A DNA stretch of 64,000 bases from Altererythrobacter sp. Root672 (GTDB lineage: Bacteria; Pseudomonadota; Alphaproteobacteria; Sphingomonadales; Sphingomonadaceae). A program made the translations under genes and the position numbers. Positions 1-64,000 of the stretch are shown in pieces; the stretch's first letter is position 1, and every line of letters starts with the position of its first letter. The stretch spans positions 1,736,001 to 1,800,000 of the forward strand of contig NZ_LMHH01000001.1 in assembly GCF_001427865.1 (NCBI RefSeq). Direction: 5' to 3'. Below the pieces are notes generated by a model that did not search any database, was not told the DNA's origin, and saw only the letters and a list, made by a program, of their open reading frames with translations.

Positions 1-96
1 CAGGATCTTGGGCGCTCCCGACCTGAGCAGGCCAGTGAGTATCTGCCCCAGCAGTTCGCCGTTCGGCAGTGACGCTGCCTTTTGCAGGAGGGTCAT
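1..96 (-). CDS. Partial ORF, C-terminal part beyond window edge
   Basis: The reading frame begins with ATG at 96-94 on the minus strand and runs off the window start after 32 codons (begins MTLLQKAASLPNGELLG). Its start codon overlaps the stop codon of the response regulator (ATGA, 96-93), which indicates translational coupling and one operon. Thirty-two residues are too few to assign a family. Partner genes of FixJ-like regulators are often sensor kinases, but nothing visible here proves that. Confidence 0.4.
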   Translation of the reverse strand, partial: MTLLQKAASLPNGELLGQILTGLLRSGAPKIL

Positions 97-701
97 TTGA
101 ACATCCCTTCGCCTGAGCTGCCGATGGCAAGAAGATCATGGAGCCGCTGGGCGCCCAGCTTCGCCATCATGCTCAGTCTGTAGGTCTCCACAGTGCGGTG
201 GCTAAGCCCGAGACGCACCGCGATTGCCTTGCTGGTGTGACCCGCAACGACCCCGTCGAACACCTCCCGCTCTCGCGGGGTCAACTTATCCAATGCGCGG
301 CGGTTCGCCTTTGAGCGAAGCGACCGTTGAATGGCCTCCGGCAGTCTTCGCGCGCACTCATTTACGGCAATTTCGAATTCCTCATCGGTGAACGGCTTTT
401 GCAGGAAATCGACGGCTCCCAGTTTCATGGCCTGCACGGCGGCCGCAATGTCGCCATGTCCCGTAATGACGACGGTGGGCCACAAGCAGTCGCGCTCGTG
501 CATCGCAGCAAGAAGATCGAGCCCCGAAACGTCAGGCATTCGCAGATCCACGATAACCGCGCCTGGCTCAAGAAATGGCAGGTCATCAAGAAAATCAGCG
601 GCGCCCGCGAACGGCCGTGCGGCGAGATCCATGGAGCGGCAGAGCATGACCAAGGCCTGGCGAACGTGTGTATCATCGTCGATGATGTAAATGGGCAGCA
701 C
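93..701 (-). CDS. FixJ-like two-component response regulator (REC-LuxR)
   Basis: A cytoplasmic response regulator of the FixJ/NarL architecture. From the GTG at 701 the protein has 202 residues, the usual FixJ length, and starts directly with the receiver domain (MLPIYIIDDD). The acidic triad is present, the phospho-acceptor is Asp52 in VIVDLRMPD, the switch Thr is in VITGHGD and the conserved Lys is in LQKPF. The C-terminal LuxR-type helix-turn-helix carries LTPREREVF and the recognition segment LSHRTVETYR. The frame stays open up to a GTG at 758, which would add 19 residues with no family likeness. It overlaps the next minus-strand gene by the ATGA motif. The target genes are not evident. 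Confidence 0.88.
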   Translation of the reverse strand: MLPIYIIDDDTHVRQALVMLCRSMDLAARPFAGAADFLDDLPFLEPGAVIVDLRMPDVSGLDLLAAMHERDCLWPTVVITGHGDIAAAVQAMKLGAVDFLQKPFTDEEFEIAVNECARRLPEAIQRSLRSKANRRALDKLTPREREVFDGVVAGHTSKAIAVRLGLSHRTVETYRLSMMAKLGAQRLHDLLAIGSSGEGMFK

Positions 702-904
702 TGTCTGACGGGCTCCGCGAGATGCTCTAGCAACGCGGGAGCCGCTAGCATGTGCCACGAGGGGCCGACCCTCGTAGCACTACGGAGTGCGATAACGATA
801 GGACTCTCACGGTATCGTTCTGTGAATATTACCTAAAATGCCAATGGCGCATTGAACCTCCCATGTTCGAAGCCGCATCCATGCGGCATCAGTTTGGGGG
901 AAAG

Positions 905-1066
905 ATGGAAAGGTACAGAGCAGACCTGCTGGATTCGCGCGGACGGAGCATCGCCTTTGTAGAGCTGTCGGCGGCGGGGCACCGCGACGCGGCGCAACAG
1001 GCCGCAACCCGTCTACCGACCTGGCCGGGCGTTACGTTACTGTTGTCCGAGCTATCCCCCAATTGA
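905..1066 (+). CDS. Small hypothetical protein
   Basis: A 53-residue ORF starting MERYRADLLDSRGRS and ending TLLLSELSPN. The ATG at 905 follows a GGGGGAAAG purine run. In-frame upstream ATGs at 864 and 752 exist but lack a clear ribosome binding site. The composition (alternating charged and hydrophobic residues, an internal helix rich in Ala and Gln) is compatible with a small soluble alpha/beta protein. I do not recognise the family. It sits alone between a divergent regulator gene and the following GGDEF-EAL gene. Confidence 0.4.
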   Translation: MERYRADLLDSRGRSIAFVELSAAGHRDAAQQAATRLPTWPGVTLLLSELSPN

Positions 1067-1134
1067 GCATGCGGTTGGCACCCCGCCGGCCGAAGCGTCT
1101 GCCCTGAGGGGACGGCCGCTAGGCGGACTCAACC

Positions 1135-2865
1135 TTGATCACTCTTTCTGGAACGCCCCCTATGCTCAAGATCGCCGGTCCGTCCGCCTTCGTCGACGCG
1201 TTGCAGAGCGTCTGCGATGCCAGGGGAGATTGCATCAAGCTCATAGGGTTGGACGGCCGGATCGAATACATCAACACGCCTGGTCTCAAGACCCTGGAAT
1301 TTGATAGCCTGGGCTCGTTGATCGGCCGTGCCTGGGCCGATCTGTGGCCCGACGCGGCCAAGGGCCACATTGGCGATGCCCTGGAACGGTCCCGCGCTGG
1401 TGAGGGCCATCGCTTTTCTGCATTCTGCCCCACCGCAAAAGGAACCCTGCGCTGGTGGGACGTGCTCGTTTCGCCGGTCCGCAACGAGCGCGGAGAGGTG
1501 GTTCGAAGCGTGGCGATATCGCGTGACATAACGCGCGAGCATACAATTGCTGAACAACTGCGATGGGCCTGCGACCACGATGCTCTGACTGAGCTTCCCA
1601 ATCGCCGTGCCTTCGAAAGACATCTCCAAGACGCGACGATGCGAGCGAGTAAATCCGGATCGCGGGTCGGATTGCTGCTGATCGATCTCGATCACTTCAA
1701 GCACGTGAACGACACACTTGGGCACGTTGCAGGCGACCACTTGCTAAGGGTGTTCTCGTCCCGGCTCAAGCGGCGACTCCGCGCAACGGACTTCGTGGCC
1801 CGCATCGGCGGGGATGAATTTGCCGTCATTGTCGAAGAATGTGCCCACGACGACCAGTTGCGCGCGACCGGCGAGGCGATCGGAAGCGAACTGAGGAAGG
1901 CGATCCGATACGAGCATCGCACGATCAACATCGGGTGCAGCTTTGGGGGTGCGGTCTTTCCTCGGGATGCCGAGGAGGCGAGGGATCTTTTGCGAAACGC
2001 AGACATCGCGCTCTACGCCCGCAAGCGAGGGGGACGCGGGGGAATCCAGCTCTTCGATGCTCGCATGCGCGAAGAGGCACAACGGGTCGCTTCTCAGCTG
2101 AGCCTCGCGAGAGGGGCCTTGTCAGAAAAGACGGTGGAGCCGCACTATCAGCAGAAGGCCAAAGTTCGGACGGGGGAAGTCATCGGCTTCGAAGCCCTTT
2201 TAAGGTGGCGAAGTGCAGGCCAATACCAGCTACCCGAAGCCGTCGAGGCGGCCTTCAAGGACTATGAACTGTCGTCCAAAATCGGGGCCCTGGTACAGCG
2301 AAGAGTTTTCATGGACATGCGGAGCTGGCTCGACGCCGGGCTGCAGTTCGGCTCGGTGGCCATCAACGCGGCACCCGCAGAGTTCTTACGCGATGACTTC
2401 GCTGAGCGCCTGATCGAGCGGTTGCATCATCACCAGGTCCCCCCGGCGCTGGTTGAAATCGAAGTGACAGAGCATGCCTTTCTCAATCGGGGCTCGGCAT
2501 TCGTCGCGCGGGCCTTGCACGTGCTGCACCGGGCCGGCGTGCGCATTGCCCTGGACGACTTCGGCACGGGCCACTCGAGCCTGTCACATCTTCGGGATTT
2601 TCCGGTCGACGTCGTGAAGATCGACAGATCGTTCGTTTGCAAGATGACTGGCGATTACGAGGTCCGGGCAATCGTATCAGCAGTAGTCGATTTGGCCCAA
2701 CAGCTCAGAATCGATGTAGTCGCCGAGGGCGTTGAGAACGAGCTTCAGCGAGCTTTGCTAGTCGCCATGGGCTGTCCATACGGCCAGGGTCATCTCTTTG
2801 GAGGGCCGGCATCGAAAGACGAAGTTGGGCGCGCCTTGGCGCCGACTAGATCGCTCGTGGCCTGA
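1135..2865 (+). CDS. PAS-GGDEF-EAL cyclic-di-GMP turnover protein
   Basis: A 576-residue cytoplasmic protein: PAS domain at about 15-135, GGDEF at about 145-310, EAL at about 325-570. The GGDEF active site is intact (RIGGDEFAV, with LTELPNRRAF and DLDHFKHVND before it). The EAL domain has FEALLRW, EIEVTEHAF, DDFGTGHSSL, VKIDRSF and VVAEGVE, so both diguanylate cyclase and phosphodiesterase chemistry are possible. No membrane segment is seen, so the PAS domain should sense an intracellular cue. The TTG at 1135 gives the longest frame; an ATG at 1162 (MLKIAGPSAF) just before the PAS domain is an equally good start. The PilZ gene follows 43 nt later in the same direction. Confidence 0.93.
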   Translation: MITLSGTPPMLKIAGPSAFVDALQSVCDARGDCIKLIGLDGRIEYINTPGLKTLEFDSLGSLIGRAWADLWPDAAKGHIGDALERSRAGEGHRFSAFCPTAKGTLRWWDVLVSPVRNERGEVVRSVAISRDITREHTIAEQLRWACDHDALTELPNRRAFERHLQDATMRASKSGSRVGLLLIDLDHFKHVNDTLGHVAGDHLLRVFSSRLKRRLRATDFVARIGGDEFAVIVEECAHDDQLRATGEAIGSELRKAIRYEHRTINIGCSFGGAVFPRDAEEARDLLRNADIALYARKRGGRGGIQLFDARMREEAQRVASQLSLARGALSEKTVEPHYQQKAKVRTGEVIGFEALLRWRSAGQYQLPEAVEAAFKDYELSSKIGALVQRRVFMDMRSWLDAGLQFGSVAINAAPAEFLRDDFAERLIERLHHHQVPPALVEIEVTEHAFLNRGSAFVARALHVLHRAGVRIALDDFGTGHSSLSHLRDFPVDVVKIDRSFVCKMTGDYEVRAIVSAVVDLAQQLRIDVVAEGVENELQRALLVAMGCPYGQGHLFGGPASKDEVGRALAPTRSLVA

Positions 2866-2908
2866 TCTCGCGCAGCAGCTCGATTGATCTTGAGGGCCCC
2901 AAAAAAAA

Positions 2909-3415
2909 ATGGCAGACTTCAAGCCGCGCGAGCAACGTCACGCTACGCATCTACCTGTGCGTATGCGCACGGTAGAAGGCTGGTCCGATGTCTCGATTGG
3001 AAACGTCTCTCGCCACGGCGTAATGCTGAAATGCAGGCTGCCCAGAGGCATGGTTGTCGAGCTTCGCCATGGCACGATTTCCATCGTCGGCCGTGTGGTT
3101 TGGTCGGGCGACGGGCGCTGCGGCATTCGGACGAGGTGCCAGGTAGATCAGGAGTGCCTACTGGGCCGGCGGCGCAAAACACGTTCAAACATTGAAAAAC
3201 CCGCTGCGCCCGCTGCTCACCGTACACTCACTCCGGTCCGGATCGACGCAATAGCCGACCTCAGTAAGCGAATTGCGTGGTTCGCTGACTGGCTGATCGT
3301 CGCATTCGCCGGAATCGCGTTGGCAGTCATGACCGCTCATTTGGCAATGACGACGTTTGAAGATGCGCTCTCGCGGGCCAGCGCTGGCCTGGAGAACGGC
3401 GCCCATAATCGATAG
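2909..3415 (+). CDS. PilZ-domain protein with C-terminal membrane segment
   Basis: A 168-residue protein. Residues 1-90 form a PilZ domain, the c-di-GMP receptor fold: the RxxxR-type motif is REQRHATHLPVRMR and the second motif is SIGNVSRHGVML. A hydrophobic helix at about 130-150 (WLIVAFAGIALAVMTAHLAM) probably anchors the C terminus in the inner membrane, leaving PilZ in the cytoplasm. It follows the GGDEF-EAL gene in the same direction, so the pair may be a local synthesis/readout module for c-di-GMP. The output is unknown. The ATG follows a long A run preceded by GAGGGCCCC, not a strong ribosome binding site. Confidence 0.85.
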   Translation: MADFKPREQRHATHLPVRMRTVEGWSDVSIGNVSRHGVMLKCRLPRGMVVELRHGTISIVGRVVWSGDGRCGIRTRCQVDQECLLGRRRKTRSNIEKPAAPAAHRTLTPVRIDAIADLSKRIAWFADWLIVAFAGIALAVMTAHLAMTTFEDALSRASAGLENGAHNR

Positions 3416-3839
3416 CTGTCCACAATCAGTGAGCGATGCGATCAGGGGAGCTCTTCGTGTTTCCAAAGTGGAGATGACAAAGCCCCCGCCAGGCACAGGG
3501 GCACTTCCAGAACTGACACGTGCCCCGGGAGGGGGTGTGCCTGCATTCAACCATACAGCAACGGGCTTGTGCTTCCCGCTCGCGCATCGTCGCACTCTTC
3601 CTTAGTAGCGGACGCGGGTCGCGGCAGCGCGAAAGTCACCCTCATCGTCGAAAGCCAAACTTCGGCTCGAGTTCCGCAGGATCCGGTACCGCCCCCCTCT
3701 TGATGACTCGGCAACGTTTTATGGCCCCTACGAAGCGGAACGCGAGCTTGCGGGCGTGCCAGCGAGGTAGCGCCACTGCGACGTAGTCGAAAGCGGACTT
3801 CGTCAAATCGAGAACGTCCACTGTGGTTGGCCCAACATC
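3416..3839. other. Intergenic region, no supported gene
   Basis: These 424 bases separate the plus-strand PilZ gene from the convergent superoxide dismutase gene. Short open frames exist on both strands but have low-complexity Arg/Ser/Pro translations and no family features. I see no strong hairpin with a T run. Confidence 0.5.
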
Positions 3840-4562
3840 TCACCGAGCTGCAGCGAAGCGCTGGTCCGCGACCTCGCAGTCCACGTTGCGCAGGAAGGCG
3901 TCGATATACTTCGCCGCCGCCGCGCCGTAATCCATCTGGTAGCTGTGTTCATACATGTCGAGTACCAGCAACGGGACGCTCATGACTGGACCGTGCATGT
4001 GGTCCCATGACCAATAGTTGTGCAGCTGACCGGTGTGCTGGTTGTGGGCGAGGATAACCCAGCCGGAGCCACCACCGAGCGCCATGGCGGAGCGCTTGAA
4101 GTCGGTTTGCCAGGTATCGAACGATCCGAAGGCCGCGGCGAGCGCCTGTTGAAGGCTCCCACCCGGCTGGCCGTTTCCGCCGAGCCCGTCGAAGTAGATC
4201 TCGTGGAGAACCACCGAGCCGGTGCGGAGCAGCTCCTCGCGCTTGAGACCGCCGTAGGCTGCGGGTGGGTAGTCAGGATCGGCCACGGCGCCAGCAAGCC
4301 TGGTCTCGATCAGGTTCAACGTCTTCACCGAGCCGCCGTAGTTGTTCTCCCAGTGTGACTGGATCAGGCGTTCCGACAGGCCATCGAGTTTGGCCGGATC
4401 GAAGCGCAAGGGCTTGGGCTGATGCTGGCCAGCGAACGCGGGGGCTGAAGTTGCCATCTTGAGTGGCTCCTGTGCTGACGCTGATTGTGCCGTCCCGAGC
4501 GTGAGACCGACCGCCCCTGCGGCAAGCCCTCCAAGGGTCGTTCGGCGAGTTAGGTCGATCAT
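3840..4562 (-). CDS. Exported Fe/Mn superoxide dismutase
   Basis: A 240-residue enzyme converting superoxide to oxygen and hydrogen peroxide. The N terminus (MIDLTRRTTLGGLAAGAVGL, then an ASA cleavage-like site near residue 30) is a signal peptide with a twin-arginine character, so the protein is probably exported to the periplasm, unlike the usual cytosolic SodB. Family signatures follow: HWENNYGG, SGWVILAHN and the metal-binding DMYEHSYQMDYG with the conserved Asp and His. The start ATG at 4562 was chosen because it gives the signal peptide; the open frame upstream to 4991 overlaps ChrB and looks random. It is the last gene of the operon rhodanese-ChrB, YezD-like, SOD. Confidence 0.92.
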   Translation of the reverse strand: MIDLTRRTTLGGLAAGAVGLTLGTAQSASAQEPLKMATSAPAFAGQHQPKPLRFDPAKLDGLSERLIQSHWENNYGGSVKTLNLIETRLAGAVADPDYPPAAYGGLKREELLRTGSVVLHEIYFDGLGGNGQPGGSLQQALAAAFGSFDTWQTDFKRSAMALGGGSGWVILAHNQHTGQLHNYWSWDHMHGPVMSVPLLVLDMYEHSYQMDYGAAAAKYIDAFLRNVDCEVADQRFAAAR

Positions 4563-4602
4563 GGGCTGATATCTCCGTGGGCAGAGAGGGGCGGGCGTGG
4601 GT

Positions 4603-4770
4603 TCACCAACGCTGACGCTTGGTGACATCCACCTGCACGAGTTTGCCGTCGTGGATGGTGAGAACAATGGTGCCAAAGCGCAGGTCGGCCAGAGCTTCCG
4701 TGACGAGCTGAACTGCATCAAGCGGGGCAGCGGGGTCGTCCGAGGCGGGTGCTGGAAGAGCGTCGGCCAT
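4603..4770 (-). CDS. YezD-like (DUF2292) small protein
   Basis: A 55-residue ORF too short for routine ORF lists. The protein begins MADALPAPASDDP and ends with the core of the DUF2292/YezD family: VQLVTEALADLRFGTIVLTI followed by HDGKLVQVDVTKRQR. It starts 3 nt after the stop of the ChrB gene and ends 40 nt before the superoxide dismutase start, so it is the middle cistron of a three-gene operon. Family members are usually found near sulfur or metal metabolism genes; the biochemical role is not known. The assignment rests on the C-terminal motif only. Confidence 0.72.
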   Translation of the reverse strand: MADALPAPASDDPAAPLDAVQLVTEALADLRFGTIVLTIHDGKLVQVDVTKRQRW

Positions 4771-4773
4771 GGG

Positions 4774-5610
4774 CTACTCCCCGCCTTTCTCCCTGCGTCG
4801 CTTCGGCTGGTGGGAGACCCAGTCGTGGCTCTCGTCCACGGCGTCGCGGCTCCAGCGGAAAAACGCATCGTAAAGCAGCATTCCAGCGTCGAGCTGCTTG
4901 AGGTCATCGGAAAACATGCGCGAAAGCCCGAGCGATGCGGCGAGCAGACCGCTGGCCTGGGGCGCGATTTCAGGCCGTGCCGTATCCGCACCGCGAACGA
5001 TCACGGCGAGCCGAGTGAGCGCCTCCAACGATCCCAGGCCGAACTCCTGCACCATGATATCGAAGGTGCAGAGTTCGCCGCGATGGCTCCAGAAGACGCC
5101 GTCGACGTCGAACGCGGTCGCCCCGAACCGCTCGGCGACTTCAGGAATCTCAGCCGGTGTCACGAAGAGGAACACCGCCTGGGGATCGACAAACCGCCGG
5201 ATGAGCCAGGGGCAGGCAATTCGATCGACCTTTGGGCGAGCGCGGGTCACCCAAATCGAGCCGGTCTCAACCGACGATCTCATCACTTTGCTCAGGTCTA
5301 TCAGCGGCTGGCCCAACCTGGCCCATTGTTCGAACCCGCCTTCGAGAATCCTCGCATCACTCTGATGATGCCTCAGGAACGCAGCGATGCCAGGGCTGTC
5401 GGTCAGCCCATCGGCGCAGATCACGATGACTTCCTGTCCGGCGAAGCCTTCGACCCATTCGGCAAGGGCGTTCACGTTGCGAAAGATCGAGCCTGGTACG
5501 GCTTGCCCGTCGGCTGGGACGTCAGAGCGGATGTCGAGGATGACCGGACAGTGCGGCGTCCCGACCAGTCGGACCAGTTTTTCGGGTGTTATGGCGTTTA
5601 GGCTGGGCAT
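4774..5610 (-). CDS. chrB: Rhodanese domain fused to ChrB-type chromate resistance domain
   Basis: A 278-residue fusion. Residues 1-110 are a rhodanese fold (PVILDIRSDVPADG, then VIVICADGLTDSPGIAAFL with Cys in the CADGL active-site loop). Residues 120-270 match the ChrB C-terminal domain (WVTRARPKVDRIACPWLIRR, FWSHRGELCTFDIMV, LYDAFFRW). ChrB-type proteins support chromate resistance or its regulation; the rhodanese could supply sulfane-sulfur chemistry. No chromate transporter gene (chrA) is seen in the window. It is the first gene of the operon with the YezD-like protein and exported superoxide dismutase, which fits protection against superoxide formed during chromate reduction. Confidence 0.85.
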   Translation of the reverse strand: MPSLNAITPEKLVRLVGTPHCPVILDIRSDVPADGQAVPGSIFRNVNALAEWVEGFAGQEVIVICADGLTDSPGIAAFLRHHQSDARILEGGFEQWARLGQPLIDLSKVMRSSVETGSIWVTRARPKVDRIACPWLIRRFVDPQAVFLFVTPAEIPEVAERFGATAFDVDGVFWSHRGELCTFDIMVQEFGLGSLEALTRLAVIVRGADTARPEIAPQASGLLAASLGLSRMFSDDLKQLDAGMLLYDAFFRWSRDAVDESHDWVSHQPKRRREKGGE

Positions 5611-6117
5611 AGTGCGTCCGTGATCATGAGAGGACGCGATACTTCAGCATGTCGCCTCATGGGGTGATCGCGACCCCATGAGTATCGACTAGGTTTAGAG
5701 GCTTCACTCTGTCAACTGCCCGCGTGCGCAGCGGCGCTTCCTCGGTCGGCGAACGTCTACGATGAGGCGAGAGCGGTTTGTCCGCTTTCGAACTGCGGCG
5801 GACATTGAACGTGGCTGCGTGCGACAGCCTTTGCGAGGAAGCCGGGCTGGCGATTTGCTGAACATCCGTGCTTATCCGCGAGGGCGCGGGCGCCCCCTGA
5901 TGGTCCTTCGCGAGGACCAAATCCCGGCGACGGATGCGGCAGCGATATCCAGTTCAAAGGAAGCTTCGGCCGTGCTTTTCAAGCTCCAAAAAGGCCTCAT
6001 CGCTTGGGGCATTGATCCTTACGAGAGCAACATGCAGCGTTAGCTCCTGAACGGGCGCAAGGGCTGGAAAGCGGACACTCGATCGCTCGCGAGATAGTCC
6101 GAGGCAAGGGTTCAGTT
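5611..6117. other. Intergenic region upstream of ChrB operon
   Basis: These 507 bases hold the presumed promoter of the ChrB operon on the minus strand and the downstream end of the minus-strand TPR regulator. A plus-strand frame at 5762-6043 is open but has no recognisable motif and a weak start context, so I do not call it a gene. Confidence 0.45.
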
Positions 6118-7884
6118 TCACTTAAACTGAACACCTGTCTCTCTGGGATGGCTGAAATCGCCCCAGTCCCCGCTTTCGCGCCACATCGTCTCCAAGCCAA
6201 GTTCGGCGACTAGCTGCCCAAAGGCATCGGTCTTCCGCGCCTCGGCCAGGGCCGGGTTCCAGAACGCAGAAACCGCGTAGTTGCCGGGCCTCTCGAGAGC
6301 CAACCCCATCAGCACCATCGCGAGTTGCGGGTGCTTGCAGTAGCCGGCGTTGAGAGCCGCGTTGACCAGCTGAAAGTGGCCGCCGTCCCCATATTTATTG
6401 GCCGCCCACTGTTTGACCTTCGCCGAAGGCATCGCGAGCAGAGTCTCGTCGGCCTTGAAAGCCAGCAAGTCATCGCCTGTCCCGATACCCTGCTGGCGAG
6501 CAAATTGGATGGCAGCCCATTCATTTCCTAGGCAGAGCTGGGCCCAGAAGGCGTAAGACGAAAATGCCAGATGACGGCCTGGCTCGCTTGCTGCCAACCT
6601 GCCGTAGAGATCGACAGCTTCGTCATACTGTTCCGATTGCAGAAAACCCCAGACGAACGCCGGATCGTGCCGATATATCGGGTCGATGAGAGCCGCCGAG
6701 TTGAGCAAGGCGAGGCCCTTCTTTGTGCGTCCGACACTAAAGGCGTAAAGTGCCAGCAGCTTGGGCAACTCAGGGTCGTTACCTTTGTCGAGCTGGGCGG
6801 CGAGCTGCATGCTCGCCTCACATGAGCGGAAGTCTCGCCGATTGTTATAGTACCAGCCGCGCGCGACATGTCCGACCCACAGGTTCGGGTTGGCGGCGAC
6901 AGCGCGTTGGGTGGACTTGTCCTGTTCGAGCAGCAGTTCCAGCGCCTCCTTCCTCGAACCGGCATGGGCTGCGCGGATTCCGTAAGACGTCGACATCGCG
7001 CCCAGTGCCTTGATGTAGGCAGGATCGATCGAAATGGCCCGCTCGAGGTAGCGCATTGGCACGGTCTGATCTGGATGAAGCTGATGCACCCTGAATTGCA
7101 GGTAGGCAGCGAACGCTTCGGGGTCATCGGTACCACCATATTCGGCAGAATTTGCACCGACATCGAAGGAGACGCTGAGTGCGTCGGCAATCGACGCCGC
7201 GATTTGCTCCTGCACGTCGAACAAATCGGCCAACCGATGATCGAAGGTCTGCGACCACAAAATCTCGCCCTCGGAGCTTGAGAGCCGCGCGGCCACGCGC
7301 AGCCGGTCGCCGTTGCTGCGCAGGGTTCCATCGATAATGTAGGCGTTCTCGAAAACGTCGGTGACCACCTGGCCTTCACGATCGGCGGTGCCGATCCTCA
7401 GTTCAGGCATTCGCCGCAGTCTGACGATCAGCTCGTCGGTGATTCCGCTGGCGAGCGCTGCTTCGGTCTGATCTCCGGGCCCGCCTGCTGCCAACGCCCG
7501 TAGTACTACCGGTATTCGGTGTTCGCCCCGACCGACTCGCGGATCTTGCGGTTCGGCAATCCCGGGGGTGACGTTTGAGGCCGCTATCGCGCTAGGGTCG
7601 AGCGCAAGCTGATAGCCGATGCTGCGGATGGTCTTGAGTCGATGAGCCTCAGGACCGAGCGCCTTTCGTACAGCCACGATGTGTACCTGCAGGGCGTTCT
7701 CTTCGACGACAATGCCCGGCCAGACTGCGTCGAGCAGCTCGTCTTTCGTGACAATCGCACCTTGAGCTTCCGCCAGAAAAGACAAGACGTCGAGCGCGCG
7801 CTTGCCGAGAGGCTCCCGGCGACCACCCACAAGCAATTGCCGGTGCGGCTGGAGCATTCGGGATCCAAGTCGAACCTCGTCCAA
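6118..7884 (-). CDS. Winged-helix TPR regulator (CadC-like)
   Basis: A 588-residue protein. Residues 1-95 are an OmpR/CadC-type winged helix (KRALDVLSFLAEAQGAIVTK, VEENALQVHIVAVRKALG, IRSIGYQL). Residues 125-240 resemble the TolB/FlgO-like domain that often follows this HTH (ALASGITDELIVRLRRMPEL, LWSQTFDHRLADLFDVQEQI). The C-terminal half is helical TPR-type repeats (YLERAISIDPAYIKALGAM, ALLNSAALIDPIYRHDPAF). No transmembrane helix is evident between HTH and TolB-like part, so it is probably soluble. Such proteins are transcription regulators of uncertain signal. It is monocistronic. Confidence 0.82.
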   Translation of the reverse strand: MDEVRLGSRMLQPHRQLLVGGRREPLGKRALDVLSFLAEAQGAIVTKDELLDAVWPGIVVEENALQVHIVAVRKALGPEAHRLKTIRSIGYQLALDPSAIAASNVTPGIAEPQDPRVGRGEHRIPVVLRALAAGGPGDQTEAALASGITDELIVRLRRMPELRIGTADREGQVVTDVFENAYIIDGTLRSNGDRLRVAARLSSSEGEILWSQTFDHRLADLFDVQEQIAASIADALSVSFDVGANSAEYGGTDDPEAFAAYLQFRVHQLHPDQTVPMRYLERAISIDPAYIKALGAMSTSYGIRAAHAGSRKEALELLLEQDKSTQRAVAANPNLWVGHVARGWYYNNRRDFRSCEASMQLAAQLDKGNDPELPKLLALYAFSVGRTKKGLALLNSAALIDPIYRHDPAFVWGFLQSEQYDEAVDLYGRLAASEPGRHLAFSSYAFWAQLCLGNEWAAIQFARQQGIGTGDDLLAFKADETLLAMPSAKVKQWAANKYGDGGHFQLVNAALNAGYCKHPQLAMVLMGLALERPGNYAVSAFWNPALAEARKTDAFGQLVAELGLETMWRESGDWGDFSHPRETGVQFK

Positions 7885-8164
7885 ACGTTCGTCCCCCGGA
7901 CTATCGGCGGCGAGAGGTTACCATAGGTCGCTTGCCTTGATGAGGAGAAAGCTGGGCCTTCCGGTGGGCCAAAAGTAATCGTTGATACGCGCGACTGCGC
8001 ACAGGCTTTCAGGAAAACTTCAGCGAACCTTCACGGAACCCCCAAGGAGCCTGAAGTCCGCTCGTCCTACATCCGGCGGGCTGACGGAGCGCTTCTCCTA
8101 CCAAAGCGCCCCCGAGGAAATCCGGCGGCCACGGTCGTCTCTGAGCTCGAGAAGGAGGACTGAC

Positions 8165-8476
8165 ATGCGCAAGATCATCGTACCGGCCCTTGCCACTCTG
8201 ACGTTGGCCATCAGCACCGCACCGGCTTCGGCAGAGACCCGCTCGATCCCAGTGCAATATACAGACCTCAACTTGAACAGCCCGGAAGGTATGGCGACCC
8301 TGGAGGGGCGTATCGAAGCAGCCGCCAAGCGGATTTGCGGCAAGGCCGAAGTGCGCCGCGTGCAGGATGGCGTCGATCATCAGCGTTGCGTCCGGGAAAC
8401 CCAGGCGTCGGTCACTCTTGAAGTCGCACGGCTATCCGACACGAGCCGGGCACTGGCGTTCAGAACGAGCCGTTGA
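8165..8476 (+). CDS. UrcA family secreted protein
   Basis: A 103-residue protein with a signal peptide (MRKIIVPALATLTLAISTAP, cleavage after ASA near residue 24). The mature part has the UrcA pattern: IPVQYTDLNLNSPEGMATL, then LEGRIEAAAKRICG and a second Cys in HQRCVRETQ, so one periplasmic disulfide is likely. UrcA proteins are common in sphingomonads and caulobacters; the function is unknown. The start was set at ATG 8165 because AGAAGGAGG lies 8 nt upstream and the signal peptide begins there; the open frame reaches back to 7982. A GC-rich hairpin follows at 8499-8523. Confidence 0.85.
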   Translation: MRKIIVPALATLTLAISTAPASAETRSIPVQYTDLNLNSPEGMATLEGRIEAAAKRICGKAEVRRVQDGVDHQRCVRETQASVTLEVARLSDTSRALAFRTSR

Positions 8477-8498
8477 TCGGCGATAGGACGCCTCGAAT

Positions 8499-8523
8499 GC
8501 GCCGGCCCTCCCCGTGCCGGCGC
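8499..8523 (+). terminator. Hairpin after the UrcA gene
   Basis: GCGCCGG (8499-8505) pairs with CCGGCGC (8517-8523) around an 11-nt loop, 22 nt after the UrcA stop codon, followed by a weakly T-rich stretch. It could act as a terminator. Confidence 0.45.
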
Positions 8524-8817
8524 GTTCCAGTTTATGTGCAGAAGCCCGCGGCACGGAGATGGCCTACTGTGGCCGATAGGGGACTGTCCGCTGATTGACG
8601 CCCTAACCGGTTAAGCAAACGGCCGGATTGGAAGCGTCCAGGTGTGACAGTCATTGACCTGAAAGGGTGGAAAGAACTGCCAAGACATCTCCTTGGCCGG
8701 TACGACGACCAATTCTGTTGACGGTGGTCAGTTCACGGGACGCCAGCCATGCTAAGCGGTTTGGGAGGATCGCACAGCGGCGAGCCAGACGGTCGTTAGG
8801 CCTGGAGGTACCCCAGC
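8524..8817. other. Intergenic region, no supported gene
   Basis: About 290 bases between the UrcA hairpin and the YdbL-like gene. The promoter of the YdbL-like gene should lie here. No clear operator or ORF was seen. Confidence 0.4.
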
Positions 8818-9225
8818 ATGTCTTCGTGGATTGAAGGTCGTATCGGCTGGGTGGCAATCAGCCTCGCGGCCGTGCCCACCGCGACGGCCGGCGCGGCGGC
8901 CGTCGCGACGTCGCAGGCCCGAGACCCCGCCTATGAGGCCGCACGCCGACAAGGGCTCGTCGGGGAACGCGTGGACGGGTATCTTGGCTTTGTGGTTCCG
9001 CCTTCGCCGGAGTTGCGGAGGCTGGTTCGCGATATCAACATAAAGCGCAAGGCCCTCTTCATCGAGAGAGCCAAGACCGAGGGCGTGACGGCCGAGGCGT
9101 ACGCGTTCACCGCCGGTTGCATCGCCATCGGGCGAACCGCCCCGGGCGAGAAGTACCAGGCGCCCGACGGCACCTGGCAAACGCGCGGACTTGACCCCCC
9201 AATCCGCGACAGCCGCTGTCCGTAG
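8818..9225 (+). CDS. YdbL family (DUF1318) exported protein
   Basis: A 135-residue protein with a hydrophobic N-terminal segment (WVAISLAAVPTATAGAAAV), probably a signal peptide or anchor. The family core is clear: AARRQGLVGERVDGYLGFV, LRRLVRDINIKRKALFIERA, GCIAIGRTAPGEKYQAPDG, with W at the end (GTWQTR). YdbL proteins are periplasmic and of unknown function, in enterobacteria linked to the YnbE/YdbH envelope lipid transport system; those partners are not present here. It converges on the HWE kinase gene, 24 nt away. Confidence 0.8.
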   Translation: MSSWIEGRIGWVAISLAAVPTATAGAAAVATSQARDPAYEAARRQGLVGERVDGYLGFVVPPSPELRRLVRDINIKRKALFIERAKTEGVTAEAYAFTAGCIAIGRTAPGEKYQAPDGTWQTRGLDPPIRDSRCP

Positions 9226-9249
9226 GGAGCTTCGGTCCCGGGATGTCAG

Positions 9250-10017
9250 TCAGTATGGTGACGCCTTCGCCGCAACGGCATCTTCGGCAACCGGCAATTC
9301 GATCGTAAAACGACATCCGGCGCCGGTCGCCTGGCCCCTTACCGTTGCGCCTACCGAGCGAGCGATCTTCCTGACCAGGACCATCCCCATCCCGGGCGTC
9401 ACGGCATCGATGGGTGGTGGCGAACCGCCCCCGTCGTCCTCGACCACCACGCTGATCGCTTCCTCGGACGACTGGCGCAGACGGACGGCTACGCGAGTGC
9501 GCCTTCCTTCCGAATCCGCGTGCTTGAAGCTGTTGAGAATGAGCTCGTGGACGATCAGAGCCATGGCCGTAGCACTCTGGGGAGGGAGATCGCATCCGAC
9601 CGTATCCACCTGGATGACCGGCGAGGTGCTGCTGTCGAGCAGCCTCGCGGTCTTTCCACACAGCTGGATAAGCAAGTCGCCCAGATCGACCGAGCCCGCT
9701 CGTCGACGGCACAGCAGATCATGAATGCGGGCGATGAGGCCGATCCGTTCGGCCACGTCGGCGGCCAGAAGCTTGAGATCGATCTCGTGGGAAGACCGGA
9801 TCGGGGCGTAAGCCAGACTGGCGACGAGCTGAAGGCTGTTCTTTACCCGGTGATCGGTCTCCTGCTGATGCAACTCCAGCAAGGCGATGCGCTGATCGCG
9901 TTCCAGAACCATGTGCTCCAGCGCCGCGAGGGTCCCATGCAAATCGGGTAACGGCGGCAGCACGTCGACCGTGGTCTCTGAACGCTTCGCCGCCCGTGGA
10001 TCTTCACTGCTCGCCAT
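9250..10017 (-). CDS. HisKA_2/HWE-type sensor histidine kinase
   Basis: A 255-residue soluble kinase. A short coiled-coil lead (ALEHMVLERDQRIALLELHQ) precedes the H-box ETDHRVKNSLQLVASL, whose HRVKN form is typical of HisKA_2/HWE kinases. The ATPase has the N-box HELILNSFKHA, the G1 region VVEDDGGGSPP and GMGMVLVRKIARSVGATVRG. There is no membrane or PAS sensor domain, so input probably comes through a partner. It lies 80 nt downstream of the PAS-REC-LuxR gene on the same strand, a likely two-gene signalling unit, but this kinase could also phosphorylate other regulators. Confidence 0.88.
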   Translation of the reverse strand: MASSEDPRAAKRSETTVDVLPPLPDLHGTLAALEHMVLERDQRIALLELHQQETDHRVKNSLQLVASLAYAPIRSSHEIDLKLLAADVAERIGLIARIHDLLCRRRAGSVDLGDLLIQLCGKTARLLDSSTSPVIQVDTVGCDLPPQSATAMALIVHELILNSFKHADSEGRRTRVAVRLRQSSEEAISVVVEDDGGGSPPPIDAVTPGMGMVLVRKIARSVGATVRGQATGAGCRFTIELPVAEDAVAAKASPY

Positions 10018-10097
10018 GGGTCACTGCCTCCGTCCCACGTGCATTCCGCTGCAAATGCTGTGGGCCGGTTTCGGCGATTCGACGATCCGGACGATAA

Positions 10098-12131
10098 CTA
10101 GGTAGGGTTCCTCGCCGATCTTGCGGCGGGACGATTGACTTCGCTGCGCGGCCGTACACCGGCCGCCAACGCGATTTGTATCAGCTCGGGCAGGTCGCTC
10201 GCATCGAGCCGGTTCATGACCTGCGAGCGGTATAGCTCCACCGTGCGCGGACTGATGCCGAGCTCCTTGGCGATAGTCTTGTTTGTCCCTCCCTTGACCA
10301 GTCCCTCGAGTACTTCGCGTTCGCGAACCGTGAGGCGGGCGACGCGCGTCGCCGACTCCATCGCGGTCGAGTGAATCCGGCCCAGTCCGTGCATCTCCGC
10401 CATCGCCGAAGCGACCGCGGCCTTGAGCCTGTCATCTTCGAACGGTGGAATGAGGTAATCGGAGGCACCCGCCTTCATGGCAGCGATGATGGAATCGGGA
10501 TCTGCAATCTCAGGCCCGATCACGACAGTGGGAAGAGTGACCGCGCGCGCCTTCAGCTCGCGGGGAATCTGCATTCCGTCCGTGGCCTTCATGCGAAGGT
10601 CGATAAGCACACACCCCGGCGTGAGCACCGGAGCGATGTCGATCAGCGCCGACGTGGACTCGAACGAACGCACCTGGAATCCGGCACCCCGCAGCATGTT
10701 CGTGAGCCGGCCGAATTCCGCGCCAGGCTTGCCGAGCGTGTAGACGTGGTTGCCGTCGTACAAGGTCAGGTCTTCGATAATGCCGCCAATGCGCGGAACC
10801 TGTCCGACATCGCCGCGAATGGGAAAGCTGGTATCGCGCAGCCAGCGAACCGATCCGTCCGGGCGGATGATGCGATACTCATGGAGGATGAGCTCACCGG
10901 CCTTTACCGATTCCAGCGCCGCGCACACCGATTGCAGGTCGTCCGGATGGATGCGCGCAAGCCAGTCATCCAGCCCCTTGGGAGCATCCTGGATGGGTTC
11001 GCCCCAAATTCGTTCATAGGCCGGGCTGCGATACTCGATCATGTTGCTGACAGGATTGATGATCCACAGCAGGTTCGCGCTGTACTCGGCGAAGGCGCGG
11101 AACCGCGCCTCGCTAGCCCGGATCGACGCTTCCGCCCGGCGGTTTTCGGACACGTCGACGACGGCACCGATAAAGGCGGTTGCCTTTCCCTGCTCGAAGG
11201 TGGTCTGACCCGATGTCGAGACGTAGCGTTCGACCCCGTCATCACGACCAATGACGCGATATTCTATATCATATCGCCCGTCGCCCGAGGGATCCAGACA
11301 GGCCGTGATGGCCTGGTCGACGCGCTCGCGATCGTCGGGGTGGATGCCGGCCTCGAATGCGAGCCGGTCGACCGGCTCGCCCGCCGGCAATCCCCACATG
11401 GCCCGCAGGCGATCATCCCATTCAAGCGCATCGCTCACCGGATTCCAGGAGTAGACCGCCAGCCCGAACAGGTCGCTCGCCTCGCGTAGCTTGGCTTCGT
11501 AAAGCCTGAGCCTTGCGGCGGTGCCGTCGCAGTCCTCCGGCTCAGGCTCCTCTCCTGTCAAGACTAGAAGATTCTCGACGGACATCGTCCGGTCGCCGTG
11601 GAGCCCGCGCTGACCGGCAAGGTATTCGGGCGTCATCGAGGAACGCCGCGGCTTCTCGTCAAGCCGTTCGGATTGCGAATGCTCCAAGGCGGAGATGTCC
11701 GACGCAATGCAGCCCCCGCCGATAAATTCGCCATCCGGCCCAAAGATTCCGAAAATCGACCAAGGCACCGCCTTGTTTTGCGTGGCATCGGCGAAATGCC
11801 GGACCTTGAGCTCGCCTTTCCAGCGGCGGGCGCGGATCACGGTCGGGAAGACGATGTCGTCGATAATCGCCTGGCTCTCGGGAACGAAGAAATCGGTGAA
11901 CTTCAGGCTTTCGATGTCGGCATCCCGCGGCAGGCCGACCAGATCGCGCCCGGTGCGGTTCAGGAAAATGGGGCTGAAATTTGCATCGCACACCGCTACG
12001 AAAACCGGGGCGTGCTTGAGAACGGCGAGCGACAGCTCCGCTGGCTTAGAGGATGGCGCTCCGGTGTTGCCGGACTGACCTGATTGGCGCCCGTTTTCGG
12101 GCGCTCCTATTGATTTTTGTCTATTCGCCAT
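10098..12131 (-). CDS. PAS-PAS-PAS-receiver-LuxR regulator with degenerate receiver
   Basis: A 677-residue one-piece regulator. PAS domains lie at about 35-165, 225-345 and 350-470 (the last two with PAS/PAC PxxxHPDD motifs: AGIHPDDRERV and ARIHPDDLQSV). A receiver-like domain at about 475-590 keeps CVLIDLRM but has TLGKP where the acidic pair should be, and LIPPF where the conserved Lys (usually KPF) should be. A LuxR HTH ends the protein (LTVREREVLEGLV, ISPRTVELYRSQVMNRL). Signal probably passes from PAS to the HTH without ordinary phosphorylation. The ATG at 12131 precedes a basic, flexible N terminus. The HWE kinase gene follows. Confidence 0.88.
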   Translation of the reverse strand: MANRQKSIGAPENGRQSGQSGNTGAPSSKPAELSLAVLKHAPVFVAVCDANFSPIFLNRTGRDLVGLPRDADIESLKFTDFFVPESQAIIDDIVFPTVIRARRWKGELKVRHFADATQNKAVPWSIFGIFGPDGEFIGGGCIASDISALEHSQSERLDEKPRRSSMTPEYLAGQRGLHGDRTMSVENLLVLTGEEPEPEDCDGTAARLRLYEAKLREASDLFGLAVYSWNPVSDALEWDDRLRAMWGLPAGEPVDRLAFEAGIHPDDRERVDQAITACLDPSGDGRYDIEYRVIGRDDGVERYVSTSGQTTFEQGKATAFIGAVVDVSENRRAEASIRASEARFRAFAEYSANLLWIINPVSNMIEYRSPAYERIWGEPIQDAPKGLDDWLARIHPDDLQSVCAALESVKAGELILHEYRIIRPDGSVRWLRDTSFPIRGDVGQVPRIGGIIEDLTLYDGNHVYTLGKPGAEFGRLTNMLRGAGFQVRSFESTSALIDIAPVLTPGCVLIDLRMKATDGMQIPRELKARAVTLPTVVIGPEIADPDSIIAAMKAGASDYLIPPFEDDRLKAAVASAMAEMHGLGRIHSTAMESATRVARLTVREREVLEGLVKGGTNKTIAKELGISPRTVELYRSQVMNRLDASDLPELIQIALAAGVRPRSEVNRPAARSARNPT

Positions 12132-12238
12132 ATCGATTGCGCAGCACCCCTGCGGGCGTCACGCGTGTGACCGCGCCTCGGGCGTGCGTTACGGAAATGT
12201 AAAAGCCAGTGAACGCGGATTGTTCCCTAGGAACGTCC

Positions 12239-13219
12239 CTACTCGATTGCAGCGGCCGGGCGAGTTGAACGCGCCGTACCGACGTTTGCGCTCCGCTTGG
12301 CCGTATCGAACAGGCCCTTCATCCGGTCGAACAGACCGCTGGCACTGCCTTGGCCCTGCGTCTTGTCCTCGATTTCCGTGAGCGCCTCGTAGAGGCCGCC
12401 GAGCTCCTGCCGGCTCGCGTAACCGAGCGCCTGCGCCAAATCGAGCTGCTGGCGCGCCTCGGCGAGCAGTGAGCGCACGCGCGCAGCCTCCTGCGGCGAC
12501 CGCTGCGCCTGTTCGGCAGCCGGTCGCGCGCGTTCGAGCAGATGCTCCGCGCGAACCAGGGGCAGCGGAATGATCGTCTCTTCGATCACCAGCGTCCCTA
12601 GCGCGGCCTCAAGGGTCTCGATGGCTTCCAGCGGCCGTCCGCTCTTGATGAGCGCCGCCGCCTGCCTCAGGCCGCCCGGGTAGGTGGCGAGGGGCAGCTT
12701 GGTGACGCTGTACACGTGCTCGCTGGCGAGATCCTCGATCAACCTGCGCCCTTCCTGCAACCGGCCATCGTCGAGTGCCTCCTCGGCCGCCTTGCGCAAG
12801 GCGTCGACGTCCCCTGGCGTAGCGATGAGATCGTGAGTCCTTAACTCGACAGCCACCGGCACCAACGCGAGTTCGGGATCGGCCGTGACGACGACTTCGA
12901 GCTTTCCGGTAGCGCGCGCCAGCGCGTCGGCCGCACCGTCGAAGTCTTTCTCGGCGAGCATCCCCAGCGCCGCGTATGTCTCGTCAAGCGCCTGCGCGGC
13001 ATCGCCGACGAGAGCCTTTCGAGTTTCGGCGAGCGCCTCGTACGTCTGGGGCTCGCTTGAGAGGGCGTCCGCTCGCGATGAGCTGGCCTCGGAAGCTAAG
13101 GCAGATGTCGCGTCGTCGGCCTCGCGCTCGCAGCCGGCGAGCAGAAGCCCGAGCGCGAGTGCAAGCGAACAGGCGGTCCAGGGACGGGCGACGCGAGGGC
13201 TATATGTGGAACCGGGCAT
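12239..13219 (-). CDS. yfdX: YfdX-family lipoprotein
   Basis: A 326-residue protein of the YfdX family, found in acid-response and heat-resistance loci of proteobacteria. The ATG at 13219 has GGGAGAAG 4 nt upstream and starts a lipoprotein signal (LALALGLLLAGC, Cys in a lipobox LAGC), so it is predicted membrane-anchored in the periplasm. The YfdX core includes EALAETRKALVGDAAQALDE, LPLATYPGGLRQAAALIKSG and IETLEAALGTLVIEETIIPL, with helical repeats after it. It is divergent from the BON gene, with the TTGA-N6-TCAA operator between them. A second, frameshifted copy lies at 62996-63768. The function of YfdX is not settled; chaperone-like roles have been suggested. Confidence 0.85.
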   Translation of the reverse strand: MPGSTYSPRVARPWTACSLALALGLLLAGCEREADDATSALASEASSSRADALSSEPQTYEALAETRKALVGDAAQALDETYAALGMLAEKDFDGAADALARATGKLEVVVTADPELALVPVAVELRTHDLIATPGDVDALRKAAEEALDDGRLQEGRRLIEDLASEHVYSVTKLPLATYPGGLRQAAALIKSGRPLEAIETLEAALGTLVIEETIIPLPLVRAEHLLERARPAAEQAQRSPQEAARVRSLLAEARQQLDLAQALGYASRQELGGLYEALTEIEDKTQGQGSASGLFDRMKGLFDTAKRSANVGTARSTRPAAAIE

Positions 13220-13221
13220 GA
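13136..13221. repeat. Direct repeat copy 1 (yfdX 5' end)
   Basis: These 86 bases, covering the yfdX signal peptide and start codon, are identical by eye to 63685-63770. Similarity continues, with changes, through the operator into the bon gene in both places. Confidence 0.85.
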
Positions 13222-13282
13222 GACTTCTCCCTTGGCTATTCCCTCCGCCATCGTTCCTAGCTCGTATCCAGGCCTGCCTGCG

Positions 13283-13296
13283 CTGACGATCGTCAA
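13283..13296 (+). promoter_or_regulatory. FNR/FixK-type operator, yfdX/bon divergent promoter
   Basis: CTGACGATCGTCAA fits TTGA-N6-TCAA with one end mismatch and contains the perfect 12-bp palindrome TGACGATCGTCA. On the plus strand a TAGTTT -10-like hexamer begins 21 nt after it (13318), and the bon ATG is at 13354. On the minus strand the yfdX start is 63 nt away. Confidence 0.8.
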
Positions 13297-13353
13297 GGCG
13301 GCGTCCTTCGCCGCGCCTAGTTTGCCTGCTCCTCAAAGGAATGGAGACGACAC

Positions 13354-13980
13354 ATGGCCAACGACAATGACATCAAGCGTGACGTGGAAGCCCAGCTCCG
13401 CTGGGATCCCGACATCGATACCACCGACATCTCGGTGTCGGTCCACGACGGCGTCGTCACGCTCACCGGATTCGTCCGCAGCTACAGCCAGAAATACGAA
13501 GCCGAAAAGGAGGCGAAGTCCGTGCGCGGGGTCCGCGGCGTGGCGAACGACATCGAGGTCAAGCTGCCGAGCCTCAACCAGCGCGCCGATCCGGAGATCG
13601 CGCGCGAGGCGGCCGAGGCGCTCAAGCGCGAGCTGCCCTATTCGAGTGAGCAGATCAAGGTCGTCGCCCGCGATGGTTGGCTGACGCTCGAAGGCGAGGT
13701 CGACTGGAAGTTCCAGAGCGAGCGCGCGGAAAAGGCGGTCCGCCGGATCAAAGGCCTCAAGGGCGTGAGCAACCTGATCAAGATCAAGCCGCGGGCCGCG
13801 CCGAGCGAGGTCAAGGAGCGGATCGAGGAAGCCCTCAAGCGGACTGCCGAGATCGATGCGCAAAAGATCACCGTCGAGGTGTCGGGCAACGAAGTGACGC
13901 TGCGCGGCACGGTGCGCTCCTGGCTCGAGCGTCTGAGCGTAGAGCACCCATCACATCTCGACATCAGGAGGTTGCAATGA
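13354..13980 (+). CDS. Triple BON-domain protein, C-terminally altered
   Basis: A 208-residue protein with three BON (OsmY-like) repeats of about 65 residues: DVEAQLRWDPDIDTTDISVS, EAAEALKRELPYSSEQIKVV and RIEEALKRTAEIDAQKITVE. BON domains bind phospholipid membranes. No signal peptide is visible, so this may act in the cytoplasm or at the inner membrane. The third repeat breaks off after LRGTVRSWLER and continues with an unrelated tail (LSVEHPSHLDIRRLQ) that overlaps the hdeD ribosome binding site and start; normal BON tails carry a Gly/Val-rich final strand. It looks like a 3' truncation by recombination. Expression should depend on the operator at 13283-13296. Confidence 0.85.
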   Translation: MANDNDIKRDVEAQLRWDPDIDTTDISVSVHDGVVTLTGFVRSYSQKYEAEKEAKSVRGVRGVANDIEVKLPSLNQRADPEIAREAAEALKRELPYSSEQIKVVARDGWLTLEGEVDWKFQSERAEKAVRRIKGLKGVSNLIKIKPRAAPSEVKERIEEALKRTAEIDAQKITVEVSGNEVTLRGTVRSWLERLSVEHPSHLDIRRLQ

Positions 13981-14600
13981 CGACGGTGTTTGACCTTGGA
14001 ATCGAACGCGACCCGGACATTGGCCGACTTGCCGAGCTGTGGTGGGTGGTCGCCTTGCGCGGGGCCTTTGCCGTCGCGCTCGGCATCATGGCCGTGATCT
14101 GGCCGATCGCGACCCTGTTCACGCTCGTACTGGTGTTCGCGGCCTATTGCGTCGTGGACGGGGTGTTTTCGATCATCCTCGCGGTGCGCGGAGCCAAGCG
14201 CCACGAACGATTCTGGTGGTGGTCCGCGCTCTACGCCGTGGCCGCGTTGGCTGCCGCGGCAGTCGCGGTTCTCTATCCCGAGATCACCATGCTGGTCTTC
14301 GTGGCCACTTTGATCGCTTGGGCGCTGCTCCACGGGGCCTTCGCGATTGCCGCGGCAGTCCGGCTCGGCCGCGCGAATGGTCGGGCGTGGCTCGCCGCCA
14401 GCGGGGTCGCCTCGCTGATCCTCGCGGCGTTGTTGGTGGCGTGGCCGGCGATCGGGCTGTTCACGTTGACCTGGATGTTCGCGTTCTACGCCCTCACGGC
14501 AGGCATCACGCTGCTGGGATTGGCGCTTCGCCTGCGCGCGCGGCATTCGCTCGCGAGAAGCGGCAAGTTCGGCGAGCTGGAGACACCGGGCGCCACCTGA
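13977..14600 (+). CDS. hdeD: HdeD family membrane protein
   Basis: A 207-residue integral membrane protein with six hydrophobic helices (for example WVVALRGAFAVALGIMAVIW, LFTLVLVFAAYCVVDGVFSI and the final segment LTWMFAFYALTAGITLLGLA). Spacing and the repeated Gly/Ala-rich hairpins match the HdeD family, linked to acid stress in enterobacteria. The ATG at 13977 follows AGGAGG 6 nt upstream and overlaps the BON stop codon (ATGA), so translation is probably coupled. It belongs to the same transcription unit as BON and hence to the operator-controlled island. Confidence 0.88.
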   Translation: MTTVFDLGIERDPDIGRLAELWWVVALRGAFAVALGIMAVIWPIATLFTLVLVFAAYCVVDGVFSIILAVRGAKRHERFWWWSALYAVAALAAAAVAVLYPEITMLVFVATLIAWALLHGAFAIAAAVRLGRANGRAWLAASGVASLILAALLVAWPAIGLFTLTWMFAFYALTAGITLLGLALRLRARHSLARSGKFGELETPGAT

Positions 14601-14693
14601 GGGCGGCAGCCGGTCTGGCCAAGTTCGGCGCGGCGGGGCAGGCGATGGCCGACCTCGTCGCGCGCCCGGCACCCTACGATCGACCCGCTCCCC

Positions 14694-15191
14694 CTAGCCT
14701 GCGCCAGCGCCGAAGCGTGCTGTCAAGCCATCGATGACGGCTTGGACCGACAGGCATTTGTAGAGCACCACGAAACCCTGCATTGCCCTCAGGAAGTCCT
14801 GCTGACGTGACGCGAAGCTGTCCGCCATCTGCACCAGAACGGGATTCTCGTCACACAGCATTTCGGCTGCCAAGGCGATGAACTGTTCTTCGCCAAATTC
14901 CTCGATGAGAGTGTCGATCACATCGAGCGTCTGCGCGGCGATGCGCGGCACGACCCCCCCTCTGTCACGGGCGTCCAGAGCCAGGATGCGGTAGAATTTG
15001 GCAAAGCCAGTGAAGGCGCCCGCCTCGTCGCCGTCATCCCTGGCGCAGCGCTTCGCAATGGCGAGATAATGGGGGTTTTCGGCACGCAGCTGCTCGACGA
15101 TCTCCGCGACGCAGGCCTGTGGGCCAACGTCGTCGAAGTCCCGGGCTACGCGCTCCCAATGCCGCTCGGAAACAGGCTGAAGGGTGGTCAT
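14694..15191 (-). CDS. Conserved hypothetical helical protein
   Basis: A 165-residue soluble protein, largely helical (MTTLQPVSERHWERVARDF at the start, LDVIDTLIEEFGEEQFIALA in the middle, QAVIDGLTARFGAGAG at the end). No catalytic motif or signal peptide is seen. The ATG at 15191 was chosen because the upstream part of the open frame (to 15422) reads through the divergent promoter region. It faces the DUF5335 gene across the operator at 15283-15296, so it may be co-regulated with the stress island. I do not recognise a named family. Confidence 0.6.
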   Translation of the reverse strand: MTTLQPVSERHWERVARDFDDVGPQACVAEIVEQLRAENPHYLAIAKRCARDDGDEAGAFTGFAKFYRILALDARDRGGVVPRIAAQTLDVIDTLIEEFGEEQFIALAAEMLCDENPVLVQMADSFASRQQDFLRAMQGFVVLYKCLSVQAVIDGLTARFGAGAG

Positions 15192-15282
15192 TGCTGGGCT
15201 CCAAGAACTGACTGGGAAGACCGTATGTAGGGCTCGCCACCCGCTTTCGCAAAGACGGGCGCGCGAGGCCGACACGGGAATA

Positions 15283-15296
15283 TTGATAACCGTCAT
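15283..15296 (+). promoter_or_regulatory. FNR/FixK-type operator before DUF5335 gene
   Basis: TTGATAACCGTCAT keeps TTGA-N6-TCA but has a diverged centre. It lies in the divergent region between 15191 (minus) and 15349 (plus), 53 nt before the DUF5335 ATG, the same distance as at the other sites. The -10 hexamer is weak (TTTCTC at 15318). Confidence 0.6.
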
Positions 15297-15348
15297 TGTT
15301 CCGCGGGGCTCGCCGTGTTTCTCCACACAGCTGGCAGAGGAGCACGAC

Positions 15349-15699
15349 ATGGCAGTTCGATCGATAGACAAGAGCCAGTGGAACGCCTTTCTCGCAGGCC
15401 TGTCCGATGCGCTGATCGGCAAGCGCGCCGAGATAGAGGTAGGTTCGCTGGACCTCGGCGATCAGATCCTCGTCGAGCGGCTCCCTCTCGTAGCGATCAG
15501 CTACGATCCCAGGGACGACCTCATCAGTGTCCGTCTGGAAAGCCTGGATCACCTGATCCGGTCGCCTCGCGAGCTTTACGTCGACGTCGGCCTGGGCGGC
15601 CTGTCGTATCTGGAAGTAGTCGACGGCGAAGGCGCTCGCCAGATCATCAAGCTGACGGATCCGCTGGCGCTCCCCGATCCCGACAGCCTCGCCCGATAG
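15349..15699 (+). CDS. DUF5335 family protein
   Basis: A 116-residue soluble protein. It matches the DUF5335 pattern along its length: LDKSQW-type start (SIDKSQWNAFLAGLSDALIG), then KRAEIEVGSLDLGDQI, LPLVAISYDPRDD, LDHLIRSPRELYVDV and a final DGEGARQIIKLTDPLALPDP. The function of the family is unknown; members are often near small heat-shock proteins and BON proteins in sphingomonads and other bacteria. The ATG at 15349 follows GAGGAG 7 nt upstream. The operator at 15283-15296 lies before it. Confidence 0.8.
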   Translation: MAVRSIDKSQWNAFLAGLSDALIGKRAEIEVGSLDLGDQILVERLPLVAISYDPRDDLISVRLESLDHLIRSPRELYVDVGLGGLSYLEVVDGEGARQIIKLTDPLALPDPDSLAR

Positions 15700-15703
15700 T
15701 CGG

Positions 15704-15731
15704 GGTTTCCCCTAGGTATCGTCCGGATACC
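15704..15731. promoter_or_regulatory. Hairpin and inverted repeat before the Crp/Fnr gene
   Basis: Just after the DUF5335 stop, GGGG-TTT-CCCC can form a short hairpin, and next to it GGTATC (15715-15720) is inverted as GATACC (15726-15731) with a 5-nt spacer. It could be a terminator, or an operator for the regulator gene that begins about 95 nt downstream. Confidence 0.4.
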
Positions 15732-15824
15732 CTAACGACCCAAGGCCCCCCATTTGAATAACGGCCAGTCAGCAGACTGGTTTGGCCGCGGGGGTTGGTG
15801 TGCGGGGCATTCCGGAGTTTCGTC

Positions 15825-16499
15825 ATGCTCGCAGCGGACGTCTTTGCACTGACGCTCACGTCATCTCTCCCCGGCTCGGTCGAGAACGCGCGGCAAGCCA
15901 TCGCGGAGCTGCGTTCGATCGCGACGACCACCAGCTGCAGGCCGGAGCAGCACTGCGACGGTGGAAGCTGCCCGGTCGCCGGCTGGGTCGAGTCTGGCAT
16001 GATCCGCAAGTACGTCGTGCACGCGAACGGGCAGCGCCGCATCATCGATCTGCTGATGCCGGGCGACTTCTTCGGCCTGTCGAATGGCGACGAGCGCGAC
16101 AGTTCCTTGCAGGCGGTGGCGAACGGTACGCGCGTTGCCCGTTGCTCGCGCCGGCGGCTGCTTGACCTGGCCGAGCGCAACAGGACTGTCGGTCAACTTC
16201 TACAGGAACGCGCGCAGCACGCGATTGCCCGTCTCGAAACCCACCTGCTGGTGCAGGGCCGCACGAGAGCCCCTGAAAAGGTAGGGGCCTATCTGCTATG
16301 CCTGGCCAGGAGGCTCGGCTCTCCTGCTGCCGACCTGGACCTGCCGATCACCCGCTACGACATCGCCGATCATCTCGGGATCGCGGTCGAGACCGTATGC
16401 CGTGCGATCACCGAGTTGCGGAACGCGGGCGCCATCGATCTGAACTCGCCGCGCAGGATCTCGATACGCGACGCGCACATGCTCGACCACGAAGGGTGA
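15825..16499 (+). CDS. Crp/Fnr-family regulator with FixK-like HTH and cysteine cluster
   Basis: A 224-residue regulator. The C-terminal HTH (ITRYDIADHLGIAVETVCRA) matches the FixK/FNR recognition helix, where Glu and Arg read TTGA half-sites. The sensor half is compact: the beta-roll is recognised by YVVHANGQRRIIDLLMPGDF followed by FG, but the usual start of the roll is replaced by a segment with Cys38, Cys44 and Cys49 (C-x5-C-x4-C). A further Cys107 lies in the roll. FNR itself uses three N-terminal cysteines plus one in the roll for its iron-sulfur cluster, so redox or oxygen sensing is plausible but not shown. The ATG at 15825 is used; a TTG at 15795 is also in frame. It is central to the operator-marked island and is the proposed regulator. 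Confidence 0.85.
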   Translation: MLAADVFALTLTSSLPGSVENARQAIAELRSIATTTSCRPEQHCDGGSCPVAGWVESGMIRKYVVHANGQRRIIDLLMPGDFFGLSNGDERDSSLQAVANGTRVARCSRRRLLDLAERNRTVGQLLQERAQHAIARLETHLLVQGRTRAPEKVGAYLLCLARRLGSPAADLDLPITRYDIADHLGIAVETVCRAITELRNAGAIDLNSPRRISIRDAHMLDHEG

Positions 16500-16509
16500 C
16501 GATCGTCAA
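16496..16509 (+). promoter_or_regulatory. FNR/FixK-type operator before dsbA-like gene
   Basis: GTGACGATCGTCAA overlaps the stop codon of the Crp/Fnr gene. TAGCTT begins 21 nt after it (16531) and the next ATG is at 16559. The geometry repeats that of the bon promoters. Confidence 0.8.
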
Positions 16510-16558
16510 GGCGCGGCGCCGCTGCGTGGCTAGCTTCCGACCCAGCGAGGAGTTCCCC

Positions 16559-17248
16559 ATGACAAATCACCGAATGCCCGCATCAGCCGATCGCGTCGAC
16601 ACCAGTCCCCGCGATTCCTTTCCAGCCGGCGATCGGCCGAGCTGGACCCACGCTGGCGACAGAGCGCAGGTCCACGTGGCCGAATCCCGGCGCGTTGCGG
16701 TCCCGCCGCTGTCCTCGGTCGATCACGTTCGCGGCGATCCGCAAGCGCAACGGGTTCTCATCGAATACGGCGACTACCAGTGCCCGTACTGCGCCCTTGC
16801 CGAGCCCGTCGTGGTCGAAGTCCTTCGGCGGCACAATCGCGGCCTCTTGCAGGCTTTTCGCCATTTCCCCCTCGAGGCGATCCATCCGATGGCCAAGCCT
16901 GCCGCGGAAACGGCGGAGTTCGCCGGAGCCCATGGCGACTTCTGGTCGATGCACGGCGCCCTCATGGCCCATTCGTCCACCCTCAGCCTCCCGGTGATAT
17001 TCAACCTCTCGGCGCTACTCGGCCTCTCCGCCGCCCGGTTGCGCGACGCCCTGTCCGGCGGAGCGTGCGCGGCCAAGGTCAGACGCGATTTTGCGATGGG
17101 TCTCCAGGGCGGGGTGAGGGGCACGCCCACGTTCTTCATCGACGGGGAGCTTTACGAGGGCCCTGTCACCGCCGACGGGCTGAACGCGGCGCTGGACCGG
17201 CCAGCCGGCCTCGTGATCGGGTCGCCGACAATAACCATCCGGACATAG
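16559..17248 (+). CDS. DsbA-family thiol oxidoreductase (CPYC)
   Basis: A 229-residue thioredoxin-fold protein of the DsbA/FrnE-like group. The active site is GDYQCPYC at about residues 77-84, followed by FRHFPLEAIHPMAKPAAETA and the cis-Pro loop GVRGTPTFFIDGELYEG, all diagnostic. No signal peptide is visible; the first 55 residues are polar and unrelated, so a cytoplasmic location is likely, as in the DsbA-like proteins associated with NhaA-type or redox operons. ATG 16559 has GAGGAG upstream. It is followed after 9 nt by the ABM-like gene, and its promoter carries the 16496-16509 operator. Confidence 0.87.
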   Translation: MTNHRMPASADRVDTSPRDSFPAGDRPSWTHAGDRAQVHVAESRRVAVPPLSSVDHVRGDPQAQRVLIEYGDYQCPYCALAEPVVVEVLRRHNRGLLQAFRHFPLEAIHPMAKPAAETAEFAGAHGDFWSMHGALMAHSSTLSLPVIFNLSALLGLSAARLRDALSGGACAAKVRRDFAMGLQGGVRGTPTFFIDGELYEGPVTADGLNAALDRPAGLVIGSPTITIRT

Positions 17249-17257
17249 GAGGTCGGC

Positions 17258-17566
17258 ATGATCCGCTCCGCTCGCTGGATCGAGCTTGTCGCTTGCCCCG
17301 GAAGGGAGCGCGATGTCGCCGCCTTCCTGATCGATGCGCTGCCTGTCGCCCAGCGCGATGAGGGAGTCAGATGCTGGTTCGGAATCCGGCTCGACCACAG
17401 CACATTTGCCATTTTCTATGCCTTCGACAGCGGGGAAGTGGGGGAGGCGCAGTTTTCTGCAGCCTTTGCCGAGGTGCTGAAGGATCGATCGGGAAGCCTG
17501 TTGTCGCAGGAACCGAAGATCCGCAGCGCCGACGTCCTTGCGGCAAAACTTCGGGAGGGCGACTGA
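17258..17566 (+). CDS. ABM-like small protein
   Basis: A 102-residue protein with the layout of the dimeric alpha/beta barrel (antibiotic biosynthesis monooxygenase-like) group: WIELVACPGRERDVAAFLID, then CWFGIRLDHSTFAIFYAFDS and FAEVLKDRSG. No catalytic residue can be assigned. It lies 9 nt downstream of the dsbA-like gene, with GGAGG before the ATG, so they are probably co-transcribed. A related but N-terminally altered copy occurs at 27259-27636, also beside the TrxR-like gene. The gene ends where the remnant of a TrxR-like gene begins on the other strand. Confidence 0.7.
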   Translation: MIRSARWIELVACPGRERDVAAFLIDALPVAQRDEGVRCWFGIRLDHSTFAIFYAFDSGEVGEAQFSAAFAEVLKDRSGSLLSQEPKIRSADVLAAKLREGD

Positions 17567-17900
17567 TATACCCGTCGCCGGCCTCGCTTTCAGTCAGACA
17601 GGCGTGGATTACCCGGACCAGCTGCCTCACCGGCGGCGGCGACCTGCTTGGTCGAGCCACCGAGGTTCCGGGGCGCTCGAGCCCCGCGACAGTCCCGGAG
17701 AGGATCACGAACAGACGGGGCCCCTCTTCACCCGTCGTCGTAACGCGGTCTCCTTTGGCGAAGCGCACGATGCAGCCGAACGCTCTTAGCTTCTCTCGTT
17801 CCTTTTTTCGCGAGAACGGGCAGGATCTGCTCGCGCTTGTCCTCCCCTTGGTAGTCCGGAACGCCATCACCCCTCGCCTGCCACAGACTATCAAAGGCTC
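17567..17900 (-). pseudogene. Deletion remnant of the cNMP/TrxR-like gene
   Basis: On the minus strand this stretch reads parts of the 27535-29196 protein. The N-terminal portion is recognisable (EQILPVLAKK and, in another frame, EKLRAFGCIVRFAKGDRVTT) and so is the extreme C terminus (VRQLVRVIHACLTESEAGD compared with AQLIPIIHSYLEERE). About 450 codons between them are missing and at least one frameshift separates the pieces. Flanking genes match those of the intact copy: ABM-like gene on one side, operator and hsp20 on the other. It is therefore one half of a decayed segmental duplication. Confidence 0.78.
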
Positions 17901-17914
17901 GTTCGATGCCCGGA

Positions 17915-17928
17915 ATGACGATCGTCAA
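17915..17928 (+). promoter_or_regulatory. FNR/FixK-type operator before hsp20
   Basis: ATGACGATCGTCAA lies 63 nt before the hsp20 ATG and also upstream of the TrxR remnant on the other strand. On the plus strand the hexamer at the 21-nt spacing is weak (GGACAA); on the minus strand it reads TGATAG. Confidence 0.75.
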
Positions 17929-17990
17929 GGCGGGGGCGGCGATGGGCGAGGACAACCTGGGTCCCCCATCATGCTTGAAGGAGATCGATC

Positions 17991-18554
17991 ATGGCTACCC
18001 AACTTCCCACGCCGATGCGGCAGCGCGGAAGCCTGCAGAAAATGGCAGTAGACCCGTTGCTCATGGTGCAACGCGACATGGACCGCCTGTTCGGCAATCT
18101 CGTGCGCAGCATGGTCGGCAACGAGGCTGGCAACGGCGAGCTGGCCATGACACCGCGCATCGATGTTCGCCAGACCGATGGCGGCCTCGAGATAGACGCC
18201 GAGTTGCCCGGCGCCGACGAACAGGATGTGGAGGTATCCCTCGACGGTGACGAGCTCACCCTAACCGGCGAGATCAGACGCGAGCGCCAGGACGAGAACA
18301 GCGGCTATCGCCTGGCCGAGCGTCATGTCGGCCGTTTCCGGCGTGTCATCCAATTGCCGTTCGAGCCCGATCCCGACAAGGTCGATGCCGGATTCCGGAA
18401 CGGGCTCCTGACCATAACCATTGCCCAACCGCCGCAGCAGGACCGCGTCAAGCGCATCGTGGTCAATTCCGGCGAGCGCGGGGCATCCGCGTCCCAACAC
18501 GGGGACGACGAGAAGGAGCCGCCGCAAGCCCAGAAAGAAACCGCTGACGCCTGA
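17991..18554 (+). CDS. Small heat-shock protein Hsp20
   Basis: A 187-residue alpha-crystallin-type holdase that binds unfolding proteins without ATP. The N-terminal arm (MATQLPTPMRQRGSLQKMAV) is followed by the alpha-crystallin domain at about 48-145: TPRIDVRQTDGGLEIDAELP, LDGDELTLTGEIRRE, HVGRFRRVIQLPF and the NGLLTITIAQ strand. The acidic, Gln-rich C-terminal tail lacks a clear IxI motif apart from the ITI in the last strand. GAAGGAGATC lies before the ATG at 17991. The 77-residue ORF at 29314-29547 is an internally deleted paralogue. Confidence 0.93.
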   Translation: MATQLPTPMRQRGSLQKMAVDPLLMVQRDMDRLFGNLVRSMVGNEAGNGELAMTPRIDVRQTDGGLEIDAELPGADEQDVEVSLDGDELTLTGEIRRERQDENSGYRLAERHVGRFRRVIQLPFEPDPDKVDAGFRNGLLTITIAQPPQQDRVKRIVVNSGERGASASQHGDDEKEPPQAQKETADA

Positions 18555-18746
18555 CGGTGGCCCAAGCGAGCCCCCCGCCAATCTCGGAGCGATCAGGAAT
18601 CCTCGTGAATCCTGGAAAAGGTGGGGGGAAGCGGGTGCGGCGGCCTCGCGCCCCGATTTCCGCCCTCCTCCGAGAACCCCCCTCCTCCTTTCGCCCGGAA
18701 GGCAGGGTCGTGCCGGAAGTTTGCGCTCGATCTGCTCCCGGGTTCG

Positions 18747-19355
18747 CTACGCATCCATCGTGCGACGACGATGATAGTGCTGGTCCGCGATCAGCGGACG
18801 GCAAATATGCTCGACGGCCGCGATGGTTTCGGCCAGGCGCCGTGCCAGGACATCGTCCGCGTCATCCACCCAGCCGATCGCGTCTTCCCATCGATCCCGT
18901 TCGGTGTCGGAGGCCAGCTGGTCCGGGTCGCGGATGAGGGACTCGGCAGACGACATGACCTCACCATGGATCGCGCGCATTTCCTCGAACGGATGCGACG
19001 AACTCTCTCCGAAATAGGCCATGAAGCGGTACCGGCTCGCCTGGAGCTCGGAGAACAGGGCGCTTTCCTGGGTCAGCCGTTCGATGGGGGAGGCATGCGA
19101 TTGATGGCGCCGATCACGGTCTTCGCCCTGCGGCGCCGAGCCGGGCGGCCGGTCGGGGAGCCGGGCCCAGATCAGCACATCGCGGGCGCGGTAGAACTGG
19201 GCGAGCACGTCTTCGGCCAGTTCGGCCTTGCGCCGCCCGACGATCTCCGCGCGCCAGGCGTCGACACCCCGGATGCCGGCCCACGCGGCAATGATCGTGG
19301 CGAGGCCAGCCATTGCCGTGCCGACAGCGGTCACCCAGTCCGCCGACAACGACAC
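18747..19355 (-). CDS. Membrane-anchored hypothetical protein
   Basis: A 202-residue protein. An N-terminal transmembrane segment (WVTAVGTAMAGLATIIAAWA) is followed by a mostly helical soluble region (GRRKAELAEDVLAQFYRARD, ERLTQESALFSELQASRYRF, WEDAIGWVDDADDVLARRLA). It resembles the small anchored proteins of unknown function common in proteobacteria that start with a single helix and an R-K-rich stretch. No catalytic motif is seen. The minus-strand reading of the operator at 19524-19537, 170 nt upstream, could control it. Confidence 0.65.
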   Translation of the reverse strand: MSLSADWVTAVGTAMAGLATIIAAWAGIRGVDAWRAEIVGRRKAELAEDVLAQFYRARDVLIWARLPDRPPGSAPQGEDRDRRHQSHASPIERLTQESALFSELQASRYRFMAYFGESSSHPFEEMRAIHGEVMSSAESLIRDPDQLASDTERDRWEDAIGWVDDADDVLARRLAETIAAVEHICRPLIADQHYHRRRTMDA

Positions 19356-19523
19356 TCGCGCCCCCTGGTTCTCGAACCCTCGCGCTCCCGGAGCCTCAGC
19401 ATGGCCCTCTCCTTGCGCAGGTGATCACGGCTTCGACCTCTCGCTCGATCTCGCTGCCGGTTGTCATGGCAATCTCCCATTGCGGTGGCGTCCCCCGGCT
19501 AACTTGAGGCGCCCCTTTCCGCC

Positions 19524-19537
19524 TTGACGATCATCAG
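19524..19537 (-). promoter_or_regulatory. FNR/FixK-type operator
   Basis: TTGACGATCATCAG, one change from the palindrome. Read on the minus strand it ends in TCAA and a TTAGCC hexamer follows after 21 nt, directed toward the membrane-anchored protein gene. Confidence 0.6.
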
Positions 19538-19709
19538 GTCTGCGCGCCATCTCGAATTGACGGCCTCCGCTGCCTGACGCGGGCCCAGTCGGTCGTGCGT
19601 GGAGGGCGGCGGGCACCCGGGCAGCCTTTTCGACCATGGTCACCGCCACACTGCACCCGCCCCGCCACAGGGTCGCCCAGGGCGACGCCCCTTCTCGGCC
19701 GCTGAAGGA

Positions 19710-19723
19710 TTGACCGTCGTCAT
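19710..19723 (+). promoter_or_regulatory. FNR/FixK-type operator before luciferase-like operon
   Basis: TTGACCGTCGTCAT, with CAGATT beginning 21 nt later (19745). A ribosome binding site (GAGGAG) and the small ORF at 19779 follow. Confidence 0.65.
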
Positions 19724-19778
19724 GGCGTCCCCGCGCCGGTCAGCCAGATTGTCGCCGTACCACAGAGGAGCGTCGCAG

Positions 19779-19943
19779 ATGCCGCAACACGCGACCCGGC
19801 AGGCCATGCCGCTGGAGATAACGACGCCATTCGCGAGCATCATCTCGTGCCCTGCGCCGCTCGCCACCCGTGAGGCGACAGGGCGCTGGCGCTGCGCTGA
19901 TCCGGCTCCCCATCATCGCGACCGCGAGGAGTCAGTATGCTGA
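19779..19943 (+). CDS. Possible 54-residue leader ORF
   Basis: An ATG at 19779 has GAGGAG 8-9 nt upstream and lies about 24 nt after the predicted transcription start set by the 19710 operator. The product begins MPQHATRQAMPLEITTPFAS and has three Cys residues but no known motif. Its stop codon overlaps the luciferase-like start (ATGCTGA, 19937-19943), compatible with translational coupling. It may be only an accidental open frame. Confidence 0.35.
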   Translation: MPQHATRQAMPLEITTPFASIISCPAPLATREATGRWRCADPAPHHRDREESVC

Positions 19944-20941
19944 AGGCCAACAAAGCCGCGTCGATCGGCGATTCCGCCGGCTTCCGGCGCATGTTCGCGC
20001 CCGGCCAGCTGTCTCTCGGCGTGTTCTTCCCTATCGAGGCCTTCGCGAGGGACGAGCCCGAAATGCGCGACCAGCCGCGCCTCGCCCGCCGCGCTGAGGA
20101 ACTCGGCTTTTCCGGCCTCTGGACGCGAGACGTACCGCTGCGCGACCCCGACTTCGGAGATCTGGGCCAGGTCTACGATCCATGGGTGTGGCTAGGCTCG
20201 ATCGCCGCGCATACGTCGACGATCGCGCTTGCAACCGGCTCGATCATCCTCCCGTTGCGTCACCCGCTCCACACCGCAAAGGCCTCCGCGTCTGTCGACC
20301 GGCTGACCGGCGGGCGCTTCGTCCTCGGCGTCGCCTCCGGCGATCGCCCCATCGAATTTCCGGCATTCGGTGTCGACTGGCACGAGCGGGACGTCCTCTT
20401 TCGCGAAAACCTCGCGGAAATCCGCAAGGTACTCGCGGACGAATATCCGCGCCTCCAGTCGAGCTATGGCACCCTCTCGGGAACGGCGGACCTCGTGCCC
20501 AAGCCCGTCGCTCGCCTGCCGATCCTGATCACCGGGTCGAGCCGGCAGAGCCTTGAGTGGATTGCCGCGCATGCAGACGGCTGGATCACCTATCCCCGCG
20601 ACCTGGCACGACAGGTCGAGCTTGTCGCGAACTGGCGCGCAGCGGTGGAGGTCGCGTCGCCGGGAGTGTTCAAGCCCTTCGTGCAATCGCTCTATCTCGA
20701 TCTCGCCGAACAGCCGGCCGAGCCGCCCCGGCCCCTTCATCTCGGGTTCCGAGCAGGCCGCAACTTCGTGCTCGATTTCCTGAACGAGCTCGCCGGCGCG
20801 GGCGTCAACCACGTCATCCTCAACCTCAAATATGGTCGCCGCGCCGCGGGCGAAGTGCTCGAGGAGCTCGGCGAGGAGGTGGTCCCGCACCTGGGCCAAC
20901 GCGGGCCGACGCTGCCTCTCAAAGCGGCTGCCGTAAGCTAG
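19937..20941 (+). CDS. LLM-class flavin-dependent oxidoreductase
   Basis: A 334-residue bacterial-luciferase-like monooxygenase (TIM barrel, F420 or FMN). Typical elements are LSLGVFFPIEAF near the N terminus, RRAEELGFSGLWTRDVPLRD, TIALATGSIILPLRHPLHTA, KASASVDRLTGGRFVLGVAS and the later PILITGSSRQSLEWIAAHAD. The family member most like it (TIGR03571-type) is of unknown substrate. It is followed after 47 nt by trxC and preceded by an FNR/FixK-type operator, so a role in redox stress is inferred. The ATG at 19937 follows GAGGAG-like purines (GCGAGGAGTC). Confidence 0.87.
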   Translation: MLKANKAASIGDSAGFRRMFAPGQLSLGVFFPIEAFARDEPEMRDQPRLARRAEELGFSGLWTRDVPLRDPDFGDLGQVYDPWVWLGSIAAHTSTIALATGSIILPLRHPLHTAKASASVDRLTGGRFVLGVASGDRPIEFPAFGVDWHERDVLFRENLAEIRKVLADEYPRLQSSYGTLSGTADLVPKPVARLPILITGSSRQSLEWIAAHADGWITYPRDLARQVELVANWRAAVEVASPGVFKPFVQSLYLDLAEQPAEPPRPLHLGFRAGRNFVLDFLNELAGAGVNHVILNLKYGRRAAGEVLEELGEEVVPHLGQRGPTLPLKAAAVS

Positions 20942-20988
20942 ACCGCGAGCCCAGCCACTCCGACCTGCGCCGCATCATGGAGGCCCGG

Positions 20989-21468
20989 ATGTCCGATACA
21001 AGCGGTAGTCGCCCACCGCCAGACGCTGCAGGGATGCTGGTCGTCGCCTGCCCCGTGGACGCGTCGCTGAACCGCGTCCCCCGCGCAAAGCTCGACCGCC
21101 ATCCGAGATGCGGCAGGTGCCTCGCGCTGCTTTTCGAGGGCAAGGCCGTGGTGCTCAATGCCGCGAATTTCGAGACGCACGCGCTCAAGAGCGACCTGCC
21201 CCTCGTGATCGACTTCTGGGCGGAATGGTGCGGTCCCTGCCGGATGATGACGCCCAGCTTCGAGGCGGCAGCGCGGCAGCTCGAGCCGCGAGTGCGGCTC
21301 GGGAAGCTCGACACCGAGGCGGAGCCCGCCCTTGCCGAGCGCTACGGCATTCGCGGCATCCCGAGCATGGTCATGCTCAGGAAGGGACGGGAGATCGCGC
21401 GCACCTCGGGTGCCATGCCGACGTCGGCGATTGTCGCCTGGGTAGAACAAGCCCTGCCCGGGGCCTGA
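20989..21468 (+). CDS. trxC: Thioredoxin 2 (TrxC-like)
   Basis: A 159-residue cytoplasmic thioredoxin with the active site DFWAEWCGPCRMM and the cis-Pro loop GIRGIPSMVMLRKG. TrxC proteins carry an N-terminal zinc finger of two CxxC motifs; here the second pair is intact (HPRCGRC) but the first reads ACPVDASLNRVP, with Asp in place of the second Cys, so zinc binding is probably impaired. The ATG at 20989 follows GGAGGCCCGG; an in-frame ATG at 20977 is possible. It ends the luciferase-like operon, followed by a strong hairpin. Confidence 0.9.
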   Translation: MSDTSGSRPPPDAAGMLVVACPVDASLNRVPRAKLDRHPRCGRCLALLFEGKAVVLNAANFETHALKSDLPLVIDFWAEWCGPCRMMTPSFEAAARQLEPRVRLGKLDTEAEPALAERYGIRGIPSMVMLRKGREIARTSGAMPTSAIVAWVEQALPGA

Positions 21469-21580
21469 CGAAGCGCCGCGTTTCGTCCACGCGTGATCGC
21501 TTTCTTTCCGGGCGGCACAGGTTTCCAGAGCCACCACCGCCTGCTCCACGGCGCCGTCGACACCGATGCTCTCATCGCGC

Positions 21581-21609
21581 GGAAAAGCCGGTCCGGAACC
21601 GGCTTTTCC
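21581..21609 (+). terminator. Hairpin after trxC
   Basis: GGAAAAGCCGGT (21581-21592) pairs perfectly with ACCGGCTTTTCC (21598-21609) around a 5-nt loop, 112 nt after the trxC stop and 63 nt before the dnaK operator. The 12-bp stem separates the two transcription units. Confidence 0.65.
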
Positions 21610-21672
21610 GGCCGCTTCGATAGCCCTGTGAGCGAAGGTCGCGACCGCATCCAGGGCAATACTCGGGAGAAA

Positions 21673-21686
21673 TTGACGATCGTCAG
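21673..21686 (+). promoter_or_regulatory. FNR/FixK-type operator before dnaK
   Basis: TTGACGATCGTCAG with the full palindromic core. GATAGT begins 21 nt after it (21708), which would place the start of transcription about 160 nt before the dnaK ATG. Confidence 0.75.
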
Positions 21687-21880
21687 GGCAATGCCGGGCC
21701 ACCGGCAGATAGTGCGAGGTCCAGCGTTGGAACCGGCAAGTGGAAGCAGAAGTGCGGCGGAGCCGCCGCCGCTTCAGCGCCCCCTGTTCGGCAAAGCGAT
21801 CCGGCGGGACGCGCAGCCCAATCGCGCGATGCCGAGCCGGCACGTCGGAAGGCCGTCCTCGGCAGCAAAGGAACTTGATC

Positions 21881-23773
<1,893 letters not shown>

Positions 23774-23860
23774 GCGCCAGGCCCGACAGTCGTCGACAAG
23801 ACGAGGCTGACACGAGCTCCCTGACCGGTTCGGTTCCGCGCAAAGCGACAGGAGACGGTC

Positions 23861-24448
23861 ATGGCGGATAGGTCCCCGGACAATCGAACACCGTCAGATG
23901 AGACGACTGAAGCGCCGGACATCGCTGGCCTGCAGGCGCAGAATGCATCGTTGCAGGACCGCTTGCTGCGGGCGCTGGCCGATGCCGAAAACGTGCGTCG
24001 GCGAGCCGATCGCACTGCTCACGAGGCACGAAACTACGCGGTCGCCGACCTCGCGCGCGAGCTGCTGACAGTCGTCGACAATCTTCGTCGGGCGATCGAC
24101 GCAGCCGGGGATCCGTCCGGCCCTACCGCAGGTACGGCGTCCCTGGTCGAAGGCATTCGGGCCATCGAGCGTTCGCTGACGACGATGCTCGAACGTGTCG
24201 GGGTCCGCCGGATCGAGGCCAGGGGTGCGGCGTTCGATCCCTCGCGACACGAGGCAATAATGGAGGTCGTTGATCCAGAGCGGGCGCCAGGAAGCGTCGT
24301 CGACGTCATGGAAGACGGTTACACGATCCATGATCGACTGCTGAGACCCGCGAGGGTCTCCGTCACGCGCGGTCGGCCGGCAACGACCGAAGCGGAGGGG
24401 CCGGCCTGGCCCGAGGATCGCGGCTCGTACGCGAACCGGGGCGGGTGA
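23861..24448 (+). CDS. grpE: Nucleotide exchange factor GrpE
   Basis: A 195-residue co-chaperone that releases ADP from DnaK. A long N-terminal coiled coil (LQAQNASLQDRLLRALADAE, NVRRRADRTAHEARNYAVAD) leads into the four-helix and beta domain with FDPSRHEAIMEVVDPERAPG and VMEDGYTIHDRLLRPARVSV, the GrpE signature. It lies 87 nt after dnaK and 48 nt before dnaJ in the same direction. The C-terminal 20 residues (ATTEAEGPAWPEDRGS region) are an extra polar tail. Confidence 0.95.
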   Translation: MADRSPDNRTPSDETTEAPDIAGLQAQNASLQDRLLRALADAENVRRRADRTAHEARNYAVADLARELLTVVDNLRRAIDAAGDPSGPTAGTASLVEGIRAIERSLTTMLERVGVRRIEARGAAFDPSRHEAIMEVVDPERAPGSVVDVMEDGYTIHDRLLRPARVSVTRGRPATTEAEGPAWPEDRGSYANRGG

Positions 24449-24496
24449 TACGGCCGCCCCCGGCGGGGCGGATGAGGAACTCGACAGGAGCAGCCG

Positions 24497-25408
24497 GTGG
24501 CCGACGATCCCTACAAGACGCTGGGCGTGAAGAACGACGCCTCCCAGGAAGACATCCAGAAAGCCTATCGTCGGCGCGCGAAGAAGCTGCACCCCGACCT
24601 CAACCCGGGCGACCGGCAAGCCGAAGAGCAATTCAAGGAGGTCTCCTCGGCCTACGACCTGTTGAGCGATCCGGAAAAGCGCGCCCGCTTCGATCGCGGC
24701 GAAATCGATGCGTCGGGCGCCGAGCGCCCGCAGCAGCGCTACTATCGAGATTTCGGCGAGCGCCGGGCCGGGAACCCCTATGCGAGCAATGCCGGCTTCG
24801 CTGATTTCGCCGACCTTGGCGATCCCGACGATATCATGTCGGCCTTCTTTAGCCGATCCGGTCAGACTGCCCGCAACCGCCGCGGCTCGGATGTGCGATA
24901 CAGTCTCGAGATCGATTTCCTCGACGCGGTCAACGGTGGCTCACGCACGGTAACGCTTCCCGACGGATCGACCCTCGACGTCAAGATCCCGCCCGGCACG
25001 CGCGACGGGCAGGTCCTGCGGTTGCGCGGCAAGGGGCAGCCGGGGTTCGGTGAAGCCCCCCCGGGGGACGCTCTCATCGAGGTGCATGTTCGTCCGCATC
25101 CGCTTTTCCGGCGCGAGGGCGACGACATCCACATCGAGCTGGCTGTGTCGCTGCGCGATGCCGTGCTGGGCGGAAAGTTGCGCGTGCCGACGCCCACGGG
25201 GGCGGTGACGATGACCATCCCCCGGTGGAGCAACACCGGGGAGAAGCTCCGGTTGAAGGGCAAGGGGGTCCTTCGTCCGGGCGGCACCCGAGGCGACGAA
25301 TATGTCACCGTGAAGATCGTCCTGCCCGAGAATCCCGATCCCGACCTCGAGCGGCTCGTGGCGCAGTGGCAACCGCGCGAGCGCGCGAGCCAAGCCGCGG
25401 AGGCATGA
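24497..25408 (+). CDS. DnaJ-family co-chaperone (CbpA-like)
   Basis: A 303-residue J-protein of the type lacking a zinc finger (CbpA/DnaJ class II). The J-domain is at 1-70 with the HPD motif in KKLHPDLNPGD and AYDLLSDPEKRARFDRGEID. A Gly/aromatic linker follows to about 125, then two C-terminal substrate-binding barrels (VTLPDGSTLDVKIPPGTRDG, GGKLRVPTPTGAVTMTIPRW, GDEYVTVKIVLPENPDPDLE). It starts with GTG at 24497 after AGGAG. Its stop codon lies beside the start of the CbpM-like gene. Confidence 0.93.
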   Translation: MADDPYKTLGVKNDASQEDIQKAYRRRAKKLHPDLNPGDRQAEEQFKEVSSAYDLLSDPEKRARFDRGEIDASGAERPQQRYYRDFGERRAGNPYASNAGFADFADLGDPDDIMSAFFSRSGQTARNRRGSDVRYSLEIDFLDAVNGGSRTVTLPDGSTLDVKIPPGTRDGQVLRLRGKGQPGFGEAPPGDALIEVHVRPHPLFRREGDDIHIELAVSLRDAVLGGKLRVPTPTGAVTMTIPRWSNTGEKLRLKGKGVLRPGGTRGDEYVTVKIVLPENPDPDLERLVAQWQPRERASQAAEA

Positions 25409-25410
25409 TC

Positions 25411-25785
25411 ATGGAACGGCGGGAGTTTCTCAACCGAGCGCGCATCGATGCGGATACCCTCGACCTCTGGATCGAGGCGAGCTGGCTCGCCCCGCGGCGC
25501 GCCGGCGGTGAGTGGGCGTTCTCCGAAATCGACCTCGCGCGGACGCAACTGATCCGCGACCTGAGGCAGGACTTCGGCGCCAACGACGAAAGCATCCCGA
25601 TTATCCTCGACCTGGTCGACCAGCTGCATGGTCTGCGCCGCGCTCTTGGGGAGGTGTTGCTGGTGTTACGCGCGCAACCCGCGAACGCGCGCCAACGCTT
25701 CGCGGGGCAACTGCGCGCCCTCAGGCTCGAACGAGACGGGTATGCACGGATCGAACGATCGCGAAGGGCCCTGGACGAGGGCTAG
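25411..25785 (+). CDS. CbpM-like chaperone modulator
   Basis: A 124-residue MerR-HTH-like protein (MERREFLNRARIDADTLDLW, IEASWLAPRRAGGEWAFSEI, RTQLIRDLRQDFGANDESIP, IILDLVDQLHGLRRAL), the form of CbpM that binds the J-domain of CbpA and restrains it. It lies immediately after the CbpA-like gene. Two ATGs are possible: 25405 overlaps the dnaJ stop codon, but 25411 has the better distance from the GGAGG, so I use it. Together with dnaK, grpE and dnaJ it completes a four-gene chaperone operon. Confidence 0.82.
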   Translation: MERREFLNRARIDADTLDLWIEASWLAPRRAGGEWAFSEIDLARTQLIRDLRQDFGANDESIPIILDLVDQLHGLRRALGEVLLVLRAQPANARQRFAGQLRALRLERDGYARIERSRRALDEG

Positions 25786-25861
25786 AGATTGCACGCCGCG
25801 ACACAATGCAATCATTCCCACAGACAGCCGGCTGACGGCGCGCGATGTTCCGCATTGGGAC

Positions 25862-26041
25862 CTATGCGTTGCGATTGTGGGCGGGCCGAGCCCGGCGCTT
25901 CGTCCTGTTCGGGTTCTCGTATTCAGCCTCATCGATTTCCGGCCCTGACGTCCAGGCGGGGGGATCGCTCGCAGGAAAGGATTCGAGGTCCGCCTCTTCC
26001 ACGCGGTCGATGCGCCCCGCCTTCTTTCGATTGCTTGTCAT
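25862..26041 (-). CDS. Small acidic ESFPASDPPAW-type protein
   Basis: A 59-residue ORF beginning MTSNRKKAGRIDRVEEADLE and then SFPASDPPAWTSGPEIDE. The segment E-S-F-P-A-S-D-P-P-A-W is characteristic of very common small proteins of alphaproteobacteria whose function is unknown. The ATG lies 10 nt downstream of the DsbA-like stop codon, so it is the third cistron of the peroxiredoxin operon. It is missed by ordinary ORF calling because of its size. Confidence 0.72.
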   Translation of the reverse strand: MTSNRKKAGRIDRVEEADLESFPASDPPAWTSGPEIDEAEYENPNRTKRRARPAHNRNA

Positions 26042-26050
26042 GGCTCGACT

Positions 26051-26608
26051 TCACCGACCAATGCTGAGGTTCGGCGCATGGGCCTTCTGGGCAACGGCGG
26101 CGAGCGCGGCGATGAGGGCCGGGGCGGTGTAGGATCCGTCGTGCCGGTTGCCGTTGACGAAGAAACAGGGCGTGCCGTTCACGCCGCTGCGGACTCCGCT
26201 GAGGAAATCGGCCTCGACCTTTGGCGCATAGCGGCCTTGCTCGAGCGCGTGGCGAAGCTCGGTCACGTCCAGCCTCAGCTGGCGTGCAAGCGTGAACAGC
26301 AGCGCCCCCGACAGCTGATGCCCGTTGGCATAGATAGCCGAGTGCATCTCCCAGAACACGCCATGAGCCGCGGCGAATTCGGCGCATTGTGCGGCGGGTT
26401 TTGCCAGGGGATGCATGGTCGAGATCGGGAAGTGCCGGTAGGCGTACCGGAGCTCCCGCCCGAAATGACCGAGGACCTGCTCGACCTCGGGCCACGCGGC
26501 CTGGCAGTGCGGGCACTGATAGTCACCATATTCGACAAGCGTTACCGGAGCGTCGGGGGGCCCGATGACGTGATCGCGGTCGTCGATGGGAAAGCGCAGG
26601 TCAGACAT
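26051..26608 (-). CDS. DsbA-family thiol oxidoreductase (CPHC)
   Basis: A 185-residue thioredoxin-fold protein with the active site EYGDYQCPHCQAAWPEVEQV, the FRHFP-like strand YAYRHFPISTMHPLAKPAAQ and the cis-Pro loop GVNGTPCFFVNGNRHDGSY. There is no signal peptide, as in the dsbA-like gene at 16559; the two proteins are related but have different active-site dipeptides (PH here, PY there). The start overlaps the peroxiredoxin stop by 8 nt (ATGTCTGA). Coupling to a peroxiredoxin suggests that it reduces or uses that enzyme's disulfide. Confidence 0.87.
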   Translation of the reverse strand: MSDLRFPIDDRDHVIGPPDAPVTLVEYGDYQCPHCQAAWPEVEQVLGHFGRELRYAYRHFPISTMHPLAKPAAQCAEFAAAHGVFWEMHSAIYANGHQLSGALLFTLARQLRLDVTELRHALEQGRYAPKVEADFLSGVRSGVNGTPCFFVNGNRHDGSYTAPALIAALAAVAQKAHAPNLSIGR

Positions 26609-27086
26609 GGGCGGTCTCCAGCTTTGGCATCGCCTCGAGCGCGTCGAGGATGCCGTCGGCGCCGGGGTTGACCGCGATTGGCGAGCAATAGCTCCAGGCG
26701 ATGTGCCCCGTTTCGTCGACGATGAACAAGGCGCGGTCGGCAACACCCTCGTCCTCGCGGTAGGCCCCGAAGGACCGGGCAATCTGCCCCTTGGGATGGA
26801 AGTCGGCGATCAGCGGGAAATGGAGCTGGTTCGCCTTCGCATAGGCCTGATGGCACCAGGGTCCGTCGACCGAGATCCCGACCAGGTCCGCGCCATGCTT
26901 CCGAAACTCCGGGAGCACCGCGTTGTAAAGGGTCATCTGGTCGCCACAAACGGGACTCCAGTCGGCCGGGTAGAAAGCGAGAATGACGCGGCGGCCCTTG
27001 AGGTCGCCGATCGAGAGCGTCTGGTCGGGCGTGACGGGCGCGTTGAAGTCGGGAACCTTGGTTCCGGGTCGCAGGATCTCACCCAT
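26601..27086 (-). CDS. Peroxiredoxin (AhpC/TSA family)
   Basis: A 161-residue peroxidase. The peroxidatic Cys is in FYPADWSPVCGDQM, and a second Cys (HIAWSYCSP) is a possible resolving residue. Other family traits are FNAPVTPDQTLSIGDLKGRR, LVGISVDGPWCHQAYAKA and FPLIADFHPKGQIARSFGAY. It reduces hydroperoxides with a thiol donor, perhaps the adjacent DsbA-like protein or TrxC. It is the first gene of a three-gene operon read on the minus strand, and the operator at 27154-27167 with a TCAAGA hexamer after 21 nt lies upstream. Confidence 0.92.
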   Translation of the reverse strand: MGEILRPGTKVPDFNAPVTPDQTLSIGDLKGRRVILAFYPADWSPVCGDQMTLYNAVLPEFRKHGADLVGISVDGPWCHQAYAKANQLHFPLIADFHPKGQIARSFGAYREDEGVADRALFIVDETGHIAWSYCSPIAVNPGADGILDALEAMPKLETAHV

Positions 27087-27153
27087 GATGCAAAGCCTCG
27101 CTCTAAAGCGTCAAACCAGGGTCGGTTCTTGAGCCACCTCGCGCGGCGCGTCG

Positions 27154-27167
27154 TTGACCGTCGTCAG
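27154..27167 (-). promoter_or_regulatory. FNR/FixK-type operator, peroxiredoxin/ABM divergent promoter
   Basis: TTGACCGTCGTCAG. On the minus strand TCAAGA follows 21 nt later (27132-27127) and the peroxiredoxin ATG is at 27086. On the plus strand the ABM-like gene begins at 27259. Confidence 0.65.
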
Positions 27168-27258
27168 CTTTGCCGAACGATTTTCGGCGCTCGGCGTGGG
27201 GTTTGCGAAGGGGGGCCCCGCCGCCTTGACGGGCGTGAGCGCGCTAGGGAGGAGCATC

Positions 27259-27636
27259 ATGGCCGCGACACAGATCGATCGGTGCAGCTGCCCTTCAGCC
27301 GCGAAGACGTCACCTGTGCAGCGTGACCTGCGAACCAAATGCTGGTTCGGCATCCGGCTCGATAAAGGCCCATTCGCGATTTTCGAAGCCTTCGGAAGCC
27401 AGGTCTCCCCTGACGCACCTCATTCTGGGGCGATTGTCGAGGCGCCTGTCGATCGAAGCGAAGACCTCTTTTCCTCGACGCCTGAGGCCCGGTGGACCGA
27501 CATACTTGCGGTGAAATTGCCAAGTGACGGCCAGTCACCGATTTTGGACCTCTCTTTCCTCCAGATAGGAATGGATTATGGGGATCAACTGCGCACCCTC
27601 CCCGACCGCTGCCGCGACCCTCTTGGTCGACCCTGA
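27259..27636 (+). CDS. ABM-like paralogue, altered at both ends
   Basis: A 125-residue ORF with a good ribosome binding site (GGGAGGAG) before ATG 27259. Residues 28-45 (KCWFGIRLDKGPFAIFEAF) and TDILAVKLPSDG align with the ABM-like protein at 17258, but the first strand and helix of that protein are replaced by a Cys-containing stretch (IDRCSCPSAAKTSP), and the reading frame runs on past the normal end, over the 3' end of the TrxR-like gene on the other strand. It is probably a decaying copy from the segmental duplication; expression is uncertain. Confidence 0.45.
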   Translation: MAATQIDRCSCPSAAKTSPVQRDLRTKCWFGIRLDKGPFAIFEAFGSQVSPDAPHSGAIVEAPVDRSEDLFSSTPEARWTDILAVKLPSDGQSPILDLSFLQIGMDYGDQLRTLPDRCRDPLGRP

Positions 27637-29196
27637 CCGAACGTCTCCGATCGCAAACACCCCCTCCACGCTTGTTTCGAAGCTGCCATGACCTTCTGCC
27701 ACTTGCGTGCCGGTCAGGACGAAACCGTTCTTGTCCAGTCGCACGCCCGAACCCTGAAGCCACGACGTGTTGGGATTGGCGCCGATGAAGACAAAGAGGT
27801 GACGAGTAGGACGAGTCGTCTCCTGCCCCGTGGCCTCGTCGCGCCAGGTTACCTGCTGCAATTGCCCAGCACGTCCCTTCAGCCGGGTCACGGTCGTTCT
27901 GGTTCGCAACTCCAGGTTGGGTATCGCATTGATCCTGTCGATCAGATAGCGCGACATCGATTCCGCCAGGCTTTCACCGCGAACCAACATGTGCAGGTGC
28001 CTCACTTGCTCGGACAGGTAGACGGCCGCCTGTCCCGCCGAATTGCCGCCTCCGATCAAAACAATGTCTTCGTTTCTGCAGAGACGCGCCTCTACCGGCG
28101 AAGCCCAGTAATGCACGCTCGATACCTCGAAGCGTTCGATGCCGGGGATGGCGGGGCGACGGTAGATAGCGCCGGTGGCGATGGCGACAGTTCGCGCTCT
28201 TGCCGGGTTATTCCCTTCGACCGGTAATTGGTGGTGCCGTGTCTCGTCGGTCTCGAGGCCCACTACCGGGGCGGCCAACAACATTTCCGCGCCGAACTTG
28301 TGGGCCTGCGCATAAGCCCGACCGGCGAGGGCGCGCCCGGAAATCCCGGTAGGAAAGCCGAGATAGTTTTCTATCCGAGCCGATGCCCCGGCCTGTCCGC
28401 CGAACACGCTGCCTTCCAGTAGCAACACATGCAAACCCTCGGACGCAGCATAGAGCGCTGCTGCGAGGCCGGACGGTCCGGCGCCCGCAATTGCCAGGTC
28501 GTAGATCCGCGCGGAATCGATGTCGTGCAGCAACCCGACACAGCGCGCGACCCGCGCCTCGTCCGGATCGATGAGGACCTCGCCTGATGGACAGATCACG
28601 ATCGGGAACTTGTCCGGTGTGATGTTGAACTGGTGCAGCAAGACGCTCGCTTCCGCATGCTCTTGAGGATCCAGAAGCTGATGAGGGAAGGCGTTGCGCA
28701 ACAGGAAGTTCTGCAATCGGATGATCTTCGCGGAATGCGCCGGTCCGACCAGGATCGGGCCCCCCGCCCCGATGTCGAGCAGCAGGGCCCGACGCAGGAT
28801 GAGCGCGCGCATGATCTTTTCACCCAGTCCGGCTTGGGTAACCACAAGGTCCCTCAGGCGGTCCGTCGGCACGAGGATGGCCTCGACATCGACTTCCGCG
28901 AAGGAATCGACCAGCGCCGGATGTCCCGCCAGTTGACCCATGTCTGCCAGAAACATCCCGGGCTCGAGGCGCGCGAGATCGCTTACCTTTTTTCCCAGGC
29001 GTTCGCGGACCACGACGAACCCGACGAGGATCACGTACATGCCCGGCACGTTTTCACCCGTCGTGGTGAGGCGTTCTCCTTTGGCAAACCGCACGAGGCT
29101 GCCGAAAGCCCTGAGTTTCTCCAATTCCATTTCCGAAAGAACCGGGAGGATCTGCTCGCCCCTTTCCTCGATCATCTTCATAGCTTGGACGGCCAT
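27535..29196 (-). CDS. cNMP-binding domain fused to thioredoxin-reductase-like flavoprotein
   Basis: A 553-residue fusion. Residues 5-130 are a Crp-type cyclic-nucleotide-binding roll (LRAFGSLVRFAKGERLTTTG, EPGMFLADMGQLAG). A short linker domain follows to about 230, then a FAD/NAD(P)-binding reductase (AIAGAGPSGLAAALYAASEG, GSVFGGQAGASARIENYLGF, VLIGGGNSAGQAAVYLSEQV, and VFAIGDVRSGSTKRVAAAVG near the end). The CxxC active site of true thioredoxin reductases is absent: the matching loop reads HYWASPVEARL. Its substrate is therefore unknown. ATG 29196 was chosen because a GGAGAG precedes it and because the predicted promoter at 29244 would start transcription near 29210, inside the longer 29229 frame. 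A deletion remnant occurs at 17567-17900. Confidence 0.88.
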   Translation of the reverse strand: MAVQAMKMIEERGEQILPVLSEMELEKLRAFGSLVRFAKGERLTTTGENVPGMYVILVGFVVVRERLGKKVSDLARLEPGMFLADMGQLAGHPALVDSFAEVDVEAILVPTDRLRDLVVTQAGLGEKIMRALILRRALLLDIGAGGPILVGPAHSAKIIRLQNFLLRNAFPHQLLDPQEHAEASVLLHQFNITPDKFPIVICPSGEVLIDPDEARVARCVGLLHDIDSARIYDLAIAGAGPSGLAAALYAASEGLHVLLLEGSVFGGQAGASARIENYLGFPTGISGRALAGRAYAQAHKFGAEMLLAAPVVGLETDETRHHQLPVEGNNPARARTVAIATGAIYRRPAIPGIERFEVSSVHYWASPVEARLCRNEDIVLIGGGNSAGQAAVYLSEQVRHLHMLVRGESLAESMSRYLIDRINAIPNLELRTRTTVTRLKGRAGQLQQVTWRDEATGQETTRPTRHLFVFIGANPNTSWLQGSGVRLDKNGFVLTGTQVAEGHGSFETSVEGVFAIGDVRSGSTKRVAAAVGEGAQLIPIIHSYLEEREVQNR

Positions 29197-29243
29197 CGCA
29201 GCTCTCCTGCGAGCGCGTATGAAACCCATTCACGATGGGTGGA

Positions 29244-29257
29244 ATGACGATCGTCAA
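29244..29257 (-). promoter_or_regulatory. FNR/FixK-type operator, TrxR-like/mini-hsp20 divergent promoter
   Basis: ATGACGATCGTCAA. On the minus strand a good hexamer TCATAC (29222-29217) lies 21 nt beyond the site, so the TrxR-like gene should be the main target. Confidence 0.75.
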
Positions 29258-29313
29258 GGCGGGATGATCAAGGGGCGGGAAGAAGGGCAACACTCACGAA
29301 TGGAGAGGCGATC

Positions 29314-29547
29314 TTGGCTAGCCAGCTTCCTGCGGTGGACGGACACTGCGGGGCCCGTCAACGATTGGCAATGAGTCCAATGGTCATGATCCAAGAGGAT
29401 AGGGATCACCTGAATGGCGTTTTGACCGTGAAGATCGCTCAATCCAGGCGTATTGATCTCAAATCCGGTGATGCCTCGCCTCCAAAGAACGAAATTACCG
29501 CTCAGGAAGCTGAACAGAACGAGAAGCAGCGCGCGCATGATAAATAA
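29314..29547 (+). CDS. Internally deleted Hsp20 (77 residues)
   Basis: The protein starts MASQLPAVDGHCGARQRLAM, matching the N-terminal arm of the intact Hsp20 (MATQLPTPMRQRG...), continues to MIQEDRDHL, then jumps to NGVLTVKIAQSRRIDLKSGD, which matches the last strand of the alpha-crystallin domain (NGLLTITIAQ). Roughly 100 residues forming most of the crystallin domain are missing, but the frame is kept. The start codon is TTG where the intact gene has ATG; GGAGAGG precedes it. It is probably non-functional as a holdase, though a peptide could still be made. Confidence 0.6.
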   Translation: MASQLPAVDGHCGARQRLAMSPMVMIQEDRDHLNGVLTVKIAQSRRIDLKSGDASPPKNEITAQEAEQNEKQRAHDK

Positions 29548-29645
29548 CTGCTAGCCTTGGGCGAACTGGTCTTATCGCACAAACATCCGCTTTGGAGTCT
29601 GGCCGATCGAGAGACCTTGAGCCGCCCTAGAGCGGAGGATACGCC

Positions 29646-30641
29646 GTGCTCATCACGATTTTCGCCCCTCGCAACTTGCATTTGCTTGAAGTTGCGGGTG
29701 TTCGCGATGCGCTCTTTGAGGCCAACTGCAAAATGCAGTCGGGTCAGCCTTATCGTGTGCGGCTGGTAACCAGAGACGGCACTCCCACCGAGAGTGCGTC
29801 AGGCCTGATATTTGTACCCGACGCGAGTATAGAGGATACCTCCGAGCCCTGCGATACACTGATCGTCGCCGGTCCCTTTGGAGTGCCAGATCCCCCCAGC
29901 CAAGATGTTATCCGGTGGTTGCAGACGCAAGCTGAGCAAGCGCGGCGGTACGGGTCCACGTGTACTGGCGCCTTCGTGTTGGCCCAGGCAGGGCTTCTGT
30001 CAGGGCGCCGGGTCACGACCCACTGGCAATATGCCGGGCGGCTCGCCACGGAATTTCCCGATATTCGGGTTGAGCCCGATCTGATCTTTGTTCGGGACGG
30101 GCCGGTCTTCAGTTCCGCTGGTGTGACCGCAGCAATCGACCTCGCCTTTTCGCTTATCGAGGAAGATCACGGCCGCGCAATGGCACTGTGGGTGGCGCGC
30201 CGGCTCGTCGTGTTCCTGAAGCGACCCGGCGGACAGTCACAATTCAGCGAGGCGCTGACCGCACAAACGACAGCCACCGGTCCGATCGACAAGATTCAGC
30301 TTCATATTCTTGAAAGTCCCCGTGCCGACCTCGGGCTCACAGCCCTTGCGGGAGTGGTCGGCGTGAGTGCCCGCCATTTGTCGCGGCTATTCCACGCCGA
30401 ACTGGACATGGCCCCGGCCACCTATGTCGAACTGACCCGCATAGACATCGCGCGTGGCCTGCTGGAAAATAGCAATGCGCCGATAAAGACAATTGCCTTC
30501 GCTGCAGGGTTCGGATCGACGGCGACGCTGCGACGGACATTTCTGCGCAGAATTGGCGTGACGCCTCTGGATTATCGTCGTCGGTTTCAGACCACGAACT
30601 TCACTGACGCCAGTGACCAAGATGACTCCGTTTTGTCCTGA
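29646..30641 (+). CDS. GlxA-type AraC regulator (DJ-1/PfpI-AraC)
   Basis: A 331-residue regulator. The N-terminal half is a DJ-1/PfpI-like amidase fold (LITIFAPRNLHLLEVAGVRD, DTLIVAGPFGVPDPP, the nucleophile-like Cys in GSTCTGAFVLAQAGLLSGRR). The C-terminal half is the double AraC HTH (LTALAGVVGVSARHLSRLFH, IKTIAFAAGFGSTATLRRTF, then RRIGVTPLDYRRRF). It starts with GTG 29646 after GCGGAGG. The ligand is unknown. A second copy of the HTH half follows at 30844, so a tandem partial duplication has occurred. Confidence 0.9.
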   Translation: MLITIFAPRNLHLLEVAGVRDALFEANCKMQSGQPYRVRLVTRDGTPTESASGLIFVPDASIEDTSEPCDTLIVAGPFGVPDPPSQDVIRWLQTQAEQARRYGSTCTGAFVLAQAGLLSGRRVTTHWQYAGRLATEFPDIRVEPDLIFVRDGPVFSSAGVTAAIDLAFSLIEEDHGRAMALWVARRLVVFLKRPGGQSQFSEALTAQTTATGPIDKIQLHILESPRADLGLTALAGVVGVSARHLSRLFHAELDMAPATYVELTRIDIARGLLENSNAPIKTIAFAAGFGSTATLRRTFLRRIGVTPLDYRRRFQTTNFTDASDQDDSVLS

Positions 30642-30843
30642 AGTGTCACTTGACCAAGGTTGAACCCCGGGCGTCAGTGCCGCATCTTCGCGACCGGAAA
30701 GCAATAAAAAACAACTTGTTCATGCCGGAGTTCAAGAAGCGAATCTGAAGAGGGCGCGGCTGCCTCGCCGGTGCGCCGGAGTGCGCTGCACTCCCGACAG
30801 GAAGATCCCTTACTGCGACGCATCATCGGAAGGCTCAGCACAA

Positions 30844-31293
30844 ATGACCGCAATTCACCTGAGCACGCGCCGGCTTGTCGTTGTCCTGAAGCGACCCGGC
30901 GGAGAGTCGCAGTTTAGTGCAACCCTAATCACCCAGCTATCAGCGACCGGCCCGATCGACAGAATTCGGCTATACGTTCTCGAAAACCCGCAGGCGGATT
31001 TGAGTCTGGGGGCCGTAGCTCAGGCGGTGGGCCTGAGCTCTCGACACCTCTCTCGGCTTTTCCAGGCGGAGTTGGGTGTCAGCCTTGCCGCCTATGTGGA
31101 ATTGAGCCGAATAGACATCGCTCGTCGTCTGCTGGATGGGAGTACCGCGCCGCTCAAGACGATCGCCTACGCGGCAGGCTTTGGATCAACAGCAACCCTC
31201 AGGCGAGCATTTCTGCGCGCGTTCGGCGTCACCCCTCTGGAATACCGCTTTCGGTTTCATTCCGCGAGCTCGTGCTGTTCGAGAGACGACTGA
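30844..31293 (+). CDS. Half-length AraC regulator, tandem partial copy
   Basis: A 149-residue protein consisting only of the linker and AraC DNA-binding domain of the preceding gene: LVVVLKRPGGESQFSATL matches LVVFLKRPGGQSQFSEAL, and the HTH motifs LGAVAQAVGLSSRHLSRLF and LKTIAYAAGFGSTATLRRAF are intact. The DJ-1 sensing half is absent. The start ATG at 30844 lies just before the joint; there is no strong ribosome binding site, so expression is uncertain. Similar non-coding sequence (TTTGTCCTGAA...) follows each copy, which supports a tandem duplication. A ligand-free HTH could act as a constitutive form or competitor at the same sites. Confidence 0.75.
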   Translation: MTAIHLSTRRLVVVLKRPGGESQFSATLITQLSATGPIDRIRLYVLENPQADLSLGAVAQAVGLSSRHLSRLFQAELGVSLAAYVELSRIDIARRLLDGSTAPLKTIAYAAGFGSTATLRRAFLRAFGVTPLEYRFRFHSASSCCSRDD

Positions 31294-31474
31294 AGTGGCC
31301 CCAATTTGTCCTGAATTCATCGAAGTTGAAGCCCCGATCCCAGGGCCTCACGGTCGCCAAGGAGCCAAAACATGCGAATTTCTCCTGCCGCGGCACGAAA
31401 GGCGGCTTTGAGAGGGTATCGGCCCGTTTCGGCGGCTCAGCCAGCTGCCTGCTCCTCTGCAAGGGTGCCGCGCA

Positions 31475-33262
31475 ATGATCTCTGAAGTGAATGAAGCCCT
31501 TGGTCCCCCGACAGGGGGTTCAGTCTTCAAACCTGCGCGCTGGCCCCTTTTGAGAGCGCGATCAAACCAATCGACCTTTCCCCCGAGCGCAATCGCTCTC
31601 GCCCTCGAGAATTGCAGCGACGGCCTGCTGATTGCCGACATGCGCATGAGAGGTCAGCCCATCGTTCATGTGAACCCGGCATTCGAGTCGATCACCGGTT
31701 ACCCGGCAGCCGAGGCAATCGGCAAGAATTGCCGCTATCTTCAGGGCAGCGATCGTCTGCAGCCAGAAATAGCCGACATCCGTGCCGCGTTGATCGAAGG
31801 CCGTTCGTGTTCCGTGACACTGCGCAACTATCGGCGGGACGGCACGATGTTCCGCAACGCCTTGCGCCTCATTCCATTGCGTGACGACGCAGGGCAGCTG
31901 ACTCATTTTGTGGGCCTGATCCGCGACGCGAGCCATGCAGTGGGTATCGATCGCCTGACCGGGCTGCTCGATCAATACGGTCTGTTCGATCGACTATCGG
32001 CGAGGGTCCCGCGGGCGTCGACTACTTTGTTGATGGTCAAGCTCGACATGGTCCGATTTCAGGACGTCAACAGCGGTTTTGGCTATGACGTTGGCGACGA
32101 ACTGCTTCGCGCTGCTGCCGCACGCCTGGCGACGGTATCTGGTATTGCGGTGGCGCGTGTTGGCACGAACAGCTTTGCTCTGGTGTTCGAGATAGACGAT
32201 TCGAGCGAGGCGGCTGCGGCCGTCGACGATGTCCTGGGACTGCTGAAGCCGCGATTTGTTCTTCCAGGCGCGTCGTTGACGGTGCAGTTCGCGGCAGGCT
32301 TTGCGGTCGGGCCCGTCGATGCAGATGCCCTCCAACTCATGCGGCAGGCCGGCGCAGCCCTGCAGCGCTCGAAACTGAAGCCAGGACATCTACCCCATGC
32401 GTTCGCGGCGGCAGACGAGCGGGACGCGCGCAATCGCATACGGCTGGCAAGCGAACTCCCGACCGCCGTTCCCAACCAGGAGCTGCTGTTTCACTATCAG
32501 CCTCAATTCGACCTTGGCTCCGGACAGTTAGTCGGAGCGGAGGCCTTGTTGCGCTGGAATCACGGCGCGTTCGGCTTGCAACCTCCGGGCCGGTTCATCG
32601 GGATCGCGGAGGAAACTGGGGCAATTCTGGATATCGGGGCATGGGGCCTTCGCACGATTGCCGCGTACACGGCGCAGGTCAATCGCGGCCGTCCGGCCCC
32701 CATCCGCTTTGCCTTCAACGTCTCGGTCGTCGAGTTCACGCAACGGGATATGGTGACCCTTGTCCAACAGGTTCTGGACGAAACCGGGTGCCGGGCCGAA
32801 TGGCTCACGCTGGAACTCACCGAGGACCTGATGGCGCCTGAACCGGAGAATCTGCGCCGCGCGTTTGGAGAGTTGCGTCGCCTGGGAGTCGGTATCTGCG
32901 TCGATGACTTCGGCACCGGGTATTCGAACTTGCGCTACCTGGAGTGTTTCCCGCTCAGCGAGATCAAAGTCGATCGAAGTTTCGTGCACGAGCTGGTGCA
33001 CAGCTCGGCCAAGCGGATCATTGTGGAAAGCGTGGTCAAACTCGGCGCCGCGCTGAATATCAGGGTTGTCGCCGAAGGGATCGAGACGGAGGCTGAACGC
33101 GCGATCGTCAGGGAGCTGGGTTGCTCGATTGGCCAGGGATTTCTTTTCGCGGCGCCCTTGGAGGAACTCCAATTCCACAAATTGCTCGACGAAAAGCCGG
33201 TCGTGCGTGAGGGGTGGGATGCACGGCGGTATCTAACGGCGATGGATGGCGGCGGAACGTAG
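31475..33262 (+). CDS. LOV-GGDEF(degenerate)-EAL phosphodiesterase
   Basis: A 595-residue cytoplasmic protein. Residues 40-155 form a PAS domain of the LOV class: NPAFESITGYPAAEAIGKNC followed by RYLQG has the photoactive Cys (Cys86), and LRNYRRDGTMFRNAL holds the flavin-contacting Asn pair. The Gln usual on the last strand (FxGVQxD) is replaced by Ile (FVGLIRD). The GGDEF domain is inactive (RVGTNSFALVF). The EAL domain at about 335-580 is complete: GAEALLRW, ELTEDLM, VDDFGTGYSNL, KVDRSF, VVAEGIE. It should hydrolyse c-di-GMP under control of blue light or flavin redox state. It is read alone, with no strong ribosome binding site before ATG 31475. Confidence 0.9.
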   Translation: MISEVNEALGPPTGGSVFKPARWPLLRARSNQSTFPPSAIALALENCSDGLLIADMRMRGQPIVHVNPAFESITGYPAAEAIGKNCRYLQGSDRLQPEIADIRAALIEGRSCSVTLRNYRRDGTMFRNALRLIPLRDDAGQLTHFVGLIRDASHAVGIDRLTGLLDQYGLFDRLSARVPRASTTLLMVKLDMVRFQDVNSGFGYDVGDELLRAAAARLATVSGIAVARVGTNSFALVFEIDDSSEAAAAVDDVLGLLKPRFVLPGASLTVQFAAGFAVGPVDADALQLMRQAGAALQRSKLKPGHLPHAFAAADERDARNRIRLASELPTAVPNQELLFHYQPQFDLGSGQLVGAEALLRWNHGAFGLQPPGRFIGIAEETGAILDIGAWGLRTIAAYTAQVNRGRPAPIRFAFNVSVVEFTQRDMVTLVQQVLDETGCRAEWLTLELTEDLMAPEPENLRRAFGELRRLGVGICVDDFGTGYSNLRYLECFPLSEIKVDRSFVHELVHSSAKRIIVESVVKLGAALNIRVVAEGIETEAERAIVRELGCSIGQGFLFAAPLEELQFHKLLDEKPVVREGWDARRYLTAMDGGGT

Positions 33263-33327
33263 GTCAACTAGAACGGGGACATGACCCGCCACTGGGTTTG
33301 CCGGACAGGCCCCCCCGGCGATCCAAG

Positions 33328-33762
33328 CTAACCCGAACCGACGAGGGCATCGCGGAGCGAGTGAACCTTCGTATTCAACTCGATCAGCTGATCGGCCGTC
33401 ATGCCCGATCGTTTCAGCAGAGTATCCGATAAACAGGTGGTCTCTGCGCGCAAGGCTCCGCCTTTGGCGGTTAGGCGCACCTGGACCTGACGCTCGTCAG
33501 CGGGGTTGCGCAGGCGGCCGACGAAGCCCGCAGCTTCGAGGCGCTTCACCAGCGGCGTGATCGTGCTGGGTTCCAAGGCGAGGCGATCGGCGATTGCGGT
33601 GATCGTCCGCCCGTCCTCTTCCCACAACGCACTGAGCACGAGATATTGCGGATAGGTAATTCCAAGCGAGTCGAGCAGCGGCTTGTAGGCGCGGTTGATC
33701 GCGATCGTCGTTGCGTAAAGCGAGAAGCAGAGTTGGTTTTCCAGCGGGATGGAATCGGTCAC
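33328..33762 (-). CDS. OhrR-like MarR-family redox regulator
   Basis: A 144-residue MarR protein. The N-terminal segment LENQLCFSLYATTIAINRAY contains the Cys that senses organic peroxides in OhrR proteins; YPQYLVLSALWEEDG and the winged helix (LALEPSTITPLVKRLEAAGF, RNPADERQVQVRLT) are typical. It is divergent from an alpha/beta hydrolase gene, with two TATCGCGATA palindromes between them. It probably represses both genes until its Cys is oxidised. No ohr gene is present, so the hydrolase is the visible target. Confidence 0.9.
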   Translation of the reverse strand: MTDSIPLENQLCFSLYATTIAINRAYKPLLDSLGITYPQYLVLSALWEEDGRTITAIADRLALEPSTITPLVKRLEAAGFVGRLRNPADERQVQVRLTAKGGALRAETTCLSDTLLKRSGMTADQLIELNTKVHSLRDALVGSG

Positions 33763-33810
33763 GGTATCGATGCCCTTTACGGTTCAAGGGTACCTTACCT
33801 CAAAAATGCA

Positions 33811-33820
33811 TATCGCGATA
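33811..33820. promoter_or_regulatory. Palindromic operator TATCGCGATA, copy 1
   Basis: A perfect 10-bp palindrome, 49 nt upstream of the MarR start. It recurs 53 bp away, about five helical turns, in the same divergent region. It is a probable MarR/OhrR binding site. Confidence 0.65.
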
Positions 33821-33863
33821 AGAAATATCTGGACAACGGTCCCGTGGGCCTGTACCTAATATG

Positions 33864-33873
33864 TATCGCGATA
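33864..33873. promoter_or_regulatory. Palindromic operator TATCGCGATA, copy 2
   Basis: Second perfect copy, 31 nt before the hydrolase ATG at 33905, followed by a further TTATCG half-site. It would overlap the hydrolase promoter. Confidence 0.65.
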
Positions 33874-33904
33874 ATGTTTATCGTGCTTATATAAGGAGCA
33901 AGGT

Positions 33905-34606
33905 ATGACTCGCATCAAGAACATCGTCCTCGTCCATGGCGGCTTCGTTGACGGCTCAGGCTGGCAAGGCGTGCACCGCATCCTCACGGGCAAGGGCTAC
34001 AACGTCACCGTCGTTCAGAACCCAACGACCTCGCTGGCCGATGACGTTGCCGTCACCGAGCGGGCGATCGCCGCCCAGGACGGCCCGGTTCTCCTCGTCG
34101 GTCACTCCTATGGCGGGGTGGTCATCACCGAGGCCGGCAACGACCCGAAGGTGAAGGCGCTGGCGTATATCGCCGCCTTTGCGCCCGACGTGGGCGAGTC
34201 CGTTTCATCGCTGATCGCCAACCCGCCTCCTGGCGCGCCGGTGCCGCCGATTCTTCCCCCTCAGGACGGTTTCTTGTTCCTCGACCGCGACAAGTTCGCC
34301 GCCTCGTTTGCAGGCGACGTGGCCCCCGATCAGGCTGCTTTCATGGCGGACTCGCAGGTGCCTTGGGGAGTTGAGGCGCTTGCCGGGGCGATCACCGAGC
34401 CGGCCTGGAAGGCGAAGCCGAGCTGGTATCTCGTCGCCGCTGACGACCGTATGATCCCGCCACCCGCGCAACACTTCATGGCCGAGCGCTCTGGTGCAAC
34501 CGTTAGCGAAACGGGCGGCAGCCATGCCTTCTACGTTTCGAAGCCAGAGGCTGTTGCTGAACTACTTGAGCGGGCCGCCGCAGGTGCTACTGTTGAGGCG
34601 AGTTAG
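33905..34606 (+). CDS. Alpha/beta hydrolase
   Basis: A 233-residue single-domain hydrolase. It has the oxyanion segment IVLVHGGFVDGSGWQG, the nucleophile elbow LLVGHSYGGVVITEAG (Ser), an Asp in VAADDRMIPPPAQHFMA and the catalytic His in ETGGSHAFYVSKPEAV, a complete triad. No signal peptide is seen. AAGGAGC precedes the ATG at 33905. It is divergent from the OhrR-like gene and shares two palindromic operators with it, so induction by peroxides or reactive organic compounds is inferred. The substrate is unknown. Confidence 0.9.
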   Translation: MTRIKNIVLVHGGFVDGSGWQGVHRILTGKGYNVTVVQNPTTSLADDVAVTERAIAAQDGPVLLVGHSYGGVVITEAGNDPKVKALAYIAAFAPDVGESVSSLIANPPPGAPVPPILPPQDGFLFLDRDKFAASFAGDVAPDQAAFMADSQVPWGVEALAGAITEPAWKAKPSWYLVAADDRMIPPPAQHFMAERSGATVSETGGSHAFYVSKPEAVAELLERAAAGATVEAS

Positions 34607-34660
34607 ATTGCGGCGCTTCCTGGGAGCAACGAATTCGCCTCGCTCAGCTGCCGGACGGCC

Positions 34661-35224
34661 TTACAAATCATCCAGGCTTCCGCAGGCAGGTTCGGGAAAT
34701 CCTGCCACCAACGATTCAAGGCCAACGGCAAAGCTCCGATCGAAGCCGACCAACTCGTCGAGATGATCGTGCAGCGTTTCCGATTGCTCGTATAGGGCCC
34801 ACCCCAGGGTCAGGGAATAGACCGAGGCCTGGTAGGTGAGCGCCTCTGTTCGTGGTAATCCAACAGCGACCAACGGGGCTGCCAGGCGATCTGCTGCGGC
34901 GTTAGTGTCGAGGTCGATCGGACGATTAAGCGCGCATAACCGGGCCGATTCACGATGCGACATCAGGGCCTGGCGAAAGGCATGCCCAAAGGCTTTGAGC
35001 CAGTCACGCCAGCAAGCGTCATTCGGGGCGGCCGCGTAGGCGCGCGAGTAGAATGTCCCCGCCATGTGAGCCAACAGCTCATCTTTGCTTCCTACATGCC
35101 AATAGAGCGCGGAAGCCTGGACTCCCAGGCGCCCCGCCAACGAGCGCATATTCAGCGCCTCGAATCCCTCCTCATCAGCGAGGCTCAGGGCTGCTTCGAC
35201 GATCTGTCGCTGATCCAGTTTCAC
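34661..35224 (-). CDS. TetR-family regulator
   Basis: A 187-residue repressor. The N-terminal HTH reads IVEAALSLADEEGFEALNMR followed by SLAGRLGVQASALYWHV, and the C-terminal part resembles TetR_C (SHRESARLCALNRPID, VYSLTLGWALYEQSETLHDH). It is divergent from the TonB-dependent receptor gene, and a 29-bp inverted repeat lies 36 nt upstream of its start codon. It probably represses itself and perhaps the receptor. The inducer is not known. Confidence 0.9.
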   Translation of the reverse strand: MKLDQRQIVEAALSLADEEGFEALNMRSLAGRLGVQASALYWHVGSKDELLAHMAGTFYSRAYAAAPNDACWRDWLKAFGHAFRQALMSHRESARLCALNRPIDLDTNAAADRLAAPLVAVGLPRTEALTYQASVYSLTLGWALYEQSETLHDHLDELVGFDRSFAVGLESLVAGFPEPACGSLDDL

Positions 35225-35551
35225 GAAGGGATTGTTGTCCAGACGCGTTCGCTTGACAAGTGAACAACGTTCAATGAACCTTGTTCACAGAATAGGAGCG
35301 GCGCAGGACGAGGTCATGATGGAAGCTCAGCAGCGAGTGATCGATCTTTCCGCCCGGCCGACGATCATGCCGGAGCTCGATGATTGAGACGTGACAAATT
35401 CAACCCGCCTTTCAAAATATCGCCTGAGACAAATTACGAATTGGTCGTGACAACACCATAAACAATTTCACCGATCTCATATATTTCCTATTAATTGAAT
35501 GAAGAGAAGAATTGAAAAGTATGTAATTAAGAAACAAAAAAGGAGCTTGGG
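35225..35551. other. AT-rich divergent regulatory region
   Basis: The 327-nt region between tetR and the TonB receptor gene has a 29-bp operator at 35260-35288 and then a much lower GC content toward 35551. A 23-codon frame (35317-35388, MMEAQQRVIDLSARPTIMP...) begins after the operator and could be the remnant of a lost gene start; it is not called as a gene. Confidence 0.5.
35260..35288. promoter_or_regulatory. 29-bp inverted repeat, probable TetR operator
   Basis: GTGAACAACGTTC (35260-35272) and GAACCTTGTTCAC (35276-35288) are inverted around AAT, with one unpaired position. Its position just upstream of tetR and its size fit a TetR-family operator. Confidence 0.7.
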
Positions 35552-37969
35552 ATGCGAAAGATTGTTTGCTCGACGTCGCGTGGCGCTTTAGTCTCCGCGA
35601 GCATCGCTGCTCTGGTTTTGGCGCTCGGCGCCATGCCCGCGGCAGCCCAGGACGATCCCCAGCCAGCCGACCAGGCTTCCGAGCCAACCCCTGGCCAGGA
35701 GGCGGAAATCGTCGTCACCGCCCAGTTTCGAGAACAGCGCCTGCAGGACACGCCGATAGCCATTACGGCGGTGAACGCCGAAATGCTCCAGGCGCGCAGT
35801 CAAACCAACATCGCTGAGGTCGCCGCTCAGGCTCCTAACGTCACCCTCAAACCGCAAGGACCCGCCTTTGGACCCTCGCTCGCGGCATCGATACGCGGCG
35901 TCGGCCAATACGACTTCAACCCTGCGCTCGAGCCCGGCGTCGGTCTGTATGTCGACGACGTCTACTATGCGACCCTTACAGGCGCGATCTTCGACCTGCT
36001 CGATCTCGAGCGGGTTGAGATCCTTCGCGGGCCGCAGGGCACGCTGGCCGGTAAGAACTCGATCGGCGGTGCGGTAAAGCTCTTCTCCAAAAGACCAACC
36101 GGCGACGGAAGCGGATATGTCTATGGCGCTTATGGCAGCCGTAACCGGATCGACCTTCGCGCGGGCGCCGACTTCAAGTTAACCGACGACCTGTTCATGC
36201 GCGTTGCCGGTGTGGCGCGAAAGCAGGGAGGCTACGTCGACCGGCTCGACTTTGGCTGCGTCAATCCTCCGGGCTCGACCCTCAATCCGGCTGTTGGCGG
36301 CGTCGCCTCCCTTACCGGTGGCGATTGCCGGATCACGCGCGACGGGGACGTCAACTATCAGGCCGGTCGCGTGCAGCTGCGCTACACGCCCTCTGACCGC
36401 ATCGACGTCAATATCATTGCCGATTACACAAATGACGATCGCAACGCCGCCGCCAGCGTCCTGCTTCTGGCGAACAACACCGCCAACCCGAACATTCGCG
36501 GGAATGCTACCGCCGTTCCCTATGATAGCCGGTTTATCTGCGGACAGTATTGCAACTACGCGAGCTACTTCTCGCCAGCGGGATCCTGGCAGACGCCTCC
36601 CGTCGCCGGCTTTCCGCTCATCGAGACGCGAGGCGATGGCCGGTCCAAGTTCAACGGCTGGGGCGTCTCGGGCCAGATTGACTTCGACATCAACGACGAT
36701 CTGCAGCTGCAGTCGATCACGGCGTATCGCCAGTACGATCTCGATTTCACCAATGACGATGATAATTCGCCGCTGGCGATCTCCAACGGTTTCGGCAACC
36801 TCGATTACTGGGGGTTCACCCAGGAGCTCCGGCTCAACGGCTCGATGCTCGACGATGCCCTCAACTGGACGCTCGGCGCCTTCTATCTGGACCAGCGCTC
36901 CACGTACGCGACGTTCCAGGACATCCGCTACGCGCCGATCCCGCTCCAGTTCCAGGGTGACGATCCGGTCAACGCCAGCACGAAGGCCGCGTTCGCGGCG
37001 CTATCCTGGGAGATCATCGACGCGCTCACGCTAAATCTCGGCGCGCGCTACACTGACGAGCACAAGGACTATACGTTCTCCCGGCGTAATCGGGACGGCT
37101 CGCTCAACCCGTTCCTGGGCGCGCTTGACGGGGTGACCGGCGTTTACGACGGCAGCAAATTCGACTGGCGCGTGAACCTGCAGTATCGCCTGAGTGACGA
37201 GGTGATGACCTACGCGCAGGTCTCCACCGGTTTCAAAGGCGGCGGCATTGGCCCGCGGCCGTTCAATCCGGCACAGGTTCAGCCGTTCGGTCCTGAAACC
37301 CTCACCGCGTATGAAGTGGGCATCAAGACCGACCTCTTCGATCGGGTTGTGCGGTTGAACGCGGCGGCGTTCTTCTCCGACTACACCGACATCCAGCTCA
37401 CCTTGCTTGCCTGTCCGCAGTTCGGCGGGCCCGGCCCCTGCGCCCTCCCGCAGAACGCCGGCGACGCGCACATTAAGGGCCTGGAACTGGAGACGACCAT
37501 TGACCCGGGCAATGGACTGCTCGTTGACGGTTCACTCAGTTATCTCGACTTTGACTACACCTCGATCAATCCGCAGGCAGGCGGACCGAGCGCGCCAGGG
37601 GGCGTGCAGGAAGGGATGATTGCCCCCTACACCCCCAAGTGGAAGTGGGCGCTAGGTGTGCAGTATGAAATCGATCTTGGGACCACCGGTTCGATCACGC
37701 CGCGTGTCGATGCCTCCTACCAGTCGGACATCTTCTCAAACGCCGTTAATGGGCCAAACAACCATATCGATGGCTACACCTTGGCCAATGCTCGCCTGAC
37801 CTGGAGAAATCCTGACGAGGATCTCGAGGTCTCGCTGGAAGTGACCAACCTGTTCGACAAATACTACCTGTTGACGAGTTTTGACCTGACGGGCGCCGGC
37901 GCCGGGCTTGTGTCCGGGCAGCCGGGACGGCCGCGTGAATGGGCCGTCAGCGTCAAGAAGACGTTTTGA
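35552..37969 (+). CDS. TonB-dependent outer-membrane receptor
   Basis: An 805-residue outer-membrane protein. The signal peptide (about residues 1-32, ending PAAAQ) is followed by a low-complexity linker, the TonB box EIVVTAQ, a plug domain (LQDTPIAITAVNAEMLQ, VGLYVDDVYYATLTGAIFDL, VEILRGPQGTLAGKNSIGGA) and a 22-strand-type barrel ending in WAVSVKKTF with the terminal Phe required for assembly. It imports a large or scarce substrate using TonB energy; the substrate cannot be read from sequence. GGAGC precedes ATG 35552. The divergent TetR gene and 29-bp operator suggest substrate-linked control. Confidence 0.95.
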   Translation: MRKIVCSTSRGALVSASIAALVLALGAMPAAAQDDPQPADQASEPTPGQEAEIVVTAQFREQRLQDTPIAITAVNAEMLQARSQTNIAEVAAQAPNVTLKPQGPAFGPSLAASIRGVGQYDFNPALEPGVGLYVDDVYYATLTGAIFDLLDLERVEILRGPQGTLAGKNSIGGAVKLFSKRPTGDGSGYVYGAYGSRNRIDLRAGADFKLTDDLFMRVAGVARKQGGYVDRLDFGCVNPPGSTLNPAVGGVASLTGGDCRITRDGDVNYQAGRVQLRYTPSDRIDVNIIADYTNDDRNAAASVLLLANNTANPNIRGNATAVPYDSRFICGQYCNYASYFSPAGSWQTPPVAGFPLIETRGDGRSKFNGWGVSGQIDFDINDDLQLQSITAYRQYDLDFTNDDDNSPLAISNGFGNLDYWGFTQELRLNGSMLDDALNWTLGAFYLDQRSTYATFQDIRYAPIPLQFQGDDPVNASTKAAFAALSWEIIDALTLNLGARYTDEHKDYTFSRRNRDGSLNPFLGALDGVTGVYDGSKFDWRVNLQYRLSDEVMTYAQVSTGFKGGGIGPRPFNPAQVQPFGPETLTAYEVGIKTDLFDRVVRLNAAAFFSDYTDIQLTLLACPQFGGPGPCALPQNAGDAHIKGLELETTIDPGNGLLVDGSLSYLDFDYTSINPQAGGPSAPGGVQEGMIAPYTPKWKWALGVQYEIDLGTTGSITPRVDASYQSDIFSNAVNGPNNHIDGYTLANARLTWRNPDEDLEVSLEVTNLFDKYYLLTSFDLTGAGAGLVSGQPGRPREWAVSVKKTF

Positions 37970-37988
37970 TGAGGCCAGCCCGATCTCG

Positions 37989-38011
37989 TTGAGCGCCACA
38001 TTGGCGCTCAA
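37989..38011. terminator. Hairpin between convergent receptor and kinase genes
   Basis: TTGAGCGCCA (37989-37998) pairs perfectly with TGGCGCTCAA (38002-38011) around a CAT loop, 19 nt after the receptor stop. It can serve transcripts from either side. Confidence 0.65.
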
Positions 38012-38070
38012 CGCGATTATCACGGCATCGACGTTTCCTGCCCGCGTGGAAGGCGCGAGGTAAAATGGGG

Positions 38071-40020
38071 TCAGTTCGCTGACGTGCCGATCCAACTGCC
38101 TGCGAGCGGAAGCTCCACATGGAAAGTCGAGCCGATGGGCACATCGGGATCCAGCCAGATCCGACCTCCGTGCCGCTCCACGATGGCCTTGGTGATCGCG
38201 AGACCTAGCCCGGTGCCCGACTGCTGCCTCTGCGATGTGGCGTCCTGCTGCGCGAAACGCGTGAAGAGCCGGCTCCTGAACTCGGGAGCGATACCCGGCC
38301 CCTGATCGATCACACTGATCCGAGCCTTGGCGCCCTCAATTTCCAGCTGCACCCGGACCTCGCTGCCGCGGGGCGAAAACTTGGCGGCATTCGAGAGCAG
38401 ATTGGCCAGTACCTGTTCTATACGGAGAGGGTCGACGCGGGCCATGACCGGTCTCGCGGTCAGTTGGACTTTCAACGTCACCCCGAAGCGCTCTGCGTAG
38501 GGCTGATTATGGTCTACGGCATCTCGTACCAGGTCGCGCAGGTCGACGTCCTTGAACTCGAACTCGGCGGTTCCCGACGCCAGTTTGTCCATGTCGAGGA
38601 GGTCGTTCACAAGCGCTATAAGGCGCTCGCAGTTCCGCAACGCGATTTGCGCCAGCCTGGCTCCCTTTTCGGGCTCTACCGTTGATCCCACCATCAGCCC
38701 CAGTGACCCGGCTATCGCTGTGAGGGGGGTGCGAAGCTCATGGCTGACAGTCGAGACCAGTTCCTCCTTCAAGCGGGCAGCCTTGCGCTCGTCGGTCACA
38801 TCCCGGGTAATGAGCAGGTAACGCCCGCCTGAAATTGTCCGCCCGAAAAGCTCGAGCATGCGGCCGTCCTCGCGAAGCATCTCGGCTCGCTGCTCTTCAC
38901 CCTTCGCAATCGAGGTGATGATTTTGTCGGTGATCTCCGCAGGATCTCCTTCCCCCACTTCGCCGCGCTCGGCGTTGATCCTAATGAGTTCGCGCAGCTC
39001 TGTGCCGACCTTGAGCGCGTCGGGGGCAAAGCCGAACATATCGCACAACCGCTGATTCCAGATCATCAGCCGCAAGTTGGGATCGGTAAGCAGGATGCCC
39101 TGGGTGACATTCTCGAACGTGAGTTCGAGCAGCTCTCGTTCCTCTCGCGCCCGCAACCACGCCTGATGGAGAAGCCAGGCCAGCAAGGCTGCCACGAACA
39201 TCAGCGCCAAAGCCAGCGCCGGGATCATTCGCCTCTCGACCTGCTCGCCGGGCTGGAACGGGGCCCAAACTATATAGCCGATGGTCAGCCCTGCCCGGTT
39301 TCGGACTGGCAGCGAGGCCTCGCCCTGGGGCTTCCAGCTGAACTTTGCGTCCTTGGCCAGGAAGTCGCGTGAGAGGCGATTGAGCAACGTTCCATCAAGA
39401 TAGCGCACGCTGACGTGCAGGTATTCCGTACCCGGCTGCTGACTGCCCTCCCCCGTCTCGGGTACGATGGGCTTGATGCTCAGGATGGCAGGTCGATCCG
39501 CGACGACGACCATGTCCCACACACCGGGCGTTTCGCCTTCGCCGGCTGTGAGGGGACGCGAAGGTGACCGAAGAGTGCTGCGTAGTTCTTCGGCCAGCGG
39601 GAGGGCGTGGGTCGCTACCCGTCGAAAAGTTCCAGGATCAGCACGAACTCCTCCTTGCATTGCGTAGATCGGCTGGTCACCCGGATCGAGCAGGTAGACT
39701 TCGTCGTGTCCGTAGTACGAGTGGAACCAGATCCCGAGATTGTTGTCGATCCACCGGTAATCGAGCGGCCGCTTGCGCAACTGCTGAACCGCATCGTCCC
39801 AGCGGGTCGAAGCCTCCTGATCGTTTACGACCTTCGCAATGGCTTGCTGCATGCCAAGCGCGATCAGCCGATTTTGTCGCTCAGCGGCCAGGTCGTCGGA
39901 CCGACTGGTGGAGTAATGAAGCACCGACCCGATGATCAGCGCCAGGAGGGCGATTGCACCCAGCGTCGGGAGAAACACGGTTGGCAGTGCTGCCCGGAAT
40001 TTCGCTGGCGGGGATACCAT
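38071..40020 (-). CDS. Membrane sensor histidine kinase with periplasmic domain and PAS
   Basis: A 649-residue kinase. A transmembrane helix (VFLPTLGAIALLALIIGSVL) and a second one near residue 285 (LALALMFVAALLAWLLH) enclose a periplasmic CHASE4-like domain (VVNDQEASTRWDDAVQQLRK). A PAS domain (LELTFENVTQGILLTDPNLR), HisKA with the H-box STVSHELRTPLTAIAGSLGL, and HATPase_c with NLLSNAAKFSP, DQGPGIAPEF and GTGLGLAI follow. There is no adjacent response regulator, so its partner is elsewhere. ATG 40020 is used because it starts the first membrane helix; the open frame extends to 40182. Confidence 0.9.
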   Translation of the reverse strand: MVSPPAKFRAALPTVFLPTLGAIALLALIIGSVLHYSTSRSDDLAAERQNRLIALGMQQAIAKVVNDQEASTRWDDAVQQLRKRPLDYRWIDNNLGIWFHSYYGHDEVYLLDPGDQPIYAMQGGVRADPGTFRRVATHALPLAEELRSTLRSPSRPLTAGEGETPGVWDMVVVADRPAILSIKPIVPETGEGSQQPGTEYLHVSVRYLDGTLLNRLSRDFLAKDAKFSWKPQGEASLPVRNRAGLTIGYIVWAPFQPGEQVERRMIPALALALMFVAALLAWLLHQAWLRAREERELLELTFENVTQGILLTDPNLRLMIWNQRLCDMFGFAPDALKVGTELRELIRINAERGEVGEGDPAEITDKIITSIAKGEEQRAEMLREDGRMLELFGRTISGGRYLLITRDVTDERKAARLKEELVSTVSHELRTPLTAIAGSLGLMVGSTVEPEKGARLAQIALRNCERLIALVNDLLDMDKLASGTAEFEFKDVDLRDLVRDAVDHNQPYAERFGVTLKVQLTARPVMARVDPLRIEQVLANLLSNAAKFSPRGSEVRVQLEIEGAKARISVIDQGPGIAPEFRSRLFTRFAQQDATSQRQQSGTGLGLAITKAIVERHGGRIWLDPDVPIGSTFHVELPLAGSWIGTSAN

Positions 40021-40430
40021 GAGACGAACTAGACCGGAACAACTCCAGCAAGCTTGGTTTGAAAGCGAGCCTATCAATCCCTCGAGGTAGTGGATCGATT
40101 GGATCGGCATGAGGCGAGCCCACCCGGATCTACCGAGCCGCCCGACGTGCGAGCCAATTTGAAACGAGCGGCAAGTTAGCACTTGGCCGACGTCGTGACG
40201 CGGTTCTGTCAGTCGGCGCGACGCTGATCGTGCCTGCCGACCCCCGCGGCGGGATTCGGCCGGCGAATGGCGGCACCCTGCAGGATTTCGTCACGGCGCG
40301 GCTTAGGGCTCTTCCTGCCCAACGCGCTGGTCGGCAGGTCGACGCTGTCATTGCGTCCTGAGGCTCCTGGTTCAGCTCTGGTGGGGGCTGCACGGGCGCA
40401 ATACCCTCGCGCTGTCCTTCCAAGAGGCCG
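40021..40430. other. Junction region between kinase and conjugation genes
   Basis: This 410-nt region, between two minus-strand genes, has no ORF with family features. It could contain a boundary of the conjugative module; I saw no repeat or att-like sequence that proves it. Confidence 0.4.
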
Positions 40431-40652
40431 TCAGAACTTTCGCCGCTTGCCCTCAAACCCGTCCTTCACATCGGCAATCCAGGCGACGATCTCCCGCTCG
40501 CTCCACCGCGCCGCAAACGGCGAAATCTTGTACTGTTTCGGGAATAGGCCCCTGCCGATCAAGTCATAGATCATCGACTTGCCGAGCCCGACACGCCGGC
40601 TCACCTCGGCAAGCCGCAGAAGCCTCTCGGGTTGCTCGCCGCTTTCAGACAT
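40431..40652 (-). CDS. AlpA-family small HTH regulator
   Basis: A 73-residue protein: LLRLAEVSRRVGLGKSMIYD followed by LIGRGLFPKQYKISPFAARW and SEREIVAWIADVK, the AlpA/excisionase-like winged HTH. AlpA proteins activate excision or integrase genes of mobile elements. It is the last gene of the trb operon and overlaps the DUF2274 gene by 8 nt. No integrase gene is visible in the window, so its target lies outside or has been lost. Confidence 0.87.
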   Translation of the reverse strand: MSESGEQPERLLRLAEVSRRVGLGKSMIYDLIGRGLFPKQYKISPFAARWSEREIVAWIADVKDGFEGKRRKF

Positions 40653-40884
40653 GGCGTTGAACAGAACCGGGCAGGTTCTTGCGCGCTTTCGCAAATCCGC
40701 GGTCGCTGGCGACGAAGGCCGCCAGCATTTGCGGGATGAGTTCCGAGACCGGTTCGGCCTCCCCGTATGTGTCGCGGTAGACTTCGGCGTAATCGCACAA
40801 AGCCGCATGCAGCTCGGGCATGAGCGCAATCGTGACCTTGATCGGGGTACGGTCGGGCAGCTTCTGAAGGCGAAGTTCGGTCAT
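40645..40884 (-). CDS. DUF2274 family protein
   Basis: A 79-residue protein, MTELRLQKLPDRTPIKVTIA followed by LMPELHAALCDYAEVYRDTY and LIPQMLAAFVASDRGFAKAR. DUF2274 genes almost always follow trbI in Trb-type conjugation loci. The start overlaps the trbI stop codon (ATGA). The sequence has a ribbon-helix-helix-like layout (short strand, two helices), so DNA binding is possible. Confidence 0.85.
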   Translation of the reverse strand: MTELRLQKLPDRTPIKVTIALMPELHAALCDYAEVYRDTYGEAEPVSELIPQMLAAFVASDRGFAKARKNLPGSVQRHV

Positions 40885-42044
40885 GGAGCTTTGTCTTCCC
40901 AAGGGCGCAGGACGAGATCCTCGTTGACGATCGCGCGCACCGGCCAGCCAGGCCGGACGGTGAGCGTCGGTGAGACTTCGAGATCGCGCGCGACGATGCG
41001 ATCGCCGGCACGCGCGGCGTTGTCCTGCGCGGATTCGCGCAGCGCCCGTGTCAGGTCGCCCTCGTCGTCGCCCAGGCCGATCTCGGTACCGACGCCGAGG
41101 AGGGTCGACATCGCAATGCCTTTGAGTAACCGACCAGTGTGAAAGTCGACGCCATCTTCAAGGCCGGCGTAACCCGCCCTGTCGGTAGCCGGCATATCGC
41201 CGAGTTCGACCGACGACCCGTCGGGAAAGACGACGCGCTGCCACACGAGCATCGCCCGCCGCTGGCCGTAGGCGACCCCGCTTTCATAGCGCCCCACCAG
41301 GCGCGCGCCCTGCGGGATCAGCACCGTGCGCCCGGTCGCGCTGTCGCGCACATTCTCGGTCACTTGCGCGATGACCAGGCCGGGAAGGTCCGAGTTGAGC
41401 CCGGTGACGAGGCTCGCGGCAATCACCGTGCCCGCGGTGAGCGTCCACGGCGACGGCGCCGGCCTGATCGAAGGCCCGGCTTTGACAGCCTGCGGAGCGG
41501 AAGCGATTGTCTCAGTGGCGGGCGCCATTGCCGGCGCATCCTCCGGCCCCGCACTGGCGCCTTGCCCCGAGCGCTGCACGAGCAAGCCGGACGATCGCGC
41601 CGCCTCGCGCTCGGCGGCACGGCGCTGCCGCTCCGCCTCCGCGGCAACGAGCGCCTGGTCTGCAGCGGACACTTCCTGCGCGCCGGGCGCAGGCTCCTCC
41701 AGACCGCGCTGGTGCTCGAGGATCGGCCGACCGAGGTCTCCGGGCAACGGCGGGCCGAGCTCTGGGACATCGCCGTAGCTGCCCGGGGCATCGGCAAGCG
41801 TGTCGGGGAGGCCGGCGCTTGCCGGCACGCTTCCATCATCATCGATACTTGCAACTCGAAAATTCGGCCGCTCAAGCGCGAACCAGGTCACGCCGGCGAG
41901 CCCCGCCGCGGCCGCACCCGCCAATCCGATCACGAGCCCGCGACGGAAGCGCACGGCGGTGCGCGGACGACCGCGCAGCACCAGGGTATCGGGATCCTCC
42001 TTCGGGGGAAGGACCGGCCCCCGCTCGAGCGTGGGGCCGCTCAT
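40881..42044 (-). CDS. trbI: Conjugal transfer protein TrbI (VirB10-like)
   Basis: A 387-residue VirB10 homologue spanning inner and outer membranes in the type IV secretion channel. A proline-rich cytoplasmic lead is followed by a membrane helix (GLVIGLAGAAAAGLAGVTWF) and a periplasmic TrbI domain: LTAGTVIAASLVTGLNSDLP, GLVIAQVTENVRDSATGRTV, LIPQGARLVGRYESGVAYGQ and the antenna-region AGYAGLEDGVDFHTGR. Start ATG 42044 overlaps trbG stop (ATGA). Confidence 0.93.
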   Translation of the reverse strand: MSGPTLERGPVLPPKEDPDTLVLRGRPRTAVRFRRGLVIGLAGAAAAGLAGVTWFALERPNFRVASIDDDGSVPASAGLPDTLADAPGSYGDVPELGPPLPGDLGRPILEHQRGLEEPAPGAQEVSAADQALVAAEAERQRRAAEREAARSSGLLVQRSGQGASAGPEDAPAMAPATETIASAPQAVKAGPSIRPAPSPWTLTAGTVIAASLVTGLNSDLPGLVIAQVTENVRDSATGRTVLIPQGARLVGRYESGVAYGQRRAMLVWQRVVFPDGSSVELGDMPATDRAGYAGLEDGVDFHTGRLLKGIAMSTLLGVGTEIGLGDDEGDLTRALRESAQDNAARAGDRIVARDLEVSPTLTVRPGWPVRAIVNEDLVLRPWEDKAP

Positions 42045-43066
42045 CGCCCGCCCTTCCGCGAACGCCGCCCCGAAGCGCCGGCGCTCGTGCGAAGGATCCG
42101 CACGACCTGCTGCCGGCCCTCGCCGAGCCGCAGTTCGGCTGTGGCGAACAGGCGATCCACGACATAGTACCGCCCGCGCAGTCGATAATTGACGAGCTCG
42201 GTCACGCCTCCTTCCCCGCTGACGAACAGCGGGGGCGCCTCGCCCTGCGCGAGGGCTTCGGGGAACTCGATGAAGACCTGCGTGCCGTCGTCGAAGGCGC
42301 GCAGCGGACGCCACGGTGGATCGTCGCCCTCGATAGCATAGCCGAACGACAGGCGTTCGAGGCTGATGCCGGCCACGCGCTCCGCCGGCAGCGGGCCCGC
42401 CTCGCCCGATCGATCGAGTACCTTGAGCGCGCCCTGGGGATAGGACCACGACATGCTCGCCATCGCCGCGCCCGAGTTGCTCTCGAGCAGCACGTGATAG
42501 ACACGCCGGTCGGTCGCGATCACGAGGTTGGTGCTGAGCCCGGGCGCGGTCGGCTTGACCAGCACATGCGTCCGCCGCGTCGCACCGGTGCCGCTGGCCG
42601 TGTCGCCGATGACCCAGCGCACCGTGTCGCCGGCCGCGACCGAGACCAGCGTTTCCCCTGGTTCAAGTGCGATCTCGCTGACGCGCTCGGGCGCGGTGTA
42701 AAGCCGGTAGATTGCGCCCTGCGTCCAGTCGTAGACCTGCACCGCATTGAGCCAGGCTTCGCGGCTCGGCTCGCGCACGGCCTCGCGATTGGCGGCAGCG
42801 ACCCGGGATAGCGGCGGGCCGGCGGGCCGCGCGGGGGACGCCGCGGCAAACACCGGCGCCGCGATCGCAACCGGCGCGGGCGCCGCCAGCGCCTGAACCA
42901 CGGGCTCGGTGAAGAACGGCGGGGCGTCTGGCTCCCTGTGCGCCTCGACCAGCGTTGACTGTGGCGGAACGGGCGGCGCGGTCTCGAGCCTTTCTTTGCC
43001 GGCGCAAGCGGAGAGCAGCATCGCGGGCAGCAGGATCGTCACCGGGATCGGGGGAGAGCTCTTCAT
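42041..43066 (-). CDS. trbG: Conjugal transfer protein TrbG (VirB9-like)
   Basis: A 341-residue VirB9 homologue of the outer-membrane core complex. It begins with a signal that looks like a lipoprotein (ILLPAMLLSACAGKE). The VirB9 domain has YDWTQGAIYRLYTAPERVSE, LVSVAAGDTVRWVIGD and, in the C-terminal part, PRGFEDG-type strand LRAFDDGTQVFIEFPEALAQ and YVVDRLFATAELRLG. VirB7 is not separately encoded here; the lipid anchor may replace it. Start overlaps trbF stop. Confidence 0.92.
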   Translation of the reverse strand: MKSSPPIPVTILLPAMLLSACAGKERLETAPPVPPQSTLVEAHREPDAPPFFTEPVVQALAAPAPVAIAAPVFAAASPARPAGPPLSRVAAANREAVREPSREAWLNAVQVYDWTQGAIYRLYTAPERVSEIALEPGETLVSVAAGDTVRWVIGDTASGTGATRRTHVLVKPTAPGLSTNLVIATDRRVYHVLLESNSGAAMASMSWSYPQGALKVLDRSGEAGPLPAERVAGISLERLSFGYAIEGDDPPWRPLRAFDDGTQVFIEFPEALAQGEAPPLFVSGEGGVTELVNYRLRGRYYVVDRLFATAELRLGEGRQQVVRILRTSAGASGRRSRKGGR

Positions 43067-43806
43067 GGCAAGGTCCTTTCGGGAGCGGTCGTGACGGGAG
43101 CCGGCCGGGGCGTAGCCGGCGCGGTTTCGAGCTCCCGCGCCCAGTCGATTGCATCGACGTAGAGCCCGAGCGGGTTCTTGCGCAGCGCCTCGGCCGTGGC
43201 CGGCGGGCGCAGGGCAATGCCAAGGATCGCGGTCCAGCGCGCGGTCCCCGCGAGACTGCCTCGCTCGTAGGCGGTCTCGGTCCATTTGACCTGGAACGAG
43301 CGGTCCGAGGCCCGCACGACGCTTGTGACCTGCACCGAGACGGTGCGGCTGCCGACCCCGGCGAAGGGGTCGGCGGCGCGGGCGTATTCGCCGAGGAACT
43401 TCGCGCCGCGGGTCGTGACCATGTCGTAGGCAGCGAGCCAGTCCTGCCGCATGAGCACCGGATCAAGCGAGACCGAGCGCACCTCGCTCACAAAGCGGGC
43501 AAGATGCCAGGCGATTTGCGGATCGGTCGGCCGGTAGCCCGCCGCAACGGGGGCAACCGCGCGGGCTTCACCCAGGCGGTCGACCTCGACCACATACGGG
43601 ACGATCCGGCTCTGGCGAGATTGCCACAGGAGGCCGCCCGCGAGCGCCGCTGAAAGACCCAGTCCGCCAAGCGCCATCAGCCGCCAGTTACGTGCCTGGA
43701 CGCGGGCAGAGCCAATCCGCTCGTCCCACACCTGCCCGGCGCGCTGGTAGGGTGTCTCGGGCTCGGGGGTATCGCCATATCTTTGTGCCGCACGTCTGAA
43801 CTTCAT
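43063..43806 (-). CDS. trbF: Conjugal transfer protein TrbF (VirB8-like)
   Basis: A 247-residue inner-membrane VirB8 homologue. The pattern is typical: PYQRAGQVWDERIGSARVQA, one membrane helix (MALGGLGLSAALAGGLLW), the periplasmic VIPYVVEVDRLGE-like strand (IVPYVVEVDRLGEARAVAPV) and QVKWTETAYERGSLAGTARW. Start at ATG 43806; the open frame to 44043 runs over trbL and is ignored. Confidence 0.92.
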   Translation of the reverse strand: MKFRRAAQRYGDTPEPETPYQRAGQVWDERIGSARVQARNWRLMALGGLGLSAALAGGLLWQSRQSRIVPYVVEVDRLGEARAVAPVAAGYRPTDPQIAWHLARFVSEVRSVSLDPVLMRQDWLAAYDMVTTRGAKFLGEYARAADPFAGVGSRTVSVQVTSVVRASDRSFQVKWTETAYERGSLAGTARWTAILGIALRPPATAEALRKNPLGLYVDAIDWARELETAPATPRPAPVTTAPERTLP

Positions 43807-43810
43807 GGGA

Positions 43811-45121
43811 TCAATCCTCCCGTTCGCTGATGTCGGGGTTGATGCCCGCGCCGCCGCGATCGCCTTCGCGGATCGCCGAGAGCGCGGCGTGACGGTTGTG
43901 GCGCGCCGACTGCTCGGAACGCAGCCGCCGCGCCCATGGGGGCGCGAACGTATCGGATCGATCCCCGCTGCCGGCCGGCGCCGGGCCGCGTGTCTCGCCG
44001 GCGGACATCGCCGCGCGCCGGCCGCTCTCGACAGCGGCGGCAAGCCCGCCGGTCCCGCTCATCCGGGACCTCGCCGTGGCGGCCGCGGCGCTACCGACGC
44101 CCTTCAATCCCGCACCGAGGGAGCTTGAGCCCGAGGTTTCCTGGCCGAGGCGGTAGGCGGTCGAGGCGGCCGAGCCCATCGCCGTGCCAGCGCGCAGCGC
44201 GGCCATCGATCCGCCGGCAAGTCCGCGCGCTCCGGCGAGCGCCGCGCCCCCGCCCGCCGCGAGCGTCGCAGTCGCGGCGGCCGCCGTGCCGAGCGCGGCT
44301 CCGGCGCCGAGCTGCGGCGCGCCGGCGACGAGTCCCGAAGCGATCCCGGGTCCGAATATGCCCAGCCCCAGCAGCGCGAGGCTCCCGAGCACGAGGCTCA
44401 TCGCCTGCGCGAGATCGGTCTCGCCGGAAGCACTCTGCCCCGCCGCGACGAACTCGGCGAAGAAGCCGGAGCCTATGCCGACGATCACGGCGAGCACCAT
44501 GAGCTTGATACCCGAGGCCACGACGTTGCCGAGGACACGCTCGGAAAGGAAGCTGGTGCGGTTCCACAGCGCGAACGGGACGAGCACGAACCCCGCGAGC
44601 GCGGTCAGCTTGAACTCGATCACGGTCACGAGCAGCTGGACCGCGAGGACGAAGAAGGCGAGCACGACCACCAGCCAGGCGATGAGCAGCACCGCGATCG
44701 CAAGGAAGTTCTCGAAGAAGCCCACAAACCCGATGAGTTCGCCGACCTCGTCGAGCATGGGCTTGGCGGCATCGAACCCCGTGCCCGCGACAAAGCCCGG
44801 GCGCAGCAGGTCGTCGGCGCTCATCGTGCCCCCGCCGGCCGTGAGGCCGAGGCCTGCAAACGAGCGGAAGATCACCTCGGCGAGCACCGGGAAGCTGCCG
44901 AGGATCAGCGCGAAGGCGCCGACGAAGAGGATCTTCTTTAGGAAGCGGCCGATGATATCGTCCTCGCCGCCCATGGCCCAGAACAGCCCGGCGAGCGTGA
45001 TGTCGATGCCGACCAGCACCGTGGTCAGGAAAGCGACATCGGGTCCGAGCAGCCCGAACCCGCTGTCGATGTAGCGGATGAAGGCCTCCATGAAGCGGTC
45101 GATGACGGAAAGGTCGTCCAT
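43811..45121 (-). CDS. trbL: Conjugal transfer protein TrbL (VirB6-like)
   Basis: A 436-residue polytopic inner-membrane protein. Hydrophobic segments include PDVAFLTTVLVGIDITLAGL, ILFVGAFALILGSFPVLAEV and FLAIAVLLIAWLVVVLAFFV; the C-terminal 180 residues are Ala/Gly-rich and disordered, ending in a charged tail, as in TrbL of P-type systems. It forms the inner-membrane channel. Start at ATG 45121, 4 nt after which begins the trbF unit on its far side. Confidence 0.9.
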   Translation of the reverse strand: MDDLSVIDRFMEAFIRYIDSGFGLLGPDVAFLTTVLVGIDITLAGLFWAMGGEDDIIGRFLKKILFVGAFALILGSFPVLAEVIFRSFAGLGLTAGGGTMSADDLLRPGFVAGTGFDAAKPMLDEVGELIGFVGFFENFLAIAVLLIAWLVVVLAFFVLAVQLLVTVIEFKLTALAGFVLVPFALWNRTSFLSERVLGNVVASGIKLMVLAVIVGIGSGFFAEFVAAGQSASGETDLAQAMSLVLGSLALLGLGIFGPGIASGLVAGAPQLGAGAALGTAAAATATLAAGGGAALAGARGLAGGSMAALRAGTAMGSAASTAYRLGQETSGSSSLGAGLKGVGSAAAATARSRMSGTGGLAAAVESGRRAAMSAGETRGPAPAGSGDRSDTFAPPWARRLRSEQSARHNRHAALSAIREGDRGGAGINPDISERED

Positions 45122-45255
45122 CTGTTCAGGGTTCCGGTGGGTGCCAGAGAGAGCTGGGAAGAACGGGATGCCGCGGGACTCCCTGGGGGGATCATGAGCC
45201 CCGCGGCAGGCGCAGCGGAGCGGACGCCGCGCGCCAAAGCGACCTTAGGGGAGCA
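45122..45255. other. Short gap where trbK would be expected
   Basis: In related loci trbK, a small entry-exclusion lipoprotein, lies between trbJ and trbL. The minus strand here gives only a short frame without a lipobox, so I do not call it. Confidence 0.4.
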
Positions 45256-45984
45256 TCAGTCGGCCCCGGGCGTATAGGCCCGCTCTCTTGCGAGGAACCG
45301 TCGCGTGGCCTCGCGCCCGTCGGCCTCGGCCTGTGCCCGGCGCGCTCGCTCGACCGCCTCGCTGCGAAACTCGGACGTCATCAACGCCTGCAGCTGGACC
45401 TGCTGCTTGACCCCGAGCGCGAGCAGCTGGCTTGCCGCCTGCTGGGCCTGCAGCGCGCCGACCGCGCCCTGGCTGCGCGCGACGAGCGCGTCGATGAGGC
45501 CGGAATCCTCGGCGATGTTTTCGGCGACCTGCGCCTGCACGCCCATCGCGTGGCGATAGCCGGTCGCCGCCGCCTCGAGCCGGGCGCGCGCCTGCGCCAG
45601 GCGCTCATTGCGCGGCAGGGCGTTCGCGGAAGCGCCGGGGAACAGCTCGGCGACCTGCCGATCGAGCGTATCGACATTGAAGTCGATCGCCTGGGCCTGG
45701 TCCATGAGGGCCTGGATGCGCTGCATCGCGTCCCTGATCTTCGCAAGCTGGGGGAAATCGATCCGCTCGAGGTTACGCGCCGCGGCCTGGACCATCTGCG
45801 CCTCGTTCTGGAGCGAGCGGATCTGGTTGTTGATCTGCTCGAGCGAGCGCGCCGCCTGGACGAGGTTCTGCGCATAATTGGCAGTGTCGAACACGGGGAT
45901 CGCGGCCGCCGGGGCGGCGGGCAGCGCGATCGCCAGCGGCAGGCCGGCGGCGAGCGCGCAGGCGGTGAGCACAGTCTTCATCAC
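45256..45984 (-). CDS. trbJ: Conjugal transfer protein TrbJ (VirB5-like)
   Basis: A 242-residue exported coiled-coil protein. The signal peptide (MMKTVLTACALAAGLPLAIA, AAPAAA cleavage region) is followed by FDTANYAQNLVQAARSLEQI and NNQIRSLQNEAQMVQAAARN, a TrbJ hallmark. It is thought to act as a minor pilus component or in pilus adhesion. Its start overlaps the end of trbE (45981-45984). Confidence 0.9.
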   Translation of the reverse strand: MMKTVLTACALAAGLPLAIALPAAPAAAIPVFDTANYAQNLVQAARSLEQINNQIRSLQNEAQMVQAAARNLERIDFPQLAKIRDAMQRIQALMDQAQAIDFNVDTLDRQVAELFPGASANALPRNERLAQARARLEAAATGYRHAMGVQAQVAENIAEDSGLIDALVARSQGAVGALQAQQAASQLLALGVKQQVQLQALMTSEFRSEAVERARRAQAEADGREATRRFLARERAYTPGAD

Positions 45985-48437
45985 ATGTCTCCTTGGGGCT
46001 TGGGGGGAGCGGGAAAGTCGGGGAGCGCCGCGGCCGCCCAGCGGAGACCGCTGGCCTCAAGCCAGCGGCGCGCGAAGTCTTCGGACGGACCGTCGGCCAG
46101 GATGGCGTCGATGCGGCGCTGTGCCGCCGGGTCGGACGCGCCGCAGAGCGCGAGCGCGATCGGTCCGAGCCCGAGATCGAAGAGGCGATTGCCGCGCCGC
46201 GATTGCAGGTAATAGTCGCGCTTGGGCGTCGCCCGGGCGATCAGCTCGACCTGCCGCGCGTTGAGTCCGAAGCGCTCGTAAGCCGCGCGCGCCTGCGGCT
46301 CGACTGCGCGGTCGTTGGGAAGGAAAATCCGTTGCGGGCAGGACTCCACAATCGCCGGGGCAATCGAGCTGTCGGCAATGTCGGCGAGCGACTGGGTCGC
46401 AAAGACGACGGAAACGTTTTTCTTGCGCAGGACCTTGAGCCACTCGCGGATGCGCGCGGCGAACAGCGGGTTGTCGAGGTAGAGCCAGGCCTCGTCGAGT
46501 ACGAGCAGGGTGGGGGGGCCGTCGAAGCGCTCCTCGAGCCGGTGGAACAGGTAGGTCAGCACAGGCATGACCGCGCCGGGCCGGTCCATCAGCGTCTCGG
46601 TCTCGAAGCCCTGGAGATCGCCGAGCGCGAGCCGGTCCTCGCTTGCGTCGAGCAGCGCGCCGTAGGGGCCTTCGAGCGTATAGGGTGCAAGCGCCGCGCG
46701 CAGCGGACCCGACTGCAGCAGCAGCGTGAGCCCGGTCAGCGTGCGCTCGCCGGCCGGTGCCGAAGCGAGACTCCCGAGCGCCGACCACAAGGCTTCCTTG
46801 ACCTCTGGGGTTACAGCTACCTTCTCGTGCGCAAGCAGGCCGGCAAGCCACTCGGCCGCCCAGCTGCGCTGGGGCCCCTCGTCGATCCGCCGCAACGGCT
46901 GAAACGCGAGCGCGTCACCTCCCCCTTCCCCGCCCGATCCGAGCGCGTAGTGCGTTCCGCCGCAGGCGAGCACCGCGGCGCGAGCCGACCAGCCCTTGTC
47001 GAACAGCACGACGCGCGCGCCCGGGTAGCGGCGGAACTGCAGGGCCATGAGCGACAGCAGCACCGACTTCCCCGCCCCGGTCGGGCCGACGACGAGCATG
47101 TGGCCAACGTCGCCGACATGGGTCGAGAGGCGGAAGGGCGTCGAGCCGCCGGTTTCGGCAACCAGCAGCACCGGACCATCGAGGTGCGCGTTGCGCGCAG
47201 GGCCAGCCCAGACCGAGGACAGGGGCATGAGATGCGCAAGGTTGAGCGTGTGCAAGAGCGGCTGGCGCACGTTGGCGTAGACCTGCCCCGGCAGGCTCGA
47301 GAGCCAGGCCTCGACCGCATTCAACCGTTCGCGGATCAGGGTGAACCCTAGCCCGTTCACGACCCGCTCGAGAGTGCGCAGCTTCTGCTCGGCGCGCGCC
47401 GGGTCGGCGTCGGCGACGGTGATCGTCGTCGTCAGGTAGCCGAAGGCGACATAGTCCTGCCCGAGCGCCTGCAGCGCAAGGTCGGCGTCCTCGACCTTGT
47501 TGCCGGCGTCGTTGTCGATGAGCTGGACGGGCTGGTTGGTTATGACTTCGCGCAAGAGCGCGGTCACCGACTTGCGTTTGTTGAACCACTGGCGGCGCAG
47601 CTTCGTGAGCGCCCTTCCCGCCTCGGTCCGGTCGAGCGCCACGAAGCGGGCGACCCAGCGATAGGCGATATCCTGATGGTTGAGCGCGTCGAGCAGGCCG
47701 GGATGGCTCGTCCCGGGGAAGCCCAGTACGGTCACGGTTCGAAGGTGCTGTTCCCCGAGCATCGGCTCGAGCCCGCCGACGAGCGGCGTGTCGGCGATCA
47801 GCGCGTCGAGATAGACCGGCGTCTCGGGCACCGCGACGCGGTGACGCCGGGCCGAGACCGTGCCGTGCAGGAAGGTCAGCGTCTCCCCGTCATCGAGCGC
47901 ACGCACCTCGGGCATGATCTGCGCCAGGAGGTCGCCGGCACGCCCGGTCTCGGACTGGAACCACGCCAGCGCCTCACGCCAGTCGCGCCCGCCCCTTTCG
48001 GCCGACCGATCGCGCGCGATGAGCGCGCGCTCGGCCCTGTCCCGGGCATCGGGCGGAGGCAGCCACACCAGCGTAAGATGGAACTTGCTCTCGTAGTGAT
48101 CGCGCTCGCTCTCGAACCCCGCCTCACGCTCCTTCTCGACCAGCCACGAGGCCGCGTCGGGAAACTCGCTTTCGGGATAGCCGAGCGCCTCGACGCGCTC
48201 GGCGTCGAAGAACAGCGCCCAGCCCGACCCGAAGCGCTTGAGCACATTGTTGACCCGCGCCGCGGTCGCGACGAGCTCGGCCTCGGTCGCGCTCTCGAGA
48301 TCGGGGCCCCGGAACCGGAACGAGCGCTGGAAGCTGCCGTCCTTGTTGAGCACCACGCCGGGGCCAACGAGCGCCGCCCACGGCAGATGATCGGCGAGCC
48401 GGTCGGTGCGGCGGCGGTATTCACGCAAGTTCAGCAT
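45981..48437 (-). CDS. trbE: Conjugal transfer ATPase TrbE (VirB4-like)
   Basis: An 818-residue ATPase energising the type IV secretion channel. The N-terminal domain is CagE/TrbE-type (LREYRRRTDRLADHLPWAAL); the ATPase has Walker A MLVVGPTGAGKSVLLSLMAL, Walker B PTLLVLDEAWLYLDNP and VVFATQSLADIADS. The start at 48437 (MLNLREYRRRT) is the conserved TrbE start and overlaps trbD; the frame that runs to 48776 is not needed. Confidence 0.95.
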   Translation of the reverse strand: MLNLREYRRRTDRLADHLPWAALVGPGVVLNKDGSFQRSFRFRGPDLESATEAELVATAARVNNVLKRFGSGWALFFDAERVEALGYPESEFPDAASWLVEKEREAGFESERDHYESKFHLTLVWLPPPDARDRAERALIARDRSAERGGRDWREALAWFQSETGRAGDLLAQIMPEVRALDDGETLTFLHGTVSARRHRVAVPETPVYLDALIADTPLVGGLEPMLGEQHLRTVTVLGFPGTSHPGLLDALNHQDIAYRWVARFVALDRTEAGRALTKLRRQWFNKRKSVTALLREVITNQPVQLIDNDAGNKVEDADLALQALGQDYVAFGYLTTTITVADADPARAEQKLRTLERVVNGLGFTLIRERLNAVEAWLSSLPGQVYANVRQPLLHTLNLAHLMPLSSVWAGPARNAHLDGPVLLVAETGGSTPFRLSTHVGDVGHMLVVGPTGAGKSVLLSLMALQFRRYPGARVVLFDKGWSARAAVLACGGTHYALGSGGEGGGDALAFQPLRRIDEGPQRSWAAEWLAGLLAHEKVAVTPEVKEALWSALGSLASAPAGERTLTGLTLLLQSGPLRAALAPYTLEGPYGALLDASEDRLALGDLQGFETETLMDRPGAVMPVLTYLFHRLEERFDGPPTLLVLDEAWLYLDNPLFAARIREWLKVLRKKNVSVVFATQSLADIADSSIAPAIVESCPQRIFLPNDRAVEPQARAAYERFGLNARQVELIARATPKRDYYLQSRRGNRLFDLGLGPIALALCGASDPAAQRRIDAILADGPSEDFARRWLEASGLRWAAAALPDFPAPPKPQGDM

Positions 48438-48700
48438 GCGAAGTACCCCCGCTGCCGCAGGTGCCGCGCGAGCACTGCGAAGACGTCGGGATCGCGCCGC
48501 GCGGCGAAGACCGCGAGCGTATGGCCGAACGCCCAGACCACCAGCCCGGCGATCCACTGCTGCAGCCCGAGGCCGAGCGCGGCAGCGAGCGTGCCGTTGA
48601 CGATCGCCACCGTTCGCGGCGCCCCGCCGAGCAGGATCGGCTCGGCGAGCGCGCGATGGATCGGGGCTTCGAAGCCCTCGATGTGAGCCGCTCCGGTCAT
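48431..48700 (-). CDS. trbD: Conjugal transfer protein TrbD (VirB3-like)
   Basis: An 89-residue membrane protein: GFEAPIHRALAEPILLGGAP, RTVAIVNGTLAAALGLGLQQ, WIAGLVVWAFGHTLAVFAAR. It has two membrane helices, as expected for VirB3, and cooperates with the VirB4 ATPase. It overlaps trbE by 7 nt and trbC by 4 nt. Confidence 0.9.
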   Translation of the reverse strand: MTGAAHIEGFEAPIHRALAEPILLGGAPRTVAIVNGTLAAALGLGLQQWIAGLVVWAFGHTLAVFAARRDPDVFAVLARHLRQRGYFAC

Positions 48701-49038
48701 CCGATGAGCGCCCCGCCGCCAAAGCTGAAGAACGAGAGGAAGAACGAGGAGGCGGCAAAGGCGATCGAGAGGCCAAAGACGATCTGGATCAACCGGCGGA
48801 AACCGCCGGCGGTCTCGCCGAATGCGAGCGTCAGCCCGGTGGTGATGATGATGATCACCGCGACGATCTTGGCGACGGGGCCCTGGACGGATTCAAGGAC
48901 CTGCTGGAGCGGCTCCTCCCAAGGCATGCCCGAGCCCGCCGCGCGGGCCTGAACCGCAAGCAGGACCGCGGCGAGCGCCACGCCAACGGCAAGACCCGGA
49001 ACCGGACGGCGCGACGGGGTGACACGTTCCTGGATCAT
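48697..49038 (-). CDS. trbC: Conjugal transfer pilin TrbC (VirB2-like)
   Basis: A 113-residue prepilin. A long signal peptide (GLAVGVALAAVLLAVQARAA) is followed by GSGMPWEEPLQQVLESVQGP and two hydrophobic helices (VAKIVAVIIIITTGLTLAFG, FGLSIAFAASSFFLSFFSFG). It polymerises into the conjugative pilus; cyclisation as in RP4 is possible. Overlaps trbB and trbD by ATGA/GTGA-type junctions. Confidence 0.92.
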   Translation of the reverse strand: MIQERVTPSRRPVPGLAVGVALAAVLLAVQARAAGSGMPWEEPLQQVLESVQGPVAKIVAVIIIITTGLTLAFGETAGGFRRLIQIVFGLSIAFAASSFFLSFFSFGGGALIG

Positions 49039-50027
49039 CGGACGGGCTCCATTTCTGTTGCTTCAGGGATGAGCGGGGTGAGGTCGTAGTCGCCGGCGGC
49101 ATCGAGCCCTTCGACAGCGGCAAGCGCGCCAATCCTGCGGCTCGCGCCGCGCCCGGCGATGAACACGACAAGGTCGATCGCTTCGGCGATGAGGCGCCGG
49201 GGCACGACGACCGCGGCCTCCTGAACGAGCTGCTCGAGGCGGTAGAGCGCGGCCGGCGCGCTGTTGGCGTGGACCGTGGCGATCCCGCCCGGATGCCCGG
49301 TGTTCCAGGCCTTGAGCATGTCGAGCGCCTCGCCGCCGCGGACTTCGCCGACAACGATCCGGTCGGGGCGCAGCCGGAGGGTGGAGCGCACGAGGTCGGC
49401 CATTGTGGCAACTCCGGGGCGCGTGCGCAGCGCGACGACGTCAGGCGCCGCGCATTGCAGCTCGCGGGTGTCCTCGATCAGGATCACCCGCTCGTCGCGC
49501 TCGGCCATCTCGGCGAGGAGCGCATTGGCGAGCGTGGTCTTGCCCGAGCTCGTCCCGCCGGCGACGAGGACGTTGCGCCGCTGCGCGACCGCGTCGGCGA
49601 GGACCTCGGCCACCGCGCCCGACATGATCCCGTCGGCCACGTAGTCGGCCAGGCAATGAACTCGCGATGCGGGCTTGCGGATCGAGAAGCACGGCCCCGT
49701 CGCCACCGGCGGGAGCACGCCCTCAAACCGCTCGCCGGCAAGCCCTTCGCCATGAGGCGGCAGCTCGGCGCTGACGATCGGCGCGAGGGCATGGATCTCG
49801 CTCTTCGCGTGGCTCGCAACGAGGCGCACGATCCGCTCGACCTGCGCCGGCTCCAGCCGCACGCCGGTATCGCAGCGCCCGGTACCCAGCCGGTCGAGCC
49901 TGAGCGACCCGTCGGGATTGACCATGATCTCGATCACAAGCGGGTCCGCCATGGCAGCGGCGATTTCGGGGCCCATCGCCGTGCGCAGCATCGCCCTGCT
50001 GCGCAGCGCGGTTTCGGCCGCGCTCAC
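49035..50027 (-). CDS. trbB: Conjugal transfer ATPase TrbB (VirB11-like)
   Basis: A 330-residue hexameric ATPase. Walker A is VLVAGGTSSGKTTLANAL, the Asp/Glu boxes are VILIEDTRELQ and DRIVVGEVRGGEALDMLKAW, and the His box is GHPGGIATVHANSA. It starts with GTG 50027, which overlaps the CopG stop (GTGA); longer upstream frames are shadows. It powers pilus assembly and substrate handover between TraG and the channel. Confidence 0.94.
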   Translation of the reverse strand: MSAAETALRSRAMLRTAMGPEIAAAMADPLVIEIMVNPDGSLRLDRLGTGRCDTGVRLEPAQVERIVRLVASHAKSEIHALAPIVSAELPPHGEGLAGERFEGVLPPVATGPCFSIRKPASRVHCLADYVADGIMSGAVAEVLADAVAQRRNVLVAGGTSSGKTTLANALLAEMAERDERVILIEDTRELQCAAPDVVALRTRPGVATMADLVRSTLRLRPDRIVVGEVRGGEALDMLKAWNTGHPGGIATVHANSAPAALYRLEQLVQEAAVVVPRRLIAEAIDLVVFIAGRGASRRIGALAAVEGLDAAGDYDLTPLIPEATEMEPVR

Positions 50028-50428
50028 CGGGTCCCCTCCTCGGGCAGCAGCGCCAGCCGCCCGCTGGCGAGCTGGCGCCCGACGCGCTCGACGAACGTCG
50101 CGAACCGGTCGCGCCCGATGGCGCGTGCCGCCTCGTCGCCGTCCGCCACCGGCGGGGTCACGGTCAGCATGTAGCGCACGAACAGCGCCAGGCTTTCGAG
50201 CTCGACGTGGCCGTTTCGCTCGATCCGCGCGAGCTGGCCAGAGATCCGGTCGAGCCGGACTGCAAAACGCTGTTCGAGCGCATCGAACCCCTGCCTGTCG
50301 AGCCAGGCTTCGACCGCAGTCGCGAGCAGCCGCGACTTTGAGGCGCCAGGCGCCAAGGCAAGTTGCTCGAACCTCTCGGCAAGGGGCGCCGGCAGGAAAA
50401 GCTGATAGCGGATCGACGAACCGGCCAT
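50024..50428 (-). CDS. CopG/RHH-type regulator of the tra operon
   Basis: A 134-residue protein. The N-terminal segment IRYQLFLPAPLAERFEQLAL with GASKSRLLATAVEAWLDRQG is a ribbon-helix-helix motif of the CopG class; a helical C-terminal region follows (RLDRISGQLARIERNGHVEL). Such genes stand between traG and trbB in sphingomonad and Rhizobiales conjugation loci. It could control the operon. It overlaps traG stop and trbB start. Confidence 0.85.
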   Translation of the reverse strand: MAGSSIRYQLFLPAPLAERFEQLALAPGASKSRLLATAVEAWLDRQGFDALEQRFAVRLDRISGQLARIERNGHVELESLALFVRYMLTVTPPVADGDEAARAIGRDRFATFVERVGRQLASGRLALLPEEGTR

Positions 50429-52422
50429 CAGAAGCTCGGGACCAGATCGTCGCCGCGCGCCGATCCCTCGTTGACCCCGTGGGCGGCAACGACCGGCGCC
50501 AGAGCCGCGGGCGCAACGGACGCTACACCGTCATCCTCGATGTCAAAGCCGAGCAGGTCGAGTTGATCGGGCGACGGCGTCTTGCGCCGCCGGCGGGACG
50601 GCAGGACGGGCTCGCGTGCCTGTTGCAGGCCGCCGTCCGCTGCGCCTGGGGCCTCCCCTGCCCGATCCAACGAAACGACGCTCGCCACATAGCCTGCCCA
50701 GTCGTGCCGACGCGGCTCGGGCGCGTCGGCCCAGGCACCGCCGAAGTCCATGACCGGCGGCGGCAGGACGCGGCTCGCGAAATTGCGATCCTCGTAGTAG
50801 CGCAGCTTGCTCGCGCGGACGGGGGCGAGCCCCGAAACCAGGACCAGTTCGTCGCGCGGATCGAGTTGCATGACCTCGCCCGGAGTCAATAAGGGACGCG
50901 AGGTCTCCTGGCGGCTGACCATGACATGCGCGAGCCACGGCGCGAGGCGGTGCCCGGCATAGTTGCGCATCGCGCGCAGCTCGGTTGCCGTGCCAAGCGC
51001 ATCGGAGATGCGCCGCGCGGTACGCTCGTCATTGGCGGCGAACGCCACCCGCACGTGGCAGTTGTCGAGGATCGCGTTGTTCTCGCCGTAAGCCTTGACG
51101 ATCTGGTTGAGCGATTGCGCGATGAGGAAGGCCCGCACGCCGTAACCGGCGAGGAACGCCAGGGCGGTCTCGAAGAAGTCTAGCCGCCCGAGCGCCGGGA
51201 ACTCGTCGAGCATGAGCAGCAGCTGCCGGCCGCCGGGCTTCTCGGGCAGGCGCTCGGTCAGCCGCCGGCCAATCTGGTTGAGCACCAGTCGCACGAGTGG
51301 CTTGGTGCGCGAGATGTCGGAGGGCGGAACGGCGAGGTAGAGCGTGACCGGCCGCGCGCCTTCCATGAGATCGGCGATCCGGAAGTCGCATTCCGCGGTA
51401 GCGGAAGCGACCGTCGGGTCGCGGTAGAGCGAGAGGAACGAGACCGCGGTCGAGAGCACGCCCGAGCGCTCGTTGTCCGACTTGTCGAGCAGTTCGCGGG
51501 CCGCTGCTGCAACGACGGGATGAACGCCGCTCTCGAGATGACGCGTGCTCATCATGGCGCGCAAGGTCGCGGCAAAGCTGCGCCCGGGATCCGACAGCAG
51601 CGCCGCGACACGCGCCAGGGTCTTCTCCTCTTCGGCGTAAAGCACGTGCAGGATCACGCCCACGAGCAGCGCGTGACTGGTTTTCTCCCAGTGGTTGCGG
51701 CGCTCGAGGGCACCCTCGGGATCGACGAGGATGTCGGCGATGTTCTGGACGTCCCGGACCTCGTGTGCGCCCCGCCGCACCTCGAGCAAAGGGTTGTAAC
51801 GCGCCGAGCGGGCGTCGGTCGGATCGAAGAGAAGGCAGTGCGAGAACCGCGAGCGCCAGCCGGCAGTCAGCCGCCAGTTCTCGCCCTTGATATCGTGGAC
51901 TACCGCCGATCCGGTCCACGAGAGCAGGGTCGGCACGACCAGCCCCACGCCCTTGCCCGAGCGGGTGGGCGCAAAGACCATGACATGGTCGGGCCCCTCG
52001 TGTCGCAAGTACCGCCCGGCAAACCGTCCGAGCATCACTCCGCGCTCACCGAGCAGTCCGGCGCGCTCCACTTCGCCGACCCCGGCCCAGCGCGCCGACC
52101 CGTAAGTCGTGACCAATCCCGTCTGCCGCGCGCGCCAGAGCGATCCGCCGATCGCCGCCGCGCAGCCCAGAAACCCGCTCGTTCCGGCGAGCGCCCCCGC
52201 GCGATCGAACACATGAGGCGCATAGGCCTCGTAATGGTACCACCACGCGAAGAGGGCCCAGGGGCGATAGACCGGCAGGTTGCCCGCCACGAACCAGGCG
52301 GGCCCGAGCCGCGGCTGATAGCCGAGCATGGCCGCGGCCCACTGGGTGCCGACCCACACGCCGAGCCCCATGATCGCAAACACGACCAGGATCTGCCCGA
52401 TCAGGAGTTTCGTTGGAGTCAC
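50428..52422 (-). CDS. traG: Conjugal coupling protein TraG (VirD4-like)
   Basis: A 664-residue membrane ATPase that delivers the relaxase-DNA complex to the channel. Two N-terminal membrane helices (LIGQILVVFAIMGLGVWVGT) precede the ATPase: Walker A VFAPTRSGKGVGLVVPTLL, DIKGENWRLTAGWRSRF, Walker B LLLMLDEFPALGRL and FLIAQSLNQIVKAYG. GTG 52422 (VTPTKLLIGQ) is taken as start, with AGGGAATGC upstream; frames to 52692 have no membrane feature. First gene of the trb operon. Confidence 0.95.
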   Translation of the reverse strand: MTPTKLLIGQILVVFAIMGLGVWVGTQWAAAMLGYQPRLGPAWFVAGNLPVYRPWALFAWWYHYEAYAPHVFDRAGALAGTSGFLGCAAAIGGSLWRARQTGLVTTYGSARWAGVGEVERAGLLGERGVMLGRFAGRYLRHEGPDHVMVFAPTRSGKGVGLVVPTLLSWTGSAVVHDIKGENWRLTAGWRSRFSHCLLFDPTDARSARYNPLLEVRRGAHEVRDVQNIADILVDPEGALERRNHWEKTSHALLVGVILHVLYAEEEKTLARVAALLSDPGRSFAATLRAMMSTRHLESGVHPVVAAAARELLDKSDNERSGVLSTAVSFLSLYRDPTVASATAECDFRIADLMEGARPVTLYLAVPPSDISRTKPLVRLVLNQIGRRLTERLPEKPGGRQLLLMLDEFPALGRLDFFETALAFLAGYGVRAFLIAQSLNQIVKAYGENNAILDNCHVRVAFAANDERTARRISDALGTATELRAMRNYAGHRLAPWLAHVMVSRQETSRPLLTPGEVMQLDPRDELVLVSGLAPVRASKLRYYEDRNFASRVLPPPVMDFGGAWADAPEPRRHDWAGYVASVVSLDRAGEAPGAADGGLQQAREPVLPSRRRRKTPSPDQLDLLGFDIEDDGVASVAPAALAPVVAAHGVNEGSARGDDLVPSF

Positions 52423-52894
52423 GCCGCATTCCCTGCCGGCACCGCGCCGGCGTTTCGGGAGCGATGGATCGCGCGATCGCGGCGCGGGCGACAGGCCGCC
52501 CTGGACGCACCCGAACGCAGCATGACGAATCTCGATCGAGTTCGACTGCGGAGCCCTCGCGGATATTGAATCGAGCCGAAGCGCGCGGCGTCGTCTCCAG
52601 GATGGCCGTTGCTGCGTCAGATCGCCCGGACGATGCTTTTCGAGTCCGGTCTCGCCGTCAGCTGTCGCTACAGAAGCGAGAATTTCCTCCAATTCGAGGA
52701 CAACGGAATACCATGACCATCGTAAATATGATCAGCGGACGTCCAAAAACGAAGTTATTCGTTGGGGCGCCACTCGCCCTTGTCAGCCGCAACGTCTATT
52801 CTGCCGGAAATTAATAAAGTGGACCGTTGTTTCTCAAGGATTCCTGTTGTAACCGAATACGCGGCTACGAGTTCTAAAGCACGGGGGGTGTGCA
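52423..52894. other. Divergent promoter region
   Basis: 472 nt between traG (minus) and the SH3-MBL gene (plus). It must contain both promoters. GC content falls toward 52895, unlike the neighbouring coding DNA. No ORF or repeat is convincing. Confidence 0.4.
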
Positions 52895-54172
52895 ATGAGG
52901 ACTTTCCGATACGTGGCCGCGTGCATCTCGGTGGCGCTGACAGCGCTGACGCCGGCAGCTGCGCACGCACAGGATCTAGTGGTCAATCGCAATGTGACTG
53001 TCCGCGAGGAGCCGGACCGGGACACCCCGGTCATCGACTATGCCGTTCCTGGCGACACCTTCGATGTGCTCGACGCAGGGCAACGGCAGAACGGCTATTA
53101 CCATGTTCGCCTGCCCGACGCTCGCGAGGGCTGGGTCTACCAGACGTTCGTTCGCCGGCTGAATCCGGATGCGTTAGTCGCAGCCGTAAGGCCCGACGAA
53201 ATGGTCGTCCATTTCATCGACGTCGACCAGGGCAACGCCGCGCTCCTCGAGTTTCCCTGTGCGGCAGTGCTCATCGACCTCGGCGGCCGCGGCGATGATG
53301 CCGCGATGCATCTCCTGGCCTACCTCAGGAAGTTTTTCGAGCGCCGGACCGATCTCAACCGCCGTTTTGCCGCAGTCTACGTCACCCACACGCACGTCGA
53401 CCACAACAGCAACCTCAAGCGCTCGATCGATGGGCGCTACCTGGTGGGATCATACATCCACAACGGGAGGCTGAACGGTTCGGGACGCCCCGACGCTGTC
53501 TGGATGGCGAGCTACCTGACCGCACAGTCGCCCGACATCGTGGGGCTGGCCATATCAGAGTCCGAGGTCGAAGCCGCTGGTCCAGGAGGACTGACAAACG
53601 CGGCGATCGACCCTGTGCAGTGTGCCGGGGTCGATCCGCAATTCCGGGTTCTCGCGGGAGGACGCGCGACCAACCCGGGCTGGTCGAATGACGATTTCAA
53701 GAACGGCAACAACCACAGCGTCGTCATTCGCGTCGACTTCGGAGAAGCCTCGTTCCTGTTTCCGGGCGACCTTGAAAACGCAGGGATAGCCGATTTGCTG
53801 ACGCGTTACGCGGGGACCGGGCTGCTTGATGTCGATGTCCTCGAGGTAAGTCATCACGGCGCGGAAAACGGCACCACTCCGGCGCTGCTGAGCGCGCTCT
53901 CTCCCGAGATCGCGATCATCTCGATGGGTCCGGAGCGTATCCAGCAACAGTGGACCGCCTACGATTATGGGCATCCACGGCAACTGACCGTGCAGGCGCT
54001 CGATCAGGCGGTGTCGGGCTCGCGACCTCGCAGGACAGTGCGCGTCGCCAGCGGTCAGGAGACCTTCGTCGATTTCGACCTCGACCGCGCAATCTACGCA
54101 ACGGGCTGGGACGGCGACATCGTACTCACCGCAAACCGTTCAGGGGCCTTGAGCGTCCGAACGACGCACTAG
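52895..54172 (+). CDS. Exported SH3 + metallo-beta-lactamase-fold protein (ComEC C-domain type)
   Basis: A 425-residue protein. It has a signal peptide (MRTFRYVAACISVALTALTP, cleavage after AHA), a bacterial SH3 domain (residues 27-85: VVNRNVTVREEPDRDTPVID, GYYHVRLPDAREGWVYQTFV) and an MBL fold: VHFIDVDQGNAALLEFP, the metal motif YVTHTHVDHNSNL, HSVVIRVDFGEASFLFPGDL and VSHHGAENGTTPALLSAL. The arrangement resembles the ComEC/Rec2 MBL domain detached and exported. It is 15 nt upstream of the DUF2235 gene, so they are co-transcribed. Reaction unknown; nuclease or hydrolase activity is possible. Confidence 0.8.
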   Translation: MRTFRYVAACISVALTALTPAAAHAQDLVVNRNVTVREEPDRDTPVIDYAVPGDTFDVLDAGQRQNGYYHVRLPDAREGWVYQTFVRRLNPDALVAAVRPDEMVVHFIDVDQGNAALLEFPCAAVLIDLGGRGDDAAMHLLAYLRKFFERRTDLNRRFAAVYVTHTHVDHNSNLKRSIDGRYLVGSYIHNGRLNGSGRPDAVWMASYLTAQSPDIVGLAISESEVEAAGPGGLTNAAIDPVQCAGVDPQFRVLAGGRATNPGWSNDDFKNGNNHSVVIRVDFGEASFLFPGDLENAGIADLLTRYAGTGLLDVDVLEVSHHGAENGTTPALLSALSPEIAIISMGPERIQQQWTAYDYGHPRQLTVQALDQAVSGSRPRRTVRVASGQETFVDFDLDRAIYATGWDGDIVLTANRSGALSVRTTH

Positions 54173-54187
54173 CCGTCAGGTAACAGC

Positions 54188-55408
54188 ATGGCCAAGTCAC
54201 CGACACCTCCGCAAGGCCGCAATCTTGTCGTTTGCTGCGACGGGACCAACAACGAGATCGGCGTACTGCTCTCGAATGTCCTCAAGCTCTACCGGATCGC
54301 CGACAAGAACGCGGAGCAGATTACCTACTACAGCCCCGGCATCGGCACGATCGCCATGCCGGACGCCTGGGGACGGTGGCGCCAGCTGGCGCGATCCTTC
54401 TTCGAAATGGGCACCGGGGCCGGGCTCGATCGCGACGTGCTCGCCGCTTACTGCTTCTTGTGCCGTCACTATCGCGACGGCGACAAAATCTTCCTCTTCG
54501 GCTTCAGCCGCGGGGCCTACACCGTTCGGGTGGTAGCCGGGTTCATCTACCTGATCGGCCTGCTGCGCGAGCACCAGATGAACTTCGCCGGCTACGCGCT
54601 GAAGGCGTACAAGGCCGCGAGCGAGACGGATAACTACAGGGTCGCCCAGGACTTTCAGCGGGTGGTGACCCCGCAATGCGTCCCGATCCATTTCATGGGC
54701 GTATGGGACACGGTTTCCTCCGTGATAGTGCCGGGGCGCGCGCCGTTCTCGAAGCTCAGGCTCGAAGAACTTCCCTACACCTCAAACAACCCCGCGGTTG
54801 AGACTTTCCGCCACGCCATCGCGATCGACGAGTTCCGTCGCATGTTCCGCGTCAAACGCTGGGACGAGCCGCAGGATTTCAAGTTCAATCCCCACTCGGT
54901 GATCAAGTCCCCACTTAAACAGGACATACGCCAGGTGTGGTTTGCAGGCTGTCATTCCGATGTCGGCGGAGGCTTCATCGAGAAACAGAGCGCGCTGTCC
55001 AAGTTTCCGCTTCTGTGGATGCTGGAGCAGGCCAAGGATCACGGGCTCCATATCCGAACGGCGATGGTCAATCACATCGTCAAGGGTCATCCGCGGGTCA
55101 ATGCCCGCACCTATGAAAAGCCCGACGCGGCCGGACCGCTGCATATCTCGATGAAATGGTATTGGCGCGTGCTCGAGATCTTTCCCAAATCTGTTCGTTA
55201 CCTCGACTGGAGGCCGCGCCGGCGGCTCCTTGGCAAGTACATCCCCTGCTGCGAACCTCGCACCATTCCCGTGGACAGCTGGGTTCACAGGTCCGTTGTC
55301 GATCGCAAGGCCCGCGTGAAGGGCTACAAACCTGTAAACTTGCCGCCCAGGTTCGAGATCGAGTCGATGACTGGCCCCCTCACGCCGCCGGCCAAACGCC
55401 GAAAATAG
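54188..55408 (+). CDS. DUF2235 alpha/beta hydrolase (Tle1-like)
   Basis: A 406-residue protein. It has the DUF2235 core: NLVVCCDGTNNEIGVLLSNV, YYSPGIGT, the nucleophile elbow FLFGFSRGAYTVRVVAGF (G-x-S-x-G), the Asp-bearing MGVWDTVSSVIVPGR and the His motif VWFAGCHSDVGGGFIEKQSA. Family members include type VI secretion phospholipases (Tle1) but this one lacks a secretion adaptor domain or signal peptide and no type VI genes occur nearby. It pairs with the exported MBL protein; its substrate is probably a lipid or another ester. Function here is inferred only. Confidence 0.85.
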   Translation: MAKSPTPPQGRNLVVCCDGTNNEIGVLLSNVLKLYRIADKNAEQITYYSPGIGTIAMPDAWGRWRQLARSFFEMGTGAGLDRDVLAAYCFLCRHYRDGDKIFLFGFSRGAYTVRVVAGFIYLIGLLREHQMNFAGYALKAYKAASETDNYRVAQDFQRVVTPQCVPIHFMGVWDTVSSVIVPGRAPFSKLRLEELPYTSNNPAVETFRHAIAIDEFRRMFRVKRWDEPQDFKFNPHSVIKSPLKQDIRQVWFAGCHSDVGGGFIEKQSALSKFPLLWMLEQAKDHGLHIRTAMVNHIVKGHPRVNARTYEKPDAAGPLHISMKWYWRVLEIFPKSVRYLDWRPRRRLLGKYIPCCEPRTIPVDSWVHRSVVDRKARVKGYKPVNLPPRFEIESMTGPLTPPAKRRK

Positions 55409-55443
55409 GGGTGCTCAACCCCCATCGGACGGGATTGTCATCG

Positions 55444-55570
55444 ACCATTCTGATCGATTATACTCGATCATCTTTCGATCAATGATCTCTCATACCCGAT
55501 CATTTTTGTTGACATTTGATCATCCAAAGCCGATCAATTGAGATCAGAACGATCGATCGGAGCCGATCAT
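55444..55570 (+). promoter_or_regulatory. GATC-rich operator cluster before the mobile mystery genes
   Basis: Within about 127 bases GATC occurs 11 times, mostly as CGATCA or its inverse TGATCG, in tandem. TTGACA (55509-55514) lies in the middle and could be a -35 box. The array ends at the ATG of the Xre gene (55569). Such a cluster suits cooperative binding of the Xre protein at its own promoter. Confidence 0.65.
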
Positions 55571-56033
55571 GGATACGAGAGCCTTAGCCAGAAAGCACCT
55601 TGAGCGGCGCCTTGCGCCGATCAGAGGTCAGCAAAATCTCGTTCGCCCCCCGCGCGGGTGGATTCGCGCGGTGCGCGAGGCTCTTGGCATGACCACGCGC
55701 CAACTCGCGCGCCGAATGGGCAAGGTCCAGTCTGCCGTGGTCGAGATGGAACAGAGCGAAGCACGCGACTCGATTACACTCGCGACCTTGCGTCACGCCG
55801 CCGAGGCGCTCGACTGCACGCTCGTCTATGCGCTGGTCCCCAACCGGCCGATAGACGACATGCTGCGCGCGCGCGCTGCCGATATCGCCTCGCAACTGCT
55901 CGCACGCGCCAGCCACACCATGGCGCTGGAAAACCAGGCGCTCGACCTTGCTGCATTGGAGGCAGAGCGAGAGCGCCTGATCGAGGAGATCCTGCGCCGC
56001 CCCACAGCCCGTTTGTGGGACGAGTCTTTGTGA
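55569..56033 (+). CDS. Mobile mystery protein A (Xre-type HTH)
   Basis: A 154-residue protein. A long helix is followed by an Xre HTH (WIRAVREALGMTTRQLARRM, then GKVQSAVVEMEQSEARDSIT and LATLRHAAEALDCTLVYALV), the layout of TIGR02612. It is encoded directly before the Fic gene, with GTGA overlap, as usual for the pair. By analogy with toxin-antitoxin modules it may repress transcription and neutralise the Fic protein. The GATC-rich array lies at its promoter. Confidence 0.9.
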   Translation: MDTRALARKHLERRLAPIRGQQNLVRPPRGWIRAVREALGMTTRQLARRMGKVQSAVVEMEQSEARDSITLATLRHAAEALDCTLVYALVPNRPIDDMLRARAADIASQLLARASHTMALENQALDLAALEAERERLIEEILRRPTARLWDESL

Positions 56034-56620
56034 CAGTGGATCTGTTAGCTGATGAGGACGGCAACACCCCACTCAGCGCCGAAGAGCGGCTCGGGCTTAT
56101 CCCGTCCTACGTCACCTTGCGGCAGGAGCTGAACGAGATCGAGCAGATCAACATCACAGAAGGCGAACGCTGGGCGTTTGGCCGCGCCCGCGACATCCTC
56201 GATGAAGGCTACTTGCGCGAACTTCACCGTCGCATGTTTGGCAAAGTTTGGAAGTGGGCCGGAGACTATTCACGCGAGAACAACCGCCGCATCGGCTCCG
56301 ACAGCGTCATGATCCCCCTCGATCTGCGAGGCCTTCTTGACGACGTGCGCTACTGGATCGACCATGGCACCTACCCTCCCGACGAGATCGCGCTGCGCTT
56401 CCATCACCGGCTGACCCAGATTCACCCCTTTCCCAACGGGAATGGCCGGTTTTCCCGCCTGGCGGCCGATCTTCTCGCGGTGCACCTGGGACAGCCCCGC
56501 TTCACCTGGGGCCGCACGAATCTCGTGGAGGCGGGTGCTACGCGGCGGCAATACATCGATGCACTTCGCGCCGCCGACGGTCACGCCATCGACTCGCTCC
56601 TGGCGTTCGCGCGTTCCTGA
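56030..56620 (+). CDS. Mobile mystery protein B (Fic domain)
   Basis: A 196-residue Fic protein (TIGR02613-type). The catalytic motif is complete: RLTQIHPFPNGNGRFSRLAA (HPFx2GNGR), so AMP transfer (or another nucleotide) to target proteins is predicted. Upstream helices such as LRELHRRMFGKVWKWAGDYS resemble the Fic core. No obvious inhibitory (S/T)xxxE(G/N) helix was identified in the protein, so inhibition may come from the partner. It starts with GTG 56030 overlapping the Xre stop codon. Confidence 0.92.
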   Translation: MTVDLLADEDGNTPLSAEERLGLIPSYVTLRQELNEIEQINITEGERWAFGRARDILDEGYLRELHRRMFGKVWKWAGDYSRENNRRIGSDSVMIPLDLRGLLDDVRYWIDHGTYPPDEIALRFHHRLTQIHPFPNGNGRFSRLAADLLAVHLGQPRFTWGRTNLVEAGATRRQYIDALRAADGHAIDSLLAFARS

Positions 56621-56621
56621 C

Positions 56622-58580
56622 TCACCGTTCGATCTCGGGCCCCCGCCGGATCGTCCAGCTGGTGCCGGCCTCGCGCATGATCCCGGAGACCTGCTTTCCG
56701 ATGGCGCGCCCGAGCACAGGCCGCCACGGCACCAGCGAGAACTCGCGGCTGTTCTCGACAACCGCGAACCGTCCCGAGGGCAGGTCGAGCCGCCGCGCCA
56801 CAAGGCCCTCGACTCGAATACCCTCACCCGGGTCGACGTAGTCCTTGCCGGTCTCGCGCGCATAACCCGCGGCTACGCGCAGCAATTCCCGGCGCCTCAG
56901 CAACGCCAGCGTCCCGGTGCCCAGCACGACCTCGCCCCGATGCTCGCTCGCGAGGCCACGCTGAAGCAACCAGGCGCGCCGCAGGGCCAGCGCCGCGCGC
57001 ACCTCGCGCCCGAACCCCGCGTCGCGCCCCTGTACCCCGTCGCCGGCGGCCAGCACGTCATCGAGCCAGGTGGCGCCGTCGTGCGCGGGCAAACCCTCGA
57101 GCGGAACCGGAGAGAGCACCTCGACCCCCACCGGTCGCCCCTCCAGCATGCGTGCCTCGTGCCGTTCGACGCGCGCCAGGTGATCGGCCGGAATGGCCCA
57201 GATGCCCTCGCTGTCCCGCTCGAGGCGCAGGCTTCGGCGCAAAGCCTCGAGCCGCCGTACGTGCGTCTCGATGTAGGCCGCCGTCGCGCCGGGATCGTGC
57301 CGGCGATGAAGATCGGGGCTGTACCGCCCCGAGTGGGCTGCCGCGATCGCCGATATCGTCCGATCGCTCTCGCGCACGCCGCCCGCACGCGGCACGAGGC
57401 GCACGATCGCACCGGCCGGCAAGGTCCCGATCCCATCGCCGCCGCCGATCCGCGCGTAGTGCGCGCGGCCGTCGACGGCATCGATGACGAGGTAGTGCCG
57501 GTCGCGGTGCTCGTCGTCGAGGCCCCGCGCCACGACCCGTCCGACCAGGTCCTGCCGCAAGACAGGCTCGAACACATGCTGGGCGCCGGGTGCCCGATCG
57601 AGGCCTGCGGCGGTCAGCGCGCGCTGCATCGTGCGCACGATGTCGCCGCGCTCGCCGAGCGCCCGAAGCGCATCCTCGAGACCGGCGGCCAGTTGCCAGC
57701 GACCGCCGCCGCGTTCTTCGGCCAGGCCGAGCGCCGCGAGCTTGCGCAGCCGTCCCGCCTGCAGCGCCCAGTCGAACATCGAACCCTCGCCCACAGCGAC
57801 AATCCCCTGGTCGTCCGCCATGTGCAGTATCCGGCGATCGATCTCAGTCAGCCGCTCGGCCTCGACGTCGCGCCGCAGGCGCTGCTCGATTTCGCGATCG
57901 GTACGTGGGCCGAGGTCGAGCGAGACGAGCTCGCACGCACGCTCGCGCATGCCGCGCGCGATATACTCAGGCGCGATGACCAGGTTCTCGCCGCGATCGT
58001 CCTTGCCGCGCAGGATCACATGCGTGTGCGGATGCAAGGTGTCGGCATGATTTGCCGCGACCCATTCGAGCCGCGTCCCGAGGTCGTCCTCCATCCGAGC
58101 CATCAACCGGCGAATGAGGGAACGCAAATCCTCGTACTCAGCGCCATCCTCGGCCGAGACAATGAACCGGAACTGGTGGCGGTCGCTCTCGCAGCGGGAG
58201 AGGAACGAGCGACCGTCGGCCGCATCCTCGCGAGCCGAATAGAGCTCGCCCGTGCCGCCTTCGCGCCCGACCCCGTCTCGCTGGATGTAACGCAAGTGCG
58301 CGGCGGCTGCCCCCATGCCTTTGCCCGCGAGCCGTACGAGCCGGGTCTTGACCACCGCCCGGCGCGCCCGCAGGCCAGCGCGCAAATCGCGCGAACCCAG
58401 CAGGCGTCCAGCCGCAGCGCCTCGACTCAACCGGCTGCCGGCAAACCGACGTCGCCCTGCCCTGTCGGAAAGGCCGGCCCGCATCGCCGCGGCGAGCACG
58501 CTATGAAGATACTTGCGGCCACGCTTCGAACGCGCTGATCGCATCCGGCCTATCGTCGGTTCAAAAGGGTGGTCGCGCAT
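56622..58580 (-). CDS. Relaxase of the VirD2/DUF3363 type
   Basis: A 652-residue relaxase. The histidine triad motif is WVAANHADTLHPHTHVILRG (HxDxxHPHTHV, residues about 181-200), and motif-I-like Tyr lies in AHLRYIQRDGVG. The N-terminal 90 residues are strongly basic; the C-terminal half is the DUF3363 region (LRQDLVGRVVARGLDDEHRD, and LVPWRPVLGRAIGKQVSGIM). It nicks oriT and pilots the DNA through TraG. GGAGGAACC precedes ATG 58580. It is convergent with the Fic gene, which ends one base away. Confidence 0.92.
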   Translation of the reverse strand: MRDHPFEPTIGRMRSARSKRGRKYLHSVLAAAMRAGLSDRAGRRRFAGSRLSRGAAAGRLLGSRDLRAGLRARRAVVKTRLVRLAGKGMGAAAAHLRYIQRDGVGREGGTGELYSAREDAADGRSFLSRCESDRHQFRFIVSAEDGAEYEDLRSLIRRLMARMEDDLGTRLEWVAANHADTLHPHTHVILRGKDDRGENLVIAPEYIARGMRERACELVSLDLGPRTDREIEQRLRRDVEAERLTEIDRRILHMADDQGIVAVGEGSMFDWALQAGRLRKLAALGLAEERGGGRWQLAAGLEDALRALGERGDIVRTMQRALTAAGLDRAPGAQHVFEPVLRQDLVGRVVARGLDDEHRDRHYLVIDAVDGRAHYARIGGGDGIGTLPAGAIVRLVPRAGGVRESDRTISAIAAAHSGRYSPDLHRRHDPGATAAYIETHVRRLEALRRSLRLERDSEGIWAIPADHLARVERHEARMLEGRPVGVEVLSPVPLEGLPAHDGATWLDDVLAAGDGVQGRDAGFGREVRAALALRRAWLLQRGLASEHRGEVVLGTGTLALLRRRELLRVAAGYARETGKDYVDPGEGIRVEGLVARRLDLPSGRFAVVENSREFSLVPWRPVLGRAIGKQVSGIMREAGTSWTIRRGPEIER

Positions 58581-58973
58581 GGTTCCTCCAAAGGGTTGTC
58601 CAGAGGATGGCGTGCAGACCCTATCCGCGACACTGGTTCACCGACGACGCTCGCGGCAAGAAGGCTGCGAGCTCAGTCGATCGCAGGGTGACCAGGGCCC
58701 CGATCCATCGGTTCGAAGGACTGAGAGACGAACCATCTCGCGCCCCGTCAGGCCGTCTCCCGGCAAAAAGATGTGCAGACAAGGACTTGGCGAGCCTTGC
58801 GAGACGGTCCCTTTATCTTGCCCTCCCCGCCCTTCTTCCTCGTGCTCCCAGCCCTCCTTCCTTGCCAGGTCTCCCTCACGCGATCGCCGCCCGATCATGG
58901 GGGCCGACGAACAGAACGAAGGGGAGCGACGCCGGGCGCGCCGCTCCCCGAAAACCTGCCGATCGAATGGCGT
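58581..58973. other. Intergenic region upstream of the relaxase, candidate oriT
   Basis: The 393-nt region lies directly upstream of the relaxase gene, a common place for oriT. GGTTCG (58710-58715) is inverted as CGAACC (58729-58734) with a 13-nt spacer. Nothing else supports a nic site, and I could not match a known consensus. Open frames here are not convincing. Confidence 0.35.
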
Positions 58974-59327
58974 TCAAACTGCGCGTTCGAACGCAGCCAG
59001 CGCGTCCTCACGCCTGTCGCACCGGTGCTGCCAGAGCAGCGCTACGGCCGCCCCATCGCCATCGGCCAGGCACAACGCGGCGTGCCAGGACCCATCAAGG
59101 AAGCTGAGGATCGCCACGCGAGACAGGTCGGTTTCGCCATCATCGCAGTACTCGAAATCCCACCCGAAATGCTGCCCCAGGTAGCGCTCCGAGATACGCG
59201 CATCCCACAGGAAATCGAGCGCCTCGGCTTCCAGGATCCGGGCCGCCAGCACAGCCCCGAACTCCGCCCGCAGCGCATCCACGAGACCCTCGCAAGCGCC
59301 CGAACCCCTTACCGGATGAATGGTCAT
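58974..59327 (-). CDS. Hypothetical protein of the conjugative module
   Basis: A 117-residue acidic soluble protein (EGLVDALRAEFGAVLAARIL, AISERYLGQHFGWDFEYCD-like stretch, then AALCLADGDGAAVALLWQHR). No catalytic motif is seen. ATG 59327 was chosen as the first good start in the frame, with GGAGACGGTC before it. Such genes appear between relaxase and ssb in sphingomonad elements; the function is unknown. I cannot name the family. Confidence 0.6.
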   Translation of the reverse strand: MTIHPVRGSGACEGLVDALRAEFGAVLAARILEAEALDFLWDARISERYLGQHFGWDFEYCDDGETDLSRVAILSFLDGSWHAALCLADGDGAAVALLWQHRCDRREDALAAFERAV

Positions 59328-59603
59328 GACCGTCTCCTTTGCTTCGTCTTCCCGATCGAAGACACGCCTCCAGGAGCGGGCGGCGGGGCGGCTGTCAGGG
59401 ACGCGCAAGGCTGGCCTTGCGCGCCGCGAAGCGGGGCGTGGGGGAACCGATTTGCGTGAGCAAATTGGGGGGACCGCGCATCCTTGAGAGCCGCCCCGCC
59501 GTCCGCCACACTGGGCCTCACCGAGAAGAGCCCTCCCCCTCTCCTTAGCCAGGCAAGCACAAAAAGAGCTCGGCGGCCGAAGCCGCCGGGCTCATCGTCA
59601 GGC

Positions 59604-60041
59604 TCAGAACGGGATGTCCTCGTCGCCGAGTTTGGCTTGGTCGCCGGCCTGATCACCTGCCTTGTCGATGCCCTCCCCGGCCTCGCCCTTGTGCGGGCGG
59701 TTGAGGAACTGGACATCGTCGGCGATCACTTCGTAGCCGAACCGCTCGACGCCTTCGCCATCGGTCCAGCGGGTGTTGTGGATCCGGCCGCGCACCGAGA
59801 CCAGCATGCCTTTGGTGGCATGCTGCGCGATGATCCGTCCGAGCCCGTTGAAGCAGGTCACGCGGTGCCATTCGGTGTCCTTGGCGGTGAAACCGCTCTC
59901 GTCCTTGTAGGTCTTGCCCTCGCTGTCACGCTTCACGCGGCTGGTCCCGAGGCTGAAGGTCGAAACTTCGGTTCCGCCACTGGTGGTGCGCTTCTGCGGG
60001 TCGGCGCCGAGGTTGCCGACGAGGATCACAATGTTGGTCAT
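59604..60041 (-). CDS. ssb: Single-stranded DNA-binding protein
   Basis: A 145-residue SSB: NIVILVGNLGADPQKRTTSG, FSLGTSRVKRDSEGKTYKDE, TEWHRVTCFNGLGRIIAQHA and a C-terminal acidic tip GDEDIPF that recruits replication partners. It is a second, element-borne SSB that would coat incoming single-stranded DNA after transfer. Between 59328 and 59603 there is no supported gene. ATG 60041 is preceded by GGAGACC. Confidence 0.95.
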   Translation of the reverse strand: MTNIVILVGNLGADPQKRTTSGGTEVSTFSLGTSRVKRDSEGKTYKDESGFTAKDTEWHRVTCFNGLGRIIAQHATKGMLVSVRGRIHNTRWTDGEGVERFGYEVIADDVQFLNRPHKGEAGEGIDKAGDQAGDQAKLGDEDIPF

Positions 60042-60403
60042 GATAGGTCTCCTGTTCGTCGCCGGGACCATCCCGTCGACAGCCCGGACAAGGGCGAGGC
60101 CAGCGCGGCGGCACGCACCGCGGGCGCCAGCCAAGGGGCACCTCGGCCCAAGGCCGGCGCGGGCAGCCCGCAGGGCAACACGGGCCGCAGGGCCGCAGGT
60201 TGCGCGCCGTCGCGGCCGAGCCAGAGGGGCTGGACAAAGGAGAGGGATGGCCAGGCAACGATCATCAGCGAAGACCGTCACCAACATGCCTGAGGGCCAA
60301 GAGATCAGGTCGGAGACGCCCCGCTGCCGCAGCAACGAACCCAAGGCTGACCTTCGCTTGGGCCCGGTTGACACAGCGGCCCGCAGGGAAGAGCCTTGAC
60401 GCC
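60042..60403. other. Divergent region between ssb and SRAP genes
   Basis: 362 nt with very high GC content, holding both promoters. No ORF with family features. Confidence 0.4.
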
Positions 60404-61000
60404 ATGTGCAACCTCTACCGCATGACGAAGACAACCGCCGAGGTCGCCAACCTGTTCAACGCGGTCGAGCTCGGCTCGAGCAACGCGCCTGCTGAAATCT
60501 ATCCGGGCTCTCCCGGCCTGGTCGTCGCCGGCGGCGAGCTTCGCAGCATGGTCTGGGGCTTCCCGCTCAGGCTCAAGGGCATGAAGCCGGATGCAAAGCC
60601 CAAGCCTGTAAACAACGCCCGGGCCGATAAGCTCGACAGTTTCATGTGGCGTTTCAGCTTTGCCGAACGGCGTTGCCTGATCCCGGTCACCGAGTTTGCC
60701 GAAGCAGAAGGCGAGAAGGGTAGCAAGACACGGACGTGGTTCTCGCTGCCCGAGGAGGATCTCTTTGCCGTCGCGGGGATCTGGCGAGAGACCGACGAAT
60801 GGGGCCCGGCCTATTCCATGGTCATGACAGAGGCGTGCGTTCACGTGGCCGGCGTGCACGATCGCATGCCGGTCATCGTGAGACGCGAGGACTGGGCCGA
60901 CTGGCTCGACGGACCGCCCGACGCGGCGGGCCTGCTTTGCCGGCCTTACCCCGCGATGATGAGTGTGCACCGGACGACGGACCTCTGGGTGCGGCGCTAG
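60404..61000 (+). CDS. SRAP-family abasic-site protein (YedK/HMCES-like)
   Basis: A 198-residue protein of the SOS-response-associated peptidase family. The catalytic Cys is residue 2 (MCNLYRMTK), followed by VNNARADKLDSFMWRFSFAE, RRCLIPVTEFAEAEG (the active-site Glu region) and VHDRMPVIVRREDWADWL with the conserved His. These enzymes form a thiazolidine cross-link with abasic sites in single-stranded DNA. Together with the neighbouring SSB it suits a leading-region protection role during conjugation. It starts with ATG 60404, so Cys2 is exposed after Met removal. Confidence 0.93.
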   Translation: MCNLYRMTKTTAEVANLFNAVELGSSNAPAEIYPGSPGLVVAGGELRSMVWGFPLRLKGMKPDAKPKPVNNARADKLDSFMWRFSFAERRCLIPVTEFAEAEGEKGSKTRTWFSLPEEDLFAVAGIWRETDEWGPAYSMVMTEACVHVAGVHDRMPVIVRREDWADWLDGPPDAAGLLCRPYPAMMSVHRTTDLWVRR

Positions 61001-61119
61001 CCGAGCTTCCGTTGCCCCTCTTGTCTCGCATTGGTTCGGCAAATTCGCCGTCTCTTGAGCGGGCGGCCTGCCCCCCCCTAATTTGACCCGCGAGTGGATT
61101 AGCCCTGCAAAGGATTGCT

Positions 61120-61461
61120 ATGTCGGACATGCTCATGACCGGCGTTCTTGTGGCAGGCGGCTTCGTGATCGCCTATTTTCTATCCGAGTGGGCTGCGCGC
61201 CGATGGATTGAAAAGCGCACGGCCGCGCAAGCCCAAGGAAGCATCGCCAGATCAATCTGCCGGCAATTAAAACCTCTATCACAAGTCTATTTCGGAACGG
61301 GTCAGGGGGCGCGTGATTGTCGAACTGGACGCGTCCTCGCCCTCCCCCTCCCAAATGAGCCGGCGCGTCCACCCCCCTCCCCCGCGGCAGCAGATCCACG
61401 CAGGCTATCGACCGTAGCTCCACGATGGATGGAGGCGCTTGGTTCGTGCTCGAAGGCATAG
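61120..61461 (+). CDS. Possible small membrane protein
   Basis: An ORF of 113 codons. Residues 5-25 (LMTGVLVAGGFVIAYFLSEW) form a plausible membrane helix followed by AARRWIEKRT, but the rest is Pro/Ala-rich and looks like a translation of an unselected frame. It may be a short real gene with a damaged 3' end, or chance. Confidence 0.3.
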   Translation: MSDMLMTGVLVAGGFVIAYFLSEWAARRWIEKRTAAQAQGSIARSICRQLKPLSQVYFGTGQGARDCRTGRVLALPLPNEPARPPPSPAAADPRRLSTVAPRWMEALGSCSKA

Positions 61462-61475
61462 CGGCGCGCCGACCG

Positions 61476-61742
61476 CTATTCTTCGGGCTTGCCCCAGGCC
61501 ACAATCCAGCGGGGCTTTTGCGGCTTTTCCAGAGGCTCCGCGAAAATGCGGGCCTTTCGCTCTCCGCACGCCTGGCAGCGCATGCGCCGCTCGATCGCGA
61601 CGATGGCCTTTTTCCCCCGGATCTCCATCGAGAGCACTGCGGGGTCGGCGATCACGACGTGCTTGCACGCCTGACATTCAACCCGGAGGTGATAACCCTT
61701 GCGGGCAAAGTCGCTGAGCGAATCGAGGCGGTGCCGGACCAT
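61476..61742 (-). CDS. Small zinc-ribbon-like protein
   Basis: An 88-residue protein with two CxxC pairs: VECQACKHVVIADPAVLSME and MRCQACGERKARIFAEP. The spacing (27 residues between pairs) fits a zinc ribbon. It occurs widely in sphingomonads; the function is unknown. It lacks a signal peptide. It overlaps slightly with the weak membrane ORF on the other strand. Confidence 0.7.
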   Translation of the reverse strand: MVRHRLDSLSDFARKGYHLRVECQACKHVVIADPAVLSMEIRGKKAIVAIERRMRCQACGERKARIFAEPLEKPQKPRWIVAWGKPEE

Positions 61743-62359
61743 CGACCCAGCTGGAACATATGAGGAACACCCGCAAGGGTGCCGCCCAGTCGCCGGGACG
61801 GTTAGTCCACCATGTCGGCAACAAGGCGCCGAAGGTCATTAAGAGGGATGTTTGAAACGGGCCGGCTGACGTCAACCGTCAGAAGCCGGGCTCGCCCGCG
61901 CAGCGCGGGGAGGGTTGTGGCGCTCTTGAACGCGCCGAATGTTTGAAATGTCATTAAATCCTGGTGGGCGGCCACGGGCCGCCTGTTCTTATGTTTATGA
62001 TTGGCCAGAGTGAATCGAGCGCCGCGGAAAGGGCGCACTCGGATCGTTCTCATGGAAACGGCGCGATCCGCCCTGTTGGCGGGCCATCGAACCAACACGG
62101 AGATGGGACGTTGGTCGCCGTTTTCAAGAGGGGCCGCTCGCGCGCGAACCCGTGCTGGCGAACCCTGGCGCGGCCGCACGATCTTACTTGCGCGCCTCCA
62201 CCACCCGCTTACGATCTTCCATGGCTTTGGCGGCATCGAGCTCGCGCACTGCCTAATATCATTTCAGCTTAATGGCAGGGATTGGCCGATTGCGGACTGG
62301 CAGCTCTTCGGTGTCGGTGGGCAAAGCAGACCTTCGCTACTGACCTGCTCGACAACCGC
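61743..62359. other. Region with gene fragments
   Basis: A stretch of about 600 nt before tetR. A minus-strand frame at 61802-61954 (50 codons, LALRGRARLLTVDVSR-like) has some likeness to sphingomonad hypothetical proteins but lacks support. Otherwise no gene is recognised. Confidence 0.4.
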
Positions 62360-62374
62360 TTTAATACCATTAAA
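62360..62374. promoter_or_regulatory. TetR-type operator TTTAAT-ACC-ATTAAA
   Basis: A perfect 15-bp inverted repeat with a 3-nt centre, ending 3 nt before the tetR ATG at 62378. AT-rich in a GC-rich neighbourhood. It is a likely autoregulatory site, although the adjacent tetR is broken. Confidence 0.6.
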
Positions 62375-62377
62375 TTA

Positions 62378-62952
62378 ATGGGACGATCGAGGACAGTTGT
62401 CAATCAGCAACCGCTGCGGCGGGAGACCATCGTTGCCACGGCGCTTCGGCTGCTCGAGGAGGACGGCCTCGACCGGCTCAGCATGGCTCGCATTGCAGGC
62501 GCGCTCGGGGTGCAAACGCCGGCGTTCTACTGGCACGTGCGCGACCGCGGGGAGCTTCTCGGCCTGAAGGCCGAGGAACTGCTCCGCCAGACGCTAGACA
62601 AGCTAGATCGGGAAGCGGTCGGCTGCGATTTCCTGATCATGTTCGGCCGCGCCGTTGCAAAGGACCAGGCAAGCGACGCCACCTTGCGAAACTCGTCGCG
62701 ATCAGCAGCCCCACAGAGGCAGGCTACGAGCAAATCAAATCCAGAGTTCTCGATCCGCTCGCCAAGGGCGGCATCGCCAATCCGAGCGAAGCCCTGATGG
62801 CGGTGCTCTCGTTCACGCTGGGCTGGTCCCTTTTCACCACCAATCCGCCGATGCGAGCGCATCTCATGCTCGCCATGAACCCTGAGCAGAGCTTCGAAGC
62901 CGGTCTACAAGCGATCGCCGCGGGTTTTGGCTGCTCCGGTGACGGCAGGTAG
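62378..62952 (+). pseudogene. Frameshifted tetR
   Basis: The HTH half is intact (QQPLRRETIVATALRLLEED, then IAGALGVQTPAFYWHVRDRG). Near 62690 the frame goes out of register. The TetR C-terminal half continues in another frame: KLVAISSPTEAGYEQIKSRV, then AKGGIANPSEALMAVLSFTL and GWSLFTTNPPMRAHLMLAMN, ending at 62952. At least one indel, perhaps with a small deletion, separates the halves. The first part alone would give a 139-residue protein with the wrong C terminus. Confidence 0.8.
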
Positions 62953-62995
62953 GGCCAATCACGAGGGGAGGACGAATGATGCACCGGCGGAATTT

Positions 62996-63768
62996 CCTGG
63001 GCCAGTATCGCGCGTACCCGCGCAGCCTCCTCCGGCGCCGCTGCGCCTGTTCGGCAGCCGGCCGCGCGCGTTCGAGCAGGAGTTCCGCCCGAATGAGCGG
63101 CAGTGGCATAATGGTCTCCTCGACAACCAGTGTAGCCAGCGCGGCCTCGAGCGCCCAACGGCTTCCTGTGGACGGCCGTTCTTCATGAGCGCCGCTGCCT
63201 GCCTCAGCGCGTTCGGGTAGGTGGCCAATGGCAGGCTGGTGACGCTGAACACGTGCTCGCTGGCCAGATCTTTGATCAACCTGCGACCTTCCTGCAGTCG
63301 CCCGTTGTCGAGCGCCTCCTCTGCAGCGTTGCGCAAGGTATCAACATCCTCCGGTGTGACGAGGACGTCGTAAGTCCTTATGTCCACAGCCACCGGCGCC
63401 AGCGCGAGCTCTGGCTCCGCCGCAAGAACGACCTCGAGCTTCCCGGTCGCGCGCGCCAGCGCCTCGGCCGCACCGTCGTAATCCTCTTCGGGGAGTAGCC
63501 CCAGCGCCGCGTATGTCTGGTCAAGCGCGTCGGCGGCATCGGCGATGAGGGCCTTTCGCCTGTCAGCGAGCGCTGCGTAAGGTTTGGCCTCGTTTGAGGG
63601 GGCGTTCGCCCGCGACGAACTTCCTGCGGCGTTCGACGTGGAGGAGGCGGCAGTCTTGGCGTCCTCCGCCTCACGCTCGCAGGCGGCGAGCAGAAGCCCG
63701 AGCGCGAGTGCAAGCGAACAGGCGGTCCAGGGACGGGCGACGCGAGGGCTATATGTGGAACCGGGCAT
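62996..63768 (-). pseudogene. Frameshifted second yfdX
   Basis: From ATG 63768 the first 200 or so codons match the yfdX protein at 12239-13219 (CSLALALGLLLAACEREAED, then ALADRRKALIADAADALDQT, RLIKDLASEHVFSVTSLPLA). Then two frameshifts, near 63165 and 63042, break the family core; the continuation is readable in other frames (IPLPLVRAE-like MPLPLIRAELLLERARP and APEEAARVRAILAQE), and the gene ends about 120 codons short, near 62996. The lipobox reads LLLAAC. It is a decayed copy of the lipoprotein gene. Confidence 0.85.
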
Positions 63769-63770
63769 GA
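63685..63770. repeat. Direct repeat copy 2 (second yfdX 5' end)
   Basis: Identical over 86 bases to 13136-13221, same orientation, 50.5 kb apart. The following operator and bon 5' end are also highly similar. Confidence 0.85.
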
Positions 63771-63829
63771 ACTTTCTCCCGAGCCCGCCCCTCGCCAGCT
63801 TTCCTGGAGCACCTCCGCGTTTGCCTGCG

Positions 63830-63843
63830 CTGACGATCGTCAA
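63830..63843 (+). promoter_or_regulatory. FNR/FixK-type operator before second bon copy
   Basis: CTGACGATCGTCAA, identical to the 13283 site. TAGCTT begins 21 nt after it (63865) and the bon ATG is at 63901, the same spacing as in the first copy. Confidence 0.8.
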
Positions 63844-63900
63844 GGCGGCGTCCTGCGCCGCGTCTAGCTTGACGGCTCCACTCAGGAATGGAGAGACCAC

Positions 63901-64000
63901 ATGGCCAGCGACAATGACATCAAGCGCGACGTTGAAGCCCAGCTCCGCTGGGATCCCGACATCGATGCCACCGACATCTCGGTGTCGGTCAAGGACGGCG
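63901..64000 (+). CDS. BON-domain protein, second copy (partial)
   Basis: The first 33 codons (MASDNDIKRDVEAQLRWDPD, then IDATDISVSVKDG) match the start of the bon gene at 13354 with only a few changes. The window ends here, so it cannot be told whether this copy has the complete third BON repeat that the first copy lacks. Confidence 0.85.
   Translation, partial: MASDNDIKRDVEAQLRWDPDIDATDISVSVKDG

Follow-up and report, generated by a model that had tools for sequence, protein, structure and literature searches.

Gene content of the traG-RlxS slot

The window, that is, the whole stretch of DNA analysed here, is 64,000 nucleotides long and comes from the sphingomonad Altererythrobacter sp. Root672. 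Coordinates given without a locus name are positions within this window. The genes and features of the region are the following.

50428..52692, minus strand: TraG type IV coupling protein, left edge of the slot (PF02534, 352 bits)
52600..56620, no strand: lower-GC cargo slot, from traG to rlxS (GC about 0.60-0.63 against about 0.70 in both flanks)
52895..54172, plus strand: protein with SH3_3 and ComEC-type MBL domains and a signal peptide (SH3-MBL), 425 aa, as predicted from Pfam, NCBIfam and an AlphaFold model
54188..55408, plus strand: DUF2235/Tle1-like alpha/beta hydrolase, 406 aa, as predicted from Pfam, an alignment of homologues and a model
55569..56033, plus strand: Xre-type regulator, "mobile mystery protein A", a separate cargo module (TIGR02612, over cut-off)
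55994..56620, plus strand: Fic protein, "mobile mystery protein B", a separate cargo module (PF02661; TIGR02613, over cut-off)
56622..58580, minus strand: RlxS relaxase, right edge of the slot (NF041267, 876 bits; cut-off, 850)

The stop of the SH3-MBL gene (54172) and the ATG of the DUF2235 gene (54188) are separated by 15 nt, and both genes lie on the same strand. The first-pass annotation had placed two genes, separated by 15 nt, in the interval from traG to the Xre/Fic pair, and this was confirmed in position and strand. It had also taken these genes as cargo of a conjugative element, and the flanking TraG and RlxS genes and the base composition support this. The GC content is about 0.70 in the tra genes, only about 0.60 over 52.5-56 kb, and 0.72 in rlxS, and such a dip fits inserted cargo.

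A scan for promoters and terminators at the start of the operon gave nothing exceeding chance. When PHO boxes were searched for with up to 3 mismatches, the matches were at chance level, and none of them lay near 52895 or ahead of the SH3-MBL gene; the reading of the operon as part of the Pho regulon was therefore set aside.

Immediately 5' of the Xre gene, nine TGATC/GATCA words are gathered within 160 bp (55409-55568), whereas shuffled sequence contained 0.3 of them on average and 4 at the maximum (1000 shuffles). Judging from the sequence, this cluster is likely to serve the Xre/Fic pair as an array of operators. No such array was seen upstream of the homologue of the Xre gene in L296. In that other element, the "mobile mystery" pair also lies directly after RlxS (L296:12656-13698), and the pair is thus a recurrent cargo of the traG-RlxS slot.

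A TraG left edge recurs in L141, described below, and in ten sampled sister slots. In the 10 sampled sister elements with both edges visible, the traG-RlxS interval is about 1.2 to 8.7 kb long and its cargo is varied. PADLOC matched genes of type II and IIG restriction/methylase, Vsr, type IV restriction and SspA/DndA-like kinds in these slots, as single matches by which working systems are not proven. A cargo of the same length, 5581 bp, consisting of genes of no identified kind, occupies the slot in L267, L271, L273, L283 and L284. Its presence in five sampled genomes suggests recent spread.

The SH3-MBL and DUF2235 proteins

According to Pfam, the product of the first gene contains an SH3_3 domain at residues 33-86 (30.7 bits; cut-off, 27) and a Lactamase_B domain at residues 109-345 (37.5 bits; cut-off, 22.7), and we took residues 100-425 as the MBL part. 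The N-terminus, MRTFRYVAACISVALTALTPAAAHA-QD, is an apparent Sec signal peptide of approximately residues 1-25, as judged by eye, and this supports the export of the protein proposed in the first-pass annotation. The N-termini of the L018, L090 and L092 homologues resemble it. The metal motif, composed of H165-x-H167-x-D169-H170, D292 and H320-H321, is invariant at every position in 9 homologues.

The best fold match of the AlphaFold model (pLDDT 81.6) was the MBL domain of ComEC (9ic4; Z 29.6, 2.5 A, 259 residues), and the second was phosphorylcholine esterase Pce/CbpE (Z 24.6, 259 residues). Sequence profiles ranked these two in the same order (ComEC, E about 1e-36; Pce, E 3e-15). As judged from sequence and model, the protein carries a ComEC-type MBL domain with intact metal motifs. 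We rejected a full ComEC/Rec2 identity, because the NCBIfam ComEC_Rec2 profile gave 65 bits with the MBL part (E 3e-18) against a cut-off of 190, and because the domains are SH3 and MBL only, without the channel part. From its kinship with ComEC, the protein is a predicted DNase.

The product of the second gene matches the full-length profile PF09994 (T6SS_Tle1-like_cat, formerly DUF2235) at residues 11-281 with 268 bits (cut-off, 27). Residues S107 (of GFSRG), D174 and H256 are invariant in 30 homologues and align with the motifs of Tle1/TleB. The model (pLDDT 79.9) matches Tle1-type phospholipases with Z values of 17.6-20.7 (6sjl, Z 20.7; TleB 9j3f, Z 19.3). By its motifs and its modelled fold, the protein belongs to the Tle1-like hydrolases, with Ser-Asp-His intact. 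It has no signal peptide, so that the inner membrane would be expected to separate the two products. Pfam, profiles and fold matches thus agree with the domains assigned earlier (SH3, ComEC-like MBL and DUF2235), whereas the wall-binding type given there to the SH3 domain is taken as putative.

Among the PADLOC-DB 2.0 models, none matched the DUF2235 protein, and the matches of SH3-MBL were weak and partial (PDC-M48B, LmuA and Avs1a). Since no one system was matched by both proteins over most of their length, a known defence system of this database was rejected as an identification. The search of phage records for DUF2235 gave none.

Relatives of the two genes and their neighbours

Full-length SH3-MBL is rare; it was found in 4 of 398 genomes of the order, namely the window's own, G742, G764 and the more distant G726. 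The closest homologue, that of G742 (L018/L091; 60-61% identity), sits in an integrase-bearing island, and the next, that of G764 (L090; 51-52%), adjoins apparent F-type transfer region genes. Neither has an adjoining DUF2235 gene, and none was found elsewhere in the L018 and L090 genomes at E<=1e-20. SH3-MBL can thus occur without DUF2235 beside it, and the pairing is not an obligatory one. The G742 island also encodes, 217 nt upstream of SH3-MBL, a 994-aa protein with a RelA/SpoT synthetase-like N-terminus (L018:6841-9825).

In G726 (L092), SH3-MBL lies directly upstream of DUF2235 with a gap of 23 nt and in the same gene order. Its MBL shows 27% identity with that of the window, and its DUF2235 is placed in another region of the tree. 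Thus co-occurrence outside close relatives, on which the first-pass annotation had made its proposal depend, was found in this divergent pair. The pairing claimed there recurs in L092, but it is not seen with the closest SH3-MBL homologues. Only two such pairs, those of the window and L092, were found, and DUF2235 is present in 2 of the 4 full SH3-MBL carriers among the 398 genomes (chance 0.03). On plasmids, no relative of SH3-MBL had 80% query coverage and none exceeded 60% identity. On viral contigs, single-protein queries gave no close relatives of SH3-MBL or DUF2235, and alignment queries gave distant relatives only.

Then 68 DUF2235 loci were compared, 60 in genomes within the order and the class and 8 in plasmid regions, with genes called by our own script. 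The survey covered alphaproteobacteria, plasmids and viral contigs, and the export of most partners was judged by eye. The nearest DUF2235 is that of L141, which is 67% identical and lies in the traG-RlxS slot of a related element. It closes a series of genes that includes bacHORMA_2, a cyclase and NucC (CBASS), and NucC is directly upstream of it. In the 68-protein tree, the window DUF2235 and that of L141 are joined with a support of 100/100, and they then join three CBASS-linked plasmid copies with 95/95. Four of the five rows in this group are CBASS-linked.

A cyclase and HNH-SAVED stand beside DUF2235 in L104, L106 and L153, and L105 has HNH-SAVED with no cyclase within reach. PtuA/PtuB (Septu) are beside DUF2235 in L108 and L110, the latter of which also adjoins TraG. 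Endonuclease_NS adjoins DUF2235 at five loci: it is directly upstream in L097 and L111 (24 and about 16 nt), divergent in L096 and L103, and only partly predicted in L145. Well below one such adjacency would be expected, on the assumption of 1-5 such genes per genome. DUF2235 was also found with an EEP nuclease (L102), with a subtilase plus MBL (L098 and L101, and according to annotation L107) and, in L093, with a cytoplasmic MBL and genes of PDC-M01 type; at some close-clade loci alkaline phosphatases or ordinary genes adjoin it.

The clade of the window DUF2235 is repeatedly found beside nuclease modules, namely CBASS, Septu, exported Endonuclease_NS and SH3-MBL, and this observation is well supported. 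The absence of any known-system partner, as stated earlier, holds at the window locus, but not for the nearest DUF2235 relatives, which have CBASS and Septu as partners. A nuclease or defence module lay within 5 genes at 19 of the 33 close-clade loci and at 1 of the 35 distant ones; this seed-based comparison overstates the enrichment, because PADLOC finds defence neighbours at distant loci too. The distant loci have mostly housekeeping neighbours, to which PADLOC adds AbiEi, ThsB, IetA and PDC-S06-type genes. A less biased comparison is that of exported nuclease-family genes adjoining DUF2235, which gave 8/33 for the close and 0/35 for the distant loci (p 0.002). The Endonuclease_NS, Septu and SH3-MBL pairings are each scattered across the tree. 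Partners have therefore been exchanged repeatedly, in a small number of cases in which gains and losses are inseparable.

Directly 3' of DUF2235 at four CBASS-type loci (L104:6160-8121, L105, L106 and L153:5190-6989), there is a gene for a protein of about 600 aa, with no Pfam match and a weak PADLOC match to PDC-S71, which is a possible further partner. A run on one strand at L093:6162-14058 comprises MBL, metalloprotease-like, MBL, DUF2235, AAA ATPase and HNH-type (PDC-M01) genes and looks like a composite defence operon. In L103, a second exported EEP-type nuclease-like gene (13428-14264, by sequence) lies a few genes from the Endonuclease_NS/DUF2235 pair. A lone DUF2235 (46%) at L193:5995-7179 has repressor-like and integrase-like genes on either side, on an apparently P2-like prophage contig. 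Phage cargo genes often occupy the position between repressor and integrase.

A putative defence or competition cassette and its comparison with known systems

The closest DUF2235 relatives adjoin known anti-phage systems, and the window cassette is therefore probably a putative defence or competition module. The first-pass annotation had pointed in this direction, which the CBASS- and Septu-linked relatives strengthen; the envelope modification that it also mentioned is kept as a rival below. We give about even chances to the reading as a whole, that is, to a defence or competition cassette of two genes that a conjugative element carries as cargo between traG and RlxS. What speaks for it is the sharing of this slot by L141 with its CBASS genes, the 95/95 clade, the adjacency to nucleases, the two separate SH3-MBL pairs, the Septu locus L110 beside TraG, the cargo of the sister slots and the precedent of SNIPE. 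Against it stand the closest SH3-MBL homologues with no DUF2235 next to them, the finding of only two such pairs, the defence neighbours of distant DUF2235 loci, the alkaline phosphatases or ordinary genes beside some close-clade copies, the lack of a visible sensor for the hydrolase, and the match of the MBL fold with Pce.

The genomic association is well supported, and from it we infer a mechanism as follows. SH3-MBL would be a periplasmic metallo-nuclease that cuts the DNA of a phage or a rival element coming into the cell, or it might alternatively reach the cytoplasm once the membrane is breached. Upon infection, DUF2235, as a phospholipase, would attack the inner membrane on its cytoplasmic side, and the outcome may be either abortive death or a membrane opened to the nuclease. 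In this scheme, the DUF2235 lipase would be retained from cassette to cassette, whereas its nuclease (NucC, HNH-SAVED, PtuB, Endonuclease_NS or MBL) could be exchanged. No sensor for activation of the hydrolase is visible.

More tentatively, the Tle1-like DUF2235 clade might be an unrecognised general immunity component with exchangeable nucleases, which together with exported ones would provide a two-compartment defence by a periplasmic nuclease and an internal lipase. Should the clade indeed serve in defence, an unannotated second effector would be present at many loci of CBASS, Septu and islands, and the exported nucleases beside DUF2235 would be candidates for immunity on the outer side of the inner membrane. 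In sphingomonads, the traG-RlxS slot would be a convenient site to search for further such modules. The open-access literature searched deals with DUF2235 mostly as a family of T6SS effectors and also as a lipid-acting toxin domain, with no link to phage defence.

It is unlikely, though by no means negligible, that the two genes are independent cargo, separately acquired into a hotspot and without joint action. The SH3-MBLs of L018 (60%) and L090 (51%), which go without DUF2235 either adjacent or elsewhere at E<=1e-20, the absence of MBL from most DUF2235 loci, and the many unrelated cargoes accepted by the slot would agree with this. The close spacing on a shared strand in the window argues against it, as do the presence of DUF2235 in half of the SH3-MBL carriers and the L092 pair, in which the same order is kept with a divergent MBL and a DUF2235 from a different part of the tree. 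An exported Pce-type phosphodiesterase acting on envelope phospho-groups (receptors or lipids), with the pair changing the envelope so as to bring about surface or phage exclusion, is in our opinion improbable. Pce/CbpE is indeed the second-best fold and also matches by profile, and an exported protein with an SH3 domain would fit a target in the envelope, but ComEC is better by both measures and the partners of sibling DUF2235 genes are nucleases.

We consider it very improbable that the exported nuclease and the lipase scavenge phosphorus by releasing phosphate from DNA and phospholipids. Exported alkaline phosphatases do adjoin some close-clade DUF2235 genes (Alk_phosphatase in L149/L150, PhoX in L155), but the window DUF2235 has no signal peptide, no PHO box precedes the operon, and the nearest relatives are in CBASS/Septu loci on plasmids and conjugative elements. 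We can scarcely credit an antibacterial effector pair, in which DUF2235 is a Tle1 effector delivered by a T6SS or T4SS, although the fold and catalytic residues are Tle1-like, the gene is carried by a T4SS-encoding element, and DUF2235 is among the putative X-T4SS effectors (PMC6536674). The MBL is unlike any immunity protein, and DUF2235 stops shortly after the catalytic domain, with no VgrG/PAAR/MIX or other extra domain in Pfam. Delivery by a T6SS in particular was rejected, because the sheath gene VipB is missing from the 99.7%-complete genome and Pfam gave no VgrG/Hcp/PAAR link in DUF2235 or the tested neighbours.

Compared with known systems, the window DUF2235 resembles the Tle1 phospholipase effectors (PF09994; 6sjl, 4o5p and TleB 9j3f) in the alpha/beta-hydrolase fold, the GFSRG nucleophile, the Asp and the HxDVGGG histidine. 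It differs from them in being shorter (406 aa), in its T6SS-less genome, and in its nuclease-like neighbour in a conjugative-element slot. The window MBL shares the HxHxDH, GD and HHG motifs with the C-terminal MBL domain of ComEC/Rec2 (9ic4 and 30bt), its best match by fold and profile, whereas it is stand-alone, exported and SH3-bearing, and has neither the membrane channel part nor the OB part. SNIPE is a membrane-bound nuclease that cuts injected phage DNA (PMC13190303). Its likeness to SH3-MBL is one of concept only, namely an envelope nuclease against entering DNA, and we claim no homology; SNIPE is in the membrane, whereas SH3-MBL is exported.

The Type III CBASS of L141 (bacHORMA_2-cyclase-NucC-DUF2235) has in common with the window the traG-RlxS slot, a DUF2235 of 67% identity and a nuclease gene immediately upstream. 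Its nuclease is the cytoplasmic NucC with cyclase and HORMA, whereas the nuclease-like partner in the window is an exported MBL. No SMODS domain (CBASS cyclase) was found across the window's genome, and because of this lack of a cyclase a CBASS effector was rejected there. The loci with exported Endonuclease_NS and DUF2235 are like the window in having an exported nuclease-family neighbour, and the fold of that nuclease is unrelated to MBL.
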